A stretch of DNA of 64,000 nucleotides, taken from Bryobacteraceae bacterium (lineage in GTDB: Bacteria; Acidobacteriota; Terriglobia; Bryobacterales; Bryobacteraceae). Of this stretch, positions 1 through 64,000 are shown in pieces; position 1 is the stretch's first letter, and every line of letters starts with the position of its first letter. Under the pieces are notes generated by a model that searched no databases, was not told the origin of the DNA, and was given only the letters and a program-made list of their open reading frames with translations. The position numbers and the translations under genes were made by a program. Where the stretch lies: positions 186,001 to 250,000 of the forward strand of contig JAIEMJ010000013.1 of the NCBI GenBank assembly GCA_019752335.1. Reading direction: 5' to 3'.

Positions 1-10
1 GATTGAATTT

Positions 11-1627
11 ATGCGGATACAAACTTTCGACACTACACTTCGGGATGGCACGCAAGGCGAAGCCGTCTCCTTCACCGTCGAGGACAAACTCCGCATTGCC
101 ATTAAATTGGACCAGCTCGGCATCGACTATATCGAAGGCGGCTGGCCCGGTTCGAATCCCAAAGACAAAGAGTTCTTCGCCCGCGCTGCGGACTTGCGCC
201 TGAACCACGCCAAGTTGTGCGCCTTCGGCGCGACGCGCATGGCCAAGCTCACCGTGGAGACCGACCCCAGTGTCCAGGAACTGGCCAACGCTGGCACACC
301 CGCCGTCAGCATCTTCGGCAAGACCTGGGACTTGCACGTCCACCGTGCCCTCGGCATCACGCTCGAAGAGAATATCGTCCTCATCCGCGAGACGGTCGCC
401 TATCTGAAGGGCAAAGGCAAGGAAGTGATCTACGACGCCGAGCACTTCTTCGATGGCTACCGCGCCAACCCGGAGTATGCGTTGGAAACGCTCGCGACCG
501 CGCTGGACGCGGGCGCGAGCGTGATCTGCCTCTGCGACACCAACGGCGGACGCATGCCGCACGAAGTGGCCGAAGCGACGCGGGCCGTACGCGCCAAGTT
601 CCCGCAGGCCGTAATCGGCATTCACGCGCACAACGATTGCGAAGTGGCCGTCGCCAATAGCCTGGCGGCCGTCGAGGCCGGAGCGTCGCATGTACAAGGC
701 ACGTTCAACGGCTACGGCGAGCGATGCGGCAACGCGAACCTGCCCAGCGTGATCGCGAACCTCGAATTGAAGTTCGGCTATCAGACCATCGGCCCGGAGA
801 GCATCACGCGCCTGACGTCCACGGCGCGCTTCATCGCCGACCTGGCCAATCTGCAGCTTCCCAATAACCAGGCCTTCGTCGGACCCAGCGCCTTCGCCCA
901 CAAAGGCGGCATCCACGTCAGCGCCGTGCTGAAGGATTCGCGCACCTACGAGCACATCGCGCCCGAGTTGGTGGGCAATGCACAACGCGTGCTGATGTCG
1001 GACCTCTCCGGCCGCGCCAATATCGTCCACAAGACCACCGAAAAGGGCCTGCCCGAGCTAACCGAATCTGGACGCCGCGACTTACTCGACCGCATGAAGC
1101 AACTCGAGTACGAGGGCTACGAATTCGAAGCCGCCGAGGGCTCCTTCGAGTTACTCGTACATCAGGCTGCTCGGCCGGACGCGGCGCCTTTCGAAGTCAT
1201 CTCCTACGAAGTGATCACGCACGTCAACCAAAGCAAGGCCATCAAGCACACAGGTTCGATGAGCGAGGCGACGGTGACGGTGCGGATTGGCGAGAACGTC
1301 TACGTCGCTACGTCGCGCTCCCAGCAGGGTCCGGTAAACGCTCTGGACCAGGCCTTGCGCGAGTGCATTGGCAGCAGCTACCCGCGCAGTTCGGCGGTGT
1401 CGCTGGTGGACTACAAGGTCCGCGTGCGGGAGACCAATCGCGGCACCAGTTCCCGGGTGCGCGTCCTGATCAACTGGAACGACGGCCAGCGCAGCTTCAC
1501 CACGGTGGGCGTTTCCGAGAATATCCTCGAAGCCAGTTGGAAAGCCATGGTGGATGCCTTGCAACTCGAGATCTACCGCGACGCCGCGCGCGCCCCGGTT
1601 CCCGTCCTGCAGAGTAAAGAAGCGTAA
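11..1627 (+). CDS. cimA: (R)-citramalate synthase
   Basis: 538 aa. Condenses acetyl-CoA with pyruvate to citramalate, the entry to the threonine-independent isoleucine route; cytosolic. The N-terminal HMGL-like TIM barrel (about residues 4-270) opens with DTTLRDGTQGEAVSF and carries EGGWPGSNPKD, the signature of the CimA subgroup rather than 2-isopropylmalate synthase; HAHNDCEVAVANS is the metal-binding HxHND motif. The C-terminal part (about 390-525) has the LeuA-type regulatory/dimerisation domain. Length fits the roughly 530-aa CimA family. Only ten bases precede the ATG in the window, so its ribosome site cannot be judged. It is followed 67 bases later by a small secreted protein on the same strand. 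A homocitrate or isopropylmalate activity is less likely given the motif set. Confidence 0.93.
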   Translation: MRIQTFDTTLRDGTQGEAVSFTVEDKLRIAIKLDQLGIDYIEGGWPGSNPKDKEFFARAADLRLNHAKLCAFGATRMAKLTVETDPSVQELANAGTPAVSIFGKTWDLHVHRALGITLEENIVLIRETVAYLKGKGKEVIYDAEHFFDGYRANPEYALETLATALDAGASVICLCDTNGGRMPHEVAEATRAVRAKFPQAVIGIHAHNDCEVAVANSLAAVEAGASHVQGTFNGYGERCGNANLPSVIANLELKFGYQTIGPESITRLTSTARFIADLANLQLPNNQAFVGPSAFAHKGGIHVSAVLKDSRTYEHIAPELVGNAQRVLMSDLSGRANIVHKTTEKGLPELTESGRRDLLDRMKQLEYEGYEFEAAEGSFELLVHQAARPDAAPFEVISYEVITHVNQSKAIKHTGSMSEATVTVRIGENVYVATSRSQQGPVNALDQALRECIGSSYPRSSAVSLVDYKVRVRETNRGTSSRVRVLINWNDGQRSFTTVGVSENILEASWKAMVDALQLEIYRDAARAPVPVLQSKEA

Positions 1628-1694
1628 ATCTTCCCGGCGCCGGATAACGATCAGCCCGTTCGAGCGTATTACTCAAAGAAGGAAGAGAACGCCG

Positions 1695-1895
1695 ATGCCA
1701 CAACCCAACCGACTGGTGCTCACCGCTTTACTGATCTTGGCTCTGGCTGGGGTGTGTTTAGCGTCCGGCCCCCTGCTGCCCCGTCCCGCGTCGAAGTTCA
1801 TCCACTACTTTGAGGCGGCCGGTGAGAGCCGGGAGTTGTCGATGATGGAACGCGCGTGGCTGGCCTTGCTAATGACGGGTCAGGACGGGCGTTGA
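1695..1895 (+). CDS. Small secreted or membrane-anchored protein, unknown
   Basis: 66 aa. Not a family I recognise. The ATG at 1695 is chosen over an in-frame upstream start inside cimA because a strong purine-rich ribosome site (AGAAGGAAGAG, about 1675-1687) lies just ahead. Residues 6-22 are a hydrophobic stretch ending LASGP that could be a signal peptide, leaving about 44 residues, polar with a helical C-terminal half (MMERAWLALLM). It sits between cimA and an MFS transporter on the same strand. The good ribosome site and hydrophobic N-terminus argue that it is a real gene; function unknown. Confidence 0.55.
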   Translation: MPQPNRLVLTALLILALAGVCLASGPLLPRPASKFIHYFEAAGESRELSMMERAWLALLMTGQDGR

Positions 1896-1915
1896 TGTGT
1901 TAGCCTTACGGGGCT

Positions 1916-3151
1916 TTGCTTAAATATCGTCACCGAGTCCTGGCCTTTCTGATGGCCGCCGGGGTCATCACCTACTTGGACCGCATCGCGATTTCGCTCG
2001 TCGGACCGCGGATACAAGCCGATCTCGGCCTCAGCCCCGCTGAGTGGGGTTGGGTGGTGGGCGTCTTTCAGATTTCCTATGGCCTCTTCGAAATTCCCAG
2101 CGGCCACTGGAGTGACCGTTTGGGTCCGCGACGCGTGCTCACGCGCATTGTGCTCACCTGGTCCGCCTTCACGGCCATGACGGGCCTCGCCACCAATTAC
2201 TACTTCCTGCTCTTCACGCGCTTTTGCTTCGGCGCGGGCGAGGCCGGCGCCTTGCCGAACTTCGGCATCTGCCTCTCGCGCTGGTTCCCGCCGGTGGAGC
2301 GGGCGCGAGCCATGGGCTGCATCCTGATGGCTTCGCAGGTGGGCAGCGCGCTCGCACCGTTTCTGGTGTTGCCGCTGCAGGCGCGCTACGGTTGGCGCGT
2401 GCCGTTCCTCGTGCTCGGCGTGATGGGCGCGTTGTGGTGCATCCCCTGGTATCTCTGGTATCGAGACCGGCCCGAGGAGATGCCCGCGGTGAGCGCGGAA
2501 GAACGGGCCGAGATCGGCGTCACGCCGCCGATCGCCCACCTGCCGATCCCCTGGCGCGCCGCTGCCAGAAACAGCACCGTCCAAGCGATCTTGCTCTTGG
2601 CTTTCTGCTACTTCTTCGCCATGTATTTCTTCCTCTCCTGGCTGCATAGTTTTTTGGTGAAGGCGAGGGGCTTTACGGAGAGCGAACTCCTGCTGTCAGC
2701 GCTTCCGCCCATCATGGCGGCTTGCGGCAATGTGAGCGGCGGCTACTTGAGTGACCGGTTGGCCAAAAGAGTCGGCCTGAAGTGGGGCCGGCGGGCGATC
2801 GGCGTGGGCGCGCTCAGCGTCGCCTCGCTGGCGATGGCGCTGGTGGTGGTAACGCCGGGCAAGCTCGCCACCGTCGCCTTGCTGGGGCTGGTCTATGCGG
2901 CGATCACGCTCCAACAGACATGCGTCATCACCGTCGTGGTGGACATTGGCGGCAAGCACGTCGGCGCGATTGTGGGAGCGATGAACATGGCGGCCCAAGC
3001 CGGAGGATTCGTCTTCTCGGTGGCCTTCGGCTACCTGGTGACGTACCTGGAGAGCTACGATCTGGCGCTGCTCCCCTTAGCCGGTATGCTCGCCATCGGC
3101 GCGCTGGCCTGGCTCCGGGTAGACGCCACGGAGCGGATCGCCGAGGGCTAG
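1916..3151 (+). CDS. MFS transporter, anion:cation symporter-like
   Basis: 411 aa inner-membrane protein with about 12 predicted hydrophobic segments. The first loop contains GHWSDRLGPRRV, the MFS motif A, and helix 1 has TYLDRIAIS, common in the ACS (hexuronate/phthalate/nitrate-anion symporter) branch. The start is a TTG at 1916; the next in-frame ATG (1952) would cut into the first membrane helix, so TTG is preferred. Substrate cannot be told from sequence; sugar acids or other organic anions are typical for the branch. The stop overlaps by 4 bases, tail to tail, with the GNAT gene on the other strand. Confidence 0.85.
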   Translation: MLKYRHRVLAFLMAAGVITYLDRIAISLVGPRIQADLGLSPAEWGWVVGVFQISYGLFEIPSGHWSDRLGPRRVLTRIVLTWSAFTAMTGLATNYYFLLFTRFCFGAGEAGALPNFGICLSRWFPPVERARAMGCILMASQVGSALAPFLVLPLQARYGWRVPFLVLGVMGALWCIPWYLWYRDRPEEMPAVSAEERAEIGVTPPIAHLPIPWRAAARNSTVQAILLLAFCYFFAMYFFLSWLHSFLVKARGFTESELLLSALPPIMAACGNVSGGYLSDRLAKRVGLKWGRRAIGVGALSVASLAMALVVVTPGKLATVALLGLVYAAITLQQTCVITVVVDIGGKHVGAIVGAMNMAAQAGGFVFSVAFGYLVTYLESYDLALLPLAGMLAIGALAWLRVDATERIAEG

Positions 3152-3624
3152 GCTTTGTAAGTGGCCAGGGCGTCACCGGTGAGCCGGAAGGTGGTCCATT
3201 CGTCCATGGGCTTGGCACCCATGCGGCGGTAGAACTCGATCGACGGCGCGTTCCAGTCGAGCACGCTCCATTCGACGCGGCCGCAGCCACGCTCGATCGC
3301 TAGTTCGGCCAACCGCGTGAGCAGCGCCTTCCCGATGCCGCGTCCGCGCGCCGCTGGGTTCACGAAGAGGTCCTCCAGGTAGATCCCCGGCTTCGCCAGA
3401 AACGTCGAGTAGTTGTGGAAAAAGAGCGCGAAGCCCACGGCCACGCCGTCCCAGCGCGCGATCAGGACCTCGGCGTAGGGGCGATCTCCGAAGAGAGTTG
3501 CGCGGAGGGTATCCTCGGTGGCCGCCACTTCGTGCGAGAGCTTTTCGTACTCCGCGAGTTGGCGGATGAAATCGAGGATCAGGGGGACGTCGGATTCGCG
3601 CGCGGAAGCGATATGCAAACTCAT
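3148..3624 (-). CDS. GNAT-family N-acetyltransferase, spermidine/diamine-type
   Basis: 158 aa, single GNAT domain. The acetyl-CoA pyrophosphate loop is visible as NPAARGRGIGKALL (about residues 90-103), preceded by the beta strand IYLEDLFV and followed by the WNAPSIEFYRRMGA helix typical of the SSAT-like branch (GNATs related to diamine acetyltransferase). The cytosolic substrate is probably an amine or amino acid but is not identifiable. Starts at an ATG only 24 bases from the divergent FAD oxidoreductase gene; ends overlapping the MFS stop. Confidence 0.85.
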   Translation of the reverse strand: MSLHIASARESDVPLILDFIRQLAEYEKLSHEVAATEDTLRATLFGDRPYAEVLIARWDGVAVGFALFFHNYSTFLAKPGIYLEDLFVNPAARGRGIGKALLTRLAELAIERGCGRVEWSVLDWNAPSIEFYRRMGAKPMDEWTTFRLTGDALATYKA

Positions 3625-3648
3625 GCCGGTTAGGTGATCATAACGTAG

Positions 3649-5301
3649 ATGGACCGCCGCTCATTCCTTACCCTACCCCTGGCCGCCACGCTGGCCGCAC
3701 GTGACCTAGAGACCGAAATCGCCGTCATCGGCGCCAGCACCGGAGGCTGCGCCGCCGCGCTGGCCGCCTTGCGCAATGGCTATCGCGTCATCCTCACCGA
3801 GGAGACCGATTGGATCGGCGGGCAACTCACTTCCCAGGCGGTCCCGCCCGACGAGCATCCGTGGATCGAGAGCTTCGGAGGCACGGAGACCTACCGGCGC
3901 TACCGCAATCTGGTGCGCGACTACTACCGGAACCACTACCCGCTCACCGAGGCCATCCGCGCCAATCCGCGCTTCAATCCAGGCGGCGGCTCGGTCTCGA
4001 AGCTCACTCACGAGCCCCCCGTCTCGCTGGCGGTGCTGCGCGGCCTGCTACAGCCCTATCTGAGCGCCGGACAGTTGACGCTGCTGCTGAATCGCAAGCC
4101 GGTGGCCGCTGATGTGACCACCGATCGGGTGACGGCGGTGGGGCTGCGGTCGCCGGGCGGCGCCATTCAGGTGATCCAGGCGCGCTACTTCATCGATGGC
4201 ACTGAAATGGGTGACCTGCTGCCGCTCACCAGGTGCGAGTACCGTGTCGGCTTCGAAAGCCGTCAGCAGACCGGCGAGCCTTCCGCCCCGGAGACGCCGC
4301 AGCCGGCCAACCAGCAATCGTTCACCGTCTGCTTCGCCATGGACCATCTGGCGGGCGAAGACCATCGCATCGAGCGTCCCGCGCAGTACACCTTCTGGCG
4401 CGACTACCTGCCGAGCCTGAAGCCCGTCAATTGGCCGGACAAGCTGCTGAGTTGGAAGATGTCGAACCCGATTACGCTCGCCGAGCGGGCCGTCTACTTC
4501 GATCCCACCGAGGACGCGAGCCGGGGCGACTTTCTCAACTTGTGGATCTACCGCCGCATCGCCCGCAAGCAGCACCACACCGACGGCTTCCTCCGTAGTG
4601 ACATTTCGCTGGTGAATTGGCCGCAGAACGACTACTGGCTCGGCAACCTGATCGACGTTCCACCGGCCGAGGCGGCCAAGCATCTGGAAGGCGGACGGCA
4701 GTTGAGTCTGTCGCTGCTGTACTGGATGCAGACCGAGGCGCCGCGTCTGGATGGAAAGCAAGGTTGGCCCGGCCTGCGCATCCGGCCCGACATCACCGGC
4801 ACCGACGATGGCCTGGCCAAGTACCCGTATATTCGCGAGTCGCGTCGCATTCAGGCCGAATTCATCGTGGCGGAGCAACATGTCAGTACCGCGATCCGGA
4901 AGAAAGAAGGCAAGGGCGAGGCCGCGGAGGTATTCTCCGATTCGGTCGGTGTCGGCAGCTATCGTATCGACTTGCACCCGTCCACGGGCGGCGATAACTA
5001 CATTGACGTCAGTTCCCTGCCCTTCCAGATTCCGCTGGGCGCGCTGCTGCCCGTGCGGCTCGAAAATCTGCTACCGGCCTGCAAGAACCTCGGCACCACG
5101 CACATCACGAACGGCTGTTACCGGCTGCATCCGGTAGAATGGAACATTGGCGAGTCCGCTGGCATGCTGGCCGCCGAGGCGCTGCGGTTGAAGATCGCGC
5201 CCAGGGCAATCCGGAAGGACGCGAAGCGTCTCGCGGAGCTTCAAGCCCGTTTAATGGCCCAAGGCATCGAAATCGCCTGGCCGAAATTGAGTCCCCGGTA
5301 A
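3649..5301 (+). CDS. Secreted FAD-dependent oxidoreductase
   Basis: 550 aa. The N-terminus MDRRSFLTLPLAATLAA is a signal with a twin-arginine-like start (RRSFL), common for cofactor-bearing exported enzymes. Right after it comes the FAD-binding Rossmann element IAVIGASTGGCAAALAA (about residues 24-40), and further GxGGQ-like ETDWIGGQLTSQ. This matches the FAD_oxidored (PF12831) group, often found with polysaccharide or xanthan-degradation genes in soil bacteria. Substrate unknown. A weak -10-like GATCAT lies 7 bases before the ATG, with no Shine-Dalgarno, so the message may be leaderless. The stop is 3 bases before purU, so the two are probably co-transcribed. Confidence 0.82.
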   Translation: MDRRSFLTLPLAATLAARDLETEIAVIGASTGGCAAALAALRNGYRVILTEETDWIGGQLTSQAVPPDEHPWIESFGGTETYRRYRNLVRDYYRNHYPLTEAIRANPRFNPGGGSVSKLTHEPPVSLAVLRGLLQPYLSAGQLTLLLNRKPVAADVTTDRVTAVGLRSPGGAIQVIQARYFIDGTEMGDLLPLTRCEYRVGFESRQQTGEPSAPETPQPANQQSFTVCFAMDHLAGEDHRIERPAQYTFWRDYLPSLKPVNWPDKLLSWKMSNPITLAERAVYFDPTEDASRGDFLNLWIYRRIARKQHHTDGFLRSDISLVNWPQNDYWLGNLIDVPPAEAAKHLEGGRQLSLSLLYWMQTEAPRLDGKQGWPGLRIRPDITGTDDGLAKYPYIRESRRIQAEFIVAEQHVSTAIRKKEGKGEAAEVFSDSVGVGSYRIDLHPSTGGDNYIDVSSLPFQIPLGALLPVRLENLLPACKNLGTTHITNGCYRLHPVEWNIGESAGMLAAEALRLKIAPRAIRKDAKRLAELQARLMAQGIEIAWPKLSPR

Positions 5302-5304
5302 TTC

Positions 5305-6144
5305 ATGTACATACTCCGTCTCCACTGTCAGGACAGCGCGGGAATCGTGGCCGCTGTCGCCACGGCGCTGAGCGTTTGCGGCTGCAATATCGAAGAGTCC
5401 GCACAATTCAACGATCCGCTGTCCGGCCGCTTCTTCATGCGCGTGGTCTACGCGCCGCTCGAAAATGGGGCGCAGAAACTCTTCGCCACCCACTTCGAAG
5501 CCATCGCCGTAAAGTTCGCCATGGACTGGCGCATCGATAATCAGGCCGAACCCGTGCGGACGCTGATCCTGGTTTCGAAAGAAGACCACTGCTTGAACGA
5601 CCTGCTCTACCGTTGGCGCACCAACCACCTGCAAATCGCCATCACCGGCGTCGCGGCGAACCACGAAACCAATCGGAAGCTGGTGGAGCACCACGGTCTG
5701 CCGTTTCACTACCTGCCCATCACCGCGGCGACCAAGGGGCAACAAGAGGCGCAGATCGCCGAACTGGTGGAGCAAACGAATTCGGAATTGATCGTCCTCG
5801 CCCGCTACATGCAGATCCTGTCGGACGAGCAGTGCCGGCGCTTCGCGGGCCGGGTGATCAACATCCACCACTCGTTTCTGCCGAGCTTCAAGGGCGCGAA
5901 ACCGTATCACCAGGCCTACGAACGCGGCGTCAAAATCATCGGAGCCTCCGCCCACTTCGCCACGGCCGACCTGGACGAGGGGCCGATCATTGAGCAGGAA
6001 ACGGTCCACGTGGACCACACCCACACCCCGCAAAACATGCAGGTACTAGGCCGCGATACGGAAGCGCGCGTCCTCGCCCGCGCCTTGCAGCTTTACACCG
6101 AACGCCGCATCTTCCTGCACGGCATCCGGACGGTGATTCTGTAG
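5305..6144 (+). CDS. purU: Formyltetrahydrofolate deformylase
   Basis: 279 aa. Hydrolyses 10-formyl-THF to formate and THF, balancing one-carbon units and supplying formate for PurT-type purine synthesis. An N-terminal ACT domain (about 1-80, starting YILRLHCQDSAGIVAAV) is followed by a formyltransferase-like catalytic domain (about 90-279) with INIHHSFLPSFKGAKPYHQA and ADLDEGPIIEQ, containing the conserved Asn-His and Asp of the formyl-transferase fold. Full family length. It begins 3 bases after the FAD oxidoreductase and is followed by metH, another folate enzyme, after a 57-base gap that holds a separate promoter. Confidence 0.95.
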   Translation: MYILRLHCQDSAGIVAAVATALSVCGCNIEESAQFNDPLSGRFFMRVVYAPLENGAQKLFATHFEAIAVKFAMDWRIDNQAEPVRTLILVSKEDHCLNDLLYRWRTNHLQIAITGVAANHETNRKLVEHHGLPFHYLPITAATKGQQEAQIAELVEQTNSELIVLARYMQILSDEQCRRFAGRVINIHHSFLPSFKGAKPYHQAYERGVKIIGASAHFATADLDEGPIIEQETVHVDHTHTPQNMQVLGRDTEARVLARALQLYTERRIFLHGIRTVIL

Positions 6145-6158
6145 CCGAATCATTCACC

Positions 6159-6188
6159 TATCAACCCATCAGGATATGTTGATATAAT
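6159..6188 (+). promoter_or_regulatory. metH promoter with operator-like inverted repeat
   Basis: A perfect -10 box TATAAT (6183-6188) lies 13 bases before the metH ATG. Inverted half-sites TATCAAC (6159-6165) and GTTGATA (6178-6184), 12 bases apart, cover the expected -35 and -10 positions, i.e. two faces one to two helical turns apart, as expected for a dimeric repressor. The -35 hexamer itself is poor (ATCAAC at 17-base spacing). Candidate regulator: a methionine/S-adenosylhomocysteine-responsive wHTH protein, by inference only; none is encoded nearby. Confidence 0.55.
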
Positions 6189-6203
6189 GGCGTAAGCCAT
6201 TAT
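6184..6203 (+). promoter_or_regulatory. Perfect inverted repeat at the metH start codon
   Basis: ATAATGGC (6184-6191), loop GTAA, GCCATTAT (6196-6203): an 8-bp perfect palindrome that begins in the -10 box and ends inside the metH ATG (6202). As RNA only the right part would be transcribed if the start site is near 6195, so it is more likely a DNA protein-binding site than a hairpin in the message. Confidence 0.45.
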
Positions 6204-9200
6204 GCTGACACGTCTTGAACGCCGCCAAGCTCTCTACGATTCCCTCGCCTCACGTATCCTCATCATTGATGGAGCGATGGGGACCATGGTGCAGGCCAAG
6301 AACCCCACCATTGAGGATTGGGGCGGAAACCAGTTCGAAAACTGCACCGAGAACCTGCTCTTCACCCACCCGGAATGGATCGTCGATATCCACCGGCAGT
6401 ACCTCGACGCCGGGGCCGACATCGTCGAGACGGACTCTTTCGGCGGCCACCCGGTCACGCTGGCCGAGTTCGGCCTAGAAGACAAGTGGTACGAGGTAAA
6501 CGCGATCTCGGCGCGGCTGGCGCGGGAGGCCTGCGACGCGGCCAAGGGTCCGCGATTTGTGGCGGGTTCGATTGGGCCCACCACGAAGGCGATCACCGTG
6601 ACGGGCGGCATTACGTTCACCGATTTGCGCGAAGGGTACTACCGGCAGTCGAAGGCGCTGGTGGAGGGTGGGGCGGACATTCTGCTCGTCGAAACCTGCC
6701 AGGATACGCGCAATGTGAAGGCGGCGCTGCTGGCCATCAACCAACTCGGCCGCGAGTTGGGCGAGAAGATTCCCACCATGGTGTCGGGCACGATCGAGCC
6801 GATGGGGACGATGCTGGCTGGCCAGACGGCCGACGCTTTCTACGCTTCCATCGCGCACCTGGACATTCTGTCGATCGGGCTGAACTGCGCCACGGGCCCG
6901 GAGTTTATGACGGATCACATCCGGTCCTTGCATGAACTCGCCACGTCGCGCATCTCCTGTTACCCGAACGCGGGACTGCCGAACGAAGAGCTGAAGTACA
7001 CGGAGACGCCGGAGTCCTTGGCGCGGCAGCTTGAGAAGTTCGCCGACCATGGCTGGCTGAACATCGTCGGCGGCTGCTGCGGGACGAATCCGGGCCACAT
7101 CCGCGCCATCGCGCAGATGGCGCAAGGCAAGGCGCCGCGCCGGATTCCGCCGGTGAATCATCGCGCGCTCTACACGGGTATTGAGTTAGTGGAAGCCGAC
7201 GACGCCACGCGCCCGCTCATCATCGGCGAGCGCACCAACGTGATCGGCTCGCGGGCGTTCAAGGACCTGATCGCCAAGGAGATGTGGGAAGAGGCCACCG
7301 ACATCGCCCGCCAGCAGGTGCGCGGCGGCGCGCACGTGATCGACGTCTGCCTGCAATCGACGGATCGCGACGAGATCAAGGACATCCCCTTCTTCTACGA
7401 GAAGCTCATCCGCAAGGTGAAGGCACCGATCATGATCGACACCACGGATCCGAAGGCCGTGGAACTCGCCCTCACCTACTGCCAGGGCAAAGCCATTATC
7501 AACTCCATCAACCTGGAGGACGGCGAGGAGAAGTTCGAACAGTTGTGCCCCATCGCCAATAGTTACGGGGCCGCGCTGGTGATCGGCACCATCGACGAAG
7601 ATCCCCTGCAGGCGCAGGCCTTCACCCGTGAACGTAAGCTTGCGGTCGCGGAGCGCTCCGTCGCCGTGGCGACGGGCAAGTTCGGCGTGAAGGTGGAGAA
7701 CATCATCATTGACCCGCTGGTGTTCCCGTGCGCCACCGGCGACGAGAACTACATCGGCGGCGCGGTGGAGACCATTGAGGCCTTGCGCTTGATCAAGGAG
7801 AAGATTCCCTTCGTGAAGACGACGCTCGGTGTCTCGAACATCAGCTTCGGCCTGCCCGCGGCAGCGCGCGAAGTGGTGAATTCGGTATTCGTCTACCACT
7901 GCACGCGCGCCGGGCTCGACCTGGCGATCGTGAACGCCGAGAAGCTCGAACGCTTCGCCAGCATTCCGATGGAAGAGCGGCAGATGGCCGAAAGCCTGCT
8001 GTTCAATACTCCCGTCAGTGAGATTCCCGAGGGGCATCCGCAGGCGGCGTTGCTGCGTTCCGCGCAAGGCAAGGACGATTGGCGCACGCAGAGCAAAGAA
8101 GAGAAAGCGGCCGTGAATCAGTTCCACATCGCGGCCATCACGGCGCACTTCCGCGGCCGCAAAGGCAAGGAGAAGGTGAAGGCGGCTGACCTGCCGCTCG
8201 ACGAGCGCCTGGCCACCTACATCATCGAAGGCTCTAAGGACGGCTTGATTCCGGACCTCGACCTGAAGCGCGCCGAGCCCGGCGTGGCGCCGCTCGACAT
8301 CATCAACGGACCGCTGATGAAGGGCATGAGCGAAGTGGGACGGCTCTTCAACAACAACGAGCTGATTGTGGCCGAGGTGCTGCAATCGGCCGAGGCGATG
8401 AAGGCGGCGGTGGGCCATCTGGAGCAATTCATGGAAAAGGCCGACACCGCCACGCGCGGCAAGTTCCTGCTCGCCACCGTGAAGGGCGACGTCCACGACA
8501 TCGGCAAGAATCTGGTGGAGATCATCCTCTCGAATAACGGCTATCAGGTGATCAACCTGGGCATCAAGATTCCGCCGGAGACCCTGATCAACGCCTATCG
8601 CGAACATCAACCGGACGCCATTGGCCTCTCCGGGCTGCTGGTGAAAAGCGCGCAGCAGATGGTGATTACGGGTGAGGACCTGAAGAATGCTGGCATCGAG
8701 GTACCGCTGTTCGTGGGCGGCGCGGCGCTGTCCGAGCGCTATACGCAGTCGAAAATCGGGCCCGCTTACCACTCGCCCACCATCTACTGCAAGGACGCCA
8801 TGACCGGCCTACGCCTGATGAACGAGGTGATGGAGCCGGAGACGCGCGAGAGCGTACTGAGCAAATTCAGGTTTACGTACGTGGAGGCGCCCGAGGCCGC
8901 CGCGCCCGTAGAAGCGCCGGCCGTGGTCACCACACGCTCGAAGCAAGTGCGCACGGACGTGCCGCTGCAGCCGGCGCCTTACCTCGACCGCAAGCAGCGC
9001 GACGTGCCGCAACTGGCTGAGATGTGGGGCTACATTAACCCGTTCATGCTGTACGGCAAGAACATGGGCTTTAAGGGCAACTTCGAAACGCGGCTCGCCG
9101 AGCGCGACGAAAAAGCCATCGAGCTCTACCACCTGATGGAAGAGGTGAAGGAGTGGTCCACCGGCTTCATGAAGGTGCGGGCGCTGTGGCAGTTCTATGA

Positions 9201-9777
9201 GGCCGAGCGCGACGGCAACTCGATCCACCTGTTCACGCCGGGCGGACAGTCGCCGTATCATACGTTCCATTTTCCGCGCCAGACGGTGCGCGGCGAGAAC
9301 AACCTGTGCCTGTCGGACTTCATTCTGGATCCGGTGAACGGCCAGCGCGATCACGTCTGCGTGATGGCGGTGACGGCCGGGGGTGGGGTCCGCGAGCGGG
9401 CGGAGGAAGCCAAGGCAAAGGGCGAGTACATCAAGAGCGTCGGCCTGCTGGCGCTGGCGACCGAGACCGCCGAAGCCACGACCGAGTGGCTCCATCGCCG
9501 CATCCGCGAGGACTGGGGCATCGGCGACCCCGCCACCATGACCATGAAGGAGCGTTGGACGTCGCGCTACCGCGGCAAACGCTATAGCTTCGGCTACGGA
9601 GCGTGTCCGAACATGGAAGACCAACTCGGCATCTGGAAGCTGATCCAGCCGGGCGACATCGGCATTCAGTTGACCGACGGCTTCATGATGGAGCCGGAGG
9701 CGAGCGTCAGCGCCCTGGTCTTCCAGCATCCCGACGCCTGCTACTTCAACGCCGCCGGTGGCGACGAGCCGGAGTAA
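6202..9777 (+). CDS. metH: Cobalamin-dependent methionine synthase
   Basis: 1191 aa, full length against about 1200 for the family. Transfers methyl from 5-methyl-THF via cob(I)alamin to homocysteine. Domains in order: homocysteine-binding barrel (about 5-320) with the three zinc cysteines C229 (GLNCATGP) and C292/C293 (GGCCGTNP); pterin-binding barrel (about 345-600, LIIGERTNVIGS); B12 cap and Rossmann domain (about 660-890) with the cobalt-ligating DVHDIGKN near 763; AdoMet reactivation domain (about 920-1190) with RYSFGYGACP near 1135. All four modules are in one chain, so no separate activation protein is needed. No Shine-Dalgarno precedes the ATG; with the -10 box so close the message is nearly leaderless. 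Follows purU, another folate enzyme. Confidence 0.97.
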   Translation: MLTRLERRQALYDSLASRILIIDGAMGTMVQAKNPTIEDWGGNQFENCTENLLFTHPEWIVDIHRQYLDAGADIVETDSFGGHPVTLAEFGLEDKWYEVNAISARLAREACDAAKGPRFVAGSIGPTTKAITVTGGITFTDLREGYYRQSKALVEGGADILLVETCQDTRNVKAALLAINQLGRELGEKIPTMVSGTIEPMGTMLAGQTADAFYASIAHLDILSIGLNCATGPEFMTDHIRSLHELATSRISCYPNAGLPNEELKYTETPESLARQLEKFADHGWLNIVGGCCGTNPGHIRAIAQMAQGKAPRRIPPVNHRALYTGIELVEADDATRPLIIGERTNVIGSRAFKDLIAKEMWEEATDIARQQVRGGAHVIDVCLQSTDRDEIKDIPFFYEKLIRKVKAPIMIDTTDPKAVELALTYCQGKAIINSINLEDGEEKFEQLCPIANSYGAALVIGTIDEDPLQAQAFTRERKLAVAERSVAVATGKFGVKVENIIIDPLVFPCATGDENYIGGAVETIEALRLIKEKIPFVKTTLGVSNISFGLPAAAREVVNSVFVYHCTRAGLDLAIVNAEKLERFASIPMEERQMAESLLFNTPVSEIPEGHPQAALLRSAQGKDDWRTQSKEEKAAVNQFHIAAITAHFRGRKGKEKVKAADLPLDERLATYIIEGSKDGLIPDLDLKRAEPGVAPLDIINGPLMKGMSEVGRLFNNNELIVAEVLQSAEAMKAAVGHLEQFMEKADTATRGKFLLATVKGDVHDIGKNLVEIILSNNGYQVINLGIKIPPETLINAYREHQPDAIGLSGLLVKSAQQMVITGEDLKNAGIEVPLFVGGAALSERYTQSKIGPAYHSPTIYCKDAMTGLRLMNEVMEPETRESVLSKFRFTYVEAPEAAAPVEAPAVVTTRSKQVRTDVPLQPAPYLDRKQRDVPQLAEMWGYINPFMLYGKNMGFKGNFETRLAERDEKAIELYHLMEEVKEWSTGFMKVRALWQFYEAERDGNSIHLFTPGGQSPYHTFHFPRQTVRGENNLCLSDFILDPVNGQRDHVCVMAVTAGGGVRERAEEAKAKGEYIKSVGLLALATETAEATTEWLHRRIREDWGIGDPATMTMKERWTSRYRGKRYSFGYGACPNMEDQLGIWKLIQPGDIGIQLTDGFMMEPEASVSALVFQHPDACYFNAAGGDEPE

Positions 9778-9833
9778 ATTTAGGCCAAACGCAGCGAAAG
9801 CGGCGCGATTCGCGAACGAGTCCCGCCGGATAG

Positions 9834-9940
9834 CCCATCGCGTGAGCGATGGGGCACATACGCAGAATATAGCTGCTTTATTGGCGTTTTCGTAGATAAA
9901 CGCCGAAACGCGCCCCGCCGCTTACGCGGCGGGCTTTCCG
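9834..9940 (+). repeat. Dispersed two-hairpin intergenic repeat, copy A
   Basis: Begins with hairpin CCCATCGC-GTGA-GCGATGGG (9834-9853) and ends with hairpin CCCGCCGC-TTAC-GCGGCGGG (9914-9933), separated by about 60 bases including GCGTTTTCGTAG and CGAAACG. The second half matches copy B (47032-47138) closely and copy C (56120-56230, inverted). It fills the gap between the convergent genes metH and sucB. A third, unrelated 7-bp stem (9945-9961, TCGCTGC-CAA-GCAGCGA) follows. These hairpins could also end both transcripts. Confidence 0.7.
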
Positions 9941-9971
9941 GTTCTCGCTGCCAAGCAGCGACGGGCTCGCT

Positions 9972-11603
9972 TTACAGAACCTGTTCGCTCCAGCCTTCGA
10001 GAACAGCCTTGACCTTCTGGCAGAATTGGTCGGCCAGGGCGCCGTCGATCAGGCGATGGTCGAAGGTAAGCGCGAGGTACATCATGGACCGGATCGCGAT
10101 GGCGTCGTCGACGACTACGGCTTCCTTGTTGATGGCGCCGAGACCCAGGATCGCCACCTGCGGCTGATTGATGATCGGCGTAGCGAAAAGGCTGCCGAAG
10201 CTGCCGAAGTTGGTGAGCGAGAAGGTACCGCCGGCCACCTCCTGCGGCTTTAACTGCTTGGAGCGCGCGCGATTGGCGAGGTCCACCACTTGGCGCTGCA
10301 GGCCGGTAACGTTGAGTTCGTCGGCGTGGCGGATGACGGGGACGATGAGTCCGCCATCGAGCGCCACGGCGATGCCTAGATTCACTTCGCCGTGATACAC
10401 GACGTTCTTGCCTTCAATGGAGGCATTCAGCGTGGGGAAGGCGCGCAGGGCCTCGGCGGTGGCGCGCATGATGAAGGGCAGGAAGGTGAGGCCAAAGCCG
10501 TAGCGCTCCTGGAAGGCAGCCTTCGACTTATCACGCAGCTTGACGATCTTCGTCATGTCGACTTTGTGGACGGTCGTCACGTGGACCGAAGTTGCTTCCG
10601 ACATCACCATGTGGTTGGCGATGGCTTGGCGCATGATCGACATGGGCTCGACGCGATGGAGCGGGGCCTCGGCGCGCGCTACCGGGGCCATCGGAGCTGC
10701 CGGGGCTTTCGCGGCAGCCGGAGGCGCTACGGGCGCGGGACCAGCAAGCGTCCGAGCGCCTTGCTGGGCCATGTAATTTTCGACGTCCTGCTTGGTGATC
10801 CGTCCACCGGCGCCGGTGCCGGGCACTTGCGCCAGGTCAATGCTGTATTCGCGCGCCATCTTGCGGACGAGCGGCGACAGAGGACCTTGGGCGTCGGTAG
10901 CCTCCAGAGACGGTGTTGGGGCAGCGGCTGGAGCGGGAGCTGCGACCACCGGAGCGGGGGCCGCCGCCGCGGGAGCGGCTGCCGGCGCCGAGCCGGACGG
11001 AGCAATCTTCGCCACGACGGCGTTCACGCCAACCGTCGCGCCCTCTTGCACCATCACCTGCGAGAGCACACCGGCCACCGGCGAAGGCACCTCGCTGTCC
11101 ACCTTGTCCGTGGAGATTTCGAAAAGCGCCTCGTCGCGTTTGACGGTGTCGCCCGGCTTCTTCAGCCACTTCGTGAGCGTCGCTTCGGTGATGCTCTCGC
11201 CCATTTGGGGCATAATGACATCCACCGAGCCGGTCGCGGCGATGGGGGCGGCGGCAACAGGGGGCGCGGCAACGGGGGGCGCGGCAACGGGGGCGGCGGC
11301 AGGAGGAGGCGCTGGCGCAGCAGCAGCCGGGGCGGGCTTAGCCGCGGGTGCCGGGGCAGCCGTAGCGGCGCCGTCCTCAATCCGCGCGACAATCGCGTTC
11401 ACCGCCACCACTTTGCCTTCCTCCACCAGAACCGCGGAAAGGACGCCCGTAACGGGCGAAGGAATTTCGCTGTCCACTTTGTCGGTGGAAATTTCAAAGA
11501 GGGGCTCGTCGCGGTTTACCTTGTCGCCCGGCTTCTTCAACCAGCGCGTAAGGGTGGCTTCGACAATACTTTCGCCCATTTGGGGCATGACGACATCGAT
11601 CAT
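9972..11603 (-). CDS. sucB: 2-oxoacid dehydrogenase E2, dihydrolipoamide acyltransferase (SucB-like)
   Basis: 543 aa. Core acyltransferase of a 2-oxoacid dehydrogenase complex, most like 2-oxoglutarate dehydrogenase E2 but a branched-chain or pyruvate E2 is possible. Two tandem lipoyl domains (about 1-77 and 127-202), each with EISTDKVDSE; lipoyl lysines are K42 and K167. Ala/Pro-rich swinging linkers follow each. An E3-binding domain (about 245-285, PLVRKMAREY) and a CoA-acyltransferase domain ending with the catalytic DHRLIDGA follow. The ATG at 11603 is chosen over an upstream in-frame start because it starts the lipoyl fold, has AGGAG ahead, and overlaps the lipB stop as ATGA. No E1 gene lies nearby. 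Confidence 0.9.
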   Translation of the reverse strand: MIDVVMPQMGESIVEATLTRWLKKPGDKVNRDEPLFEISTDKVDSEIPSPVTGVLSAVLVEEGKVVAVNAIVARIEDGAATAAPAPAAKPAPAAAAPAPPPAAAPVAAPPVAAPPVAAAPIAATGSVDVIMPQMGESITEATLTKWLKKPGDTVKRDEALFEISTDKVDSEVPSPVAGVLSQVMVQEGATVGVNAVVAKIAPSGSAPAAAPAAAAPAPVVAAPAPAAAPTPSLEATDAQGPLSPLVRKMAREYSIDLAQVPGTGAGGRITKQDVENYMAQQGARTLAGPAPVAPPAAAKAPAAPMAPVARAEAPLHRVEPMSIMRQAIANHMVMSEATSVHVTTVHKVDMTKIVKLRDKSKAAFQERYGFGLTFLPFIMRATAEALRAFPTLNASIEGKNVVYHGEVNLGIAVALDGGLIVPVIRHADELNVTGLQRQVVDLANRARSKQLKPQEVAGGTFSLTNFGSFGSLFATPIINQPQVAILGLGAINKEAVVVDDAIAIRSMMYLALTFDHRLIDGALADQFCQKVKAVLEGWSEQVL

Positions 11604-12259
11604 GAAAAGCTCTCCTGAGGAACGAGAATCTCGAGGTGAAACTGCTGGGCAAAATGGTGCGTGAGCGCCGTAACTACTTCGGCCTTGGTGGCACGGCAGC
11701 CCTCGGCCCACAGCGACGTGACGGGCTCCGTGAGCCCGCAGGGCACGATATGGCGGAAGTAACGCAAGTCAGTATCGTAGTTCAAAGCAAAACCATGCGT
11801 GGTCACCCAGCGGCTGAGGTGGACGCCCATCGCGGCGACTTTCCGGCCGCCGATCCAGACGCCGGTCTTGCCCGGCCAACGCGTCGCGGTTAAGCCGCAA
11901 TCGGCGATGGCGTCAATCAACAGCTGCTCCAGCGCCCGCAGGTAAGCGCCGACGTCGCGCTTCCATTCTCGCAGATCGAGGATGGGGTAGCAGACGATTT
12001 GGCCGGGGCCGTGGAAGGTAACGTCACCGCCGCGGTCCACGGGGACGTAAGCGATGCCCAATTCGGCGAGTTGTTCGGGCGACGCCAACAGATGCTTCTC
12101 CTGCCCGTTGCGGCCCATGGTGACGACGGGAGGATGCTCAACGAAAAGCAGTTGATCCGGAATCTCACCCAGCTTGCGCCGCTCGGCGAGCGCGCGCTGC
12201 CGGTCCCAGGCTTCCGGGAAAGGCAGCAGGCCGAGATCGTGAAGTTCGCAGGGTCGCAT
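11600..12259 (-). CDS. lipB: Octanoyl-[ACP]:protein octanoyltransferase
   Basis: 219 aa. Moves octanoate from acyl carrier protein to lipoyl domains, the first step of protein lipoylation; cytosolic. Visible family features are FVEHPPVVTMGRNG, the RGGDVTFHGPGQIVCYPI block (about 78-95) and the C-terminal PCGLTEPVTSL with the catalytic cysteine. It sits directly between lpd (ends 1 base upstream) and sucB (ATGA overlap), so the enzyme that installs the cofactor is co-expressed with its E2 substrate and the E3 partner. Lipoyl synthase (lipA) is not in this window. Confidence 0.95.
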   Translation of the reverse strand: MRPCELHDLGLLPFPEAWDRQRALAERRKLGEIPDQLLFVEHPPVVTMGRNGQEKHLLASPEQLAELGIAYVPVDRGGDVTFHGPGQIVCYPILDLREWKRDVGAYLRALEQLLIDAIADCGLTATRWPGKTGVWIGGRKVAAMGVHLSRWVTTHGFALNYDTDLRYFRHIVPCGLTEPVTSLWAEGCRATKAEVVTALTHHFAQQFHLEILVPQESFS

Positions 12260-13657
12260 CTAGGCGTTAATGGCGAGCCCGTGGACGGCGTTGAAGGCCT
12301 CGCCGAGCGCCTCGTATTGGGTGGGATGCGCGTGGATGGTATTCATCATCGTCTCCACCGTAGCTTCGGCTTCCATGGCGGCGACAGCCTCGGCAATGAG
12401 TTCGTAGCCATGGTGGCCGATGATGTGGACGCCGAGGATCTCGCCGAACTTCTGGTCGCTGACGATCTTCACAAAACCCTCGTGGTGGCCGACAATCGAC
12501 GCCTTGCTGTTCGCCGAGAAGGGGAACTTGCCCACCTTCACCGCGAAGCCCTGCGCCTTAGCTTGCGCCTCCGTCAGGCCGACGCTGCCGATGCCGGGCG
12601 CGGTGTAGGTGGCGCCGGGGATGCGATTGCGCTTGATCGGCGTCACCGGCTTACCGGCAATGTGCGCAATGGCCACCATGCCTTCCGCCGTCGCCACGTG
12701 CGCGAGCTGCGGCGTGCCGGCGACGACGTCGCCGATGGCGTAGACGCCCGGCTCACCGGTCTGCTGATTGGGACTCACCTTAATGAAGCCACGATCCAAC
12801 TCAATGCGCGTGCCTTCGGCGCCAATGTTTTCCGTATTCGGCTTGCGGCCCACGGCGATCAGCAGCTTGTCGAACTGCATCATCTCTACCTTGCCGTTCG
12901 CCAAGGTGACTTGCAGCTTCACGCCGGAGCCCGTGCGTTCAATGTTCTCCGCCTTCGCGCCGCACTCGACGCGGATGCCGATCTTCTTGAAGCAGCGCTC
13001 CAGTTCCTTGCTCACCTCTTCGTCTTCCACGGCGACCAGCCGGGGCAGCATTTCGAGGATCGTCACTTCGGAGCCGAAGCGGCGAAAGATGGAGGCGAAT
13101 TCGCAGCCCACGGCGCCGGCGCCGATGATGCCGAGGTTCTTGGGCACGCTCTGCAGATTCAGGATTTCGATGTTGGTGAGGATGAACTCGGGGTCGGACT
13201 TCAAGCCCGGAATCATGCGCGCCTCGGAGCCCGTGGCGATCACGACTTTCTTCGTCTCGATGATCTTCTTCGAGCCGTCCGCCGCGGTGACTTCCACCTT
13301 GCCCGGCCCGGCTAGCTTGCCGTAGCCCGCCAGGACGTCCACCTTGTTCTTCTTCATCAGAAACTCGATGCCCTTGGCGTGCTTCGAGACGATCTGCCCC
13401 TTCCGCGCGACCACCTTGGGATAGTTGAGCCGCGGATTCTGGCATTCGACGCCCTCGTCTTCGCCGTGGACAAAGTAGTCCCAAACGTCGGCCGAATGCA
13501 GCAGGGCCTTGGTAGGCACGCAGCCCACATGCAGGCAGGTGCCGCCGAGTTTGGGGTCTTTTTCGACCATTGCCGTCTTCAAACCATACTGGCCGGCGCG
13601 CACAGCAGCCGAATAGCCGCCCGGACCGGAACCGATAATCACCACGTCGTAGGACAT
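12260..13657 (-). CDS. lpd: Dihydrolipoyl dehydrogenase (E3)
   Basis: 465 aa flavoprotein that reoxidises dihydrolipoyl groups with NAD+. FAD motif VVIIGSGPGGYSAAV (about 5-19), redox disulfide C41/C46 in GGTCLHVGCVPTKA, NAD-binding GIIGAGAVGCEFASI (about 177-191), second FAD site YAIGDV, and the C-terminal dyad in IHAHPTQYEALGEA. All catalytic residues present; normal length. First gene of the lpd-lipB-sucB operon. A weak -10-like TACACT lies 8 bases before the ATG, and the divergent sigma-factor gene starts 57 bases away. Confidence 0.96.
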   Translation of the reverse strand: MSYDVVIIGSGPGGYSAAVRAGQYGLKTAMVEKDPKLGGTCLHVGCVPTKALLHSADVWDYFVHGEDEGVECQNPRLNYPKVVARKGQIVSKHAKGIEFLMKKNKVDVLAGYGKLAGPGKVEVTAADGSKKIIETKKVVIATGSEARMIPGLKSDPEFILTNIEILNLQSVPKNLGIIGAGAVGCEFASIFRRFGSEVTILEMLPRLVAVEDEEVSKELERCFKKIGIRVECGAKAENIERTGSGVKLQVTLANGKVEMMQFDKLLIAVGRKPNTENIGAEGTRIELDRGFIKVSPNQQTGEPGVYAIGDVVAGTPQLAHVATAEGMVAIAHIAGKPVTPIKRNRIPGATYTAPGIGSVGLTEAQAKAQGFAVKVGKFPFSANSKASIVGHHEGFVKIVSDQKFGEILGVHIIGHHGYELIAEAVAAMEAEATVETMMNTIHAHPTQYEALGEAFNAVHGLAINA

Positions 13658-13714
13658 TCCATTTCAGTGTAACAAAGAGCCCTTTGGCGGCCAGTTGCTG
13701 TAGACTCAAAGGAA

Positions 13715-14305
13715 ATGGCTGGCCAGGATGTAACAGGGCTTTTACTCGATTGGAGTCAAGCGGGGAATCGGCAGGCGCTCGACGCGCTCACTCCGCTCGT
13801 TTACGACGAATTGCGCCGACTGGCCGGGGCCTATCTGCGGCGCGAGCGGCATGACCATACCTTGCAGAGCACGGCGCTCGTCCACGAAGCCTATCTGAAG
13901 CTGATCGACCAACGCAACGTGAAGTGGCAGAACCGCGCGCACTTCTTCGGCGTCGCCGCGCAGATGATCCGCCGCATCCTGGTGGACCATGCCCGCAGCC
14001 ACCAAGCCCAGAAGCGGGGCGCTGGTGCAGCCGCCTTGTCGCTCGACGAGGCCCTGGGTGTGCCCGGCGCGCAAAAGGATGTCAACCTCGTCGCGCTTGA
14101 CGATGCGCTCGCCGAACTCGAGAAATTCGACCCCCAACAGAGCCGCGTCATCGAGCTGCGGTACTTCGCCGGGCTTTCCATCGAGGAGACCGCCGAAGTG
14201 ATGTCGATCTCTCCCGCCACCGTGAAGCGCGAATGGAGCACCGCCCGCGCCTGGCTTTTCCGCGAGCTCAACCGCACCGGCATCGCCGCTCCGGCCGAGC
14301 CATGA
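13715..14305 (+). CDS. ECF-type RNA polymerase sigma factor
   Basis: 196 aa. Has sigma region 2 (about 15-85, with LVHEAYLKLIDQ and WQNRAHFFGVAAQMIRRILVD, the TIGR02999 'ECF sub-family' often paired with kinases in Acidobacteria and Planctomycetes) and region 4 (about 130-190, RVIELRYFAGLSIEETAEVM helix-turn-helix). A ribosome site AAAGGA precedes the ATG. No anti-sigma factor is visible; instead the gene overlaps the next one, a membrane Ser/Thr kinase, as ATGA, suggesting control by phosphorylation (inference). Confidence 0.92.
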   Translation: MAGQDVTGLLLDWSQAGNRQALDALTPLVYDELRRLAGAYLRRERHDHTLQSTALVHEAYLKLIDQRNVKWQNRAHFFGVAAQMIRRILVDHARSHQAQKRGAGAAALSLDEALGVPGAQKDVNLVALDDALAELEKFDPQQSRVIELRYFAGLSIEETAEVMSISPATVKREWSTARAWLFRELNRTGIAAPAEP

Positions 14306-16701
14306 ACGAACGTTGGCAACGCGTAAAGTCAATCCTGGCGGAGGCTCTGGAGCGCCCCTTCGCCGAGCGCGCCGCCTACTTGCACGAAGCTTGCGCCGGC
14401 GACACCGAACTTCGCCGCGAAGTGGAAAGCCTGCTGCTGGCCGACGAAGACGCCGGCGAGTTTCTGAATCAGCCAGCCATCGAACCGGCAAACGCCGTCG
14501 GCTGGCGTTTGGGTCCGTACCGGACACTCGAGTTGATCGGCCAGGGCGGCATGGGCGCGGTGTATCGCGCCGTCCGCGACGATGACGAGTTCCAGCAGGA
14601 AGTGGCCATCAAACTGATCCGGCGCGGCGTGAATTCGGACTACGTGCGGTCACGCTTCCTCTACGAACGGCAGATCCTGGCTTTTCTGAATCACCCGCAT
14701 ATCGCCCGCCTGCTGGACGGCGGCACGACGGAAGACGGACTTCCCTACTTTGTGATGGAGTTTGTAGAAGGCTCCGCGATTGACGAATACTGCATCCTGC
14801 GCCAGTTGCCGCTGCGCCCTCGGCTTGAGCTCTTTCTGAAGGCCTGCAGCGCGGTCGAATACGCGCATCGCAACCTGATCGTCCATCGCGACCTGAAGCC
14901 CTCGAATATTCTCATCACCGAGGACGGCACGCCCAAGCTGCTCGACTTCGGCATCGCCAAACTTCTGCTGCCAGACCATCCGCACCTCGCCCCCGCACAG
15001 ACCTCGCTGCTGACACGCGCTCTGACGCCGGACTACGCAAGCCCCGAGCAGATTCGCGGCGAAGCCGTCACCACGGCCACAGACGTCTATTCGCTGGGCG
15101 TGCTGCTGTATGAGTTACTCACGGGCAAGAAGGCGCATCGCTTCAACACCCACACACCCGGCGAGATTGAGCGCGTGGTGTGCGAGGTGGAGGCCGTGCG
15201 CCCGAGTTCGCTCAACCGCGAATTGGCGGGCGACCTGGACCAGATTCTGGGCAAGGCGCTCGAGAAAGATCCGGGGCAACGCTACGGGTCAGTGGAGCAG
15301 TTCGCCGCGGACATTCGCCGCTATCTCACGGGGCAACCCGTCAACGCGCGCAGCCACACCTTGCTTTACCGGGTGAGCAAATTCGTGAAGCGGCGCAAAG
15401 GCGTGGTGCTGGCGGTGGCGGCGATCATCCTGACGTTGCTGGGCGGCATCGCGACGACCACGCGCGAAGCCCGCATCGCGCAACGCCGCTTCAACGACGT
15501 CCGCAAGCTGGCCAATTCGCTCATCGGGGAGCACGACGCCTTCGCTTCCATCCCCGGCAGCACCGCGCAGCGCGGGAGGTTAGTCCAGCAGGCGCTCTCC
15601 TTCCTGGATGACCTTTACCAGGACGCCAGCGATGACCCGCAGATGCAGCGGGAACTCGCCGTCGCCTACGAAAAACTCGGCGACGTGCAGGGCCGGGCGG
15701 ACGGCCCCAACCTCGGTAAGACCGAAGCGGCCATCGACAGCTATCGCAAAAGCCTACTGCTGCGGGAGGCGCTGGCCAAGACCAATGGCGAGGACGAGGC
15801 GCTCTCCGGCCTCTATGTCCGCCTGAGTGGCGCGCTGAAAGTGGCGGGCCAGTTTACCGAGGCGATCGCTTGCGACCGGAAGGCGCTCGAGATCCGGGAG
15901 CGCCGCATGGCCAAGCAGCCGAATCGCCCCGAGACGCTGCGCGACATGGCGGAAAGCTATTCGTCGATGGCGGTCGGACTGACGCAAGTCGGCGATTGGA
16001 ACGGGACGCTGCTCTACCGTCATAAGGCACTCTCCGCCTATCTGAAGGTGATTGAGCTGGGCTCCCGCACGCCTGAGGACATGAACGGCCTGGCGCTCGC
16101 CTACATGCGTATGGGCACGATTTTGACGCGGGAGAAGCAGTACGACGAGGCGGTACAAAACCTACAGCGGGCGATGGACGTCGCTCGCCAGGGGCTGCGG
16201 GAGGCGGGACGCAATCAGCCGCTGCGCATGACAGAGACCGCCGCCCTGCGATCACTGGCGAATCTCGAACTGGAGCGCGGCCGGCCCGATGAAGCAATCC
16301 GCCACTTCCAGGCCGTAAACGCCATCTACCGGCAGATGGTGGCGGCGGACCCCGACGAATTCCGCGTCCGCTCCATGCTCGCCGCCACCCATCATCGCCT
16401 GGGCCAGGCGTTTCTGCAAAAGAAAGATAGCGAGCGAGCCCTCGAAGACTTCGAGACCGGCCTCACCATGCGCCGCCAATTGGCGGAACGCAATCCGGCC
16501 AACGCCGGCGCGCAGGGCGAAGTCGCCGAGAGCTTGGCCGCCATGGCGGAGCTCTTCGAATTGCGTGGTGAGCGCGAGCGGGCGCGCGAGTGGTACGGCA
16601 AGGCCAAGTCGACGTTAGCGCAACTGGAAGCGGCGGGTCGCGCGAACTCCGCCAGCCGGGCGATCCTGGATCACGTCAATCAGAAGCTCAACGCGCTTTG
16701 A
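14302..16701 (+). CDS. Transmembrane Ser/Thr protein kinase with TPR-like C-terminus
   Basis: 799 aa. The start at 14302 (ATGA overlap with the sigma factor) is chosen over an upstream in-frame ATG inside that gene. Kinase domain about 72-345: glycine loop IGQGGMGAVYRA, ATP lysine K104 (VAIKLI), catalytic HRDLKPSN (195-202), DFGIAK (215-220). A single membrane helix (about 367-387) separates the cytosolic kinase from a helical TPR-like region (about 440-799) with repeated elements such as LAVAYEKLGDVQG and LALAYMRMGTIL, presumably outside. Everything needed for kinase activity is present. Partner and signal are unknown; co-expression with the sigma factor is the best clue. Confidence 0.92.
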   Translation: MNERWQRVKSILAEALERPFAERAAYLHEACAGDTELRREVESLLLADEDAGEFLNQPAIEPANAVGWRLGPYRTLELIGQGGMGAVYRAVRDDDEFQQEVAIKLIRRGVNSDYVRSRFLYERQILAFLNHPHIARLLDGGTTEDGLPYFVMEFVEGSAIDEYCILRQLPLRPRLELFLKACSAVEYAHRNLIVHRDLKPSNILITEDGTPKLLDFGIAKLLLPDHPHLAPAQTSLLTRALTPDYASPEQIRGEAVTTATDVYSLGVLLYELLTGKKAHRFNTHTPGEIERVVCEVEAVRPSSLNRELAGDLDQILGKALEKDPGQRYGSVEQFAADIRRYLTGQPVNARSHTLLYRVSKFVKRRKGVVLAVAAIILTLLGGIATTTREARIAQRRFNDVRKLANSLIGEHDAFASIPGSTAQRGRLVQQALSFLDDLYQDASDDPQMQRELAVAYEKLGDVQGRADGPNLGKTEAAIDSYRKSLLLREALAKTNGEDEALSGLYVRLSGALKVAGQFTEAIACDRKALEIRERRMAKQPNRPETLRDMAESYSSMAVGLTQVGDWNGTLLYRHKALSAYLKVIELGSRTPEDMNGLALAYMRMGTILTREKQYDEAVQNLQRAMDVARQGLREAGRNQPLRMTETAALRSLANLELERGRPDEAIRHFQAVNAIYRQMVAADPDEFRVRSMLAATHHRLGQAFLQKKDSERALEDFETGLTMRRQLAERNPANAGAQGEVAESLAAMAELFELRGERERAREWYGKAKSTLAQLEAAGRANSASRAILDHVNQKLNAL

Positions 16702-17578
16702 CGAAAAGGAAATAGTCGTGAGCGGCGCGGGCCAGTTCCGCGATGACCCGCTCGCGCTGGGCCACCGGCGCGTCGGAGCCCTTCACGAAAACCGCGATCG
16801 CCACATGCCCGGCGTCGCCCGGCAAGCGGATAATGCCCACGTCATTCGTCGTGCCGCCGATGGAGCCGGTCTTGTGCATCACGATGGTGCCGGCGGGCAG
16901 GATTCCCTTCAGGCGATTGTCGCCCGTATCGCAACGGCGCAGGACATCGAGCAGCAGTCCGGTATTGGCGCCGGAGAGCGTCTTGCCCAGCGCGAGCCGG
17001 TGCAACAGCAGAGCCATGCCATCCGGCGTCGACGAGTCGCGGTTGTCTTTGTTGAAAGCTACCTTGTCGGCGCGCCAATTCTCAATCATGGTCTTGGTAG
17101 GGCCGCTCATAATAATGCCCTTGATGTCGAGGGCTTTCAGGCGGTCATTCACGGCGTCGGGGCCGCCCACCTCGCGCAGTAAGATGTCGGTGGCGGAGTT
17201 ATCTGAGATGCGCAACATCAATTCGAGTAAGTTGCGCATGGCCAGCGCGACGCCCGGCGTCTCGGCGCCCGGCGGATTGAAGAGGGGCGTGAGAGTGCCG
17301 GATCCGGGATGGTAGTCCGTCGGCTGCAAGGTAATCATGCGGTCGAGTTTTTCTTTGCCCTCATCCACGCGCGCGAGTAAGTGAATCGCGATGGGCACTT
17401 TGAATGCGCTCGCCATCGGGAAATACTCCTGGCCATTGAACGAAGCTCGACGGCCCGTTTCGACATGCACCGCGGTGGCGCCAATGGTGCCGGAAGGCAG
17501 CCGCGCCAGCCTCTCGAACTCAGTGGAGAGAGGGTCCAGGGATTGGGCGGCCAGAGTGAGAATCAGGAGAGTTGTCAT
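16688..17578 (-). CDS. Class A beta-lactamase-like serine hydrolase
   Basis: 296 aa. Start at 17578 (ATGA overlap with the upstream hydrolase gene) begins a short signal peptide, MTTLLILTLAAQS; a longer in-frame form lacks support. Class A motifs: SxxK as S57-AF-K60, SDN at 125-127, KTG at 236-238. The omega loop is odd: between SDN and RDSSTP (the equivalent of RDTTMP) there are about 7 more residues than in TEM and no ExxLN; the only well-placed acid is E166 (precursor numbering) in TMIENW. It may be a divergent beta-lactamase or another serine hydrolase/peptidase. Ends 14 bases inside the convergent kinase gene. Confidence 0.8.
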   Translation of the reverse strand: MTTLLILTLAAQSLDPLSTEFERLARLPSGTIGATAVHVETGRRASFNGQEYFPMASAFKVPIAIHLLARVDEGKEKLDRMITLQPTDYHPGSGTLTPLFNPPGAETPGVALAMRNLLELMLRISDNSATDILLREVGGPDAVNDRLKALDIKGIIMSGPTKTMIENWRADKVAFNKDNRDSSTPDGMALLLHRLALGKTLSGANTGLLLDVLRRCDTGDNRLKGILPAGTIVMHKTGSIGGTTNDVGIIRLPGDAGHVAIAVFVKGSDAPVAQRERVIAELARAAHDYFLFVKAR

Positions 17579-19053
17579 TTCAAGGGTTTCCTTTGGAAGT
17601 CGGCTTCGAGGAAGCGCAGGCGCGTGGGTTGGCCAGCGGCGTCGAGCGTGAACAGTGCATCTTCGTTTTGTAGCGGATTGTCTGCTTTGGCGCGGAAAGT
17701 CTCGTAGTGCCAGTGCTCGAGGCGGGCGGTGAAATTTGCCCACTTCAAACGCAACTGGCCCTGCTCTTCCTGAATCTCCACCGTGCCATAGGCGGGCTCC
17801 GTGTAAGTGCCGGTGTAGTCGGCCAGCGGCTTGGCGGGCTTGGTATCTTTGGTGCGCTGGGCGATCTTCTCCTGCCGCTTCGCCTCGGCTTCGGCTTCCT
17901 GCTTGGTCACCACGCCCTTCAGGTAAGTGTCCCAGTCTTTCGCCGGCAGATTCAGGAGTAAGTCAACCAGGGAATTCGTGACGGACTCTGGTAAGTCGGT
18001 GCGGCCCAGATTAGCGAGCACGACAATCCCGCTCTGGGTTTCCGGAATCAGGGTCACCCGCGAACGAAACCCGTCCAGCACGCCAGCGTGGCCCAGAATC
18101 CGATGTCCCCGGTAGTGGGCGATATTCCACCCCATCGCGTAGGTATTCTGCGCCGTCTCGGGATTCATCGCGCGCGTGACGGCGGTCGCGCGAATTACCG
18201 TCTGTGGCGCGTAAGTCTCTTCCAGATTCTTCGTCGAAACAATTCTGCGGCCCCCATACTCGCCGCCGCTGGTGTGCAGCAGTAGCCACTGGGCCAGATC
18301 GCGCGCTGATGAGTTAATGGCGCCCGCGCCGCCGAGGTTGTCGAAGTTCAGCCAGTCGAAAGTACTTACCTGGTCCTTGTTCTTGCGGTGCGGCATCGCC
18401 CGGTCCTCGTGTTTCACCGCGGCCGAGTAACTGGTCCCCGTGCGCGACATTCCCAGGGGAGCAAAGATGCGGCTTTGGACAAAGTCATCCCAGGTAGTCC
18501 CCGCCACTTTACCCACCAGTTCACCCGCCGTGAGGAACATGATGTTCTGATATTGATACTCCTGCCGGAATTGTTTATTCGGCTGGGCGGCGCCGATGCG
18601 GGCAATCACCTCAGCGCGGCTCAAGTTTGTCCGGTACCAAAGCGCATCGTGCCGGGGCAGACCCGTGCGATGGCAGAGCAGGTCACGCACGGTGACGTTC
18701 TCGTTGGCCAGCGGATCCAGCAGGCGGAAAGTGGGGTAGTGCTGGCGAACCGGGTCGTCCCAATCCAGACGCCCCTCATCGGCCAGCAGCGCGACCGTTA
18801 GCGCGGTGAACGCCTTGGTGGTGGAAGCGATCTCGAAGAGCGAGTCCGCGGTGACCGGCGCCGGCTTGCCCATTTCGCGCACGCCGTAGCCCTTTACATG
18901 GACGATCCTGCCATTCTCGACGATGGCCACGGCCGCGCCAGGTGAGCCCCAGGTCTTCAAGGCATTGTCGACCAAACGGTCCACGGCGGCGGGATCGATA
19001 GCCGACAGGCGCAGGGCCAGAAAAAGAAGCGTAAACACGCGCATGGCGTCCAT
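17575..19053 (-). CDS. Class C beta-lactamase-family serine hydrolase, secreted
   Basis: 492 aa. Signal peptide about 1-18, then a beta-lactamase/PBP4*-type domain (about 20-370): SxxK is S77-TT-K80, the YxN motif lies in YQYQNIMF, and HxG in LGHAGVLDGF. A C-terminal beta domain of about 100 aa resembles DUF3471-type tails of esterase-like family members. Likely a periplasmic or outer-membrane peptidase/esterase; antibiotic hydrolysis is possible but not implied. AGGATAG ahead of the ATG at 19053 supports that start. Overlaps the class A-like gene by ATGA, forming a two-hydrolase operon. Confidence 0.87.
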   Translation of the reverse strand: MDAMRVFTLLFLALRLSAIDPAAVDRLVDNALKTWGSPGAAVAIVENGRIVHVKGYGVREMGKPAPVTADSLFEIASTTKAFTALTVALLADEGRLDWDDPVRQHYPTFRLLDPLANENVTVRDLLCHRTGLPRHDALWYRTNLSRAEVIARIGAAQPNKQFRQEYQYQNIMFLTAGELVGKVAGTTWDDFVQSRIFAPLGMSRTGTSYSAAVKHEDRAMPHRKNKDQVSTFDWLNFDNLGGAGAINSSARDLAQWLLLHTSGGEYGGRRIVSTKNLEETYAPQTVIRATAVTRAMNPETAQNTYAMGWNIAHYRGHRILGHAGVLDGFRSRVTLIPETQSGIVVLANLGRTDLPESVTNSLVDLLLNLPAKDWDTYLKGVVTKQEAEAEAKRQEKIAQRTKDTKPAKPLADYTGTYTEPAYGTVEIQEEQGQLRLKWANFTARLEHWHYETFRAKADNPLQNEDALFTLDAAGQPTRLRFLEADFQRKPLK

Positions 19054-19070
19054 TGTAGCTATCCTGGGGG

Positions 19071-19475
19071 TTGGGGCCGATCATTCTTTTCGATGGCGCT
19101 TGCCACCTCTGTGAAGGGGCGGTGAAATTTGTCATCGCGCGCGACCCTGCGGCACGTTTCCGTTTTGCGTCGCTGCAGTCGGCCACGGGACGCGCCTTGC
19201 GGGCGGAGCACGGTATCAGCGCGGACAGCATGATCCTGATCGAAGCCGGACATGCCTATATCGAGAGCGAAGCCGCCTGCCGGATCGGCGCTCATCTGGG
19301 CGCGCCCTGGAGTTGGCTCGCCGCGGCCGTGGTGATTCCGGCCGCGTTGCGCAACCCGGTCTACCGCTGGGTCGCCCGGAATCGCTATCGCTGGTTCGGC
19401 AGGGACGAAACCTGCTGGATGCCGACGCCCGAGTTGACGTCGCGTTTCCTGGACGCTCAGGAAGACGTGAAGTAG
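19071..19475 (+). CDS. DCC-family thiol-disulfide oxidoreductase (DUF393)
   Basis: 134 aa. Starts with the family hallmark IILFDGACHLCEGAVKF, a DxxCxxC motif in a thioredoxin-like fold. Redox function and partner are unknown. The start is a TTG at 19071, immediately before the conserved motif; no earlier start is available before the divergent hydrolase gene, whose start is only 17 bases away. The last 19 bases overlap the convergent CPBP protease gene. Confidence 0.82.
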   Translation: MGPIILFDGACHLCEGAVKFVIARDPAARFRFASLQSATGRALRAEHGISADSMILIEAGHAYIESEAACRIGAHLGAPWSWLAAAVVIPAALRNPVYRWVARNRYRWFGRDETCWMPTPELTSRFLDAQEDVK

Positions 19476-20098
19476 CGGCCCAAGCCAATGGTGAAGATGA
19501 AGTTGCCGAAGACGGCGTGCTCGATCCACACCAACGGCAACGAAGGATTCGCCCGGTAAGACGCGGCGAAGATCAGGCCGCCTCCGAAGCTCAACACGAC
19601 GGCGAGCCAATTGCCGAAAACAATGTGCACGAAGCCAAATGCCAGAGCGCTCGCCAAGACGATCCCCGCTCCCTCCCCAAATAGGGCGCGGTAGCGATGG
19701 AAGAAAAAAGTGCGAAACAGAAACTCCTGCGGCAGCACCGACAAGAGCGGATAGAGCACCATGAGCGCCGCCCAAAGCAGCGGCCGTTCCCGGATGAGGT
19801 CAAATAACAAGCTCGGTTTCCACCAGGCTACGCCTGCGGCCAAAGCGCAGGCGACTCCCATGAATCGCCAGAGCATCACCAGCCAGGGTGAGGAATCCGG
19901 CAGGCGGAATGGGTGCCCCACGAAAGCCGCATCCCGCCGCAAAGCCAGCCAGGCCCCCAACGTGATCGGAATCAACAACAGCAGCGGAGACGCGCCGATG
20001 CGGCCCCAGGCAATGACGCTGGGGACGACAAAAAATAGGAAGGCAAATTCGGCAGTCCGGGCGATGGGCATCTGTAGGAGAAGTCGGCGACTCGTCAC
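19457..20098 (-). CDS. CPBP-family intramembrane protease (CAAX protease-like)
   Basis: 213 aa, about six hydrophobic segments. Motif 1 reads PQEFLFRTFFFHRY, so the first Glu of the usual EExxxR is Gln while the second Glu and Arg remain; motif 2 histidine is in AFGFVHIVFG and motif 3 in IEHAVFGNF. Such proteins act in the inner membrane as glutamic-type proteases or in bacteriocin self-immunity, but a substrate cannot be named. The start is a GTG at 20098; an ATG at 20071 is the alternative. Overlaps the DCC gene tail to tail. Confidence 0.78.
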   Translation of the reverse strand: MTSRRLLLQMPIARTAEFAFLFFVVPSVIAWGRIGASPLLLLIPITLGAWLALRRDAAFVGHPFRLPDSSPWLVMLWRFMGVACALAAGVAWWKPSLLFDLIRERPLLWAALMVLYPLLSVLPQEFLFRTFFFHRYRALFGEGAGIVLASALAFGFVHIVFGNWLAVVLSFGGGLIFAASYRANPSLPLVWIEHAVFGNFIFTIGLGRYFTSS

Positions 20099-20136
20099 CG
20101 AGAATTAACCTAATTGTAGCAGTGCCCCCAACTTCC

Positions 20137-21573
20137 TTACATCGTCGACCGCCAATCCCGCCACGGGCTCTCCGTGTGGCCCACCGGCGCGATTACCTCG
20201 CGATAATGCGTGGCCTGTGCGCGCTCCACATAGCTGGCGCCCGGCAGGAACTCGTCGCCGGCTTGCTTCAGCAACGCGTCCAGCTTACGATCCATCCGCG
20301 ACCGCAACGCCGGGTCGCGCTCCACCAGGTTGCGCTTCTGCCAGGGATCGCGCTCGTTGTCATAGAGCAACCACGGACCGTTGATCGACCGTACATACGT
20401 GTACCTTGGCGTCCGCACGCCCCGGTACTCGGCGATGCCCATGCGTCGCACCACCGAGAACGAAGCCGGCAGATTCAGCAGCGCCGCCGGTTCCGCCGCG
20501 TCCTTGCGCTGGCCGCGAATCAGCGGCGAATGATCCTGGCCTTGCACGGAGTCGGGAATCTTCAACCCCGCCAGTCCCAGCAACGTCGGCATGATGTCCG
20601 GCGCATCTATGGGCGTGTGCGAACGCCTCGCTTTCGGGGGAAAGGCGCGTGGATAACGCACCAGGAACGGCACCCGCAACGACTCGTCCCAGGGCAACTG
20701 CTTGTGGTGGAGACCCTGGCTTTCGAGCATATCGCCATGGTCCGACGTGAAGACGAAGATCGTATCGTCCGCGGCCCCCGACTCCTGCACCGCCTTACGC
20801 AGGTCGCGCACGCAGCCATCGAGCGCCGCGATGTGCGCATAGTAGCCGCGCAGGTTCTTGATCGCCTCTTCCCGATGGTCCTCCGGCACATTCTCCCGTA
20901 GCGTCAGTTGGCGATTCTCGTAGAGCGCGCGATAGTCAGGCGGCGCCGTCCCGTAGGGATCATGCGGCGGACCCACGGAAACGGCGAGGAAATAGGGGCT
21001 GCTTCCCGCGGCATGCTGGCGAATGAAGCTGCAGGCATCGGCCGTCTGCGCGATGGCGTCGTAGCCGTCCCAATAGCGCGGGGCGTGGTCGTCGCCCGCG
21101 TAGTAGAGCGAGCGGTTGTAGTTATGGGTACACTCGCAGACCTTCCAATACTCAAAGCCCATGCGCGATGGCGGGGGGATGTACATGGTGCGCCGCTCCG
21201 CCTGGCCATCGGGGCTGCCATAGAGGTGCCACTTGCCGATGTAGCCGGTAGCATAGCCGGCCTGGCGGAAGCACTCGCCCAGCGTGGGTCCACTCGGCTT
21301 CAACTCGACGTCGTTCACCACCAAGCCATGGCGCACGGCGTACTGGCCCGTCATCAAGGAAGCGCGGTAAGGGCTGCACACGGGCAGCCCGGAAACCGCA
21401 TGCGTGAATTCGAAGCTCTCCGCGGCCAAAGCGTCGATATGCGGCGTGTGCGCATTCGGGTCACCGCGGTAGCCGAAGGCTTGCGCCCGCCATTGGTCCA
21501 TCAGGAGGAAGACGACGTTCGGCCTCCGTCGCGCCGGGGCGAAGGCCGCTTGCAGAAGAGTACGGCGTAACAT
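20137..21573 (-). CDS. Sulfatase family hydrolase
   Basis: 478 aa, sulfatase/alkaline-phosphatase fold. Metal-binding start PNVVFLLMDQW (about 18-28), formylglycine site C66 in CSPYRASLMTG, and GKWHLYG. The Cys at the nucleophile position means it needs a formylglycine-generating enzyme (aerobic FGE or anSME), not seen here. The N-terminus (MLRRTLLQAAFAPA) may be a short export signal. Probably cleaves sulfate esters of polysaccharides or aryl sulfates. Divergent from the deacetylase-like gene, 35 bases between the start codons. Confidence 0.9.
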   Translation of the reverse strand: MLRRTLLQAAFAPARRRPNVVFLLMDQWRAQAFGYRGDPNAHTPHIDALAAESFEFTHAVSGLPVCSPYRASLMTGQYAVRHGLVVNDVELKPSGPTLGECFRQAGYATGYIGKWHLYGSPDGQAERRTMYIPPPSRMGFEYWKVCECTHNYNRSLYYAGDDHAPRYWDGYDAIAQTADACSFIRQHAAGSSPYFLAVSVGPPHDPYGTAPPDYRALYENRQLTLRENVPEDHREEAIKNLRGYYAHIAALDGCVRDLRKAVQESGAADDTIFVFTSDHGDMLESQGLHHKQLPWDESLRVPFLVRYPRAFPPKARRSHTPIDAPDIMPTLLGLAGLKIPDSVQGQDHSPLIRGQRKDAAEPAALLNLPASFSVVRRMGIAEYRGVRTPRYTYVRSINGPWLLYDNERDPWQKRNLVERDPALRSRMDRKLDALLKQAGDEFLPGASYVERAQATHYREVIAPVGHTESPWRDWRSTM

Positions 21574-21595
21574 GACTCCGAGGATATCGCACCGC

Positions 21596-21601
21596 TATCA
21601 T
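21596..21601 (+). promoter_or_regulatory. -10 box of a probable leaderless promoter
   Basis: TATCAT (5 of 6 to TATAAT) at 21596-21601 is followed by 7 bases and then the ATG at 21609, so transcription would begin at or next to the start codon. ATGACT (21572-21577), 18 bases upstream, matches 4 of 6 bases of TTGACA. Confidence 0.45.
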
Positions 21602-21608
21602 CGAGAGG

Positions 21609-22544
21609 ATGCCGTACCGCAGACCGATTGTGTTGATGCTGGATCTTGAACCCGATGAGCGCCGGGCCGGCGAAGCGGACCCCTGGCTCGGCACCCAAAC
21701 CGCCGTTGAGGCCATTGCCGCCTGGCGAGTGGAAGCCGCACGGCGCACGGCAGCGCCGGTGCATCTGAATTGGTTCCTGCGCCTGGACCCGCAGGTGGAA
21801 AAGCTCTTCGGCCGCGTCGACTTCGTCCCGCACTCGCTCCCAGGTTTGATGGACAGCATCGCACGCCATCAGGACCATGCGGGGATTCACACGCACCTCT
21901 GCCGCCAGAATTCCGCCGGCCGTTGGTACTCCGAATTCGCCGATATGGCGTGGCTGGAGCATTGCCTGCGCGGCGCCATCGATGCCTTCACTCGGAACTT
22001 CGGATGCCCACCCGTCGCCAGCCGCATGGGTGATCGCTGGCTGACCAATGACGCCGTCCGCCTGCTCATCGACCTCGGCCTTCGCTACGACTGTACGGTA
22101 GAGCCGGGCTTACCAGACATGCCCATCTTCGACGACCCGCTCGCCACCGCGTGGCTCCCCGACTACCGGCCGGCCCCACGGCATCCCTACCGGCCCCGCG
22201 CGGGGAACTTCTTGCAAGCGGGCGAGCAGCCCTTCTGGATGCTACCCCTCAGTACCACGCCCATGCGTTTGCGGCCCGTCCGCCGGCCACCCTACCTGGT
22301 GCGCGGCAGCTATCCGTTAAATCTCTCGCTCTCCCCGCGCGCCATGTTGAACCACTTGGACACTGAACTCGCACGGGTAACGAGGGAGCCCCTGGTCCTG
22401 GTGATCCGCACCGGCGACTTCGGCGTGCCCCACTGGCGGCCCGCGCTCGAAAGAAACCTGGCCCGCATCCTCGGCCACCCCGGCCTGGCACACAGCCAGT
22501 TCGCCGATGTCCCCACGGCGATCGCCACCTGGGCTGATGCATGA
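21609..22544 (+). CDS. Polysaccharide deacetylase-like protein
   Basis: 311 aa, no signal peptide. Begins with a beta strand and acid cluster, IVLMLDLEPDERR, and has GIHTHLCRQ, a HxH pair like the metal ligands of NodB-type deacetylases, then RMGDRW and YDCTVEPG, which also resemble that barrel fold. I place it in the glycoside hydrolase/deacetylase superfamily by pattern, without certainty of activity. Its stop overlaps the following glycosyltransferase by ATGA, so the pair probably works on one surface glycan. Confidence 0.6.
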   Translation: MPYRRPIVLMLDLEPDERRAGEADPWLGTQTAVEAIAAWRVEAARRTAAPVHLNWFLRLDPQVEKLFGRVDFVPHSLPGLMDSIARHQDHAGIHTHLCRQNSAGRWYSEFADMAWLEHCLRGAIDAFTRNFGCPPVASRMGDRWLTNDAVRLLIDLGLRYDCTVEPGLPDMPIFDDPLATAWLPDYRPAPRHPYRPRAGNFLQAGEQPFWMLPLSTTPMRLRPVRRPPYLVRGSYPLNLSLSPRAMLNHLDTELARVTREPLVLVIRTGDFGVPHWRPALERNLARILGHPGLAHSQFADVPTAIATWADA

Positions 22545-23482
22545 CCGACGTCTCCATCGCTATCGTCACCTACCATTCCGCCCTGGTCCTGGACGCCTTG
22601 ACGCAGGACCTGCGCGCCCAGCGTGACGTCTCTTACGAGGTTCTCTTCACCGACAACGGCAGCACCGACGGCACGGTGGAGACTCTGGCAAACCTCTGGC
22701 CCGGCCGCACGGAGGCAAACTCCACCAACCTCGGCTACACGGCGGCGCAGCGGCAAAACCTGGCCCGCGCCACCGGCCGCTATGTGCTGTTCCTGAATCC
22801 TGACACCCGCTTCGACGCCACGCTGGTGAAACAACTCCAGCACTTTCTGGACTCGTACCCGGAGTTCGCAATCATCGGACCCAGCGTGCAGGAGGGCGAC
22901 GGAGTTCCCTTTGCGCCCCGGCGCTTCTACCCCGGCGAAGGCATGCTGCCGCTGCTGCCGGGTTGGGACCGCGACGAAATCGCTTGGGTAAACGGCTGCT
23001 GCCTGATGATTCGCCGCGAGGTACTCGACGAACTCGGCGGCCCGGATCTGCGCTTCTTTCTCTACCAGGAGGAGACGGACCTCTGTTGGCGCGCCCGCCA
23101 GCGCGGCCACCGGATTGGCTGGTGCCCGGCCGCGACCGTGCGGCACCAGGGCAAACACAGCCAGGCCGAACTCAATCGCGTGGAAAAGCTGCGGCTGGTC
23201 TATCAGGGCAACGTCTGTTTTTGGGAGAAGCACTACGCACCCGAAGCCGTCGCCACCATGATGCGCTTTCAACTTCTGCTCTGCGCCGTCCTGCCCGCCA
23301 GCGCCTCCCTGCCTGGGCTGCACTCGGAAGCGCTCCGCGCGCGAGCCGGCGTTTGCCGCGACTGGCTGGCCGCGAATCGCCGCGCCCTCCACTGGCCGAC
23401 GGCCATGCGGATCATCGCCCGGCAGTTCGCACTGCTCTGGCGTTGGCGGCGGTCTCGCGTGTTTCCGCTGGACGACTACTAA
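22541..23482 (+). CDS. Family 2 glycosyltransferase, rhamnosyltransferase-like
   Basis: 313 aa GT-A enzyme. Starts VSIAIVTYHSALVLDAL with the donor-binding TDNGSTDGT; the WbbL-type acceptor region reads GCCLMIRREVLDELGG and EETDLCWRARQRGHR, with LNPDTR as the DXD-like element. Acts at the cytosolic face of the membrane in surface-polysaccharide assembly; sugar specificity is not readable. Coupled by ATGA overlap to the deacetylase-like gene. Confidence 0.88.
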   Translation: MTDVSIAIVTYHSALVLDALTQDLRAQRDVSYEVLFTDNGSTDGTVETLANLWPGRTEANSTNLGYTAAQRQNLARATGRYVLFLNPDTRFDATLVKQLQHFLDSYPEFAIIGPSVQEGDGVPFAPRRFYPGEGMLPLLPGWDRDEIAWVNGCCLMIRREVLDELGGPDLRFFLYQEETDLCWRARQRGHRIGWCPAATVRHQGKHSQAELNRVEKLRLVYQGNVCFWEKHYAPEAVATMMRFQLLLCAVLPASASLPGLHSEALRARAGVCRDWLAANRRALHWPTAMRIIARQFALLWRWRRSRVFPLDDY

Positions 23483-23523
23483 CGCCGGAATGGAATATAC
23501 TCGATCCAGTTAGCGAGGTTAAT

Positions 23524-26500
23524 ATGCTTGGTAAATACTTCATGACGTTCCTGGCCGCCGCTTTGGCGATGAGCGCCCAAACGCCGCAGGCCACGATTAC
23601 CGGCGCCGTCACCGACACCCAAGGGGCCGTAATTCCCGGCGCCACCGTCGTGCTGCGCAGCGCCGACACCCAGGTAGCCACCAGCGCCGCCACCAATTCA
23701 TCGGGCCTGTTCACCGCCCGAGCCCTACCCATCGGGCGTTACTCGCTCACCGTAGAACATGCCGGCTTTAAACGTTACGTGCGCGAGGGACTGGTCCTCA
23801 CCACCGGCCAGAGCCTCGAACTCAATCTACAGCTCGAAATTGGCCAATCCACCGAAACGATCAACGTCAACGCGCGCGCCTCGTCGCTGGACACCCGCAC
23901 CTCGGACGTCAGCCAGTTGATTGAGAGCAAAACCATTGAAGACATGCCCATCGGCGACCGGCGCTCGATGAATATCATCAACATCACGGGCGCGGCGGTC
24001 TTCGTCAATTACGATTCGGGCGGCAAACCCAATTTCTCGCTGGCTGGCGGCCGCACACAAAGCCAGAATATGTTTATCGATGGCGGCACGGCACAGAATA
24101 TGCGCCTAGGGATCGGGCAGATCGATACCGATCCGCCGGTGGAGAGTACTTCTGAGGTGAAGGTGCTCTCGAACAGCTACGCCGCCGAGTACGGTGGCTC
24201 CGCGGGTGGCGTGATTATCGCCACGACGAAATCCGGCACGAATCAATTGAAGGGGACGCTCTTCGAATACCTGCGCAATGAAAAACTCGACGCCGGCAAT
24301 TTCTTTGCCCCCTTCGTCAACGGGGAGAAGGTCCGCGCGCCGCTGCGCTACAACGTCTTTGGCGGAACCGTTGGTGGCCCGGTTGTGATTCCGAAGCTTT
24401 ATAAGGGCAAAGATAAGACGTTTTTCTATTTTTCTTACGAGGGCTCGCGACGCAATGAGGGCCAAACCCGGCAGATGACCGTGCCCGATGACTTACAACG
24501 CAACGGCGACTTCTCCCGTACCGTCACCGCAGCAAACTCCGTAATTCCCATCTTTGATCCCGCCACCACACGCGTGGAAGGCGGACGCAGTATTCGCGAT
24601 CCCTTCCCCGGTAATCGCATCCCCAGCCAACGCTTTGACAGCGTCGCGCGAAGCCTGGTGAACTTCTGGCCGAATCCGAACAAGGCACCGGACAACGTCA
24701 CGGGCGTGAATAACTTCCGCGGCAACTGGGTGCAGAGCCTGACGCGCGACAACCTGATCGGCAAAGTGGATCATAACTTCTCGGAGAAAGACCGCGTCAC
24801 GGCGCGTTACATGTATAACTCTGACGATCTCGGTTTGACGTCGGTATTTCCCAATCCCGCCGCCGAAACAAATGGCACGGCGCAACGGCATCAGCAATTC
24901 ACCTATGTCTCCTGGAACCGCGTCCTGTCTCCCACCAAGCTAAACGAGTTACGCTTCACCTACGGCAACCGCATTAACTGGCAGCGAACTCTGGGGCTGG
25001 ACGGGAATTGGCCGAAGCAACTCAACTTACAGGGTTTGCCAGGTTCCGCGTTTCCGCAATTCTCCATCCAGGGCATGCAGGCCCTCGGCTCAAACGCGCA
25101 AGAGCGCCGTCAATTTCCCATTCAACAGTTTCAAATCGTCGATAACTTCTCCTGGACCCGCGGCCGCCACGGCTTGAAGGCCGGCTTCGAGTGGCGCCCG
25201 TCGATGAATTACGAGATCAACTTACCCACCGCCTCCGGCGCCTTCACCTTCTCGCCCTTACTTACCGGCCAACCCGGCACGGCGGCCAGCGGACTTGGCT
25301 TCGCCTCGTTTATGCTCGGGTTGCCGCTCAACTTCAGCGCCAACGCCACGCAGGTGTTGGATCGCCGCTCCACTTACTGGGCTTGGTTCGTCCAGGATGA
25401 CTGGACGATCTCCCGCAAGCTCACCCTCAACCTCGGCTTGCGTTGGGAACTCGACACGCCGATCCGCGATACCGAGAATCGCATGAACGGCTTCGCCATC
25501 GATCAACGCAACCCGGTCTCCGGCACGCCCGGCGTGGTCCGGTTCATGGGCCAGAACGGCTGGCCTTCCCTGCCCTACCGGACGGACTTGAATAACTTCG
25601 GGCCCCGGCTGGGCTTCGCTTACCGGCCGTTTGGCGACAAGACCGTCGTGCGCGGCGGCGGCGGTATCTCGTTCGCGCATCCCTTCGACGCGGGCGTTCC
25701 CAATGCGGTGGCCTTAGGCTTCTCGCAGAGCCTGACCTTGAATTCGCTGGACAACGGACTTACCGCGCCCCTCATTCTCCGCAACGGCTTGAGCGGCTTC
25801 AGCCTGCAGCCCCCCGCTTTGAGCGACTCTTTCGGCGCGGTGCCCGTCGGTGGCGCGCCGAACCAGGCCGTCACTTTTTTCGAAGGTAACCGCTCCACAG
25901 GATATTCGCTGCAGTACAACTTAACCGTGCAACACGAATTAAATGGCGGTATCTTGCTCGAAACCGGCTTCGTCGGGAATAACTCACGGAAGTTACCCAG
26001 CGCCGGTTTGTCGATCAATCAGATTCCCTGGAATATTCTCGGGCCCGCCAACCAGTCGCAGCGCGACCGTCCATTTCCCCAGTTCTCCGGCGTCACGATC
26101 CAGAATCCCTCGCTCGGCTTATCCAATTACAACGCCTTCACCGCGCGTGTAGAAAAGCGCTTTTCCGGCGGCTTTAATATCCTGGCGACTTACACCTTCG
26201 CGAAGTTCCTGAACAACACCAACGAAGGCGGCACGGTGTTAGGCGGCGGCGCTGGACCTTACTCTGACCTCTACAACCGCCGGCTTGACTATGGCCGCTC
26301 CGACAACGACGTACGCAACCGGCTGACGTTTTCGAGCGTCTACGAAGTCCCCTTCGGTAAAGGCAAGCGCTGGGGTAGCAGCAGTCCGTTGCGCTACGTG
26401 ATTGGCGATTGGGCCTTGGGCGCCATCGCGCTGGTGCAGACGGGTGCCCCGGTAACGATCACCACGCAAGTGGATACTCGCTTTAATTTCGCGGCCGGCG

Positions 26501-26847
26501 CCTTGCGCGCCAACGTCTCCCGTGACCCCAACCTGAGCAGCGACGCCCGCAGCGTCGCGCGATGGTTCGACACCGACGCCTTCTCCCAGCCCGCTAACTA
26601 CCGCAACGGCACCGCTGGCTCCAGCATCGTCACCGCGCCGGGCAAGGTCAACCTGGACCTCAGCCTGCTCCGGAATTTCCCCCTCGGCGAAAACCGCAAG
26701 TTTCAACTGCGCGGCGAATTCTTCAATTTATTCAACAAAGCGAACTTCGGCACCCCAGGCCCCACCCTCGGCGCCCCCGGCTTCGGCGTCATCGGCTCCG
26801 CCGACCCCGGCCGCCGCGTCCAAATCGGCGCCCGCCTCGTCTGGTAG
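23524..26847 (+). CDS. TonB-dependent receptor-like outer-membrane protein with carboxypeptidase regulatory domain
   Basis: 1107 aa. The ATG at 23524, with GAGG ahead and a signal peptide (about 1-20), is used rather than an upstream in-frame start inside the previous gene. A carboxypeptidase-regulatory-like domain (about 23-115; ATITGAVTDTQGAVIPGATV) is followed by a plug-like region (MFIDGGTAQNM, GGSAGGVIIATTKSGTN) and a long beta-barrel that ends in an aromatic residue (ARLVW), as outer-membrane barrels do. This is the Oar-like type present in dozens of copies in Solibacter-like genomes. Ligand unknown. A TATACT at 23496-23501 is a possible -10, giving a leader of about 16 bases. The stop is 2 bases from the convergent next gene. 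Confidence 0.9.
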   Translation: MLGKYFMTFLAAALAMSAQTPQATITGAVTDTQGAVIPGATVVLRSADTQVATSAATNSSGLFTARALPIGRYSLTVEHAGFKRYVREGLVLTTGQSLELNLQLEIGQSTETINVNARASSLDTRTSDVSQLIESKTIEDMPIGDRRSMNIINITGAAVFVNYDSGGKPNFSLAGGRTQSQNMFIDGGTAQNMRLGIGQIDTDPPVESTSEVKVLSNSYAAEYGGSAGGVIIATTKSGTNQLKGTLFEYLRNEKLDAGNFFAPFVNGEKVRAPLRYNVFGGTVGGPVVIPKLYKGKDKTFFYFSYEGSRRNEGQTRQMTVPDDLQRNGDFSRTVTAANSVIPIFDPATTRVEGGRSIRDPFPGNRIPSQRFDSVARSLVNFWPNPNKAPDNVTGVNNFRGNWVQSLTRDNLIGKVDHNFSEKDRVTARYMYNSDDLGLTSVFPNPAAETNGTAQRHQQFTYVSWNRVLSPTKLNELRFTYGNRINWQRTLGLDGNWPKQLNLQGLPGSAFPQFSIQGMQALGSNAQERRQFPIQQFQIVDNFSWTRGRHGLKAGFEWRPSMNYEINLPTASGAFTFSPLLTGQPGTAASGLGFASFMLGLPLNFSANATQVLDRRSTYWAWFVQDDWTISRKLTLNLGLRWELDTPIRDTENRMNGFAIDQRNPVSGTPGVVRFMGQNGWPSLPYRTDLNNFGPRLGFAYRPFGDKTVVRGGGGISFAHPFDAGVPNAVALGFSQSLTLNSLDNGLTAPLILRNGLSGFSLQPPALSDSFGAVPVGGAPNQAVTFFEGNRSTGYSLQYNLTVQHELNGGILLETGFVGNNSRKLPSAGLSINQIPWNILGPANQSQRDRPFPQFSGVTIQNPSLGLSNYNAFTARVEKRFSGGFNILATYTFAKFLNNTNEGGTVLGGGAGPYSDLYNRRLDYGRSDNDVRNRLTFSSVYEVPFGKGKRWGSSSPLRYVIGDWALGAIALVQTGAPVTITTQVDTRFNFAAGALRANVSRDPNLSSDARSVARWFDTDAFSQPANYRNGTAGSSIVTAPGKVNLDLSLLRNFPLGENRKFQLRGEFFNLFNKANFGTPGPTLGAPGFGVIGSADPGRRVQIGARLVW

Positions 26848-26849
26848 CT

Positions 26850-28412
26850 TCAATCCTGAAAGGGAATCCACACCCTCAGCGGGGCCCTTTCTTTACTGTC
26901 CATTTCGCAAGTCGCCCGCAGCACAGCGACACCCGTATTCGCAGGCATCACCAGATCAAGCTGCCAAAAGCCCGGATAGCCCGGCGCCGGACCCAGATAT
27001 GGCCTCTCCAGTGGAGCCCGCGGCGGGCCATCAATATCCAGCACACAGGCCAAGAATTTGGCGGTGGCGGAAATGCCCAAGGCATACACATGAATCACTT
27101 CGCCTGGCCGCGCTGGATCCTCCGGCGTCACGGCGCGGTCCCAGTTTTCGTGGATGGCGGAGCCGAACATGCGCGGATTCGCGGCCACGACGACCGCCCT
27201 GACGGGTACCCCCATGACAAATGGCGCCGCCTGCGAATTTTCGAGCCCTAACTTCGCTTCGTCCGCCTCCGTCGCATCCAGCCGGAAAATCATCTCGTTA
27301 ATTTCGGCCCGCATCACTGGCACCGGCTGGCCATTCAAGGTGAGTGCCACGCCAGGCTGGTCGAGCCCGGCCCCCGTCAGAGTATTCGCCGAAGTGGATA
27401 CCAGGTAAGGCTGGTTTGGCGTCAGCCAGGGGGTGGGACCCAGCAGTTCCGTCACGCGGCCCGTAGCGGTTTCGACGCGCACGATCCGCCCACTGAAGGT
27501 CAACCCGTACACCACCGCGCCGTTGGCCGACAGCACCGCCACCTTTACCCGATCCGCCAAGTAAGTCAATTGCCGTAACCCACTGCCGTCGCCATTCGCG
27601 ACCCATACCTGATCGTCAGCCAGCGCCATCACCAGCGATCCGTCGCGCGAAGCTTCCGGGGCGCGAAAGCTCACCGCAGCCTCCATCACGGTCGACAGTC
27701 GCCGCGTCGCCAGGTCGATGCGCCGGATGCGAGTGATTCCCTGGAGCGTCCATTGCGAGGTGAAGAAGACCACTCCGCCGTTGGCCGCGATCATCGCATC
27801 CATGGTGAGCTCGCTCCCGAAAGTCAGCGGCTCCGGAACGCCTTGCCGCAGAAGCGCCATGTCAGGGCCGCGATGCGTCACCGCCAAGCCGTTGTCCGCC
27901 ACCATCAACCGGCCACCCCACCGGTGAAGCGGCCAATAGGACCGAATGGGCCATTCGGTCCCATTGTCTAAGTCCCACTGCATTAGGCCATTAAAGGCAC
28001 GGGGCGCGCCGTTGTTGATGTTTACCAAGAACCGCCCGTTCGGCGAAAGGGTCGCAAGGCCGGGATAGTCCCGGCCGCCGACGCTCGTCATGATGCCGGT
28101 CAGTGAGGCACAGAAGAAACAATCCCAACTGAAGGCGGAGGCCTGACGGCTGCCGCCCGCCGAAAACAGTTCCAGGTTGTAGTAGTTGGAATAAAAAGCA
28201 CCGGGCTCTCTCGGAAACACCCTTTCACGAAACGGTTGCAGGGTGAGCCCGCCCGCATCCAGGCGAAACGCCTTGCCCCACGCGGGCTGGGTAGTGCCGC
28301 GCTGCACCAGCGGCGTGGTGAAGTACACGGCGCTGCCGTCCTCGTTGGTGCTCAGGCTGGCATACTGAGCCAGGCACGCGGGCACTAGGATCAGGAACCA
28401 AGCCAGCCGCAT
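26850..28412 (-). CDS. Secreted protein with propeller-like repeats, unknown
   Basis: 520 aa from the ATG at 28412, which starts a clear signal peptide (MRLAWFLILVPACLAQ); a TTG at 28430 is an alternative. The middle has repeated beta elements like SPNGRFLVNINNG, DGSLVMALADDQVWVANGDG and SANGAVVYGLTFSG, as in TolB/WD40-like propellers. The C-terminal 120 residues (from about 400; PGEVIHVYALGI ... VVLATCE-like strands) resemble the Solibacter C-terminal domain (TIGR03437 type), weakly. No enzyme motif. Convergent with the TonB-type receptor and just downstream of iscX on the same strand. Confidence 0.7.
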   Translation of the reverse strand: MRLAWFLILVPACLAQYASLSTNEDGSAVYFTTPLVQRGTTQPAWGKAFRLDAGGLTLQPFRERVFPREPGAFYSNYYNLELFSAGGSRQASAFSWDCFFCASLTGIMTSVGGRDYPGLATLSPNGRFLVNINNGAPRAFNGLMQWDLDNGTEWPIRSYWPLHRWGGRLMVADNGLAVTHRGPDMALLRQGVPEPLTFGSELTMDAMIAANGGVVFFTSQWTLQGITRIRRIDLATRRLSTVMEAAVSFRAPEASRDGSLVMALADDQVWVANGDGSGLRQLTYLADRVKVAVLSANGAVVYGLTFSGRIVRVETATGRVTELLGPTPWLTPNQPYLVSTSANTLTGAGLDQPGVALTLNGQPVPVMRAEINEMIFRLDATEADEAKLGLENSQAAPFVMGVPVRAVVVAANPRMFGSAIHENWDRAVTPEDPARPGEVIHVYALGISATAKFLACVLDIDGPPRAPLERPYLGPAPGYPGFWQLDLVMPANTGVAVLRATCEMDSKERAPLRVWIPFQD

Positions 28413-28436
28413 ATACCGCGAGCTTAGCAAACGCAG

Positions 28437-28649
28437 TTACTGATTGTCTTTCCACTCGTCGTACCAAGCCATCTGGATCGCCTCCAGCTTGGCTTCGGTC
28501 GACTTCAGCGGATCATCGGCGAAGTCTTCGAGTTCGGTGATCCATTTGTGGAGGTCAGTAAAGCGAACCGTCAGCGGATCGGTGTCGGGATGCGCCTCAT
28601 AGAGCGAGAGGCCGAGGTCGTCGATGTGGTCCCAGGAGAGTCCGGTCAT
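28437..28649 (-). CDS. iscX: Fe-S assembly protein IscX
   Basis: 70 aa, an acidic single-domain protein. The family pattern is clear: [20 protein letters not shown], then [11 protein letters not shown] and LEDFADDP, ending MAWYDEWKD. IscX binds IscS and iron and tunes cluster assembly. It overlaps the end of hscA by ATGA and is the last gene of the isc operon. Confidence 0.95.
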
Positions 28650-30490
28650 ATTTTGGTTCCTTTCAGGGCGCCTTGCACAGCGGTATTCATCATGGTTTCG
28701 GCCAGCGGCAGCGTGGCCTCATTCAGTTCTTCAATCTTGGCCAGGATCAGTTCATGGTCGTCGCCGTGATAGGCGAGCAGCAACTGATTCGTCGCCAGGC
28801 TGACGGCGGCGCGCGCTTCGCTCGAGAGCGCGTCCCAGGCATCGTTGGCCTTGGCTTTGTCGATGGCGGCGAGCATCTGGTCCGCTTCCACACGCGCTTC
28901 GCGGACCTGCCGTTCCCGGAAGTCATCTTCGGCGTGCTCGATCGAGGCGATGATCATCGCCTCCACTTGCTCGTCGGTGAGGCCGTAGCTCGGCGTCACT
29001 TCCATCGAATGCTCTTGTCCCGAGCGCAACTCCTTGGCCGAGACGTTCAGGATGCCATTCGCGTCGATCAGGAAGCGCACTTCGATCTTCGGCAGCCCGG
29101 CTGGCATGGGCGGAATGTCCTTCAGGTCAAAGCGCGCGAGGGACCGGCAGTCCTTCACCATTTCGCGCTCGCCCTGCACCGCATGGATCAGCACGTTGCG
29201 CTGGCCATCGATCGCCGTGGTGAAGGTCTCCGTGGCGCTCGCCGGGATCGTGCTGTTGCGGTGAATGAGCTTGGTCACCACGCCGCCCATGGTCTCGAGC
29301 CCCAACGACAAGGGCGTCACATCGAGCAACAGCGTATCCTGCACGTCACCCGCCAGGATCCCCGCCTGCACCGCCGCGCCCAGCGCGACCACTTCGTCCG
29401 GGTTCAACTCCGTATGCGGACGCGAGCGGAACAGATTCTCCACGGCGGACCACACCAGCGGAATCCGCGTGGAGCCGCCGACTAGCACCACCTCGTCAAT
29501 CTGCTCGACGCCCACGCCGGCATCGTCCAGGCAACGCCGGCAGGGTCCGAGCGTGCGGTCGACGATGGGCAGAATCAGCCGGTCAAAGACGTCGCGCGTC
29601 AGCTCGCGGCGATAAGCGCGGCCCTCCCAATGAAATTCGAGGGCGACCTCCGGCCGCGTACTCAACGCGTGCTTCGCGGCGATTACCGCCTGGCGCAGGC
29701 TCTGGTAGGCGTTGGCGTCGCCCGAAAGGTCCCGGCCCCACTCGCTGGCCAGGTCTTCCAGCGCCACCTGCATCAGCAGATGATCGATGTCATCGCCGCC
29801 CAAGTGCGTGTCGCCGTTGGTGGCGAGCACCTCGAAGATGCCGTCGCGCAGCTTCAGAATGGAGATGTCGAACGTGCCGCCGCCCAGGTCATAGACGGCG
29901 ATCACGCCTTGCTTGCGCTTGTCGAGTCCGTAGGCGAGCGCGGCGGCGGTAGGCTCGTTCACCAGCCGCAACACCTCCAGGCCGGCGATGCGGCCCGCGT
30001 CCTTCGTGGCTTGGCGCTGGGCGTCGTTGAAGTAGGCGGGCACGGTGATCACCGCTTGAGTGACCTCCTCGCCCAAATGAGCTTCAGCGTTCTGCTTCAG
30101 CGCCCGCAGCACGGCGGCGCCCACCTCGGGCGGCGTCACGCCGACGCCCAAATGAATCACCTGCCCGGAGGTCGCCGCGTCAATCGCATAAGTAAACTTC
30201 TCGCCGGCCACGTCCGAGAGACCGCGGCCCATCAGGCGCTTGGCCGAATACACCGTGCGCGCCGGGTCACTCTTCAGTTTCTCCATCGCCGCGTAGCCCA
30301 CGACGGGCGCGCCCTCCAAGGGATAATGCACGACGCTCGGAACCAGCGGCTGGCCGTCATCCCCTGGGATCACGCGGGGCGTGCCCGTAGCATCGAGGTA
30401 AGCGCCGAGCGAATTCGTGGTGCCGAGGTCGATGCCAATGATGCGCGGCGGCTTAGCCGTCGTCCCGAAGTCAATTTGAAAAGTGCCCAT
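28646..30490 (-). CDS. hscA: Fe-S assembly Hsp70 chaperone HscA
   Basis: 614 aa Hsp70. ATPase domain about 15-385 with [32 protein letters not shown] and [13 protein letters not shown]; substrate domain with [17 protein letters not shown] (about 397-413). With HscB it binds the LPPVK loop of IscU and helps release the new cluster. Full length for the family. The hscB stop lies 7 bases upstream; iscX overlaps its end. Context, not only sequence, distinguishes it from DnaK. Confidence 0.94.
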
Positions 30491-30497
30491 GTGTACG

Positions 30498-31019
30498 TTA
30501 GTGACGAATGCCTTCGCCAGAGGCGGTGGATATGAGGTTGGCGACGTAGCGGCGGCGATTCAACAGGCCGCGCAACTCTTCTAGCGTCTCACGTTTTGGC
30601 GCGGCGTCGTAGGCGGCGAAGAGCTCTTCCATGCGGGCATCAATTTCGCCCCGCAGAGCAACGAAACGATTGCGCGCGGCCGCCACTTCGTCGGCGTCGG
30701 CCTCTTCGAGCGCCAGGTTGAATTCGAACACCTCTTCGAGCAAACTGGCCGGCACGTCCAGGTTCCCCTGCTCGCCCACATTGAATCCCGCGAGCTTCAA
30801 CGCGTACTCCGCGCGGCGCAACGGATCGCGCAATGTGCGGTAAGCGTCGTTCAGAACGGAACTGGCGTCCAGGGCGGCTTGCTGTTCGGCGGCGGAGGCA
30901 CGGGCAAAACGGTCAGGATGCAGGCGGCGGCTGGCAGCGTGGAAGCGTTGCTCCAGGTTCGCCAGGTCCAGATGGAGTTGGAGGGAGGGTAAGTCGAGGG
31001 CAGCGTAGTAGTCGGACAT
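30498..31019 (-). CDS. hscB: Fe-S assembly J-domain co-chaperone HscB
   Basis: 173 aa from the ATG at 31019 (an in-frame TTG lies three codons upstream). J domain about 1-75 with the HPD tripeptide in [12 protein letters not shown], followed by a helical domain that binds IscU (about 90-170). Stimulates the HscA ATPase and delivers IscU to it. Preceded 38 bases upstream by iscA and followed by hscA. Confidence 0.92.
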
Positions 31020-31057
31020 AAGGAACAAGGACGGGCCTTAGCGGCCCGTCCTGAGAA

Positions 31058-31378
31058 TTAAGCAGTAAAAGAAGTACCGCAGCCGCAGGCCTTCTTGGCG
31101 TTGGGATTCTCGAAGACGAAGCCGGAATGCATCAGCGAATCCTTCCAGTCGAGCGTCATGCCGTTCAGGAAGATCATGCTCTTCGGATCCACAAAGACTT
31201 GTACGTCGTCGAAGGCTAGCACGTTGTCGTTCGTGCGCGGTTTGGCGTCGAACTTAAATTGATAGCTCAAGCCGGAGCAGCCGCCGCCCAGCACGCCCAG
31301 GCGTAGACCGCCCACGACGCCTTCCCGGGAGAAGGCCTCGCGAATCTTGCCGACAGCTTTCGGGGTGACAGACACCAT
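31058..31378 (-). CDS. iscA: A-type Fe-S carrier IscA
   Basis: 106 aa. The ATG at 31378 with AGAGG upstream is used; a longer in-frame TTG form would overlap iscU. Three conserved cysteines are present: GGGCSGLSY and the C-terminal ACGCGTSF. Stores or transfers Fe-S clusters to apo-proteins. It lies 13 bases after the iscU stop. Confidence 0.94.
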   Translation of the reverse strand: MVSVTPKAVGKIREAFSREGVVGGLRLGVLGGGCSGLSYQFKFDAKPRTNDNVLAFDDVQVFVDPKSMIFLNGMTLDWKDSLMHSGFVFENPNAKKACGCGTSFTA

Positions 31379-31391
31379 ATCAGCCTCTTTC

Positions 31392-31802
31392 TTAAGCGGA
31401 AGCGCCAACCTGCGCCGTCGCGCTGGACTTGGTCTTGTAATCGTCGATGGCCGCCTTGATGGCGTCCTCCGCCAGCACCGAGCAGTGAATCTTCACCGGC
31501 GGCAGGGCCAATTCGGTAACAATGTCCGTATTCTTGATGGCCAGCGCCTGGTCAACGCTCTTGCCCTTCAGCCACTCGGTCGCCAGCGACGACGACGCAA
31601 TCGCCGAGCCGCAGCCAAACGTCTTGAACTTGGCGTCTTCAATCACGCCCGTGTCCGGGTTCACCTTAATCTGCAACTTCATCACGTCGCCGCATTCGGG
31701 CGCGCCCACCATGCCGGTGCCGACGTTGGGATCCTTCTTATCGAGGGCGCCCACGTTGCGGGGGTGGTTGTAGTGGTCGAGAACTTTATCGGAGTAAGCC
31801 AT
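31392..31802 (-). CDS. iscU: Fe-S scaffold IscU
   Basis: 136 aa. The scaffold where clusters are built. Cysteine ligands in PECGDVMKL, FGCGSAIASSS and KIHCSVLAED, and the HscA-recognition loop LPPVK directly before the last cysteine. The short C-terminal extension (TKSSATAQVGASA) is ordinary. Between iscS (30 bases) and iscA. Confidence 0.97.
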   Translation of the reverse strand: MAYSDKVLDHYNHPRNVGALDKKDPNVGTGMVGAPECGDVMKLQIKVNPDTGVIEDAKFKTFGCGSAIASSSLATEWLKGKSVDQALAIKNTDIVTELALPPVKIHCSVLAEDAIKAAIDDYKTKSSATAQVGASA

Positions 31803-31832
31803 TTTCTGTAATCCTCTTCTTCAAAAAATCGT

Positions 31833-33044
31833 TTAGTGGGCGACCCATTCCACTTTGCTCAGGTCGACGCCATCCTTGAACATTTCCCACAGCGGCGAAA
31901 GCTCACGCAGCTTCTCGACGACCTCGATCATCTTGTTGGCCACGTAGTCAATCTCTTCTTCCGTCGTAAAGCGGCCGATGCCGAAGCGAATCGAGGTGTG
32001 CGCCAGGTCATCGCCCAGGCCCAAAGCCTTCAGCACGTAGCTGGGCTCCAGCGTCGCCGACGTGCAAGCCGAGCCGCTGCTCACCGCAATGTCGTTGATG
32101 CCCATCAGCAGGCTTTCGCCTTCCACATAAGCGAAGCTCATGTTCAGGTTGTGCGGCAGACGATGCTCCATGCCGCCGTTCACGTAGCTCTCTTCAATCG
32201 TCGCGAGCTTCGCATGCAAACGGTCCCGCAGCGCGCGATGGCGAGCCATCTCCGCCGGCATCTCCCGCTGCGCAATCGCGCAGGCCTCGCCCAAGCCAAC
32301 GATGCCCGGCACGTTCAGCGTACCCGAACGCATGCCGCGCTCGTGGCCGCCGCCGTCCATCTGCGCCGTCAGTTGCACGCGCGGATTCTTGCGCCGCACG
32401 TACAGCGCGCCCACGCCCTTCGGACCGTAGAGCTTATGCGCCGTGATCGACATCAGGTCAATGTTGTCGGCGATCACGTTCACCGGAATCTTACCCACCG
32501 CCTGTACGCCGTCCGTGTGGAAGAGGACGCCCTTTTCCTTACAAATCTTGCCGATCTCGGCCACCGGCTGAATCAGGCCAATCTCGTTATTGGCGTACAT
32601 GATGCTGACGAGAATCGTCTTGTCGGTGATCGCTTCGCGCAGCATGTCGAGATCGACGGAGCCATCGCCCTTCACCGGCAGGTAGGTGACGCGGAAGCCG
32701 TCCTTCTCGAGGTGCTTGCAAGTATCAAGCACCGCTTTATGTTCGGTGGCCGCCGTGATGATGTGATTGCCCTTTTCGGCATACATCTGAGCCACGCCTT
32801 TAATCGCCAGGTTGTTCGACTCCGTGGCGCCCGAGGTAAAGATGATCTCCTTCGAGTTCGCCCCGATCAGATCCGCAATCTGCTTGCGCGCTTTTTCGAC
32901 GCCTTCCTCGGCGCCCCAACCGAAGGCATGATTGCGGCTCGCCGCATTGCCAAAGAATTCAGTGAAGTACGGCAACATGGCCTGTACAACGCGAGGGTCC
33001 ACCGCGGTGGTAGCGTGATTGTCGAGATAGATCGGAAATTTCAT
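31833..33044 (-). CDS. iscS: Cysteine desulfurase IscS
   Basis: 403 aa PLP enzyme that takes sulfur from cysteine for Fe-S and thiolation pathways. Opens [17 protein letters not shown]; the PLP lysine is in [14 protein letters not shown] (about 204); the persulfide cysteine loop reads [14 protein letters not shown] (about 325), the longer group I loop of IscS rather than SufS. Preceded 12 bases upstream by iscR. Confidence 0.97.
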
Positions 33045-33056
33045 AGAGGAAAACCT

Positions 33057-33527
33057 TTATCGGGCCACTGGCAGTAGAGCGCTCAGCTCCACCAGAGGGC
33101 GTTCAGTCGGATCGGGAACTTCTTCGTCCACCAGATCCGCAATAGAGATGCTGTCCAACAGCCGAAGGATGCTTTCGTGTACGCGCCGTAGCGGTTCTTT
33201 CACGATGCAGGTGCCGCTCTGGTCGCAAGGACGCTCGGACGTAAAACAAGATGTCAAAATGATGGGGCCGTCGATCGAGCGAACCACTTCGAGCACCGTG
33301 ATCCGCTCCGCCGGGCGGGCCAGGCGATAGCCGCCATTAGTTCCCTGCTCTGACGTGAGAAACCCACTCTTACCCAGCTTTTGCAATACCTTAGCCAGCA
33401 AAGGCAAGGGAATGTGGTAAGTTTCAGCGATCTCTTTCGCGCTCGCGCTCTCCCGGAAAGGACGCGGCATTGCGAGGTGCTTCAGAGCAATCAACCCGTA
33501 GTCGGCCTTTTTGGTGAGCTTCAGCAT
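33057..33527 (-). CDS. iscR: Rrf2-family Fe-S regulator IscR
   Basis: 156 aa. Winged helix-turn-helix (about 1-80; KKADYGLIALKHLA, GTNGGYRLAR) and three cysteines for a [2Fe-2S] cluster, spaced Cx6Cx5C (CFTSERPCDQSGTC) rather than the Cx5C of E. coli IscR. In the family it represses isc when it holds its cluster. First gene of the operon, so autoregulation is expected; a palindrome lies over its predicted promoter. Confidence 0.93.
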   Translation of the reverse strand: MLKLTKKADYGLIALKHLAMPRPFRESASAKEIAETYHIPLPLLAKVLQKLGKSGFLTSEQGTNGGYRLARPAERITVLEVVRSIDGPIILTSCFTSERPCDQSGTCIVKEPLRRVHESILRLLDSISIADLVDEEVPDPTERPLVELSALLPVAR

Positions 33528-33574
33528 ATGTGGCGCATTTAAGATAGAAACAGTCCTCTTGGACCAAAACTATC

Positions 33575-33611
33575 CTAGATCTAGATTAGCGGAAGAGAGG
33601 GCGAAGGTCAA
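33575..33611 (-). promoter_or_regulatory. iscR/isc operon promoter with overlapping palindrome
   Basis: On the minus strand TTGACC (33611-33606) and TAATCT (33588-33583) are spaced by 17 bases, a plausible -35/-10 pair (the -10 is weak). A perfect 10-bp palindrome CTAGATCTAG (33575-33584) overlaps the -10 and the predicted start. A further inverted pair GTCC-TCTT-GGAC (33553-33564) lies in the leader. Either may be the IscR site; neither matches the E. coli type 1 consensus closely. Confidence 0.4.
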
Positions 33612-33632
33612 CTGTCAACTAAGGGAAAAATT

Positions 33633-36188
33633 TCAGAGTTCGCGAAGAGCCCGCGCTGGGTCGACATGCGAAGCTCGTCTTGCCGGAATCCAGGCGGCCA
33701 GTAGCGCAGCCAGCATCAGCGTTCCGATCGCCAACGCCAGTGGCTCCGGAGCCGTAGCCCGCACACCGTAAAGCAGTCCCTCGATCAGTTGGCCCCCTGC
33801 GGCCACTCCGCCGATTCCCAGGGCTGCGCCCGCCAACGTCCAGGCGCCCGCCTGCCGGAGGACCATTCGCTGCACCCCGCTCGCCGTGGCGCCGAGCGCC
33901 ATACGGATCGCGATTTCGCCCGTGCGTTGCAACGTAAGCAGCGCCATGACGCCGTACAAGCCGATCGCCGCCAGCCCCAGTCCGGCCACCGCGAATCCGC
34001 TAAGCAACATCGACTGAAAGCCGGGGCGCGCCCGCATCTCGCGCACCCGTTCGTCGAGCGTTTGGAATTGCAGAGTCAAACGGGGATCGAGCGTACGGAA
34101 GGCTTCCCGCACGAAGGGCACGACGCGGCTGTCGGCTCGCAGCAGAATATACTGCCCGGGGCGCTCCCCACTGCTGGCGCGGTAGATCTCGGGATCCGAA
34201 TTCGCCACCAGGCCGCCGTTGCGCACGTCGCCGACGACGGCTGTAATGGCAAAATCCCCTTCACCGGCGAGCGTGAGATGCTGGCCAACGGCGTTCTCGC
34301 CGGGAAACATGCGCGCGGCCATGCGCTCGCTGAGGATGATGGCGCGGTCCTCACCCTCCGTAAACACACGGCCCTGCCGCAACGGAATGGCCAGCATCGG
34401 GAAGTACGACGGGGAGACGTGCCGCACTACGACTCCGCCAGACACTCTGCCAGACTGCATCGCGGCCGGGCCCGTGGGTTTAGGTCGCCCCGGTACCGAG
34501 ATGCTGGAAGCGACCCGGCTCTGGGTTCGGCCTTGCGGCGGCAACGAATCCGCCATGCCGATAGCCGCGACGCCCGGCGTCGATTTCAGTCGCTCCATCA
34601 CGGACCGCCAGAAAGAAGCACGTTGGGCCGGATGCGGGTAACGCGCCTCCGGCACTCGCGCGTAAACCGAGAGCAACGACGAGGTTTCCATACCCAGCGG
34701 CGCATTCGCCATGTTGCGGAGGCTCTGCAGGAACAGCGCGGCGCCGCAAAGCAAAGTGAGCGAGAGGGCCACTTGCAGGACGACCAGCGATGGCCGTAAC
34801 CACTCCTGGCGCCGGCCTGCGACTCGTGCGCCGGTGAGAGTCTCGGACGATGGCGTCTTCAGCGCCGGCGTCAGTCCCGCGAGGATCGAAGAGCCCGCCG
34901 TGACCAGGAGCGCGAAGCCCGCAATCCGCCAGTCGATCGAGGCTTCGCTGAGGCGCAGGATGCCCTCGGGAGCTAGGGCGCGGAACAGCGCCAGTAAGCC
35001 CGCGGCCAGAACCAGACCAGCGGCCCCACTGAGTAGACCCAGCACCAGGCTCTCGGTAAGCGCTTGACGAGCGAGCCGCGCCTTCGAGGCGCCCAGCGCG
35101 GCTCGCACCGACAATTCCCGTTGACGCGCAGTGGCCCGCGCAAGCGTCAGATTGGCCACGTTGGCTACGGCAATCGCGAGCACCAGCGCCACGGCGGCCA
35201 GCAGCAACAGCATGGCTTGCTTACTATCGCGCACCTGCCGGTCACGCAGGGGATGAATGACGAAGCGGACGTCCTTCACGGTGCTCAAGAGCGACGTCCG
35301 AACGCCCTCCCGAAAGAAGGGCTCCATCTGGGCTCGTCCATTCTCCAGCGTGACGCCGGGCCGCAGCCGCCCAAAGGCCGTCAGCAGCAGGGTGGGCGCC
35401 GAGGCCGCCTTGTTTTCCTCCAACTGCAGCACCCGGAGGATATCCACGCGCGCCAGCGACGGGAGTTCGAAATGCTCCGGAAGCACGCCGGCCACGATGA
35501 GGCGATTCCCATCGACCACCAGGACGCGGCCCGACACGTTGCCGCCGCCAAAGCGCGTCCGCCAAAGCGACCGCGAGATCAAAGCCATCCGGGGCGCGCC
35601 GACCGTAGCGTCCTCCGGGCGGAAGTCGCGCCCCGCCAGTGGATGATATCCAAACAGCGAGAGCCAATTCGCGCTGACGTCGGCGCAGCGAAGCTGCACC
35701 GGGTTCAACTCCGAAAGGTTACAGTCATTCACGCCGCTGCTCACCGCGATGCCGGAAAAGGGCGTCGGCTGCTTTCGCCATGCGGCGTAGTTCTGCTCCA
35801 GAATAAACTCGGTGCCGCCGCTGAGTGGTCCGGTCACGCCGAACCAGACGAGTTCGTGTTCCTGGGCATAGGGCAGCGCTCGAAACAGAACCCGGTCCGC
35901 GAAGCTGAATACGGCGGTGGACGTTCCGATGCCGATCATCAGCGCCGCCAGCGCGGCCAGAGTAAAGCCGGGCGTCCGGGCCAGGCCACGAGCCGCGTAG
36001 CGCAGATCCTGCCCCGCCTGTTCGAGCCAAACCGGCACACTCACCGCCCGCACCGCTTCGCCAATCTGCCCCCGGTTGCCAAAGGCGCGCTCGGCCGCGC
36101 GGCGCGCTTCCACCGGGTCCATGCCGGCCTGCTCGTTCAGCGCGGCGCGCATCGCAATGTGGGACTCGAACTCTTCCTGTGAACTCAT
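33633..36188 (-). CDS. ABC-type MacB/FtsX-like permease, Acidobacterial duplicated orphan permease (ADOP)
   Basis: 851 aa. The ATG at 36188 (ATGA overlap with padR) replaces a longer in-frame start that runs through padR. A short N-terminal helical region (FESHIAMRAALNEQAG, about 6-40) is followed by two copies of a MacB-type periplasmic domain plus FtsX membrane core: first core about residues 345-450 (VANLTLARATARQRELSVRA), second about 725-851 (ALLTLQRTGEIAIRMALGA), ending WIPARRASHVDPARALREL. No ATPase is present or adjacent, the usual 'orphan' state. Function unknown; thought to export peptides or lipids or sense stress (inference). Confidence 0.92.
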   Translation of the reverse strand: MSSQEEFESHIAMRAALNEQAGMDPVEARRAAERAFGNRGQIGEAVRAVSVPVWLEQAGQDLRYAARGLARTPGFTLAALAALMIGIGTSTAVFSFADRVLFRALPYAQEHELVWFGVTGPLSGGTEFILEQNYAAWRKQPTPFSGIAVSSGVNDCNLSELNPVQLRCADVSANWLSLFGYHPLAGRDFRPEDATVGAPRMALISRSLWRTRFGGGNVSGRVLVVDGNRLIVAGVLPEHFELPSLARVDILRVLQLEENKAASAPTLLLTAFGRLRPGVTLENGRAQMEPFFREGVRTSLLSTVKDVRFVIHPLRDRQVRDSKQAMLLLLAAVALVLAIAVANVANLTLARATARQRELSVRAALGASKARLARQALTESLVLGLLSGAAGLVLAAGLLALFRALAPEGILRLSEASIDWRIAGFALLVTAGSSILAGLTPALKTPSSETLTGARVAGRRQEWLRPSLVVLQVALSLTLLCGAALFLQSLRNMANAPLGMETSSLLSVYARVPEARYPHPAQRASFWRSVMERLKSTPGVAAIGMADSLPPQGRTQSRVASSISVPGRPKPTGPAAMQSGRVSGGVVVRHVSPSYFPMLAIPLRQGRVFTEGEDRAIILSERMAARMFPGENAVGQHLTLAGEGDFAITAVVGDVRNGGLVANSDPEIYRASSGERPGQYILLRADSRVVPFVREAFRTLDPRLTLQFQTLDERVREMRARPGFQSMLLSGFAVAGLGLAAIGLYGVMALLTLQRTGEIAIRMALGATASGVQRMVLRQAGAWTLAGAALGIGGVAAGGQLIEGLLYGVRATAPEPLALAIGTLMLAALLAAWIPARRASHVDPARALREL

Positions 36189-36490
36189 GTGAACCTCAAA
36201 AGCCGGGACATGCCCTTCGCCACCTCGGCCCAACGGTCTTGGGCCTGAGTGAGCCGCTTCCTGCCCGCCGGCGTCAGTTGGTAAAGACGCGCCCGCCGCC
36301 CGGCCTCGGTGGTGCACCATTCCGCCGTCAAAACACCGTCCTTCTCCAACCGCCGCAACGCCGGATACAAAGATCCCTCCTCCACCTCCAGCAGGCCGCC
36401 GGAAGTCTGCTGGACATGTAACGCAATACCGAAGCCATGGTTGGGCCCCGGGGCGAGGGACTGAAGGATCAAAAGTTCGAGCGGCGCCAT
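36185..36490 (-). CDS. PadR-family transcriptional regulator
   Basis: 101 aa winged helix. MAPLELLILQSLAPGPNHGFG, then LEVEEGSLYPALRRLEKDGV (the recognition region, about 35-54) and YQLTPAGRKRL. PadR genes of this length sit upstream of ADOP permeases across Acidobacteriota, and here the stop overlaps the permease start (ATGA). A 23-bp palindrome over its own start suggests autorepression released by an unknown ligand. Confidence 0.93.
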   Translation of the reverse strand: MAPLELLILQSLAPGPNHGFGIALHVQQTSGGLLEVEEGSLYPALRRLEKDGVLTAEWCTTEAGRRARLYQLTPAGRKRLTQAQDRWAEVAKGMSRLLRFT

Positions 36491-36531
36491 CTCTAGACAT
36501 CTACCCTAGAGAAATAGGGAAGCGATGTCAA
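36490..36531 (-). promoter_or_regulatory. padR promoter and 23-bp operator palindrome
   Basis: TTGACA (36531-36526, minus strand) is a consensus -35; TAGGGT (36508-36503), 17 bases on, is the -10. TCTCTAG (36490-36496) and CTAGAGA (36506-36512) form a perfect 7-bp inverted repeat with a 9-base spacer that overlaps the -10, the predicted start and the first base of the padR ATG. The leader would be about 6 bases. Confidence 0.6.
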
Positions 36532-36563
36532 GGGGATTTGGCACACAGAGAGTCGGAGCGAGC

Positions 36564-37598
36564 CTACAGCCGCAGATACATCCGGTGCTCGTTCAGATAC
36601 CGCACCATGCGGTAGGTCAGGTAGAAGTAGACCGCGAACATCGCCGACACCCACCACAGCGGTGAGTCCTTCGGAGCGAAGGGTTGGACTACGTCCGCCA
36701 CCATCGAATGCAGCAAGTAACCGGCGAGCGCGTTCTGGCCCAACGTATCGAAGAGACTGAGCCGATAACCCCACCGGTCGACGAGCCAGATAAATGACGA
36801 ATAAACAGCCAGAGAAAAGCCCGCGGAAAAGGTTTGATAGGACAGACTGCCCGCGCGCTGGCTCATCGTCCATAGATCTACAGGACCTACGGGTGGCCAG
36901 AACGGTGGCGCGGCCCACCCGTGCATGGAAGAGAATAAGTACCCCACGAGCATCAATGCCCCGCCCCATCGCAAGAGGCTCGCTGGCCGTGTGGCGAAGT
37001 CGTAGGCGAGCGTGCCCGCCAAAGCCGGCAGGCTCCAAGTAAGAAATCCGAGCGCGCCGCCGTCGATGACACGTTTCTCATGCAGTAAGTCATACCAGAA
37101 CCATTGCGAGAGCAGTAAGTGCAGAAGTCCGCTGCCGACGCCCCAGGTAATGCGTGCCCAGACGCCGCACGCCACGACGGGCAGAATCCAGAGGCTGGTT
37201 ATCGCGATGTGGACGAGCGCTTGAAAGGGCTCGCGCCAAAAGCTCTTACTCAGAAATCCCCACCAGCCGAGTTCCACTAAGTCCCGCCACAGGCGATAGC
37301 GGCCGTCGAGATGATAAACCACTAGGCCTAGTAACAACAAGGCGAGGCCGCGCCAGATGGCCTTCCGATAGGCCGCGGAGGCGCCCAGCGTCGCGAGGTT
37401 TCGCAGTAACACCAGGCGCAACGCGAAGCCGACGGCGAAAAAGAATTGCGGCATGATGGTATCCGCGTAGCTACAGTAAGTGTTGTGATGCTGGAAAACC
37501 GGATGCACGGCCGCGAAGCCGCCGATGAAATTCACCAGAAACATGCCCGCGACGGTATAGCCGCGGAACTGGTCCATGGAGACGACGCGCCCGTTCAT
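36564..37598 (-). CDS. HGSNAT/DUF5009-like membrane acyltransferase
   Basis: 344 aa with about 9-10 hydrophobic segments. Starts with RVVSMDQFRGYTVAGMFLV, the pattern of the heparan-alpha-glucosaminide acetyltransferase-like family (also seen in OpgC-like acyltransferases), and has PQFFFAVGFALRL. Probably moves an acetyl group across the inner membrane to a periplasmic sugar, by family. Starts 2 bases after the amidohydrolase stop, so the two are one operon. Confidence 0.72.
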   Translation of the reverse strand: MNGRVVSMDQFRGYTVAGMFLVNFIGGFAAVHPVFQHHNTYCSYADTIMPQFFFAVGFALRLVLLRNLATLGASAAYRKAIWRGLALLLLGLVVYHLDGRYRLWRDLVELGWWGFLSKSFWREPFQALVHIAITSLWILPVVACGVWARITWGVGSGLLHLLLSQWFWYDLLHEKRVIDGGALGFLTWSLPALAGTLAYDFATRPASLLRWGGALMLVGYLFSSMHGWAAPPFWPPVGPVDLWTMSQRAGSLSYQTFSAGFSLAVYSSFIWLVDRWGYRLSLFDTLGQNALAGYLLHSMVADVVQPFAPKDSPLWWVSAMFAVYFYLTYRMVRYLNEHRMYLRL

Positions 37599-37600
37599 CG

Positions 37601-39268
37601 CTACGGCCGCTGGTAGACGACGCGTCCATCGAAGACGGTGGTCAGCACGCGCGTCTCATGGATGCGGATCGGATCGATCTTGAAGGGATCCTGCGACAGC
37701 ACCACGACGTCCGCCAACATGCCTGGCGCGAGGCGCCCTTTGCGGGCCTCTTCAAAGCTCGCCACGGCGCCGCTACTGGTGTAAGCGCGCAGCGCCATCT
37801 CCACGGAGACGCGCTCGGTGGGGATCCAACCGTTCTCGGGCTTGCCGTCAATCGTACGGCGGTTGACCGCGTTGTGTAAGCCGCGAATGGGATCGAAGCT
37901 AATGCAAGCCGGCCAGTCCGACCCGAAGGTGACGCGAGCGCCGGCGCGCTCCAAGGTGCGCCAAGCGAAGGCATGCGTCAGGCGCTTCGGGCCTACCGCC
38001 TTGCTCCAAACGTCGATGGTGCCGGGGTCCGCGTGGATGGGCTGCATCATGGCCAGCACGCCGAGTTCGGCAAAGCGGGGAATGTCGGCCGGATGAATGG
38101 TTTCGATGTGCTCGATCCGAAAGCGCCGGTCCTTATGCGTCTGGTGGAAGCGCAGTCCGTTGCGCTTTACGGCCTGGTCAAAGCCATCGAGCGCCATGCG
38201 CACGGCGCGGTCGCCGATGGCATGGGTGTAAATCTGCAAGCCGAGCCGGTCCGCGCGGACGCACATTTCGTTGTAGTCCTCGGCGGTCCAATTGGGCTCG
38301 CCGGTGACGCCGGGCCGGTCCGAGTAAGAGTCCAGCATGGCGGCGGTGTGGCTCTCAATCACGCCATCGAGCATGAGCTTGATGCCCACCACGCGGATCA
38401 TCTCGTCCGCGTACTGGCGCTTCAAAGCGGCGTAATCATTGAGTGGCGCGTCTTTCTTGCCGGCGCTAATCGCGAAAGAGACGCGCGCGGTTTGCTTCCC
38501 TCGGCGGCGGACCTCATCATAGAGGGCAATCGTATCCGCGTCACCGCTAGCGTTCTGCAGCGACGTCACGCCCAAGGACGCCGCCAAGCGGTAGCCCTCT
38601 TCGAGCGCCTGCAAATTCGTCTCGCGCGTGGGGCGCGGCACATGGCGCGACACCAGGGACATCGCGCCTTCCTTCAAATAGCCGGTGGGCTCGCCGGTGA
38701 GCGCATCGCGCTCCACTTCGCCGAAGCCGTTAAATGTCAAGCGGCCCACTTCGCCGATGCGCAAGGCCCGCGAATTGGCCCAACCAGAGTGGCCGTCATA
38801 GGCGCGGATAAAGGCCGGCCGGTCCTTCACGGCGGCATCCAGGTCTTCCTTGCGCGCCATGCGGTCCGCGGGGAAGCAATTGTACTCCCAGCCGGCGCCG
38901 GTAATCCACTCGAGTTGCGGATGGCGTTCGGCGTAATCACGAATACGCCGCTGCATCTCCTCGATGGTGCAGGCGCCGGTGAGGTCGATCTCCTTAAGGC
39001 CGCGCGCGCCGCCCAGGAAGTGGACATGCGAGTCGTTGAAACCGGGCATGGCGAACTTGCCGCCCAGGTCGATGACGCGGGTCTTAGGGCCAGCCAGCTT
39101 GGCCACTTCGCGACCACCCACGGCGGTGATCGAGTTGCCCGTAATGGCGACGGACTCGGCGAACGGACGTTGCGGAACCCCGGTCCAGACACGGCCGTTC
39201 TTCAGAATCAGAGTCGGTTGCGCGACGGCAACCGCCGCCGCACATAAGCAAAATACCCAACGCAGCAT
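37601..39268 (-). CDS. Secreted YtcJ-like amidohydrolase
   Basis: 555 aa. Signal peptide about 1-16 (MLRWVFCLCAAAVAVA). Amidohydrolase barrel: metal-binding HxH in GFNDSHVHFLGG (about 75-86), GAGWEYNCFP, IYTHAIGDRAVRMALDG and FGSDWPACISFDPIRG near the end of the barrel, then a C-terminal composite domain ending ETRVLTTVFDGRVVY. This is the family of metal-dependent hydrolases with a TIM-barrel (amidohydro_3). Substrate unknown; export suggests a role in scavenging. Confidence 0.88.
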   Translation of the reverse strand: MLRWVFCLCAAAVAVAQPTLILKNGRVWTGVPQRPFAESVAITGNSITAVGGREVAKLAGPKTRVIDLGGKFAMPGFNDSHVHFLGGARGLKEIDLTGACTIEEMQRRIRDYAERHPQLEWITGAGWEYNCFPADRMARKEDLDAAVKDRPAFIRAYDGHSGWANSRALRIGEVGRLTFNGFGEVERDALTGEPTGYLKEGAMSLVSRHVPRPTRETNLQALEEGYRLAASLGVTSLQNASGDADTIALYDEVRRRGKQTARVSFAISAGKKDAPLNDYAALKRQYADEMIRVVGIKLMLDGVIESHTAAMLDSYSDRPGVTGEPNWTAEDYNEMCVRADRLGLQIYTHAIGDRAVRMALDGFDQAVKRNGLRFHQTHKDRRFRIEHIETIHPADIPRFAELGVLAMMQPIHADPGTIDVWSKAVGPKRLTHAFAWRTLERAGARVTFGSDWPACISFDPIRGLHNAVNRRTIDGKPENGWIPTERVSVEMALRAYTSSGAVASFEEARKGRLAPGMLADVVVLSQDPFKIDPIRIHETRVLTTVFDGRVVYQRP

Positions 39269-39317
39269 AGAGCAACCATTATCGCGATTTGCGGAGGGGG
39301 GTGCGAAGGGCGGTTCG

Positions 39318-40043
39318 CTAAAAGCTTCGAGAGAGTAGCTTCCGCTGCTGCTCTTTCAGGCCAGGAATCGATTGATCGTGCCAGCCAAAGCGATCAAAGA
39401 ACCAGGAGGCGCACTCGATGGCCAGATTCGCACTCTCACCAACCAGTTCGTCAAGGGGAACCTCTCGCGAGTACTCCAGGTTGGGCTCCGAGGCCAAGTA
39501 TTTATATCCCCAGAAAGGCGCGGATTGCTTAGTGAGCAGACGCCCACCGGTGCCAACCAGGGAAATTTTGAACGACATGGGACAATCAATCCTGGTGCGC
39601 AGAGCTAGCCGGGACGCAAACTCAAAGATCTCGGTGGTCCGGTAGATAAGTTCCACCACTTCCACGATGCCCGACGCATCTTTCGCACGGATGCCAGCTC
39701 GCTGAAAAGCGGCCGCCGCCGCGCCTGGGGGGCTGTCTTCGTTGAAGGCAAGAACGTGGGCAAACTGCCCGCTCTGAAAAAACTTCCAATATTCTCGCTT
39801 ACCGGCGTAATCGCACCAGGAGGAGATCCAATCTGGACCGTTCCGCCGATTCTCCCGGTCCACGTGAGGGTAGTCCCAACCTCGCAAGCCCACCGAACAC
39901 CCCTCCATCGTTGTCCATAGATGTCCCAATGTGGGAATCCGATCCGCTTGAAAGGATTTCGGATGCATCACGACATGCCAATGGGATGCGGCGTTGATAG
40001 AATCGCGAAGCTGTTCAGCCGTCTCGTTCAGTACCATGCTCAT
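39318..40043 (-). CDS. Unknown protein coupled to an AlbA_2 gene
   Basis: 241 aa; I do not recognise a family. No signal peptide and no membrane segment. Visible elements: SHWHVVMHPKSFQADRIPTL near the N-terminus, several aromatic clusters (WISSWCDYAGKREYWKFF), and a helical middle (VVELIYRTTEIFEFASRLAL). Its start overlaps the stop of the AlbA_2-domain gene by ATGA, so the two are translated together. Base composition is clearly lower in G+C than the neighbours, pointing to acquisition. A defence or signalling role with its partner is possible but unproven. Confidence 0.6.
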   Translation of the reverse strand: MSMVLNETAEQLRDSINAASHWHVVMHPKSFQADRIPTLGHLWTTMEGCSVGLRGWDYPHVDRENRRNGPDWISSWCDYAGKREYWKFFQSGQFAHVLAFNEDSPPGAAAAAFQRAGIRAKDASGIVEVVELIYRTTEIFEFASRLALRTRIDCPMSFKISLVGTGGRLLTKQSAPFWGYKYLASEPNLEYSREVPLDELVGESANLAIECASWFFDRFGWHDQSIPGLKEQQRKLLSRSF

Positions 40044-40630
40044 AGGCGCTCCTGCTGGCGCGCGAATTTCGCCGCGTCGCTCTCTTCATTTTCCCCTAAT
40101 TTCAGACCGACGCGATTGAGACGTTGCACGAGGGCGGCCACGCCACGATCAATCGCTCGATCCAGAATGTCTCTCATCTCGAAATGGCTGCTGACCTTCG
40201 CGGTCTCGGGCATCCGGAAGGAGCGGAAGTAGATCGCGCCATTGTCGAGGCCCTTGTCGTCCCGCTTACACAGTACGGGAAACTGGTCGAACTCCTGAAC
40301 CACGAGCATGCCAAAGGTCTTGCCTGCCAGAACCTCCGTGAACCACTCGACGGAAACTGGTGGCTCCGCACAAGAATTGATCGCGGCTTTGATCTCGTCT
40401 GACTTGTAGGTGGCTAGATCTGCTGGAGACATGCCGTCAGGGGCAAACTCCTCACCATTCTGCGCCATTCCGATGACGATGATTCCACCATCTCTAACAT
40501 TCGCCATTGCCAACGCCGTACGGATCAGCTTATTTTTGAGTTCCGCCCACGGCGCGGACTGCTTGAATTCCACACGCTGAGACTCTCGCCCTTCCGCGAT
40601 GGTTTGGGTGAGCAATTCGAGAGGCGACAT
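40040..40630 (-). CDS. AlbA_2/Schlafen-like domain protein
   Basis: 196 aa. The first 140 residues match the AlbA_2 (Schlafen core-like) putative nucleic-acid-binding domain: GRESQRVEFKQSAPW with two glutamates (E16, E21) five residues apart, then ALAMANVRDGGIIVIGMAQNG. The usual acidic residue after the IGV strand is replaced by AQN, so nuclease activity is uncertain. No helicase, ATPase or winged-helix tail, only a helical end (about 150-196). Starts 9 bases after the PLP-enzyme stop and is coupled by ATGA to the unknown gene. Lower G+C than its surroundings. Could be a regulator, toxin or defence effector. Confidence 0.75.
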   Translation of the reverse strand: MSPLELLTQTIAEGRESQRVEFKQSAPWAELKNKLIRTALAMANVRDGGIIVIGMAQNGEEFAPDGMSPADLATYKSDEIKAAINSCAEPPVSVEWFTEVLAGKTFGMLVVQEFDQFPVLCKRDDKGLDNGAIYFRSFRMPETAKVSSHFEMRDILDRAIDRGVAALVQRLNRVGLKLGENEESDAAKFARQQERL

Positions 40631-40639
40631 GAATGACGA

Positions 40640-41839
40640 TTAGCCCATTGCTTGCGAGATATCGGCAATAATGTCGGCGGGGCCTTCGATGCCCAACGAG
40701 AACCGAACCAGGTTGTCCGTGATTCCGAGCCGGGCACGCTGCTTCGGCGGCACGTCGCGATGGGAGGCGATCAGCGGGTAGAGGCAGAGCGTGTGTACGT
40801 CGCCCAGCGACGTCGCGGGTACCACCATCTTCAGCGCGTCCATGAAGCGGAAGACATCGGCCTTCTCCGCCCCGCGGATCGTGAAACTGACCATGGCGCC
40901 CGAGAGTCCAGGGGCGAAGAGCCGGTCGATCACGGCGCGATCCGGGTGGGCCGGATCGTCGAGGTAGATTACGCGCTCGACGCGGGGATCCTGCCGCAGC
41001 CAGGCGGCTAACTTAGCCGCGTTCTCGCATTGGCGCTCCATGCGGAGCGGGAAAGTCTTGATCCCGCGCATCGTGAGGTAGGCCTCAAACGGTCCGATCA
41101 CCGGCCCGTAGGTGCGCGACAGTTGCCGCACCAGGGGCTCATGTTCCGCGTCGTAAGTCACCAGGCCGGCCATGACGTCGCCGTGGCCGCCGAAGTACTT
41201 CGTCCCCGAGTGGACCACGACGTGGGCGCCATGCTCCATCGGACGTACCAGCATCGGCGTCGCGAACGTGTTGTCGACCATCAGCACGCAGTTGGCCGCG
41301 CGGCAGAGGCGGCCCAGGGCGTCCAAGTCCGCGACGCGCAGCGTGGGATTCGAGACGGTCTCCATCAGCAGCACCGCAGGCTTGATCTCGGCGAGTTGCT
41401 GCTCAACGGCGGCGAGGTCACAGATGTCGACGAAAGTCGTGATGGTGCCGAACGGCTCCATCACCTTGGTCAACATGTTGATGGTGGCGCCGTAGAGCTG
41501 GCTCGCGCAGAGGATGCGTTTCGGCCGGTCCAGCAGGACGGCGTGGAGCGCCAAGTGGAGCGCGGCCATGCCGGAGGCGCAAGCGATGGTGCCGTGCCCG
41601 CCTTCGAGCGCGTTCACCACCTCCTCCAGCGCGGCCACTGTCGGATTGTCGTAGCGCAGGTAGGAGTAGCCATGCTCCTCATGCGCGAAGATCTTGTCGA
41701 CCGTTTCAGCCGTGTCGTAGAAGTAAGTGGACGCCAAATGAATCGGCGTGGTGGAAGGCGTATAGTCGCGCCGCTTGTGCGCGCCTTCGCCCGCCCGTTT
41801 GCGGTCTCCCGCGTGGACTGCGGTGGAATGAATGTTCAC
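40640..41839 (-). CDS. Cys/Met-metabolism PLP enzyme (cystathionine gamma-synthase/beta-lyase type)
   Basis: 399 aa. Trans-sulfuration family. PLP lysine at about residue 214 in HSGTKYFGGHGDVMAG, preceded by VLMVDNTFATPML; substrate region YLRYDNPTVAALEE and CASGMAALHLAL. Family members differ by few residues, so gamma-synthase, gamma-lyase and beta-lyase cannot be separated by eye; context with cysS (ATGA overlap) and metH elsewhere points to methionine/cysteine metabolism. Cytosolic tetramer in the family. Confidence 0.88.
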   Translation of the reverse strand: MNIHSTAVHAGDRKRAGEGAHKRRDYTPSTTPIHLASTYFYDTAETVDKIFAHEEHGYSYLRYDNPTVAALEEVVNALEGGHGTIACASGMAALHLALHAVLLDRPKRILCASQLYGATINMLTKVMEPFGTITTFVDICDLAAVEQQLAEIKPAVLLMETVSNPTLRVADLDALGRLCRAANCVLMVDNTFATPMLVRPMEHGAHVVVHSGTKYFGGHGDVMAGLVTYDAEHEPLVRQLSRTYGPVIGPFEAYLTMRGIKTFPLRMERQCENAAKLAAWLRQDPRVERVIYLDDPAHPDRAVIDRLFAPGLSGAMVSFTIRGAEKADVFRFMDALKMVVPATSLGDVHTLCLYPLIASHRDVPPKQRARLGITDNLVRFSLGIEGPADIIADISQAMG

Positions 41840-43239
41840 GATTTTCTTTTCCAGCGCGCGCCGTCCTTGGTATCCTCCAGCACCACGCCCATTTCGAGTA
41901 ATTGCGCCCGGATCTCGTCCGAACGCGAGAAGTTCTTGCTCTTCTTCGCCTGGGACCGTTCGGCCACCAAGGCGTCGATCTCGGCATCCGACATGCCGCC
42001 TTCGGCCACCGCGGTCTTCAAGACCTCGAAGACTTCGTCAAAGCGAGCCAGCACGCGCCGGGCGCTCTCCACGTTGCCTGCGTGGAAGCCGCCCGCATCC
42101 ATCGCCGAATTGGTTTCCCGCACGTACTCATAGACGGCGGCGAGCGCCTCGGCCGTATTCAGGTCGTCGTCCATGCCGGCGTCGAAATCGGCCAGCGACT
42201 TCGCCGCCCGCTCTTCCAGCGCCGCGTTCACGCCCTCCGGATGCTTGTCGGTATCCAGGCGCAGAGCAAAATTCCGCAGCCGGTCAATCGCCGTCGCCGC
42301 CGCCTTCAAGCCGTCGAGCGAGAAGTTGAGCTTCTTGCGATAAGGCACCGACGCGAGTAAGTAGCGCACGGCCTCTGGCGCATAACCCATTTCGAGTAAC
42401 TCGCGCAGCGTATAAATATTACCGACGGATTTCGACATCTTCGACGAATCCACCAGCAGATGCTCGCAATGTAGCCAGAAACGGGCGAACGGTTGCCCGC
42501 TGCAGCCTTCCGATTGCGCGATCTCGTTTTCGTGATGCGGAAACATCAAGTCAATGCCGCCCGCGTGAATGTCGAGCGTGTTGCCCAGGTACTTGGTCGC
42601 CATCGCCGAGCATTCGATGTGCCAGCCCGGCCGGCCCTTGCCGAAGGGCGTATCCCAATAGGGCTCGTTCTCCTTGCGGCTCTTCCAAAGCACGAAGTCG
42701 CGGGCATCGTCCTTGTCGTACTCATCCACGTCGACGCGCGCGCCGGCGCGGATGCCGCCAAAGTCGTTGTGGGAGAGCTTGCCGTACTCCGGGAACTTGC
42801 CGATCCGGTAGTAGACGCTGCCCTCGGTCTCATAGGTGAGGCCCTTGGCCTGCAGCGTCTCGATCATCGCCACCATCTCAGGGATGTGTTCCGTGGCGCG
42901 CACCAGCCGCCACGGCGGCAGGAAGCGCATGCGGGCGCAGTCCTCAATGAAGGCCTTCTCGTATTGCGTGGTGTATTCGCCCATCGGCACGCCCTTGGCC
43001 ATGGAGTTGCGAATGATCTTGTCTTCCACGTCCGTGATGTTCATCACGTCGTGCAGCACGAAGTTGCGCGCACGCAGCCAGCGCCGCAAAATGTCGTTGA
43101 AAGTGAAGGTCCGCAGGTTACCGATATGCGCGTAACTGTACACGGTGGGCCCGCAGGTATACATGCGGACCGTGTTGTTTTCGGACGGGACAAACTCCTC
43201 CAATTGGAGGGTGAGACTGTTGTAAAGGCGAATCCCCAT
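41836..43239 (-). CDS. cysS: Cysteinyl-tRNA synthetase
   Basis: 467 aa, normal length. Class I signatures: zinc cysteine C29 in [20 protein letters not shown] with the HIGH box as HIGN, a second zinc region [15 protein letters not shown] and [10 protein letters not shown], and KMSKSVGN (about 270). Charges tRNA-Cys. The ATG at 43239 follows a small secreted protein gene by 20 bases; downstream gene overlaps by ATGA. Confidence 0.97.
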
Positions 43240-43259
43240 GGGTGGTTACAGGTAAGTTC

Positions 43260-43733
43260 CTATCGTACTATGCGGCTCTGGGCGGACTCATTCGCCCGCG
43301 CGGCCAAGTGCCGCGTGACGACCGCCTTGACGCTGGCGGGCAGCGTGGGCGCCAGACGCGTCAGCGCGGTGACGTACTGCGGCGAGCCCTGCGCGTTGAA
43401 GTTCAGATACAAGGTCACGGTCAGGCCGGCGATCTGCGGATACTTGTCGCCCAGCCCCTTGGCGATGGCCTTGGCGAAGGCTTCGGGCGGCAAGCTCGCC
43501 GGCGAAACCGCCCTGATCAGCGCGGTGACATCGCTACGAATCACACCGACGTCGACAAACTGATCGTCGCGTGCATTATCCAGATACACGACGGTGAGCG
43601 TCGTTTGGGCGACGCGGGTACCGAGCGGGTCGACAGCGGCCAGAAAGTCGGAGCTGATCAGGCCGCGCGCGGGATCGGCGTCCTGGGCCAGCACGGAAAC
43701 GCTGAGCAGCATCAAAGAGAGCGCGTACTTCAT
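43260..43733 (-). CDS. Secreted protein, unknown
   Basis: 157 aa with a clear signal peptide (MKYALSLMLLSVSVLAQ, about 1-17). The mature part is mixed alpha/beta (TTLTVVYLDNA, AGLTVTLYLNFNAQG) with no cysteines or known motif. Lies 20 bases upstream of cysS on the same strand, so it may share its promoter. Function unknown. Confidence 0.65.
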   Translation of the reverse strand: MKYALSLMLLSVSVLAQDADPARGLISSDFLAAVDPLGTRVAQTTLTVVYLDNARDDQFVDVGVIRSDVTALIRAVSPASLPPEAFAKAIAKGLGDKYPQIAGLTVTLYLNFNAQGSPQYVTALTRLAPTLPASVKAVVTRHLAARANESAQSRIVR

Positions 43734-43828
43734 TCTTTTAGCTTACCCGTTCGTGGTACCAACTCCCACCAGTACTAGCTCCCAGGCGGGTACCAGCCTG
43801 CAGATTCAGGGCGTAAGCTCGGGGTGTG

Positions 43829-44089
43829 ATGAGCAACTATCGTCTGGTAAGCATCTTGTACCTGGCCAACTTCCTGGCGTCGTTAGCCATCGGCCGCTGG
43901 GGCTTCGCCCTGGGCTGGCTGCTGATGGCGGCGGGTTTCCTGCTGATGGACACGTTGCCGGGCATCGTCTGGCGCGCGTCGCGGGATTTCCAATGGAAAT
44001 CGCCCCAGTGGGTGGCCGGACACTTTTGCCTGAACCTGGCCGTCGTGCTCCTGCTGGCTGACGTGCTGCAAGACAGGTTGTTCTGGTAG
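43829..44089 (+). CDS. Small membrane protein, unknown
   Basis: 86 aa. Three hydrophobic stretches (LVSILYLANFLASLAIG; ALGWLLMAAGFLLM; FCLNLAVVLLLADVL) with little loop sequence, so an inner-membrane protein. The ATG at 43829 follows GGGG; an in-frame GTG directly before it is equally possible. No family recognised. It precedes the tRNA gene by 66 bases. Confidence 0.55.
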   Translation: MSNYRLVSILYLANFLASLAIGRWGFALGWLLMAAGFLLMDTLPGIVWRASRDFQWKSPQWVAGHFCLNLAVVLLLADVLQDRLFW

Positions 44090-44155
44090 GGCAGTTTTGT
44101 TGGGGCACTTCCCATAGCGCCCGACTTTGGGTAAACTAGAAGAGTCACCCCGTGC

Positions 44156-44229
44156 TGGGAGATCGTTCAACGGTAGGACAGCAGACTCTGACTCTGCTTA
44201 TCGGGGTTCGAATCCCTGTCTCCCAGCCA
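44156..44229 (+). tRNA. tRNA-Gln (anticodon CTG)
   Basis: Cloverleaf assembled by hand: acceptor TGGGAGA (44156-44162) with TCTCCCA (44219-44225); D stem GTTC/GGAC; anticodon stem GCAGA/TCTGC around loop CTCTGAC with anticodon CTG; T arm CGGGG-TTCGAAT-CCCTG; discriminator G44226 and encoded CCA (44227-44229). A -10-like TAAACT lies at 44132-44137. The next coding start is 21 bases downstream. Confidence 0.97.
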
Positions 44230-44250
44230 CTCCCCCCCTCTACCTCTTTC

Positions 44251-44700
44251 ATGGCCATGACCGAACAGCAGCTCCGCGAGCGCATGCGTAAGATCGCCGC
44301 GCTCTTTGAGGGCGCGAAGACGGCGGGCGAACGGGAAGCCGCCATGGCGGCGATGCGGCGCGTACAGGAGTCCTTGGATACGATCAGTCCAGGACAGAGC
44401 CGTCCCGCGAGCGGTGAGGAACCGTTGATTGAGATGCAGTTCTCGCTGGGCGACCAATGGCAGCGCCGGCTGTTTTCGGCCCTGTGCCGCCGATACGGGC
44501 TGGTGCCCTACCGGTACCGGCGTCAACGGCGCACCACATTGATGCTGCGCGTAAAGCAGAGCTTCCTGGACCGGATTCTTTGGCCGGAATACGTCGAACT
44601 GCGCGACGCGCTGTATCAATACCTGCTCGAAGCGACCGAGCGCATCATTCGGGAAGAGGTCTTTAACGACGCCAGCGAGGCGCAGGAACGCCCTGGCTGA
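44251..44700 (+). CDS. Small helical protein, DUF2786-like N-terminus
   Basis: 149 aa from the ATG at 44251; a longer in-frame form would run through the tRNA and is rejected. The N-terminal 40 residues (MRKIAALFEGAKTAGEREAA) resemble the DUF2786 helix pair; the rest is basic and arginine-rich (RRYGLVPYRYRRQRRTT), maybe nucleic-acid binding. Function unknown. Ends 7 bases from a convergent gene. Confidence 0.65.
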   Translation: MAMTEQQLRERMRKIAALFEGAKTAGEREAAMAAMRRVQESLDTISPGQSRPASGEEPLIEMQFSLGDQWQRRLFSALCRRYGLVPYRYRRQRRTTLMLRVKQSFLDRILWPEYVELRDALYQYLLEATERIIREEVFNDASEAQERPG

Positions 44701-44707
44701 GCGCGCC

Positions 44708-45196
44708 TTACTGCTTGTCGAAAACGGTCTTCGTGACCACATCGCCCATGGGCGTACCGGTCATGGTGCGTTGGACGGACATCGTCTTGCCGTCCGCCGA
44801 AACTTCCCACTTCTCGGAGAGGCCAATCGTCATGCCCTGCACCTCCCGCTTCGACGTGATGGCGATCTGACTACCGTCCCACTTGGCGACGCTCTTCACC
44901 TCGCCCATCTGATTCTTGTTGGTGCTTTCGCTGCCATCCAGCTTGTACTTCATGTCGGTGGAGGCCGTACCGCGCTCGCCGGTCGTGGTGGACTCGACGC
45001 GCATCTCGGTTTCGCCCTTCTGGACGATCTTCTGGGTGAGCTTATCGGGTACCATCATCGGCGGCATTTGTCCGAAGTCGCTCTTGGCTTTGTTCATTTC
45101 CCAGGTACCGGAAAAATTCGGCTTCTCGGCGGCCCAGGTGGAGACGCTGGCCACGGTGAGGGCCAAGCAGAAGAAAGTAGATCTGGTCAGAGTCAT
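44708..45196 (-). CDS. Secreted lipocalin-like Acidobacterial protein
   Basis: 162 aa. Signal peptide about 1-22 (ending STWAAE). The mature part opens PNFSGTWEMNKAKSDFG, the repeated start motif of a small secreted beta-barrel-like family abundant in Acidobacteriota, and continues with alternating beta strands (TDMKYKLDG, VKSVAKWDGSQIAITSK). No catalytic motif. Function unknown. Confidence 0.75.
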   Translation of the reverse strand: MTLTRSTFFCLALTVASVSTWAAEKPNFSGTWEMNKAKSDFGQMPPMMVPDKLTQKIVQKGETEMRVESTTTGERGTASTDMKYKLDGSESTNKNQMGEVKSVAKWDGSQIAITSKREVQGMTIGLSEKWEVSADGKTMSVQRTMTGTPMGDVVTKTVFDKQ

Positions 45197-45208
45197 ACGA
45201 CCAGTAGT

Positions 45209-45913
45209 CTAGCAGTCCTGGAGGAACCGGTGGGCGAGTGCCCGCCACTCGAGCCAGGTAAAGCCCAGGTCGCGCGTCTCGTAGTAGAGCGTCCCGGCGT
45301 GCGGCGGCGAGAGGAAGTCGTAAACGGGAGCCGGCCGGGCGCATGCGCGATCCAAGGGAAAGCGGCTGAAGACGTGGCCCTGCGACGGGAACTCGGCAAA
45401 CATCGCCGCGCGCCGCGCCTGTTGGGCGGGCGTCAGCGAGACGCATGTCTGCGGCGGCTGGATGAACTCGCCGGCCACCAAAGGACCATGCGCCGCGTGA
45501 TAGAACGGCGACTCCTCCCGCCTGGCCTGCGACACGGCCACCTGACAGGCCAACGCGCAGGCGTCATGGTCAGGATGGCCGCCTTCGTAAGCGTGCGTCA
45601 ACACGGTGTCCACTCCAGGCAGGCGACGCCGGATCTCGGCCACCAACAGCGGCAACTCGCGCACCGCCTCCTGGTCAGCGACGGGCAGCACCTCGCACTG
45701 TGCTTCGGTAACGCCGGCCAGCGCGACGGCGCGCAGCATCTCCTGGCGGCGGTGCGCGGCGTAGGCTTCGCGGGTGTCGAAACCGGCGCGCGTGAAGTAC
45801 TTCGGGTTCCGCGGACCCGAGTCCGTGACGTGGAGAATGCGGCAATCGGCGCCGAGCCGGTGGCTGGCGGCGATCACCTCGTCGTCATAGTGGGCTACGA
45901 CAATCAGGAGCAC
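45209..45913 (-). CDS. PIG-L family deacetylase
   Basis: 234 aa LmbE-like N-deacetylase. Zinc motif VAHYDDEVI (usually AHPDDE; Tyr replaces Pro here) and THAYEGGHPDHDA. Members deacetylate GlcNAc conjugates, e.g. in bacillithiol or mycothiol synthesis. The start is a GTG at 45913, the only in-frame option before a stop; CATAAT sits 5 bases ahead. It is divergent from bshA with 16 bases between starts, so it may supply the BshB step, but the sequence is not a close BshB1 match. Confidence 0.85.
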   Translation of the reverse strand: MLLIVVAHYDDEVIAASHRLGADCRILHVTDSGPRNPKYFTRAGFDTREAYAAHRRQEMLRAVALAGVTEAQCEVLPVADQEAVRELPLLVAEIRRRLPGVDTVLTHAYEGGHPDHDACALACQVAVSQARREESPFYHAAHGPLVAGEFIQPPQTCVSLTPAQQARRAAMFAEFPSQGHVFSRFPLDRACARPAPVYDFLSPPHAGTLYYETRDLGFTWLEWRALAHRFLQDC

Positions 45914-45917
45914 ATGC

Positions 45918-45924
45918 CATTATG
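45918..45924. promoter_or_regulatory. Shared bidirectional -10 element
   Basis: CATTATG: read on + it gives CATTAT (45918-45923) 6 bases before the bshA GTG; read on - it gives CATAAT (45924-45919) 5 bases before the deacetylase GTG. Both starts would be leaderless and use the same bases. Confidence 0.4.
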
Positions 45925-45929
45925 GGCAC

Positions 45930-47027
45930 GTGCGCATCGGAATTACTTGTTACCCCACTTACGGCGGCAGCGGCATCGTCGCCACGGAACTCGGCCTGGA
46001 GCTTTCACTGCGCGGCCACGAAGTCCACTTCATCAGCTACGCCAATCCGGTGCGGCTGGAAGGACGCGAGCGAATCTTCTATCACGAGGTAGAAGTGGCC
46101 ACCTATCCGCTGTTCCTGCATCCGCCCTACACGCTGGCCCTGGCCTCGCGGATGGTGGATGTCGCCGAGCACCATGGCTTGGACCTGCTGCACGTCCACT
46201 ACGCGATTCCGCATTCGGTGTCGGCGTATTTGGCACGCAACATGATGCGCGCCCGGCGGCGCCTGCCTTTCGTAACGACACTGCATGGCACCGATATCAC
46301 GCTCGTGGGGATCGACCCGAGCTACTTCCCCATCACCCAATTCTCCATTGAGGAGAGCGACGCCGTCACCGCGATCAGCCAGGACCTGAAGGACCAGACG
46401 CAACGCGTCTTCGGCATTCAGCGCCCCATCGACGTGATCCACAACTTCATCTGCCCGGGCACCTACCGGCCGCGGCCCGAAGCGCGGGAAGCGCGCCCGA
46501 CGCTGATTCACATCTCAAACTTCCGGCCCGTGAAGCGCGTGCTCGATTGCGTGCGCATTCTGGCGCAAGTGCGGGAGAGCGTCGACGCCGATCTGTGGAT
46601 GGTGGGAGACGGCCCGGACCGGGTCGCCGCCGAACGGCTGGCGCGCGAACTGGGAGTGGAAGCGCACGTGCGCTTCTGGGGCAAGCAGGACCAGATTCCC
46701 ACCCTGCTGCCGCGCGCGCACGTCCTTTTGATGCCCAGCGAAATGGAGAGCTTCGGGCTTGCGGCGCTCGAAGCCATGTCCTGCGGACTGGTGCCGGTTG
46801 CCACACGGGTCGGCGGCGTGCCGGAACTGATCGACGACGGCCGCACGGGTTTCCTCAGCGCCGTGGGGGACGTAGCGTCGCAGGCATCGGCCGCGACGCG
46901 TCTGCTGCAGGATCCCGCGCTTTACGCGACCATGGCTGCCGCGGCTCGGCACGCGGCGGAGACGCGCTTCAATACCAACGAGGTGATTCCGCAGTATGAG
47001 GCGATTTACGAGAGAGTGGTGGGCTAG
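45930..47027 (+). CDS. bshA: N-acetyl-alpha-D-glucosaminyl L-malate synthase
   Basis: 365 aa GT4 glycosyltransferase, first step of bacillithiol synthesis (UDP-GlcNAc plus L-malate). The start IGITCYPTYGGSGIVATELG is the BshA signature; also HVHYAIPHSVSAYLA, TLHGTDITLVG and the C-terminal donor site ESFGLAALEAMSCG. GTG start at 45930, with no Shine-Dalgarno. Bacillithiol occurs in Acidobacteriota, and the PIG-L deacetylase next to it would fit the second step; a BshC is not in the window. Confidence 0.93.
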   Translation: MRIGITCYPTYGGSGIVATELGLELSLRGHEVHFISYANPVRLEGRERIFYHEVEVATYPLFLHPPYTLALASRMVDVAEHHGLDLLHVHYAIPHSVSAYLARNMMRARRRLPFVTTLHGTDITLVGIDPSYFPITQFSIEESDAVTAISQDLKDQTQRVFGIQRPIDVIHNFICPGTYRPRPEAREARPTLIHISNFRPVKRVLDCVRILAQVRESVDADLWMVGDGPDRVAAERLARELGVEAHVRFWGKQDQIPTLLPRAHVLLMPSEMESFGLAALEAMSCGLVPVATRVGGVPELIDDGRTGFLSAVGDVASQASAATRLLQDPALYATMAAAARHAAETRFNTNEVIPQYEAIYERVVG

Positions 47028-47031
47028 AACG

Positions 47032-47138
47032 CTAGCCTTGAGCGATGGGGCCGCGCAACCAGAAAATGCCTGTTTTGCTCGGGTTTTCGCCGTAAATCGT
47101 CGAAACGTGCCCCGCCGCTAACGCGGCGGGCTCTCCGG
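47032..47138 (+). repeat. Dispersed two-hairpin intergenic repeat, copy B
   Basis: Starts CTAGCCTTGAGCGATGGGG and ends with CCCGCCGC-TAAC-GCGGCGGG (47111-47130) and CTCTCCGG. Shares GAGCGATGGGGC, a GTTTTCG core and CGAAACG-GCCCCGCCGCT with copy A, and CTAGCCTTGAGC plus TGTTTTGCTCG-GTTTTCG with copy C. Its first bases pair with the end of bshA (GGCTAG/CTAGCC). Fills the gap between the convergent bshA and a secreted-protein gene. Confidence 0.7.
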
Positions 47139-47177
47139 TTTGCCGGGTGCGCGGCTGGGTGGATGAGTCCCGACTAC

Positions 47178-48683
47178 TCAGCGGGGGTCGGTGATGAGTT
47201 GGCTCTCGGCCTCGAACTTGCGGTAATTGCGGAACTCCAGCACGTTCAGACTGCAGTCGGGCTTCCCGCGGTGGCAGGAGAGAATCTCACTCTTCACCGG
47301 CAGCAGGAACTTGCGGGAGCCGATGGCGACGAAGTCGTATTCGAGGGTCATCTCGGCTTTGTCGATGGGAAACTCGCCGGGGAACTGGCGGCCCTCCATC
47401 TCCAGGCGCAGCACACGCGAGGTCTCGCGGTCGAGCCAGAGGCGTCCGCGCTGGGCCGGGTTATAGGATTGGCCGGCCATCTCGATACGCCAGCCCGAGC
47501 GATCCTGCGCCACAGAATAGTCATAACGGAAAGCCTTGCGGCCGTTGATAAGCACTTCCACGCGATTCTTGAACTCGGCGGCGCCGCTGGTGAGCAACTG
47601 CGTCGGGGTGGTGACGAACTCGCCGACGCTCCAGGCGCCGCTATCCTCCGGGCGCGTCTTGGCGGGCTTACCGTTGATCTTCAGGTTGCGGTAACGCTCC
47701 TGCCGGTCCTCGACGATCAGGTCCGCCTCCACCACGTCGGCGACCTTCCACTCCACCTTGGCGGTATCGCTGTAGCGGCGCGTGGTGAGTTGGCGGACGA
47801 CGTAGTTGGGCAGGTCTGACGAGAGGCTGGTAATGGCTTCGGCCGCCTTCTCGATGACGGGATCGACGCGCGGTCCGCTGATGGCGGGCGCGGTCGTTTC
47901 ACGAACGGCACCGGTCTCTCGAACCACGGGCTCCGGGGCGTCCTTCATCGACGCCAGGACTTCTTCCGCCGACGCCAGTTCCTGGGTAGGCTTGCGTTTG
48001 GCGCCGCGCGCGAGTTTGGGCCGGTCCGGATCTTCGCCGCCCGGCGTCTTGAGGACCGTGTAGGCTTCGCGCGGCTCGGCGACGGCCTCTTCCGGCGCGG
48101 CTTCCGCCTTGCCGGATTTCCTGATCTTCGGCGCCTCGGAGTCTTCGACGGCATCCGGGGTGTTACCCGTCATGCTGGGGCGCGAACTCTTCGCGTCCAT
48201 CTCCACTTGCTGGCCGAAGGCATCCGGCGGCAGCGGTTGCTTGGCTTGGGCCCGCTCTTCCGGGGTGCCGACGCGGACGCGCTCGACGGTGACCGCAAAC
48301 AGGTACGCACCGTCATCCTCGCGGGCATCGACGCGGACAAAGTCACCGGGCTGGAGTTTGTCGAGCGAGACCTGGCCAAAGTCGGTCTGTTTGTCGAGTT
48401 GGACGAGGATCGTGCGCTTGTCGTCGGTGTTGAGGATCAGGCGTTTGGAGTCGCGCAGGCGGAGCATACCCTCGACGGTGCGCGTGGGGATGGCCTTTTC
48501 CGAAGACTTCGTGGTGGTGCGTCCGCCCCGGCCGGGGAGCCCTGGAATGCCGGTGCCGGTACCGGTGCCCGTACCCGGGCGGCGTTGGCCGGGGACACGG
48601 CCAGATCCGGGAGTGCCCGGAACCGGCGGGAAAATTTGGCTCAGGAGCGGCAGGGCCACAAGGCACACAACGAGGGGTCGCAT
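47178..48683 (-). CDS. Secreted protein with Pro/Gly/Thr-rich linker, unknown
   Basis: 501 aa from the ATG at 48683 (signal peptide MRPLVVCLVALPLLSQ); a longer in-frame start is less likely. After the signal comes a low-complexity Gly-Thr-Pro-Arg stretch (about 18-55, with GTGTGTGTG), then a small beta domain (about 75-140; RLILNTDDKRTILVQ, GDFVRVDARED) like OB/SH3-type folds, a charged disordered middle (about 150-275), and a beta-rich C-terminal domain (about 290-501) with QLTTRRYSDTAKVEWKVADV and RLWLDRETSRVLRLEMEG, resembling outer-membrane lipoprotein-sorting-like strands. Recurrent in Acidobacteriota; function unknown. Confidence 0.7.
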   Translation of the reverse strand: MRPLVVCLVALPLLSQIFPPVPGTPGSGRVPGQRRPGTGTGTGTGIPGLPGRGGRTTTKSSEKAIPTRTVEGMLRLRDSKRLILNTDDKRTILVQLDKQTDFGQVSLDKLQPGDFVRVDAREDDGAYLFAVTVERVRVGTPEERAQAKQPLPPDAFGQQVEMDAKSSRPSMTGNTPDAVEDSEAPKIRKSGKAEAAPEEAVAEPREAYTVLKTPGGEDPDRPKLARGAKRKPTQELASAEEVLASMKDAPEPVVRETGAVRETTAPAISGPRVDPVIEKAAEAITSLSSDLPNYVVRQLTTRRYSDTAKVEWKVADVVEADLIVEDRQERYRNLKINGKPAKTRPEDSGAWSVGEFVTTPTQLLTSGAAEFKNRVEVLINGRKAFRYDYSVAQDRSGWRIEMAGQSYNPAQRGRLWLDRETSRVLRLEMEGRQFPGEFPIDKAEMTLEYDFVAIGSRKFLLPVKSEILSCHRGKPDCSLNVLEFRNYRKFEAESQLITDPR

Positions 48684-48863
48684 TTCACAACTGTGACGCT
48701 GGCGGCACACCTAAGGTTGCGCCATTTGCAAATCTATGGTTAATTTCGGCCCCCTTGGCACGACTTTTCGGGCGCTTGTGATTTACTAGATGTATCAAGC
48801 TTCAGTCTCACCAGGGAGCTTTGCTTTAGGTTTTGCACACAACATGAGGGGAGAGTTATCAAG

Positions 48864-50210
48864 ATGAAGAAATTCCATACGATCGCTGCGTGGGGGCTGT
48901 TTGGGTTGCCTCTATTCCTTTTGGCCAATAGCAGCGGACCGCCCGGAGGGTCGACCAACGTGCCCGGGGAATCCACTTGCGCCCAAAGCGGCTGCCACGT
49001 CGGCCCGCTGAATCCTTCGGGCGGCAGCGTCGCCGTGACGTTTCCCTCCGGACTCACCTACACGCCTGGCACGCGCCAGTCCCTGGTGATCACGGTGACC
49101 GATCCCACGGCACGTGGCTTTGGCTTCCAGTTGACCGCGCGTCTGGCGAGCAACAGCAAGACGCAGGCTGGCACGTTTGTCGCGGGCGCCGGCACCACCG
49201 TGATTTGTAACTCAGGCGACTTCACCCGCGAATCCGACAAGTTCGGCACCTGCCCGGCGAACCAACCCCTCGAGTCGGTAGAGCACAACAACCCGCTGCG
49301 AGCGCCGGCCAACAGTTGGACTATCTCCTGGGATCCGCCTTCGACGGCCCAAGGCAATGTCGTGATCTACGTCGCGGGCAATGGCGTTAACCTGAACGGG
49401 CAGAACACGGGAGACCGCGTGTTTACGGCGAACTACACCCTGACGCCGGCTACCGGTGGCGGCGCGCCGCGCCCCGCGATTTCAGACGGCGGCATCATCA
49501 CGGCAGGCGGGTTTGGCGGCAACCGGACGGTGGCTTCCGGCACCTGGATCGAAATCTTCGGGACGAACTTTGCCGCGGGCACCGGCGACTGGGGCCAAGG
49601 GTTTACGGGCAATAACGCGCCCACGACGACCAATGGCGTGAGCGTCAGCGTCGGCGGCAGACCCGCCTTTATCTCGTTCGTCTCACCCGGACAGATCAAC
49701 GCGCAGGTCCCCGGCGATATCGGCGTGGGGCCCACGGCAGTCATAGTCAGGAACGCGGCCGGCGAAAGCAACACGCTGAGTATCACGGTAGCGGCCAGGT
49801 CACCGGGCTTGCTGTCTCCACCGCAGTTCCGGGTCAACAATAACCAATACCTGGGGGCGCTCCATCAGGACGGCGCATTCGTCGGCCCGGTGGGCTTCAT
49901 CCCCGGGGTTAACTCAAGACCGGCCCGGGCGGGCGATGTGATTCTGACCTACGGGGTCGGCTTCGGCGCGGTGACTCCGGCGAATCCGCCGGGGGTGATT
50001 ACCACAGCGCTGAACTCGCTGCCCAATTTCACGGTCCGCTTCGGGAACGTGAATGCCACGGCAATCTACGCCGGCTTAGCGCCGAATTTCGTGGGGCTGT
50101 ACCAATTCAACATCACGGTGCCAGCCGGCGTTACCGGCAACACCGTCCCGATCACGATGACGACGGACGGCGTCGCGCTGTCGCAGACGCTGGTGACGGC
50201 GGTGCAGTAG
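48864..50210 (+). CDS. Secreted Reeler-like/TIGR03437 (Solibacter C-terminal) protein
   Basis: 448 aa. Signal peptide about 1-22. The N-terminal domain (about 23-195) has NVPGESTCAQSGCHVG and TVICNSGDF; it is like the choice-of-anchor/Reeler-type domains in which a CxxxxCH pair suggests heme or disulfide binding. The C-terminal 240 residues are a Solibacter-type TIGR03437 domain (GTWIEIFGTNFA, RPAFISFVSPGQINAQVP, LTYGVGFGAVTPA), a lineage-specific Ig-like extracellular module. A GGGGAGAG ribosome site precedes the ATG. Function unknown; surface adhesion is an inference. Confidence 0.85.
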   Translation: MKKFHTIAAWGLFGLPLFLLANSSGPPGGSTNVPGESTCAQSGCHVGPLNPSGGSVAVTFPSGLTYTPGTRQSLVITVTDPTARGFGFQLTARLASNSKTQAGTFVAGAGTTVICNSGDFTRESDKFGTCPANQPLESVEHNNPLRAPANSWTISWDPPSTAQGNVVIYVAGNGVNLNGQNTGDRVFTANYTLTPATGGGAPRPAISDGGIITAGGFGGNRTVASGTWIEIFGTNFAAGTGDWGQGFTGNNAPTTTNGVSVSVGGRPAFISFVSPGQINAQVPGDIGVGPTAVIVRNAAGESNTLSITVAARSPGLLSPPQFRVNNNQYLGALHQDGAFVGPVGFIPGVNSRPARAGDVILTYGVGFGAVTPANPPGVITTALNSLPNFTVRFGNVNATAIYAGLAPNFVGLYQFNITVPAGVTGNTVPITMTTDGVALSQTLVTAVQ

Positions 50211-50618
50211 ACCGTCTCAGTTAGAACGAGGGGAGCGGCAACTATCCGCTCCCCGAGGGAATACGAAACGGACCGGCGAGTGATTGATTCTAAAGCCTTT
50301 CCGGAAGCGGCTAGCCCCGGCTGGGCGGCGGCGAGGATACTCGCTTTTGCTCAAGGATTTCGGCCTGAATTCAGGATCGCACGAGGCGCTGTGGCGCTGC
50401 CCGGACTGAGGGCCGAAAAGCACCCGTAAGTGCCTGGTTTCGTTCTGTTTGTGATTTTTCGCACGCGGTGTGATTGGGCACCGCCGGGGCGGCAACGGAG
50501 GATGAAACTAGGTGAGAGCGGCATTATTCGCCGTCAGAGAGACCACCGTCGTGAACCACCCGGTCACTATCGTTCCCGGCTGGACAGGGCAGCGTTTCTG
50601 TAAGCTTGGGACGAAGGA
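50211..50618. other. 408-base stretch without a gene
   Basis: No supported coding frame: the frames present have no homology-like features or ribosome sites. It holds a terminator hairpin (50230-50254), a perfect 12-bp palindrome CCTGAATTCAGG (50364-50375), and a GCGGTG/CACCGC stem with an 8-base loop at about 50466-50485. A small RNA is possible, but I cannot fold it reliably. Confidence 0.5.
50230..50254 (+). terminator. Hairpin terminator-like structure after the TIGR03437 gene
   Basis: GGGGAGCGG (50230-50238), 7-base loop, CCGCTCCCC (50246-50254): a perfect 9-bp stem 20 bases after the stop of the TIGR03437-domain gene. No U-tract follows, so it may work as a 3' end stabiliser or be read with help from other factors. 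Confidence 0.55.
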
Positions 50619-51185
50619 TCAAGCGAACCAGAGCTTCGCCGCCAGGATGAGGGAGCCCAGGAGCAGGCCCGCGCCGGCGTTGTACTCCTGATTGCGCAGG
50701 TACTGGCTCCAGGTGAACGGTTCGCCGGTGAGCCCCGTACCGAGACGTGGCCACAGAAGCGGCACGCGCGCGGCGTAGCTGGGGAAATCGCGCGGGAAGA
50801 GATGGCGCAGATGCTGTTCCTCTTGCTCGATGGTGGGGAAGTAGATGAGGAAAAACGCCGCACCGAAGAGCACGGCCAACTCCCAGCGGCGGGTGGCGAG
50901 CACCAGGCCCGCGGCCACGGTGAGGGTGCCGAGGTAGAGCGGATTGCGCGTCATGGCGTAGGGTCCGCCGGTGGCGAGACGCTGATTTTTGTAGAGACAA
51001 CCGGCGGCCCAGGCGCGCAAGGCTAAGCCAGCGGCGGCGAGCGGCAAGCCCCAGGCTAAAGACGCGAGGCTGGGCGACGAGAGCCAGGCGAAGGCCGCCA
51101 CCAGGACAAAGCCGAGGGGCACGCGCAAGCGCTGTACCGCGTCAGCGTAGGGCTTAGGGAACCACGTGGGGCGCGATGGCGGCAT
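50619..51185 (-). CDS. Isoprenylcysteine carboxyl methyltransferase-like membrane enzyme
   Basis: 188 aa from the ATG at 51185, which keeps a short 32-base overlap with the heptosyltransferase gene; an upstream in-frame start would overlap more. About four membrane helices, with the family motif GGPYAMTRNPLYLGTL and a C-terminal EEQHLRHLFPRDFPSYAARVP, the PEMT/ICMT-like SAM-binding element. Methylates an unknown membrane substrate. Next to lipid-core sugar genes. Confidence 0.8.
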   Translation of the reverse strand: MPPSRPTWFPKPYADAVQRLRVPLGFVLVAAFAWLSSPSLASLAWGLPLAAAGLALRAWAAGCLYKNQRLATGGPYAMTRNPLYLGTLTVAAGLVLATRRWELAVLFGAAFFLIYFPTIEQEEQHLRHLFPRDFPSYAARVPLLWPRLGTGLTGEPFTWSQYLRNQEYNAGAGLLLGSLILAAKLWFA

Positions 51186-52065
51186 ATACCTGTTCCGGCG
51201 AAAGATCACGCATCCGCGGATCGATCGCCTCTCCTCTCTCATAACTCGTCACCGCGGACGGATGCCGCAGCACCCGCAGACTGGCCCCGTAGGGACCATT
51301 CCGCGCCGGATCCGTGCCGCCGAAGAGCGCGACGCCCGGCTTGGCTAGCGCCGCCGCCAGGTGCAACGGTCCGCTGTCGACGCCGAGGACGGCCCGCGCG
51401 CGACGCGTCGCGTCGATCAGACCGGCGATCGACGAAACATGCACATGCGCGAAGCCAGCCACAGCCTCGGCTTGCGACGGCGCTACATTCAGCACCAGAG
51501 GCAAGGGTAACATCCGGGCCAGCGCCGCGTAGTGCTCGAGCGGCCACTGCTTCGACACCCAGCCAGCAAACGGACTCGCCAAAACGAATGGCCCGTCCGG
51601 CAAGCGGCCTTCCGGCACTCCCGCAGGCAACGTCACCGGCCGCAAGTCTTCGGGGCGTCCGACGAGTTCAGCGTGCTGGTCGACGATGTGGGGCGAGGCC
51701 GTGGTCACGCGCTCTGTATAGAACCAACGCGCCGGGGCCTCACGCGTGCGAGCGGCGCCCGTCCGTCGCGCCGCACCCGACTGCCAGGCGACTAAGCTGG
51801 ACTTGATCAAGCCCTGAAAGTCGAGCGCCCAAGCGAAGCGTTCGGCCCGTAGCGCCTGCCGGGATTCGCGGAGTCCGCGCCAGGAGTGACGGTCAAACGG
51901 CAGCAGGCCCGCCAGGGCGGGATGGCCTTCGAGCAAGGGGTGCCAGCGGGACTCAGCGATCCAATAGATCTTGGCCTCGGGCCGCGTGCGGTGCAGCAGT
52001 TCCACGGCCGGCAAGGTGTGCAGAATGTCGCCCATCGCGCCGAGGCGCACCACCAGAATGTTCAT
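51154..52065 (-). CDS. Glycosyltransferase family 9 heptosyltransferase (WaaC-like)
   Basis: 303 aa GT-B enzyme. MNILVVRLGAMGDILHTLP start, GVDSGPLHLAAALAKPGVAL and FGGTDPARNGPYG, the ADP-heptose binding region of WaaC-type heptosyltransferase I. Adds heptose to the lipopolysaccharide inner core at the cytosolic membrane face. Its start overlaps the preceding small gene by ATGA. Confidence 0.9.
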   Translation of the reverse strand: MNILVVRLGAMGDILHTLPAVELLHRTRPEAKIYWIAESRWHPLLEGHPALAGLLPFDRHSWRGLRESRQALRAERFAWALDFQGLIKSSLVAWQSGAARRTGAARTREAPARWFYTERVTTASPHIVDQHAELVGRPEDLRPVTLPAGVPEGRLPDGPFVLASPFAGWVSKQWPLEHYAALARMLPLPLVLNVAPSQAEAVAGFAHVHVSSIAGLIDATRRARAVLGVDSGPLHLAAALAKPGVALFGGTDPARNGPYGASLRVLRHPSAVTSYERGEAIDPRMRDLSPEQVYAAIAPHVVP

Positions 52066-52391
52066 CGCTGGCGGATGCGCGCGATTAAGGCTTCGCGCGA
52101 CGCAAGATCAGCCGCCGTCATGTCGACCACCTGCGGCGAGGCCACCAAGCCGCGCGCGTCGCCAATGATGACGCGCTCGACGCTCGCGAGCGAAGCGACC
52201 AATTCGGCGCGGGCCCGGGCGTTCAGAATCTCGTCCGGCGGATCGAGCAGGCTGACGGTGACGGGACCTTCCAGGGCGGCGAGCCGTTCGACGTGCGCGG
52301 CCAACACGGGATCGAAGAAGCCCACCACGAGCGTCTTCGCCGTCAGGCCGGCCGCCGCCGTTAATTCGATTACTTTCGCACGAGTATCCAA
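52062..52391 (-). CDS. Small nucleotidyltransferase-like domain protein, unknown
   Basis: 109 aa. TLVVGFFDPVLAAHVERLA looks like the start of a cytidylyltransferase-type Rossmann fold (G-x-F-D-P-x-x-x-H), but the second half lacks the usual signature (ISSTxx). Coupled to the heptosyltransferase by ATGA, 4 bases from tsaD. Could be a vestigial or stand-alone domain linked to heptose activation; no firm function. Confidence 0.6.
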   Translation of the reverse strand: MDTRAKVIELTAAAGLTAKTLVVGFFDPVLAAHVERLAALEGPVTVSLLDPPDEILNARARAELVASLASVERVIIGDARGLVASPQVVDMTAADLASREALIARIRQR

Positions 52392-52395
52392 GCTT

Positions 52396-53502
52396 CTATT
52401 GTGCCAGTTGCAGATTCGGTTGGGGACGCAAGGTGAGGTCCGCGAATTCCCGCCGCGCCAGCTTCGGAAAAGCCGCGGCGGCGATCATCACCGCATTGTC
52501 GGTGGAGAGCTTCGCCTCGGGAAAGTACACGGGATAGCCTTGGCGCAGAGCGGCCGCGGCGCGACGCAGTTCCGCATTACAAGCGACGCCACCGGTGACG
52601 ATCATACTCCGCGCGTCCATCGCTTCGGCCGCGCGCGTGGCGCGCCGCAGGAGTTCAGTGACCACGGCGTGCTGAAACGACGCCAGCAGGTCAAGCGTTT
52701 CGGGCGGCGTGGCGGCGCGCCATTCGTCGAGGGTGGCGCGCGGCCGCCGGGCGAACAGAGCCTGCCGGGCGGCGATTTCGGCGCGCAGGTCGCGCTGCTC
52801 GGTCCAACGGAGCACCGCAGTCTTCCAGCCGCTGAAGCTGTAGTCCTGCGCCGCACCCTTGATGCGGGGGACGGTGAATTCGTTGGCAAAGGCCGCCGGA
52901 CGTCCGTAGGGCGCCAACGCGTCAATCAGCGGGCCGCCCGGATAGCCGAAGCCCAAGAGTTTCGCGACTTTGTCAAAGGCTTCGCCTGCGGCGTCGTCGC
53001 GGGTGCGGCCCAACAGACGGTAATGCCAGCCTTCGCTTACCTCGAACAGATGAGTATGGCCGCCCGATACGACGAGCGCCAAGGCCGGCAACTCCGGCGC
53101 GGACTCGAGTACGGCCGCATGAATGTGACCTTCCAGGTGGTTGACGCCGATCAGCGGCAGGCCCGTGGCCAGGCTGAGGCTCTTGGCGTACGTAAGCCCG
53201 ACGAGCAAGGCACCGGCCAGCCCGGGGCCTTCGGTAACCGCGATCGCCGAAAGGTCTTGCCAACCGAGGCCGGCGCGCGTCATGGCTTCGCGCACCACGG
53301 GCACGATGGCTCGCAGGTGTTCGCGCGAGGCTAACTCCGGCACCACGCCGCCGTACTTGCCGTGCGTCTCTAACTGCGAGGCGACGGTGGACGAGAGAAT
53401 CCGTCCACCGGACTCGACCACGGCCGCCGCCGTTTCGTCACAAGACGTTTCGATGCCTAGAATCCTGCCGGGAATCCTCAACGCGCGATGAACCAATCCC
53501 AT
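52396..53502 (-). CDS. tsaD: tRNA N6-threonylcarbamoyladenosine synthase subunit TsaD
   Basis: 368 aa. Builds t6A37 on ANN-decoding tRNAs with TsaB, TsaC and TsaE. Family start [17 protein letters not shown], metal-binding HLEGHIHA (about 113), GYPGGPLID and [11 protein letters not shown]. The ATG at 53502 overlaps the preceding gene by 25 bases; a TTG at 53481 would start nearer the usual family N-terminus and overlap the previous stop as TTGA, so it is a strong alternative. Essential in most bacteria. Confidence 0.95.
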
Positions 53503-55322
53503 TGCGCGGCGGCATTCTTTTCGAGCTGCCCGGCCTCTTCCGGCAAGAGCAGGCGCCGCTGGACGAGTTCCTTGATTGCCGCTTTGCTCTTCTCCAGGTA
53601 CTCCTCCCGAGTGCCGTACTTCTCCAGGATCTTCGCCTTCGGGAACGGCAACGTGGAGCCCACCATGTTGTAGGTTTCTCCGGTGAAGACGTCCTTGCGC
53701 AGGTTCCAGCCGGTGTAGCTGGCCAGCGGTACGGCGACCTGCGGCATCTTGATTCCGGCAATCTCGTTGCCGTCGTCATCCACTTGGGGCACGGGCGCCA
53801 GGAACGGCTCACCCACCACGGGCGGATCCTTGGTGACAATACCTTTGCTGGCGAAATCGGGCCCGAAGTACAGGCGCTGTCCGCTGGAGGCATGCGTGGG
53901 TACCGCAGTGGTGACGCTCTTCGGAAAGCTCCAACTGCTACTCGACACCAGTTGGCCCTGATCGCGCCGGGGATAGTTCGAATCCGGCGGAGCCGTACCG
54001 TCCTTCAGCCATTCGTGCATGTCCATCAGCAAGGCCCGGTAGAGCGGGCGATAGTCGTTGGAATTGGCCAGATTCGTGGCGTTCTTCACGGTGGCGGGTG
54101 GAAAGCGCTGGGGCCCGTGCTGGGAGCCGGCCACGAAATAGACGCGCGTATTCTCCGCCAGGGGCCAATCCATTTTGCCGTCGACGGTGGTATGGATTAG
54201 CGCCGCCGCGCGTCCCCAATACTCGTAGCTGCCGTTGGTGTAGAAGATCTTGGGCGCCTTGGCCGGATCCGGCAACAGGCCGGCGATGTCGCCGGTTACT
54301 TCGTCCTTCTGCGGCAGGTCAGTAAACGGGAAGAGGTCGGTCGGGTAAAGGAAGTTCATCGTGGGGTGGCCATCGCGCGACGCCTGGGCGAAGCGATGGT
54401 TGAAGCTGCCGCGTCCGGCGCCGGCGACGTTGGCCCACACGCCGTCGAAAACGGGCTTGCCCTTCTCGTCGGCGTTGATGCCCTGATAGAGAAACGTCCG
54501 CAGGAAGCGGCCGCTCTGCGACGTGCCGTAGCCGATGGCGCGCTTCAGAAAGCGCGTCTGGTCCGCCAACAGGAAGTGGCCGGGGCCACCGTACTTCAGG
54601 AAAGAGACGAAGTCGCGAATGGCCACCATGCCGAGTCCGGCGATGGCGGGGTCCTTCGACGGATAAACGAGCTCGTAAGTCTGCCCGACCTTAAAGCCGC
54701 TGGCCATCTCGATCTGCGTGCCATTCAATTTCCATTGCGCCGCGGGCACCGTGGTGCGCTTGCCGAGCGGGCCGTCGCGCATGGTCAACTCCAGGTCCTT
54801 GGCGTTCGACACCGGATAGGCCTGGTGATCGCGGTCCGCCAGATTCATCACGGTGGTTGGTTCGTGAACGGTGAACTCCGCGCGGACGATGCCTTCCACG
54901 CCCTTCGCATAGGCGGGGTAAAACCGCAGCTTCTCAGGCGACTTCGGGACGTCCCACTGCCAGCCGACCCACACCACGGTGAATCCCTTCTCGATCAGGA
55001 AAGCCTCAGTGAACATGCCGGTGGTTTGCCCGCCGCGATTTACTACGTCCAGGAGAATCGTGCCATTGCCATTCGCCGGTTCGCGCGGCTTGAGCACCTC
55101 GACGTCGGCGGAGAACTCGACCAGCCCCTCTTCATTTTTGGGAGCGAACTCCAGGTCCCGAATCAGTTGGTTGGCCGGCAGCTTCGGGTCAAGCGAGAAG
55201 CGCGCCTTGGCCCGAATGCGTTCGTAGCGCCCGGCGACGTCTTCGCGCTTCAACACCTCCATCCCGCTCACCGCTCCCCAAACGGGCCCAGATAAGCAAA
55301 GCAAGGTAACAAACAGTCGCAT
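53478..55322 (-). CDS. Secreted alpha/beta hydrolase-domain protein
   Basis: 614 aa from the ATG at 55322, which begins a signal peptide ([16 protein letters not shown]); an in-frame ATG seven codons upstream is the alternative. Belongs to the large 'alpha/beta hydrolase domain' (PF20091-like) family: [26 protein letters not shown], and the nucleophile region [16 protein letters not shown] (about 284-299). Predicted periplasmic or extracellular esterase of unknown substrate; typical in Solibacter-like genomes. Confidence 0.82.
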
Positions 55323-55328
55323 GCTTGT

Positions 55329-55334
55329 AGTATA
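55329..55334 (-). promoter_or_regulatory. -10 box of a probable leaderless promoter
   Basis: TATACT on the minus strand (5 of 6), 6 bases before the ATG at 55322. Supports that start over the upstream in-frame ATG and suggests a leaderless message. Confidence 0.45.
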
Positions 55335-55374
55335 GCGCTTCATATCAATAACTTGCGGTAGTAAGATAAGGCAA

Positions 55375-56118
55375 ATGTCCTTGGAAAATGATCTCCTCTG
55401 TGCCTTCGAGTGTCACGATGCGGCGGCCATATGTGCCGCGCTGCAGGCCGGGCAGAGTCCCGTTGCCTTGATCGAGGGCCAGACGCCGATCATGTGCCTG
55501 ATCGAAATGTATCTCCGCTCCGCCAAGTTCGCCGAGTGCGTGCGGACGATGCTGGAAGCCGGCGCGGTGATCCCCGATCCGGTGCTGAAGGCGATCCTGC
55601 TGGACGACGCGCAGTCGCTGCGGCGGGAGATGAAGAAGCCCGGCTTTAAGCTGGAGCGCAAGTTCGACCTGCGCTGTACGTTCACGCCACTGCGAGGGGC
55701 AACCGCGTTGCACATCTGCGCCGAGTACAACTCCGTACGCTGCGCGACGGCGCTGCTGAAGGCCGGCGCCAACGTAAACGCCCGCGCCGCGGTGGACGCC
55801 GATGGCCTGGGCGGCCACACGCCGATCTTCCACACGGTGAACGCGAATCGCAACTACTCGCGGCCCATGATGGAGCTCTTGGCGAAGGCCGGCGCGAAGC
55901 TTGACGTCCGGCTTCGCGGACTCGTCTGGGGCGGCGGCTTCGAATGGGAGACCGTGCTGTTCGACGTGACTCTGCTCTCCTACACGCAGTGCGGGCTGCT
56001 CCGGCAGTTCCAACGGACAGAAGCCGATATCTACAGTAATCTGGGGTATCTTTATCGCAAGCTGCACAGCCGTCCGGCGCCGATTCGCAATGTGCCGAAC
56101 CGGTACCTGAGCACTTAG
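55375..56118 (+). CDS. Ankyrin-repeat protein
   Basis: 247 aa cytosolic protein without a signal. Two clear ankyrin repeats: RGATALHICAEYNSVRCATA through LLKAGANVNARA (about 117-143), then GGHTPIFHTVNANRNYSRPM through LLAKAGAKLDV, with degenerate units before them (ICAALQAGQSPVALIEGQTP). A protein-protein interaction scaffold; partner unknown. Divergent from the hydrolase gene, 52 bases apart; TAAGAT lies 7 bases before the ATG and AAGG overlaps the same place. Confidence 0.82.
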   Translation: MSLENDLLCAFECHDAAAICAALQAGQSPVALIEGQTPIMCLIEMYLRSAKFAECVRTMLEAGAVIPDPVLKAILLDDAQSLRREMKKPGFKLERKFDLRCTFTPLRGATALHICAEYNSVRCATALLKAGANVNARAAVDADGLGGHTPIFHTVNANRNYSRPMMELLAKAGAKLDVRLRGLVWGGGFEWETVLFDVTLLSYTQCGLLRQFQRTEADIYSNLGYLYRKLHSRPAPIRNVPNRYLST

Positions 56119-56119
56119 C

Positions 56120-56230
56120 CCGGCGCGCTAGCGGCGGGGCACGTCCCGCCGGTTTCCCGCGAAAACGCGAGCAAAACAAGCAAAGTCTGACTCCGCTGCC
56201 CCGCCGCTTACGCGGCGGGCTCAAGGCTAG
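56120..56230 (-). repeat. Dispersed two-hairpin intergenic repeat, copy C (inverted)
   Basis: Read on the minus strand it begins CTAGCCTTGAGC, then hairpin CCCGCCGC-GTAA-GCGGCGGG (56219-56200), TGTTTTGCTCGCGTTTTCGC, and ends ACGTGCCCCGCCGCTAGCGC (imperfect hairpin). The order matches copy B. It fills the gap between the convergent ankyrin and esterase genes. Confidence 0.7.
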
Positions 56231-56233
56231 GAG

Positions 56234-58141
56234 TCAGGGTTTGAGTCGCCAATTTTCGTCGAAGAAACCGGCCTTCAGCACTTTGCCGGGCCAGTGCGCG
56301 TTGGGCGGCGTGGATAGGTCGATTAGCGCCCAATCAGGTAGCACGGGGACTTGCCGGGAATTAGTTCCGTCAGAGTCCTCGCGGAAGGTGAAGCCGCTGT
56401 TCAGCACGACATAGCGCGAAGGCGAGAGCGGGTTCGGATAGACCATGACTAACGCCTGGCCGCTCTCCGCCTTGAGGGGCAATTGATCCGCGACCCGAGC
56501 CAGGATCTGATTGCTGCCCGCATCGCCCCAAAGAATCAAGTTACTCTCCGCCAGGTCGGCTTCCGTAACTTGCGTGTCGTCCTTAATTCTCACTTCGCCG
56601 CGAAAAATGCCGCGCCAGCGGCGAATCGCGCGGTCCATTTCGGCGGCGGCCCAGGCCGCTAACTGCGGATCGCGTGGCTGCCCGGTGGGACGGACAAAGA
56701 GAAAACGGTTCAAAAAGGCGTCGTCGATGGGGCCTTGCAGGCCCGGACGCTTGGCCAAGCCAGGCTTCGCGGGACCGGCGACCCACTGGATGCCTTCACG
56801 ATGGAAGTCCGCCGAGTAACTCAAGTCAGTATTCGCGCCACGGGGGAGCCGGACCGGCGTGCCGTTGATGGTCACGGTGGGCTTCGTTTCGGGATCGAAC
56901 GGATACTGGCCCGGCTCAAAGTTGAGTCGAAAGGCACTTACATTTTCCGTCCGCAGCGTGAAGAATCCTGGTTCGCGAATTTCGGCCTCGACGCGGGCGC
57001 GATCCCAGTGCGATTCCAGGCCGGTGAGTTCCAGCCAACGCATCTTCGCATAGCGGAGCGTGTAGGTAACGAAGCGTAATTTGCGCGGCACGGGCAGACG
57101 GCCTTTTTCCGCTAGGAGATCCATTCGGCGCGCCACCTCCAGTTTGGCCGCGGGATGATACTTGTGCTCGGTATCGGGTCCGATGACGTGGGTGAGAGTA
57201 AGTCCCTCGCCCTCGAGTGATTTGCCCATAATCTGCGCCGCTTGAATTTGTTTGTCCTTTTCGCCCGAGTAAGCGACGAGCGGCAATTGATAGAAGTTCG
57301 CCGCGTAGTCCGTAGCGTCGTACCAGTGGAATAGCTGACGCTCCCAGAGGGGCATGGCCTTCAGGGTCTCCGGAGTCATCTTCTGATACTGTGCCGTCTC
57401 GGCGAAGCCCGCCCCGGGGGCCGCCGCCGCAAAAAGGTCAGCAAAGTGGGCGCCCAGGTGCCACGTGGACGCGCCGCCCATCGAAAAGCCGCGGACGAGA
57501 ATCCGGTTCTCGTCGATGGCGTAACGCCGCTTCACGTCCGCCAAGGCTTCCAGCATATCCACCTCGCCGGCGAACTTACTCGCGTTGCAGTAGCGGCCGT
57601 ATAAGTGCAAAACGAGGGTATCGCGCGGCGTGAACTGGCCAGAGTCAGTTAGGCGCTGCCACAGGAAGGCTAACTCACTGAGCGTATCGCCACGGCCATG
57701 CAGCCAGATATCGAGCCGCCAGCGTCGCGGCGAATCCGGCGAGTAACTCGGCGGGACGACTAAGCCATAAGGCTGTATGCTGTCGTCGAGCCGGGAGATG
57801 TAGCCGAGCGGCACTAACCCTTTCGCGGAAACCCAAGGAGACTGCCCGGCGGCGAGACGCTCGGCGCGCTCCATCGCATAGGCGAGTAAGTCATGGGCGC
57901 GGGCGAACTCGGCGGGTAAGTAAAATTCGTTGTAGCGCAACGCCGAAGCGACGGCGCGTTCGATGGTCGCGATATCCGCCCAATAGGGGGAGGTCCGCAG
58001 AGGCTCCATCACGGCGCGGAGGCGCGCTAACTCGGCTTCGAGCGACTCGCGCTCCTCGGCCGGAATCGGAATCCCGGGCGGCGGCAAAGTCTTTTGCGCA
58101 AAAGCGATGGAGGCGAGCAACAGGAAAACAAGGCGAGTCAC
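56234..58141 (-). CDS. Secreted esterase/prolyl-oligopeptidase-like hydrolase
   Basis: 635 aa. Signal peptide about 1-15 (MTRLVFLLLASIAFA). A helical lead (about 20-115) is followed by an alpha/beta-hydrolase core (about 125-330): oxyanion region IWLHGRGDTLSE, nucleophile RGFSMGGASTW (about 218-228), and GPDTEHKYHP for the His. A C-terminal beta-rich part (about 350-635) has NLILWGDAGSNQILARVADQ, as in peptidase-associated tails. Uses many TTA leucine codons (at least eight read by eye), unlike metH. Confidence 0.83.
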   Translation of the reverse strand: MTRLVFLLLASIAFAQKTLPPPGIPIPAEERESLEAELARLRAVMEPLRTSPYWADIATIERAVASALRYNEFYLPAEFARAHDLLAYAMERAERLAAGQSPWVSAKGLVPLGYISRLDDSIQPYGLVVPPSYSPDSPRRWRLDIWLHGRGDTLSELAFLWQRLTDSGQFTPRDTLVLHLYGRYCNASKFAGEVDMLEALADVKRRYAIDENRILVRGFSMGGASTWHLGAHFADLFAAAAPGAGFAETAQYQKMTPETLKAMPLWERQLFHWYDATDYAANFYQLPLVAYSGEKDKQIQAAQIMGKSLEGEGLTLTHVIGPDTEHKYHPAAKLEVARRMDLLAEKGRLPVPRKLRFVTYTLRYAKMRWLELTGLESHWDRARVEAEIREPGFFTLRTENVSAFRLNFEPGQYPFDPETKPTVTINGTPVRLPRGANTDLSYSADFHREGIQWVAGPAKPGLAKRPGLQGPIDDAFLNRFLFVRPTGQPRDPQLAAWAAAEMDRAIRRWRGIFRGEVRIKDDTQVTEADLAESNLILWGDAGSNQILARVADQLPLKAESGQALVMVYPNPLSPSRYVVLNSGFTFREDSDGTNSRQVPVLPDWALIDLSTPPNAHWPGKVLKAGFFDENWRLKP

Positions 58142-58154
58142 GAGACTTATGCTA

Positions 58155-58949
58155 TCAAGGAACGCGCGCGTAGAGGCGTCGCAACGCCTCCTGGTAGCGA
58201 GCGCCGGCCAGGAACGGCAAGTCTTCGTGGCCCGCGCCGGGGACCAGGAGAAACTCCTTGGGTCCCTGCGCGGCGGCGTACAAATCGCGTCCCAGGCCCA
58301 GTTGAATCACCCGATCCCGGTCGCCGTGGATCACCAGCAAGGGCGATCGAATCGCGGGGATTTTGGCGAGCGAGTCGAAACCCAGCGGCAGGGTCCACCC
58401 GATCACCGGCAGAATCGTCGCGGCGACGGCGCGGGCGCTCGAGAGCGGCGCCTCCAACACCAAGCCGCCAACGCGGTTCCGGCTGGCCACGTCCACCGCC
58501 ACGGCTGACCCGAGTGACCAGCCTTGCACGACGATCCGCTCACCCGGATAACCGCGTTGCTTTAGCCAATCGTAGGCGGCTTGGCCGTCGGTGTAGAGGC
58601 CAGTTTCGCTGGGCGAACCGGTGCTTTCGCCGTAGCCGCGATAATCGATAATCAGCAGCGACTGGGGAACACTGCGCACCGCCGCCAGATGCTCGACATA
58701 AATGGGTAAGTGGCCACCATTTCCGTGTAAGTAGAGCGTGGCGAGTTTTGCGCCAGGCGACGGGAACCACCAGGCGCTGAGCTTTTCGCCATCGGCGGTG
58801 GAAATGATCACGGCGTGGGCGTCCGATGGACGGTCATTCGCGGCGCCTTGCGTCGGAAAGTAAGTATACTTACGGCCAATCCAAAGCAGGGCTCCCCAAA
58901 TGACGGCGGCGTAGAGAATGACACGCAGAAACAGACTCATGTCATTCAT
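58155..58949 (-). CDS. Membrane-anchored alpha/beta hydrolase (BEM46/ABHD13-like)
   Basis: 264 aa. One N-terminal membrane helix (about 5-24), then a hydrolase domain: LYLHGNGGHLPIYVEHL, IDYRGYGESTGSPSE, nucleophile VVQGWSLGSAVAVD, acid VIHGDRDRVI and a C-terminal PGAGHEDL. All triad positions present. Faces the periplasm in this family; substrate unknown. Ends 13 bases before the start of the esterase gene on the same strand. Confidence 0.88.
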   Translation of the reverse strand: MNDMSLFLRVILYAAVIWGALLWIGRKYTYFPTQGAANDRPSDAHAVIISTADGEKLSAWWFPSPGAKLATLYLHGNGGHLPIYVEHLAAVRSVPQSLLIIDYRGYGESTGSPSETGLYTDGQAAYDWLKQRGYPGERIVVQGWSLGSAVAVDVASRNRVGGLVLEAPLSSARAVAATILPVIGWTLPLGFDSLAKIPAIRSPLLVIHGDRDRVIQLGLGRDLYAAAQGPKEFLLVPGAGHEDLPFLAGARYQEALRRLYARVP

Positions 58950-58986
58950 CTGACGCCACGCGGCGAAATCCAGTTCCCGCTTTTGC

Positions 58987-60036
58987 TTACTTCAGCCCTA
59001 ACACCCGGCGATTCTGCTTCACGTCGGTGGCGACGCCAGCGAAATCGTCAAAGGCCTTGGCCGGCGGCTCAATCAAGTGCGCCGCAATAAACGGCGCGCC
59101 TTCGGCCGCGCCTTGTGACGCATCCTTGTAGCAGCACTCCCATTCGAGCACCGCCCAGCTCTTATAGCCAATCGCGGTCATACGGCTGAAGACCTGCTTG
59201 AAATCCACCTGACCGTCACCCAGCGAACGGAAGCGGCCCGGACGCTGCGCCCAGCCCTGGAAGCCGCCGTAGACGCCCGAACGCTCGTTGGGCCGGAACT
59301 CGGCATCCTTCACATGGAAGGCCTTGATGAAGGGCGCGTAGGTGTCAATGAAGCGCACATAGTCCAGGCATTGCAGGATGAAGTGCGACGGATCGTAGTT
59401 GATCGCGACGCGCGCATGGTTGCCGGTGGCCTCTCGGAACATCTCGAACGTGACGCCGTCGTGCGTATCTTCGCCGGGGTGAATCTCGTAGGCGACGTCC
59501 TGCCCCATTTTGTCGGCGTAGTCCAGCAGCGGCTTCCAGCGCTTGCCGAGCTCTTTGAAGGCCTCTTCCACCAAGCCGGCGGGACGCTGCGGCCACGGAT
59601 AGAGGAAGGGCCACACCAGCGCGCCGGTGAAGCTGGGGCAGACGCTGAGGCCGAGGTTCTTCGAGGCTTTGAAGACCAGCTTGAGTTGCTCGGTGGCCCA
59701 TTGCGTGCGGGCCTTGGAGTCGCCGCGGACCTTCGGATCGGCGAAGCCATCGAACATCTCATCGTAGGCCGGATGCACGGCCACCAGTTGACCTTGCAAG
59801 TGGCAAGCGAGTTCCGTAATCTCCAAGCCATTCATCTGGGCGCGCAGATCGTCGCAGTAGCTTTTGGACGAAGCCGCCTTCTGAAGGTCAATGATGCGGG
59901 CGTCCCAGGACGGCAATTGGACCGCGAGATAACCGAGGTCCTTGGCCCATTTCGTGATGCTCGACAAGCTGTTGAAGGGCGCTTGGTCCCCCATGAATTG
60001 CGCGAGAAAGATCGCGGGTCCTTTGATTTGTGCCAT
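58987..60036 (-). CDS. Sugar phosphate isomerase/epimerase-like TIM barrel
   Basis: 349 aa from the ATG at 60036 (in-frame upstream ATG gives 8 more residues). Xylose-isomerase-like AP endonuclease 2 fold: FLAQFMGDQAPF start, ELACHLQGQLVAVHP, DVAYEIHPGEDTHDG with the metal Glu/His, NYDPSHFILQCLD, FHVKDAEFRP and VLEWECCYKD. Probably isomerises a sugar or inositol-like compound; substrate not readable. Cytosolic. Divergent from the ceramidase-like gene by 44 bases. Confidence 0.85.
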   Translation of the reverse strand: MAQIKGPAIFLAQFMGDQAPFNSLSSITKWAKDLGYLAVQLPSWDARIIDLQKAASSKSYCDDLRAQMNGLEITELACHLQGQLVAVHPAYDEMFDGFADPKVRGDSKARTQWATEQLKLVFKASKNLGLSVCPSFTGALVWPFLYPWPQRPAGLVEEAFKELGKRWKPLLDYADKMGQDVAYEIHPGEDTHDGVTFEMFREATGNHARVAINYDPSHFILQCLDYVRFIDTYAPFIKAFHVKDAEFRPNERSGVYGGFQGWAQRPGRFRSLGDGQVDFKQVFSRMTAIGYKSWAVLEWECCYKDASQGAAEGAPFIAAHLIEPPAKAFDDFAGVATDVKQNRRVLGLK

Positions 60037-60080
60037 GGCTGTGGGTTCATTGTACGTCAACTTGCTATGCTGGCCGAGGT

Positions 60081-61460
60081 ATGCAATCTAAAACAGCCGC
60101 CCTCACTCTGGCACTCGCTGTGGCTTGGGCCACCCCGCTCGCGGCGGGCTTTCGCGCGGGCGCGGCTTATCGGGCCATCACGCCCGAAGTGAATCTTTCC
60201 ACGGCGCCGGTGTACCTGGCGGGCTTCGGACAGAACCGGGTGGCCACGGGCGTCCACGATCCGCTGTTCGTGCGCTGCCTCGCGATGGCGACGGGCAAGA
60301 AGCCGGTGGTGCTGTGCGGTGTGGACCTAATTGGGCTCTTCGTCGACGACGTCGACAAGATCCGGCAGGCCGCGCGGCAGCAACTGGGCCGGGACCTGGA
60401 CGTGATCATCTCGTCCACCCACGCCCACGAAGGGCCGGACACGATGGGCCTGTGGGGACCGAAAACCGGCGTGAGCGGGCTGAACGAAGCTTACAACCAA
60501 TTCGTCGTGCAACGCGCGACGGAGGCGGTGGTGGCGTCGGTGCGCGGGATGAAGCGCGCGCAACTGTACTTGGCGCGCACCGGTTTTCCGGACCTGAAGG
60601 CCTTTATCAACGACACCCGCCCGCCCGTGGTGAATGACCAGGAGGTGATCGCGCTCACCGTGAAGGACCGCCGGGATCGCACCATCGGCACGCTGATCAA
60701 CTGGGCTAATCATCCTGAGGCACTGGGATCGAAGAATACGCTGATCACGGCCGATTACGTCGGGGCCTACTATCGCGTGATGGAGACGCTGCGCGGCGGC
60801 GTGGCGGTGTTTATGAACGGCGCGGTGGGCGGCATGCAGTCGCCGTTGGGGGCGAAGATCACGGACCCGACCACGCGTGAACTGGCCCCGGCCGGCAGCT
60901 TCCGCTTCGCGGAGACGATCGGCGAACGCATCGCGGACCTGGCGCACGACGCACTCAACAACGCCAAGCCCACGAAGATTGACCGCATCGAATACAGCGA
61001 AGCGCGTATCCGCATCCCCGTAGGCAACGAAGGCTTCAAGCAAGCCGCGCAGGCCAATCTTTACGGCGGCCGCAAGGCCTTCCGGCCTGACGGCACGAGC
61101 GAGACGCCCGTCGGCTATCTGCGCCTCTCCCGCGGCGCCGACGTGAAGCTTGAGGCCGCTTGCATTCCGGGCGAACTTTATCCCGAACTGAGCGTGGGCG
61201 GCGTGCAGAAGTATCCCGGCGCCGACTTTCCCGATGCGCCCGTCGAGCCGGCCATCAAGCCCATGATGAAGGCTCCGTTCCGGATGCTCTTCGGCCTGGC
61301 CAACGACGAGATCGGGTACATCATTCCAAAGTCCGAATGGGACGAACGCGCGCCTTGGTTGCAGAATTCGGCCAAGCGCTGGTACGGCGAAGTGAACTCG
61401 ATCGGCCCGGAAGCCGCGCCGATGATCGCGGCGGCGTTCGCCAGTCTGCTGCGGCGTTAG
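60081..61460 (+). CDS. Neutral/alkaline ceramidase-like secreted protein
   Basis: 459 aa from the ATG at 60081, which begins a signal peptide (about 1-22; an upstream in-frame ATG is less likely). Matches the N-terminal domain of neutral/alkaline non-lysosomal ceramidases: RAGAAYRAITPEVNL, DLDVIISSTHAHEGPDTMGL (zinc site and HxHEGPD), WANHPEALGSKN and NGAVGGMQSP. The C-terminal Ig-like part of true ceramidases is short or absent, so it may act on another N-acyl lipid. GAGGT precedes the start. Confidence 0.87.
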   Translation: MQSKTAALTLALAVAWATPLAAGFRAGAAYRAITPEVNLSTAPVYLAGFGQNRVATGVHDPLFVRCLAMATGKKPVVLCGVDLIGLFVDDVDKIRQAARQQLGRDLDVIISSTHAHEGPDTMGLWGPKTGVSGLNEAYNQFVVQRATEAVVASVRGMKRAQLYLARTGFPDLKAFINDTRPPVVNDQEVIALTVKDRRDRTIGTLINWANHPEALGSKNTLITADYVGAYYRVMETLRGGVAVFMNGAVGGMQSPLGAKITDPTTRELAPAGSFRFAETIGERIADLAHDALNNAKPTKIDRIEYSEARIRIPVGNEGFKQAAQANLYGGRKAFRPDGTSETPVGYLRLSRGADVKLEAACIPGELYPELSVGGVQKYPGADFPDAPVEPAIKPMMKAPFRMLFGLANDEIGYIIPKSEWDERAPWLQNSAKRWYGEVNSIGPEAAPMIAAAFASLLRR

Positions 61461-61474
61461 GCCTGTAAATCTGC

Positions 61475-61480
61475 CATAAT
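61475..61480 (+). promoter_or_regulatory. -10 box of a probable leaderless promoter
   Basis: CATAAT (5 of 6) ends 7 bases before the ATG at 61488, placing the transcription start at the start codon. No -35 is recognisable. Confidence 0.45.
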
Positions 61481-61487
61481 CGCGGGA

Positions 61488-62186
61488 ATGCTGTCCGGGC
61501 CAAGCGAATCTCATTACGCCTTCAAGGCAAGCGCGTTCAGCAGCCATTCCCTGCTGGTGAATGCCCTTCCCGCCGAAGGGGCCGGCCGCCGGTTGCTCGA
61601 TGTGGGCTGCGCGGGCGGCTACCTGTCGGCCATCTTCGCTGACCGCGGTTATCACGTGCTGGGGTTGGAACGTCCCGGCGGGACTGGCGACAACTTCCCA
61701 CGCCAGGTTGACTTAGTAGAAGCGGACCTCGAGCACGGACTGCCTCGCCTGGAAGGCGCTTTCCACTACGTCGTGTGCGCCGATATCCTGGAGCATCTGC
61801 GGGACCCCGCGCGCATCTTGCGCCAGACGTGGGCGGTGCTGGAGCCCGACGGCTGCCTGGTGGCTTCGCTGCCGAACAGCGGCCATTTGTACTTTCGTTT
61901 GAACGTCCTGTTGGGCCGCTTTCCCCAAGACGATAAGGGCCTTTTCGATCGCACCCATGTTCGCTTCTACATGTGGCGAGGCTGGGTGGACTTGCTCCAA
62001 TCGGGCGGCTTTCGCGTGGAGAGCGTACGGCCCACCGGCACACCCATCGGCCTGGCTTTCCCAGCACTGGAGGGCAGTTGGCTGGTAAACTTCTTGGAGC
62101 GGGTCTCCTACGGGATGGCGCGCCTGTGGAAGACGCTGTTCGCGTACCAGTTTATTGTCGTAGCCCGGCCGGAGGCCATGCCGTGA
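61488..62186 (+). CDS. Class I SAM-dependent methyltransferase
   Basis: 232 aa. SAM motif LLDVGCAGGYLSAIFA (about 36-51), motif II VVCADILEHLRDP and VLEPDGCLVAS, followed by a C-terminal region with hydrophobic helices (GSWLVNFLERVSYG). Often fused or paired with sugar transferases in surface-glycan clusters; here it overlaps the following glycosyltransferase by GTGA. Substrate unknown. Confidence 0.88.
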   Translation: MLSGPSESHYAFKASAFSSHSLLVNALPAEGAGRRLLDVGCAGGYLSAIFADRGYHVLGLERPGGTGDNFPRQVDLVEADLEHGLPRLEGAFHYVVCADILEHLRDPARILRQTWAVLEPDGCLVASLPNSGHLYFRLNVLLGRFPQDDKGLFDRTHVRFYMWRGWVDLLQSGGFRVESVRPTGTPIGLAFPALEGSWLVNFLERVSYGMARLWKTLFAYQFIVVARPEAMP

Positions 62187-62974
62187 GTTTGTCGAAACCC
62201 AAAGTGGTCGTCGTGATGCCGGCGTACAATGCCGCCAAGACGCTGCACATGACTTATGCCGACTTACCGCAAGATAGCGTCGACCTGGTGATTCTGGTGG
62301 ACGACGGCAGCAAAGACGAAACCGCGCGCATTGCCCGGGATCTGGGGCTGGAAGTCTTCGTACACCATCGCAATTACGGCTACGGCGCCAATCAGAAAAC
62401 CTGTTACCGCGAGGCGTTGCGCGCCGGGGCGGATATTGTGGTGATGGTCCATCCGGACTACCAGTACGACCCCACGCTGTTGCCGCAGATCATCCAACCG
62501 ATTGTCGAGGGCCAGGCCGACGTGGTGCTAGGTTCGCGGCTGATGGGTTCGAGTCCCATGGCGCAGGGGATGCCCTGGTGGAAGTTTATTGCCAATCGCT
62601 TCCTGACGGAACTCGAGAACAAAGTCTTCGGGCTGAAGCTCAGCGAGTACCACACCGGTTATCGCGCTTTCCGGCGCGAAGTATTGGAACAGGTGAACGT
62701 GGAAATGAATTCCGACGCCTTTATCTTCGACCAGGAGATCATGGCGCAGATCGTCGAAATCAAGATGCGCATCACCGAGGTACCGGTGCCGACGCGCTAC
62801 TTCGCGCAGGCTTCGTCGGCCTCTTTTATTCAGTCATCCATCTACGGGCTATCGATCCTGACGCTGCTGGCGCGCTACTGGCTGCATCGCACGGGATTGC
62901 GCCGGCACTTGCAGTTTGAGAGCCTGGAACGCCGCTATCGTAGCGTCGCCGCGACGGCCGCCGGCAAGAATTAG
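62183..62974 (+). CDS. Family 2 glycosyltransferase (dolichol-phosphate sugar synthase-like)
   Basis: 263 aa. The start is a GTG at 62183, overlapping the methyltransferase stop (GTGA). PKVVVVMPAYNAAKTL, ILVDDGSKDETARIA, VMVHPDYQYDPTLL (DXD-like) and VVLGSRLMGSS, then YHTGYRAFRREVLEQ. This resembles the polyprenyl-phosphate sugar transferases without C-terminal membrane helices. Probably makes a lipid-linked sugar that the next gene product uses. Confidence 0.88.
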   Translation: MSLSKPKVVVVMPAYNAAKTLHMTYADLPQDSVDLVILVDDGSKDETARIARDLGLEVFVHHRNYGYGANQKTCYREALRAGADIVVMVHPDYQYDPTLLPQIIQPIVEGQADVVLGSRLMGSSPMAQGMPWWKFIANRFLTELENKVFGLKLSEYHTGYRAFRREVLEQVNVEMNSDAFIFDQEIMAQIVEIKMRITEVPVPTRYFAQASSASFIQSSIYGLSILTLLARYWLHRTGLRRHLQFESLERRYRSVAATAAGKN

Positions 62975-62976
62975 CC

Positions 62977-64000
62977 TTGACCAAGAAAACCTATCTACTC
63001 GATTCACTCCTGATTTTCGCTCTGGCGGCGGTGCTGATTTGGCCGCTCTTCCAGGTGAAGTATGTCGACAACTGGGCGTCGATCGAGAGCACGTTTATCG
63101 CGGATGCGCGTTTTTTGAAGCAGCATTGGCCGCATCCGAACTGGCAGCCACTCTGGTACGGCGGCACGCGGTTTGACTTTGTCTATCCCCCGGCCTTGCG
63201 CTACGGTACGGCCGTACTGGCGAAGTATTATCCACGCATGACCGAGGCGCGCGCTTATCACCTTTACACGGCTTTCTTCTATTGCCTCGGTATCGTGGGC
63301 GTATATGTTTTCGTGCGAGTGATCGGAGCCCGGCGATATTCGGGATGGCTTGCGGCGGTGGCTTGCGCGGTGATCAGTCCGTGCTTTCTTTTCCTGGCCG
63401 ACATACGCCACGACTCTTACATCCTCACGCCGCAACGCCTCGGCGTTTTGCTGCGTTACGGCGAGGGCCCGCATATGACGTCGCTCGCGATCCTGCCCTT
63501 CGCGATGGCCGCCAGTTTCCGGGCACTGTCGGCTTGGCGGCCGGCTGCGCTGGCCGGCGCCGGGTTGCTATGCGCGCTAGTGGTTTCGAATAACTTCTAT
63601 GGCGCGACTTCCCTGGCAATCTGGTTTCCGATTCTGATGTGGAGCGTCTGGATCACGCACCTGGACCGCTGGATGCTGGTGCGCGCCGTCGGCATTGTAG
63701 CCTTGGCCTATGGACTTACCGCTTTCTGGCTGACGCCGTCCTACCTCGAAGTGACGATGAACAACCTGAAGCTGGTTGCGGCGCCAGGAAACGCCCGCTC
63801 CGTGTGGGCCACTTTGGTCGTCTGGATGGCCTATATTCTCGCCAGTGATCGCTTCGCGCGCGGCCGGCAGGACCGAATTTATCCGACGCTAGTGTGGGGA
63901 ACGTTCCTCTTCTTCTCGCTGAATGTGCTGGGACATTTTTTCTACAACTTCCGGGTGATCGGCGAGCCGGGCCGCATGGTGCCGGAATTTGACATGGCCT
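62977..64000 (+). CDS. Multi-spanning membrane protein, GT-C/6-pyruvoyl-like, partial
   Basis: 341 codons, open to the right edge. TTG start at 62977, two bases after the glycosyltransferase stop. After MTKKTYLLDSLLIFALAAVL the protein runs through about eight hydrophobic segments with periplasmic loops such as TFIADARFLKQHWPHPNWQP and WYGGTRFDFVYPP (acidic early loop, as in GT-C transferases that use a lipid-linked donor). Probably a membrane glycosyltransferase fed by the preceding gene. Its 3' end is missing. Confidence 0.75.
   Translation, partial: MTKKTYLLDSLLIFALAAVLIWPLFQVKYVDNWASIESTFIADARFLKQHWPHPNWQPLWYGGTRFDFVYPPALRYGTAVLAKYYPRMTEARAYHLYTAFFYCLGIVGVYVFVRVIGARRYSGWLAAVACAVISPCFLFLADIRHDSYILTPQRLGVLLRYGEGPHMTSLAILPFAMAASFRALSAWRPAALAGAGLLCALVVSNNFYGATSLAIWFPILMWSVWITHLDRWMLVRAVGIVALAYGLTAFWLTPSYLEVTMNNLKLVAAPGNARSVWATLVVWMAYILASDRFARGRQDRIYPTLVWGTFLFFSLNVLGHFFYNFRVIGEPGRMVPEFDMA

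Follow-up and report, generated by a model that had tools for sequence, protein, structure and literature searches.

What controls metH, the gene for the cobalamin-dependent methionine synthase, in a Bryobacteraceae genome is the question raised by a few dozen crowded bases in the 64,000-nucleotide stretch of DNA analysed here (the window). The gene (6202-9777, + strand) encodes a full-length protein of 1191 residues in which five Pfam domains were matched (TIGR02082, 1095.5 bits, cut-off 1010.85), and lies 57 bp downstream of purU (formyltetrahydrofolate deformylase; 5305-6144, + strand; TIGR00655, 322.5 bits, cut-off 285.95), on the same strand. A first-pass annotation had placed between them an operator nested in a promoter, a second palindrome and a near-leaderless start without Shine-Dalgarno sequence, and all the elements that it listed are where it had put them. 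Reading of the sequence finds TATCAAC (6159-6165) and GTTGATA (6178-6184) on either side of a 12-base spacer, a TATAAT (6183-6188) separated by 13 bases from the metH ATG (6202-6204), and no Shine-Dalgarno-like run before that ATG. The spacer is dyad-symmetric as well (cc-ATC-ag-GAT-at), and ATC-N10-GAT is present twice in the resulting 26-bp dyad (6159-6184), in frames staggered by 8 bp. The TGA directly before TATAAT (6180-6182), which had gone unmentioned, completes an extended -10 element, TGATATAAT (6180-6188, + strand), whose TATAAT begins at position 25 of the dyad and shares two bases with it. A second inverted repeat (6184-6203) consists of ATAATGGC (6184-6191), the loop GTAA (6192-6195) and GCCATTAT (6196-6203); given the span of its right arm, it reaches from the -10 to the AT of the metH ATG. 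The reading favoured here, at a probability of about 0.8, is that 6159-6188 is a repressible metH promoter whose dyad would be bound by a SahR-like regulator and released by S-adenosylhomocysteine (SAH).

A first indication of what the dyad is came from its distribution in the 7.2-Mb genome. TATCAAC-N10..14-GTTGATA occurs once; TATCAAC-N12-GTTGATA, to which the metH site is an exact match, occurs in five places at up to two mismatches (vs two for the reversed control). The sole place with one mismatch (C7:95878-95903) is on another contig than metH, in the 65-bp gap between two divergently transcribed genes. One is ahcY, encoding SAH hydrolase (TIGR00936, 638.3 bits), and the other, sahR, encodes a 309-residue regulator with an ArsR helix-turn-helix (PF01022; 7.7e-13, residues 13-58) and a methyltransferase domain (PF08241; 8.1e-23, residues 149-244). 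ArsR-methyltransferase proteins from 11 plasmid records share 30-35% identity with this regulator. Adding the inner ATC/GAT to the motif and allowing three mismatches leaves metH and the sahR/ahcY gap as the sole matches in the genome (control 0); metK and metF have no site genome-wide at this threshold, and the motif that they had been expected to share was thus not seen there. The genus mate, the other of the two genomes compared in the genus, likewise has exactly two sites, one on the sahR side and one before metH (control 0). A chance dyad that is no operator would fit the sporadic occurrence of the motif before metH in relatives (see below), but is hardly credible given two places in 7.2 Mb that are both at methionine-cycle genes, one of them beside a regulator gene, and given the same two-place pattern in the genus mate. 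These motif searches, together with its score against the family matrix described next, make it almost certain that the first palindrome is an operator, and the proposal that it serves the methionine cycle is supported by its partner site, both in this genome and in the family.

Strong matches to the regulator (E below 1e-60) were found in 50 of 81 family genomes; 55 matched at 1e-15, five of which have weak methyltransferase-domain matches and were not counted as sahR genomes. Between sahR and ahcY, TATCAAYRTATCNNGATTNNTTGATA or a variant close to it is present in 29 of the 30 family loci that were read; the remaining locus, L139, showed no ahcY. Methyltransferase motif I (ADLGAG[ED]G) was found in 30 loci, with E in 29 and D in one. 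Against a matrix built from the 29 sahR/ahcY sites, which themselves score 28.0-44.9, the metH site scores 36.8 (36.3 when the genus's own sites are left out) and the next best place in the window 10.2. A site with at most three mismatches was found in 45/50 family genomes with sahR vs 3/31 without, and the reversed control in 0/81 (the counts 50, 45/50 and 3/31, and the 3/38 given below, were tallied by hand from the search tables). Farther afield, 30 of 199 sampled genomes of the phylum match the regulator at 1e-40. In two further families, nine loci (51-61% identical) were all found beside ahcY, their best sites scoring 26.0-39.7; at a greater distance, 17 of 19 loci (35-42% identical) showed no ahcY within the sequence stretch examined. 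The distant ArsR-methyltransferase genes of loci L187-L204, mostly away from ahcY and often with an ATC...GAT palindrome at their own start, are perhaps a paralogous, self-regulated family.

Conservation of the family operator spans 24 bp (positions 2-25), and this raises the alternative that a SamR-like regulator, sensing S-adenosylmethionine (SAM) and repressing when SAM is high, binds the same operator. A 24-bp core is what has been described for SamR, the SahR palindrome being 20 bp, and ATC-N10-GAT is common to both (available text of PMC4239095). The targets argue otherwise: the commonest one here is ahcY, whereas no SAM-cycle gene apart from metK was found in the SamR regulons covered by that text, and in this genome metK is without a site. 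A SamR-like regulator is for these reasons considered improbable.

The SahR-like reading is also consistent with where the operator stands relative to the promoter. In the 29 loci, the hexamer closest to TATAAT, read in the sahR direction, has its first base at operator position 25 (mean of 4.45 TATAAT matches out of 6, and at least 5 in 12/29 loci), and the TATAAT of the window stands in this very register. The operator is 17 nt from the ATG at metH and 16-19 nt in 22/29 sahR genes; in the genus's own sahR genes, unlike at metH, the start follows the operator by 27-28 nt and TAGGAT occupies the -10 register. Operator match, -10 register and distance to the ATG are those of family sahR promoters, which makes the metH promoter SahR-like as far as its sequence goes. 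Computation establishes what the operator is, that it is linked to sahR/ahcY, and its promoter register.

That metH has a promoter of its own, as first claimed, gains from its relatives. The 110 metH loci collected yielded 96 distinct upstream regions (two without start, one too short, two with late starts and nine duplicates having been dropped), in which TGnTAnnnT was found near the metH start in 22/96 vs 2/96 farther away, and TAnA[AC]T in 50/96 vs 10/96. These figures bear on another possibility, namely that most transcription of metH enters from purU by read-through, with a roadblock at the operator and a fold of the second repeat in the RNA that hides the start codon. The short gap and common strand would suit such an arrangement, as would the stable fold of the read-through RNA (6145-6230; minimum free energy -23.7 kcal/mol, z -3.56), but a perfect extended -10 in the sahR-promoter register and the clustering of such elements before metH in relatives make it very unlikely.

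Transcription from this promoter is predicted to start at A6195 or G6196, by the general spacing between a -10 element and its start, leaving a leader of 6-7 nt. The near-leaderless start proposed in the first-pass annotation is nothing special here. TGnTAnnnT was found just before the start in 6/46 predicted genes of the window (called by a simple rule based on open reading frames and on G+C at third positions, taking the earliest start available) vs 0/46 in each of two control windows, suggesting that short leaders without Shine-Dalgarno sequence are common here. Extended -10 motifs lie close before starts, for example upstream of 12260-13657 (-), 44152-44700 (+) and 44708-45196 (-), Shine-Dalgarno-like runs are scarce across the window, and near-leaderless promoters look common in the genome. 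Leaderless genes have been described in all three of the Acidobacteria surveyed, at an average of 13.3%, in the accessible part of Zheng et al. (2011; PMC3160421).

At metH itself the operator has a patchier history than beside sahR. A strong site before metH was present in 3/38 and absent in 35/38 of the family sahR genomes examined (about 350-490 bases around the metH start in about 20 of them; G011, whose metH is at a contig edge, is not among the 38). Conservation at metH is therefore sporadic, and metH would belong to the regulon in some lineages only. The idea that the operator is conserved before metH throughout the family was rejected on the same count, and the expectation that the palindromes would be conserved in relatives holds for the first of them at sahR/ahcY and only sporadically at metH. 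Strong metH sites outside the genus were found in G065 (matrix score 33.8), L055 (37.3) and L080 (27.4), all in genomes that carry sahR (L055 belonging to G278 and L080 to G279); L055 and L080 are the two with such a site among 80 relatives. A weak metH site in G055 (L003) was rejected as a SahR site, with a score of 21.0 and 14/26 identity to the sahR-side site of its own genome, 44 of 48 other sahR-side sites matching it better. In another genome, G022, a one-mismatch site (L174:672-697) overlaps the start codon of a homocysteine-methyltransferase-like gene preceding metH; no sahR match was found in that assembly.

The metH sites resemble the sahR-side sites of their own genomes. In L055 and L080 the sahR-side sites share the particular centres of the metH sites, and among 49 sahR-side sites that of the same genome is the unique best match to the metH site in G065, G278 and G279. 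In the genus mate (G071) one of the 49 beats the own site (26 vs 25 of 26) and one equals it, and in the window's genome the own ahcY site matches the metH site at 22/26, which is not distinctive, one other genome being higher and ten equal. Over these five genomes (G055 left out), 0/100,000 random pairings reached the observed total, a resemblance beyond chance. Eighteen of the sites had been added as sahR/ahcY sites for this comparison, 17 lying beside a sahR match and that of G060 on another contig; in G278 and G279 the site is beside sahR, the presence of ahcY being outside the comparison. The metH of the genus mate is only 44-45% identical to that of the window and non-orthologous to it, the window's type of metH being absent there. 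At the genus mate's gene (L121; G071:C60, 3-1856, - strand), a SahR-like operator was seen with a TATTAT in the same register. An operator before two metH genes about 44% identical offers a handle on how regulation is kept, or re-acquired, when the gene differs.

The second palindrome had been taken, with the first, as a sign of two regulators or two binding modes, and this fared less well: the repeat is single-copy in the genome and absent at the genus mate's metH and at the 29 sahR/ahcY operators, whose flanks, on both sides, hold no hairpin above 5 bp. The 25-base stretch from the extended -10 to the ATG also occurs only once in the genome at up to three mismatches. A repeat of 8 bp was reached in 2/100 shuffles of a 48-base region (loops of 3-12) and in 0.2% of 500 shuffles of a 59-base region (loops of 3-10), and such repeats are found in 11/729 intergenic-like windows of relatives, where they are commoner than in shuffles. 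A perfect 8-bp hairpin stands behind the operator in three of seven operator-bearing upstream regions (the window, G065 and L055), with unrelated sequences, and is absent in G071, L080, L003 and G022. This comparison, made after the hairpins had been spotted by eye, hints that they may be a structural element. Since the left arm lies upstream of the predicted start of transcription, any role in RNA would need read-through. An intrinsic terminator was rejected, no run of T following the repeat. In L030 (from G038, a genome without sahR match), a perfect inverted repeat of 11 bp, with three bases in its loop, lies directly ahead of the metH ATG and overlaps the -10, resembling the window's second palindrome in layout, and long GC-rich inverted repeats were seen by eye right before the metH start in L067 and L085.

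A more speculative scenario, possible if rather doubtful, is that SahR regulons in Acidobacteriota expand through copies of the sahR promoter cassette (operator, fused extended -10, about 17 nt and ATG), which would have come to stand before metH several times independently, even where sister species have unrelated metH genes. In some lineages a hairpin unrelated in sequence would have been inserted behind the operator to give a second level of control, and the two overlapping ATC-N10-GAT frames would allow two regulator dimers to bind.

In the mechanism proposed for the repressible promoter, a SahR-like dimer would bind the 26-bp dyad and cover the -35 region together with the opening bases of the extended -10; once bound, it would bar RNA polymerase from the metH promoter. 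When SAH accumulates, the regulator would let go; metH, ahcY and sahR would consequently be expressed together, and their co-expression would clear SAH and remake methionine. Derepressed transcription would begin near 6195, with the leader of 6-7 nt. Binding, repression, the effector and the transcription start are inferred, repression and the role of SAH being carried over by analogy with the proteobacterial protein. SahR of Proteobacteria is reportedly an SAH-responsive repressor. Its repression and SAH response are restated in passages of PMC8877191.

Control by a riboswitch, which the first-pass annotation had also discounted, was rejected: an Rfam search of 6050-6350 that admitted E values as high as 10 yielded three matches, of which none is a riboswitch and none comes near a gathering score, and Rfam models found no riboswitch in L122, L121, L166 or L055. 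This suggests that the methionine/SAM cycle is controlled by a protein and its operator rather than by a riboswitch in these common, little-studied soil bacteria. With a motif this sharp, found at just two places in 7.2 Mb, targets in other genomes should be predictable. Among the open-access papers listed, no description of a SahR-type switch in Acidobacteriota was found: the two about this regulator, PMC4239095 and PMC8877191, treat Proteobacteria, and 'Acidobacteri' occurs in neither. The text of PMC11427291 has 'sahr' once and 'acidobacteri' 19 times.

How, then, does this switch compare with known systems? The fused promoter recalls TA-led genes, whose TANNNT box is located some 12 bp upstream of the start codon (Zheng et al. 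2011, PMC3160421, in part); the metH promoter differs in the fusion of its -10 to an operator and in its predicted leader of 6-7 nt. SamR of Xanthomonadales, a distant SahR homologue, shares with the present system the 24-bp palindrome, ATC-N10-GAT and metH among the targets (PMC4239095, in part), so that palindrome length fits SamR, whereas regulon content, with ahcY the commonest target and metK lacking a site, does not. The closest likeness is to SahR, an ArsR-type regulator with a methyltransferase-like domain from Proteobacteria (Leyn et al. 2014, PMC4239095, in the portion available): both systems have an ArsR-HTH/methyltransferase regulator, an autoregulatory site (predicted), ahcY and metH as targets and an ATC-N10-GAT palindrome, and operators stand here, as expected of SahR, at the regulator's own gene and at SAM-cycle genes, in the sahR-ahcY gap and before metH. 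The differences are the phylum, operator conservation that extends across 24 bp, vs 20 for SahR (PMC4239095, same portion), a metH target confined to some lineages and, in this genome, no site at the SahR core targets metF and metK, its two places at up to three mismatches being elsewhere; 'core' in that account denotes targets shared by more than 70% of genomes, with no requirement on each genome (PMC4239095, same portion). Judged on its sequence features, the system is very likely SahR-like with a longer operator, rather than SahR outright, and a known type of switch.
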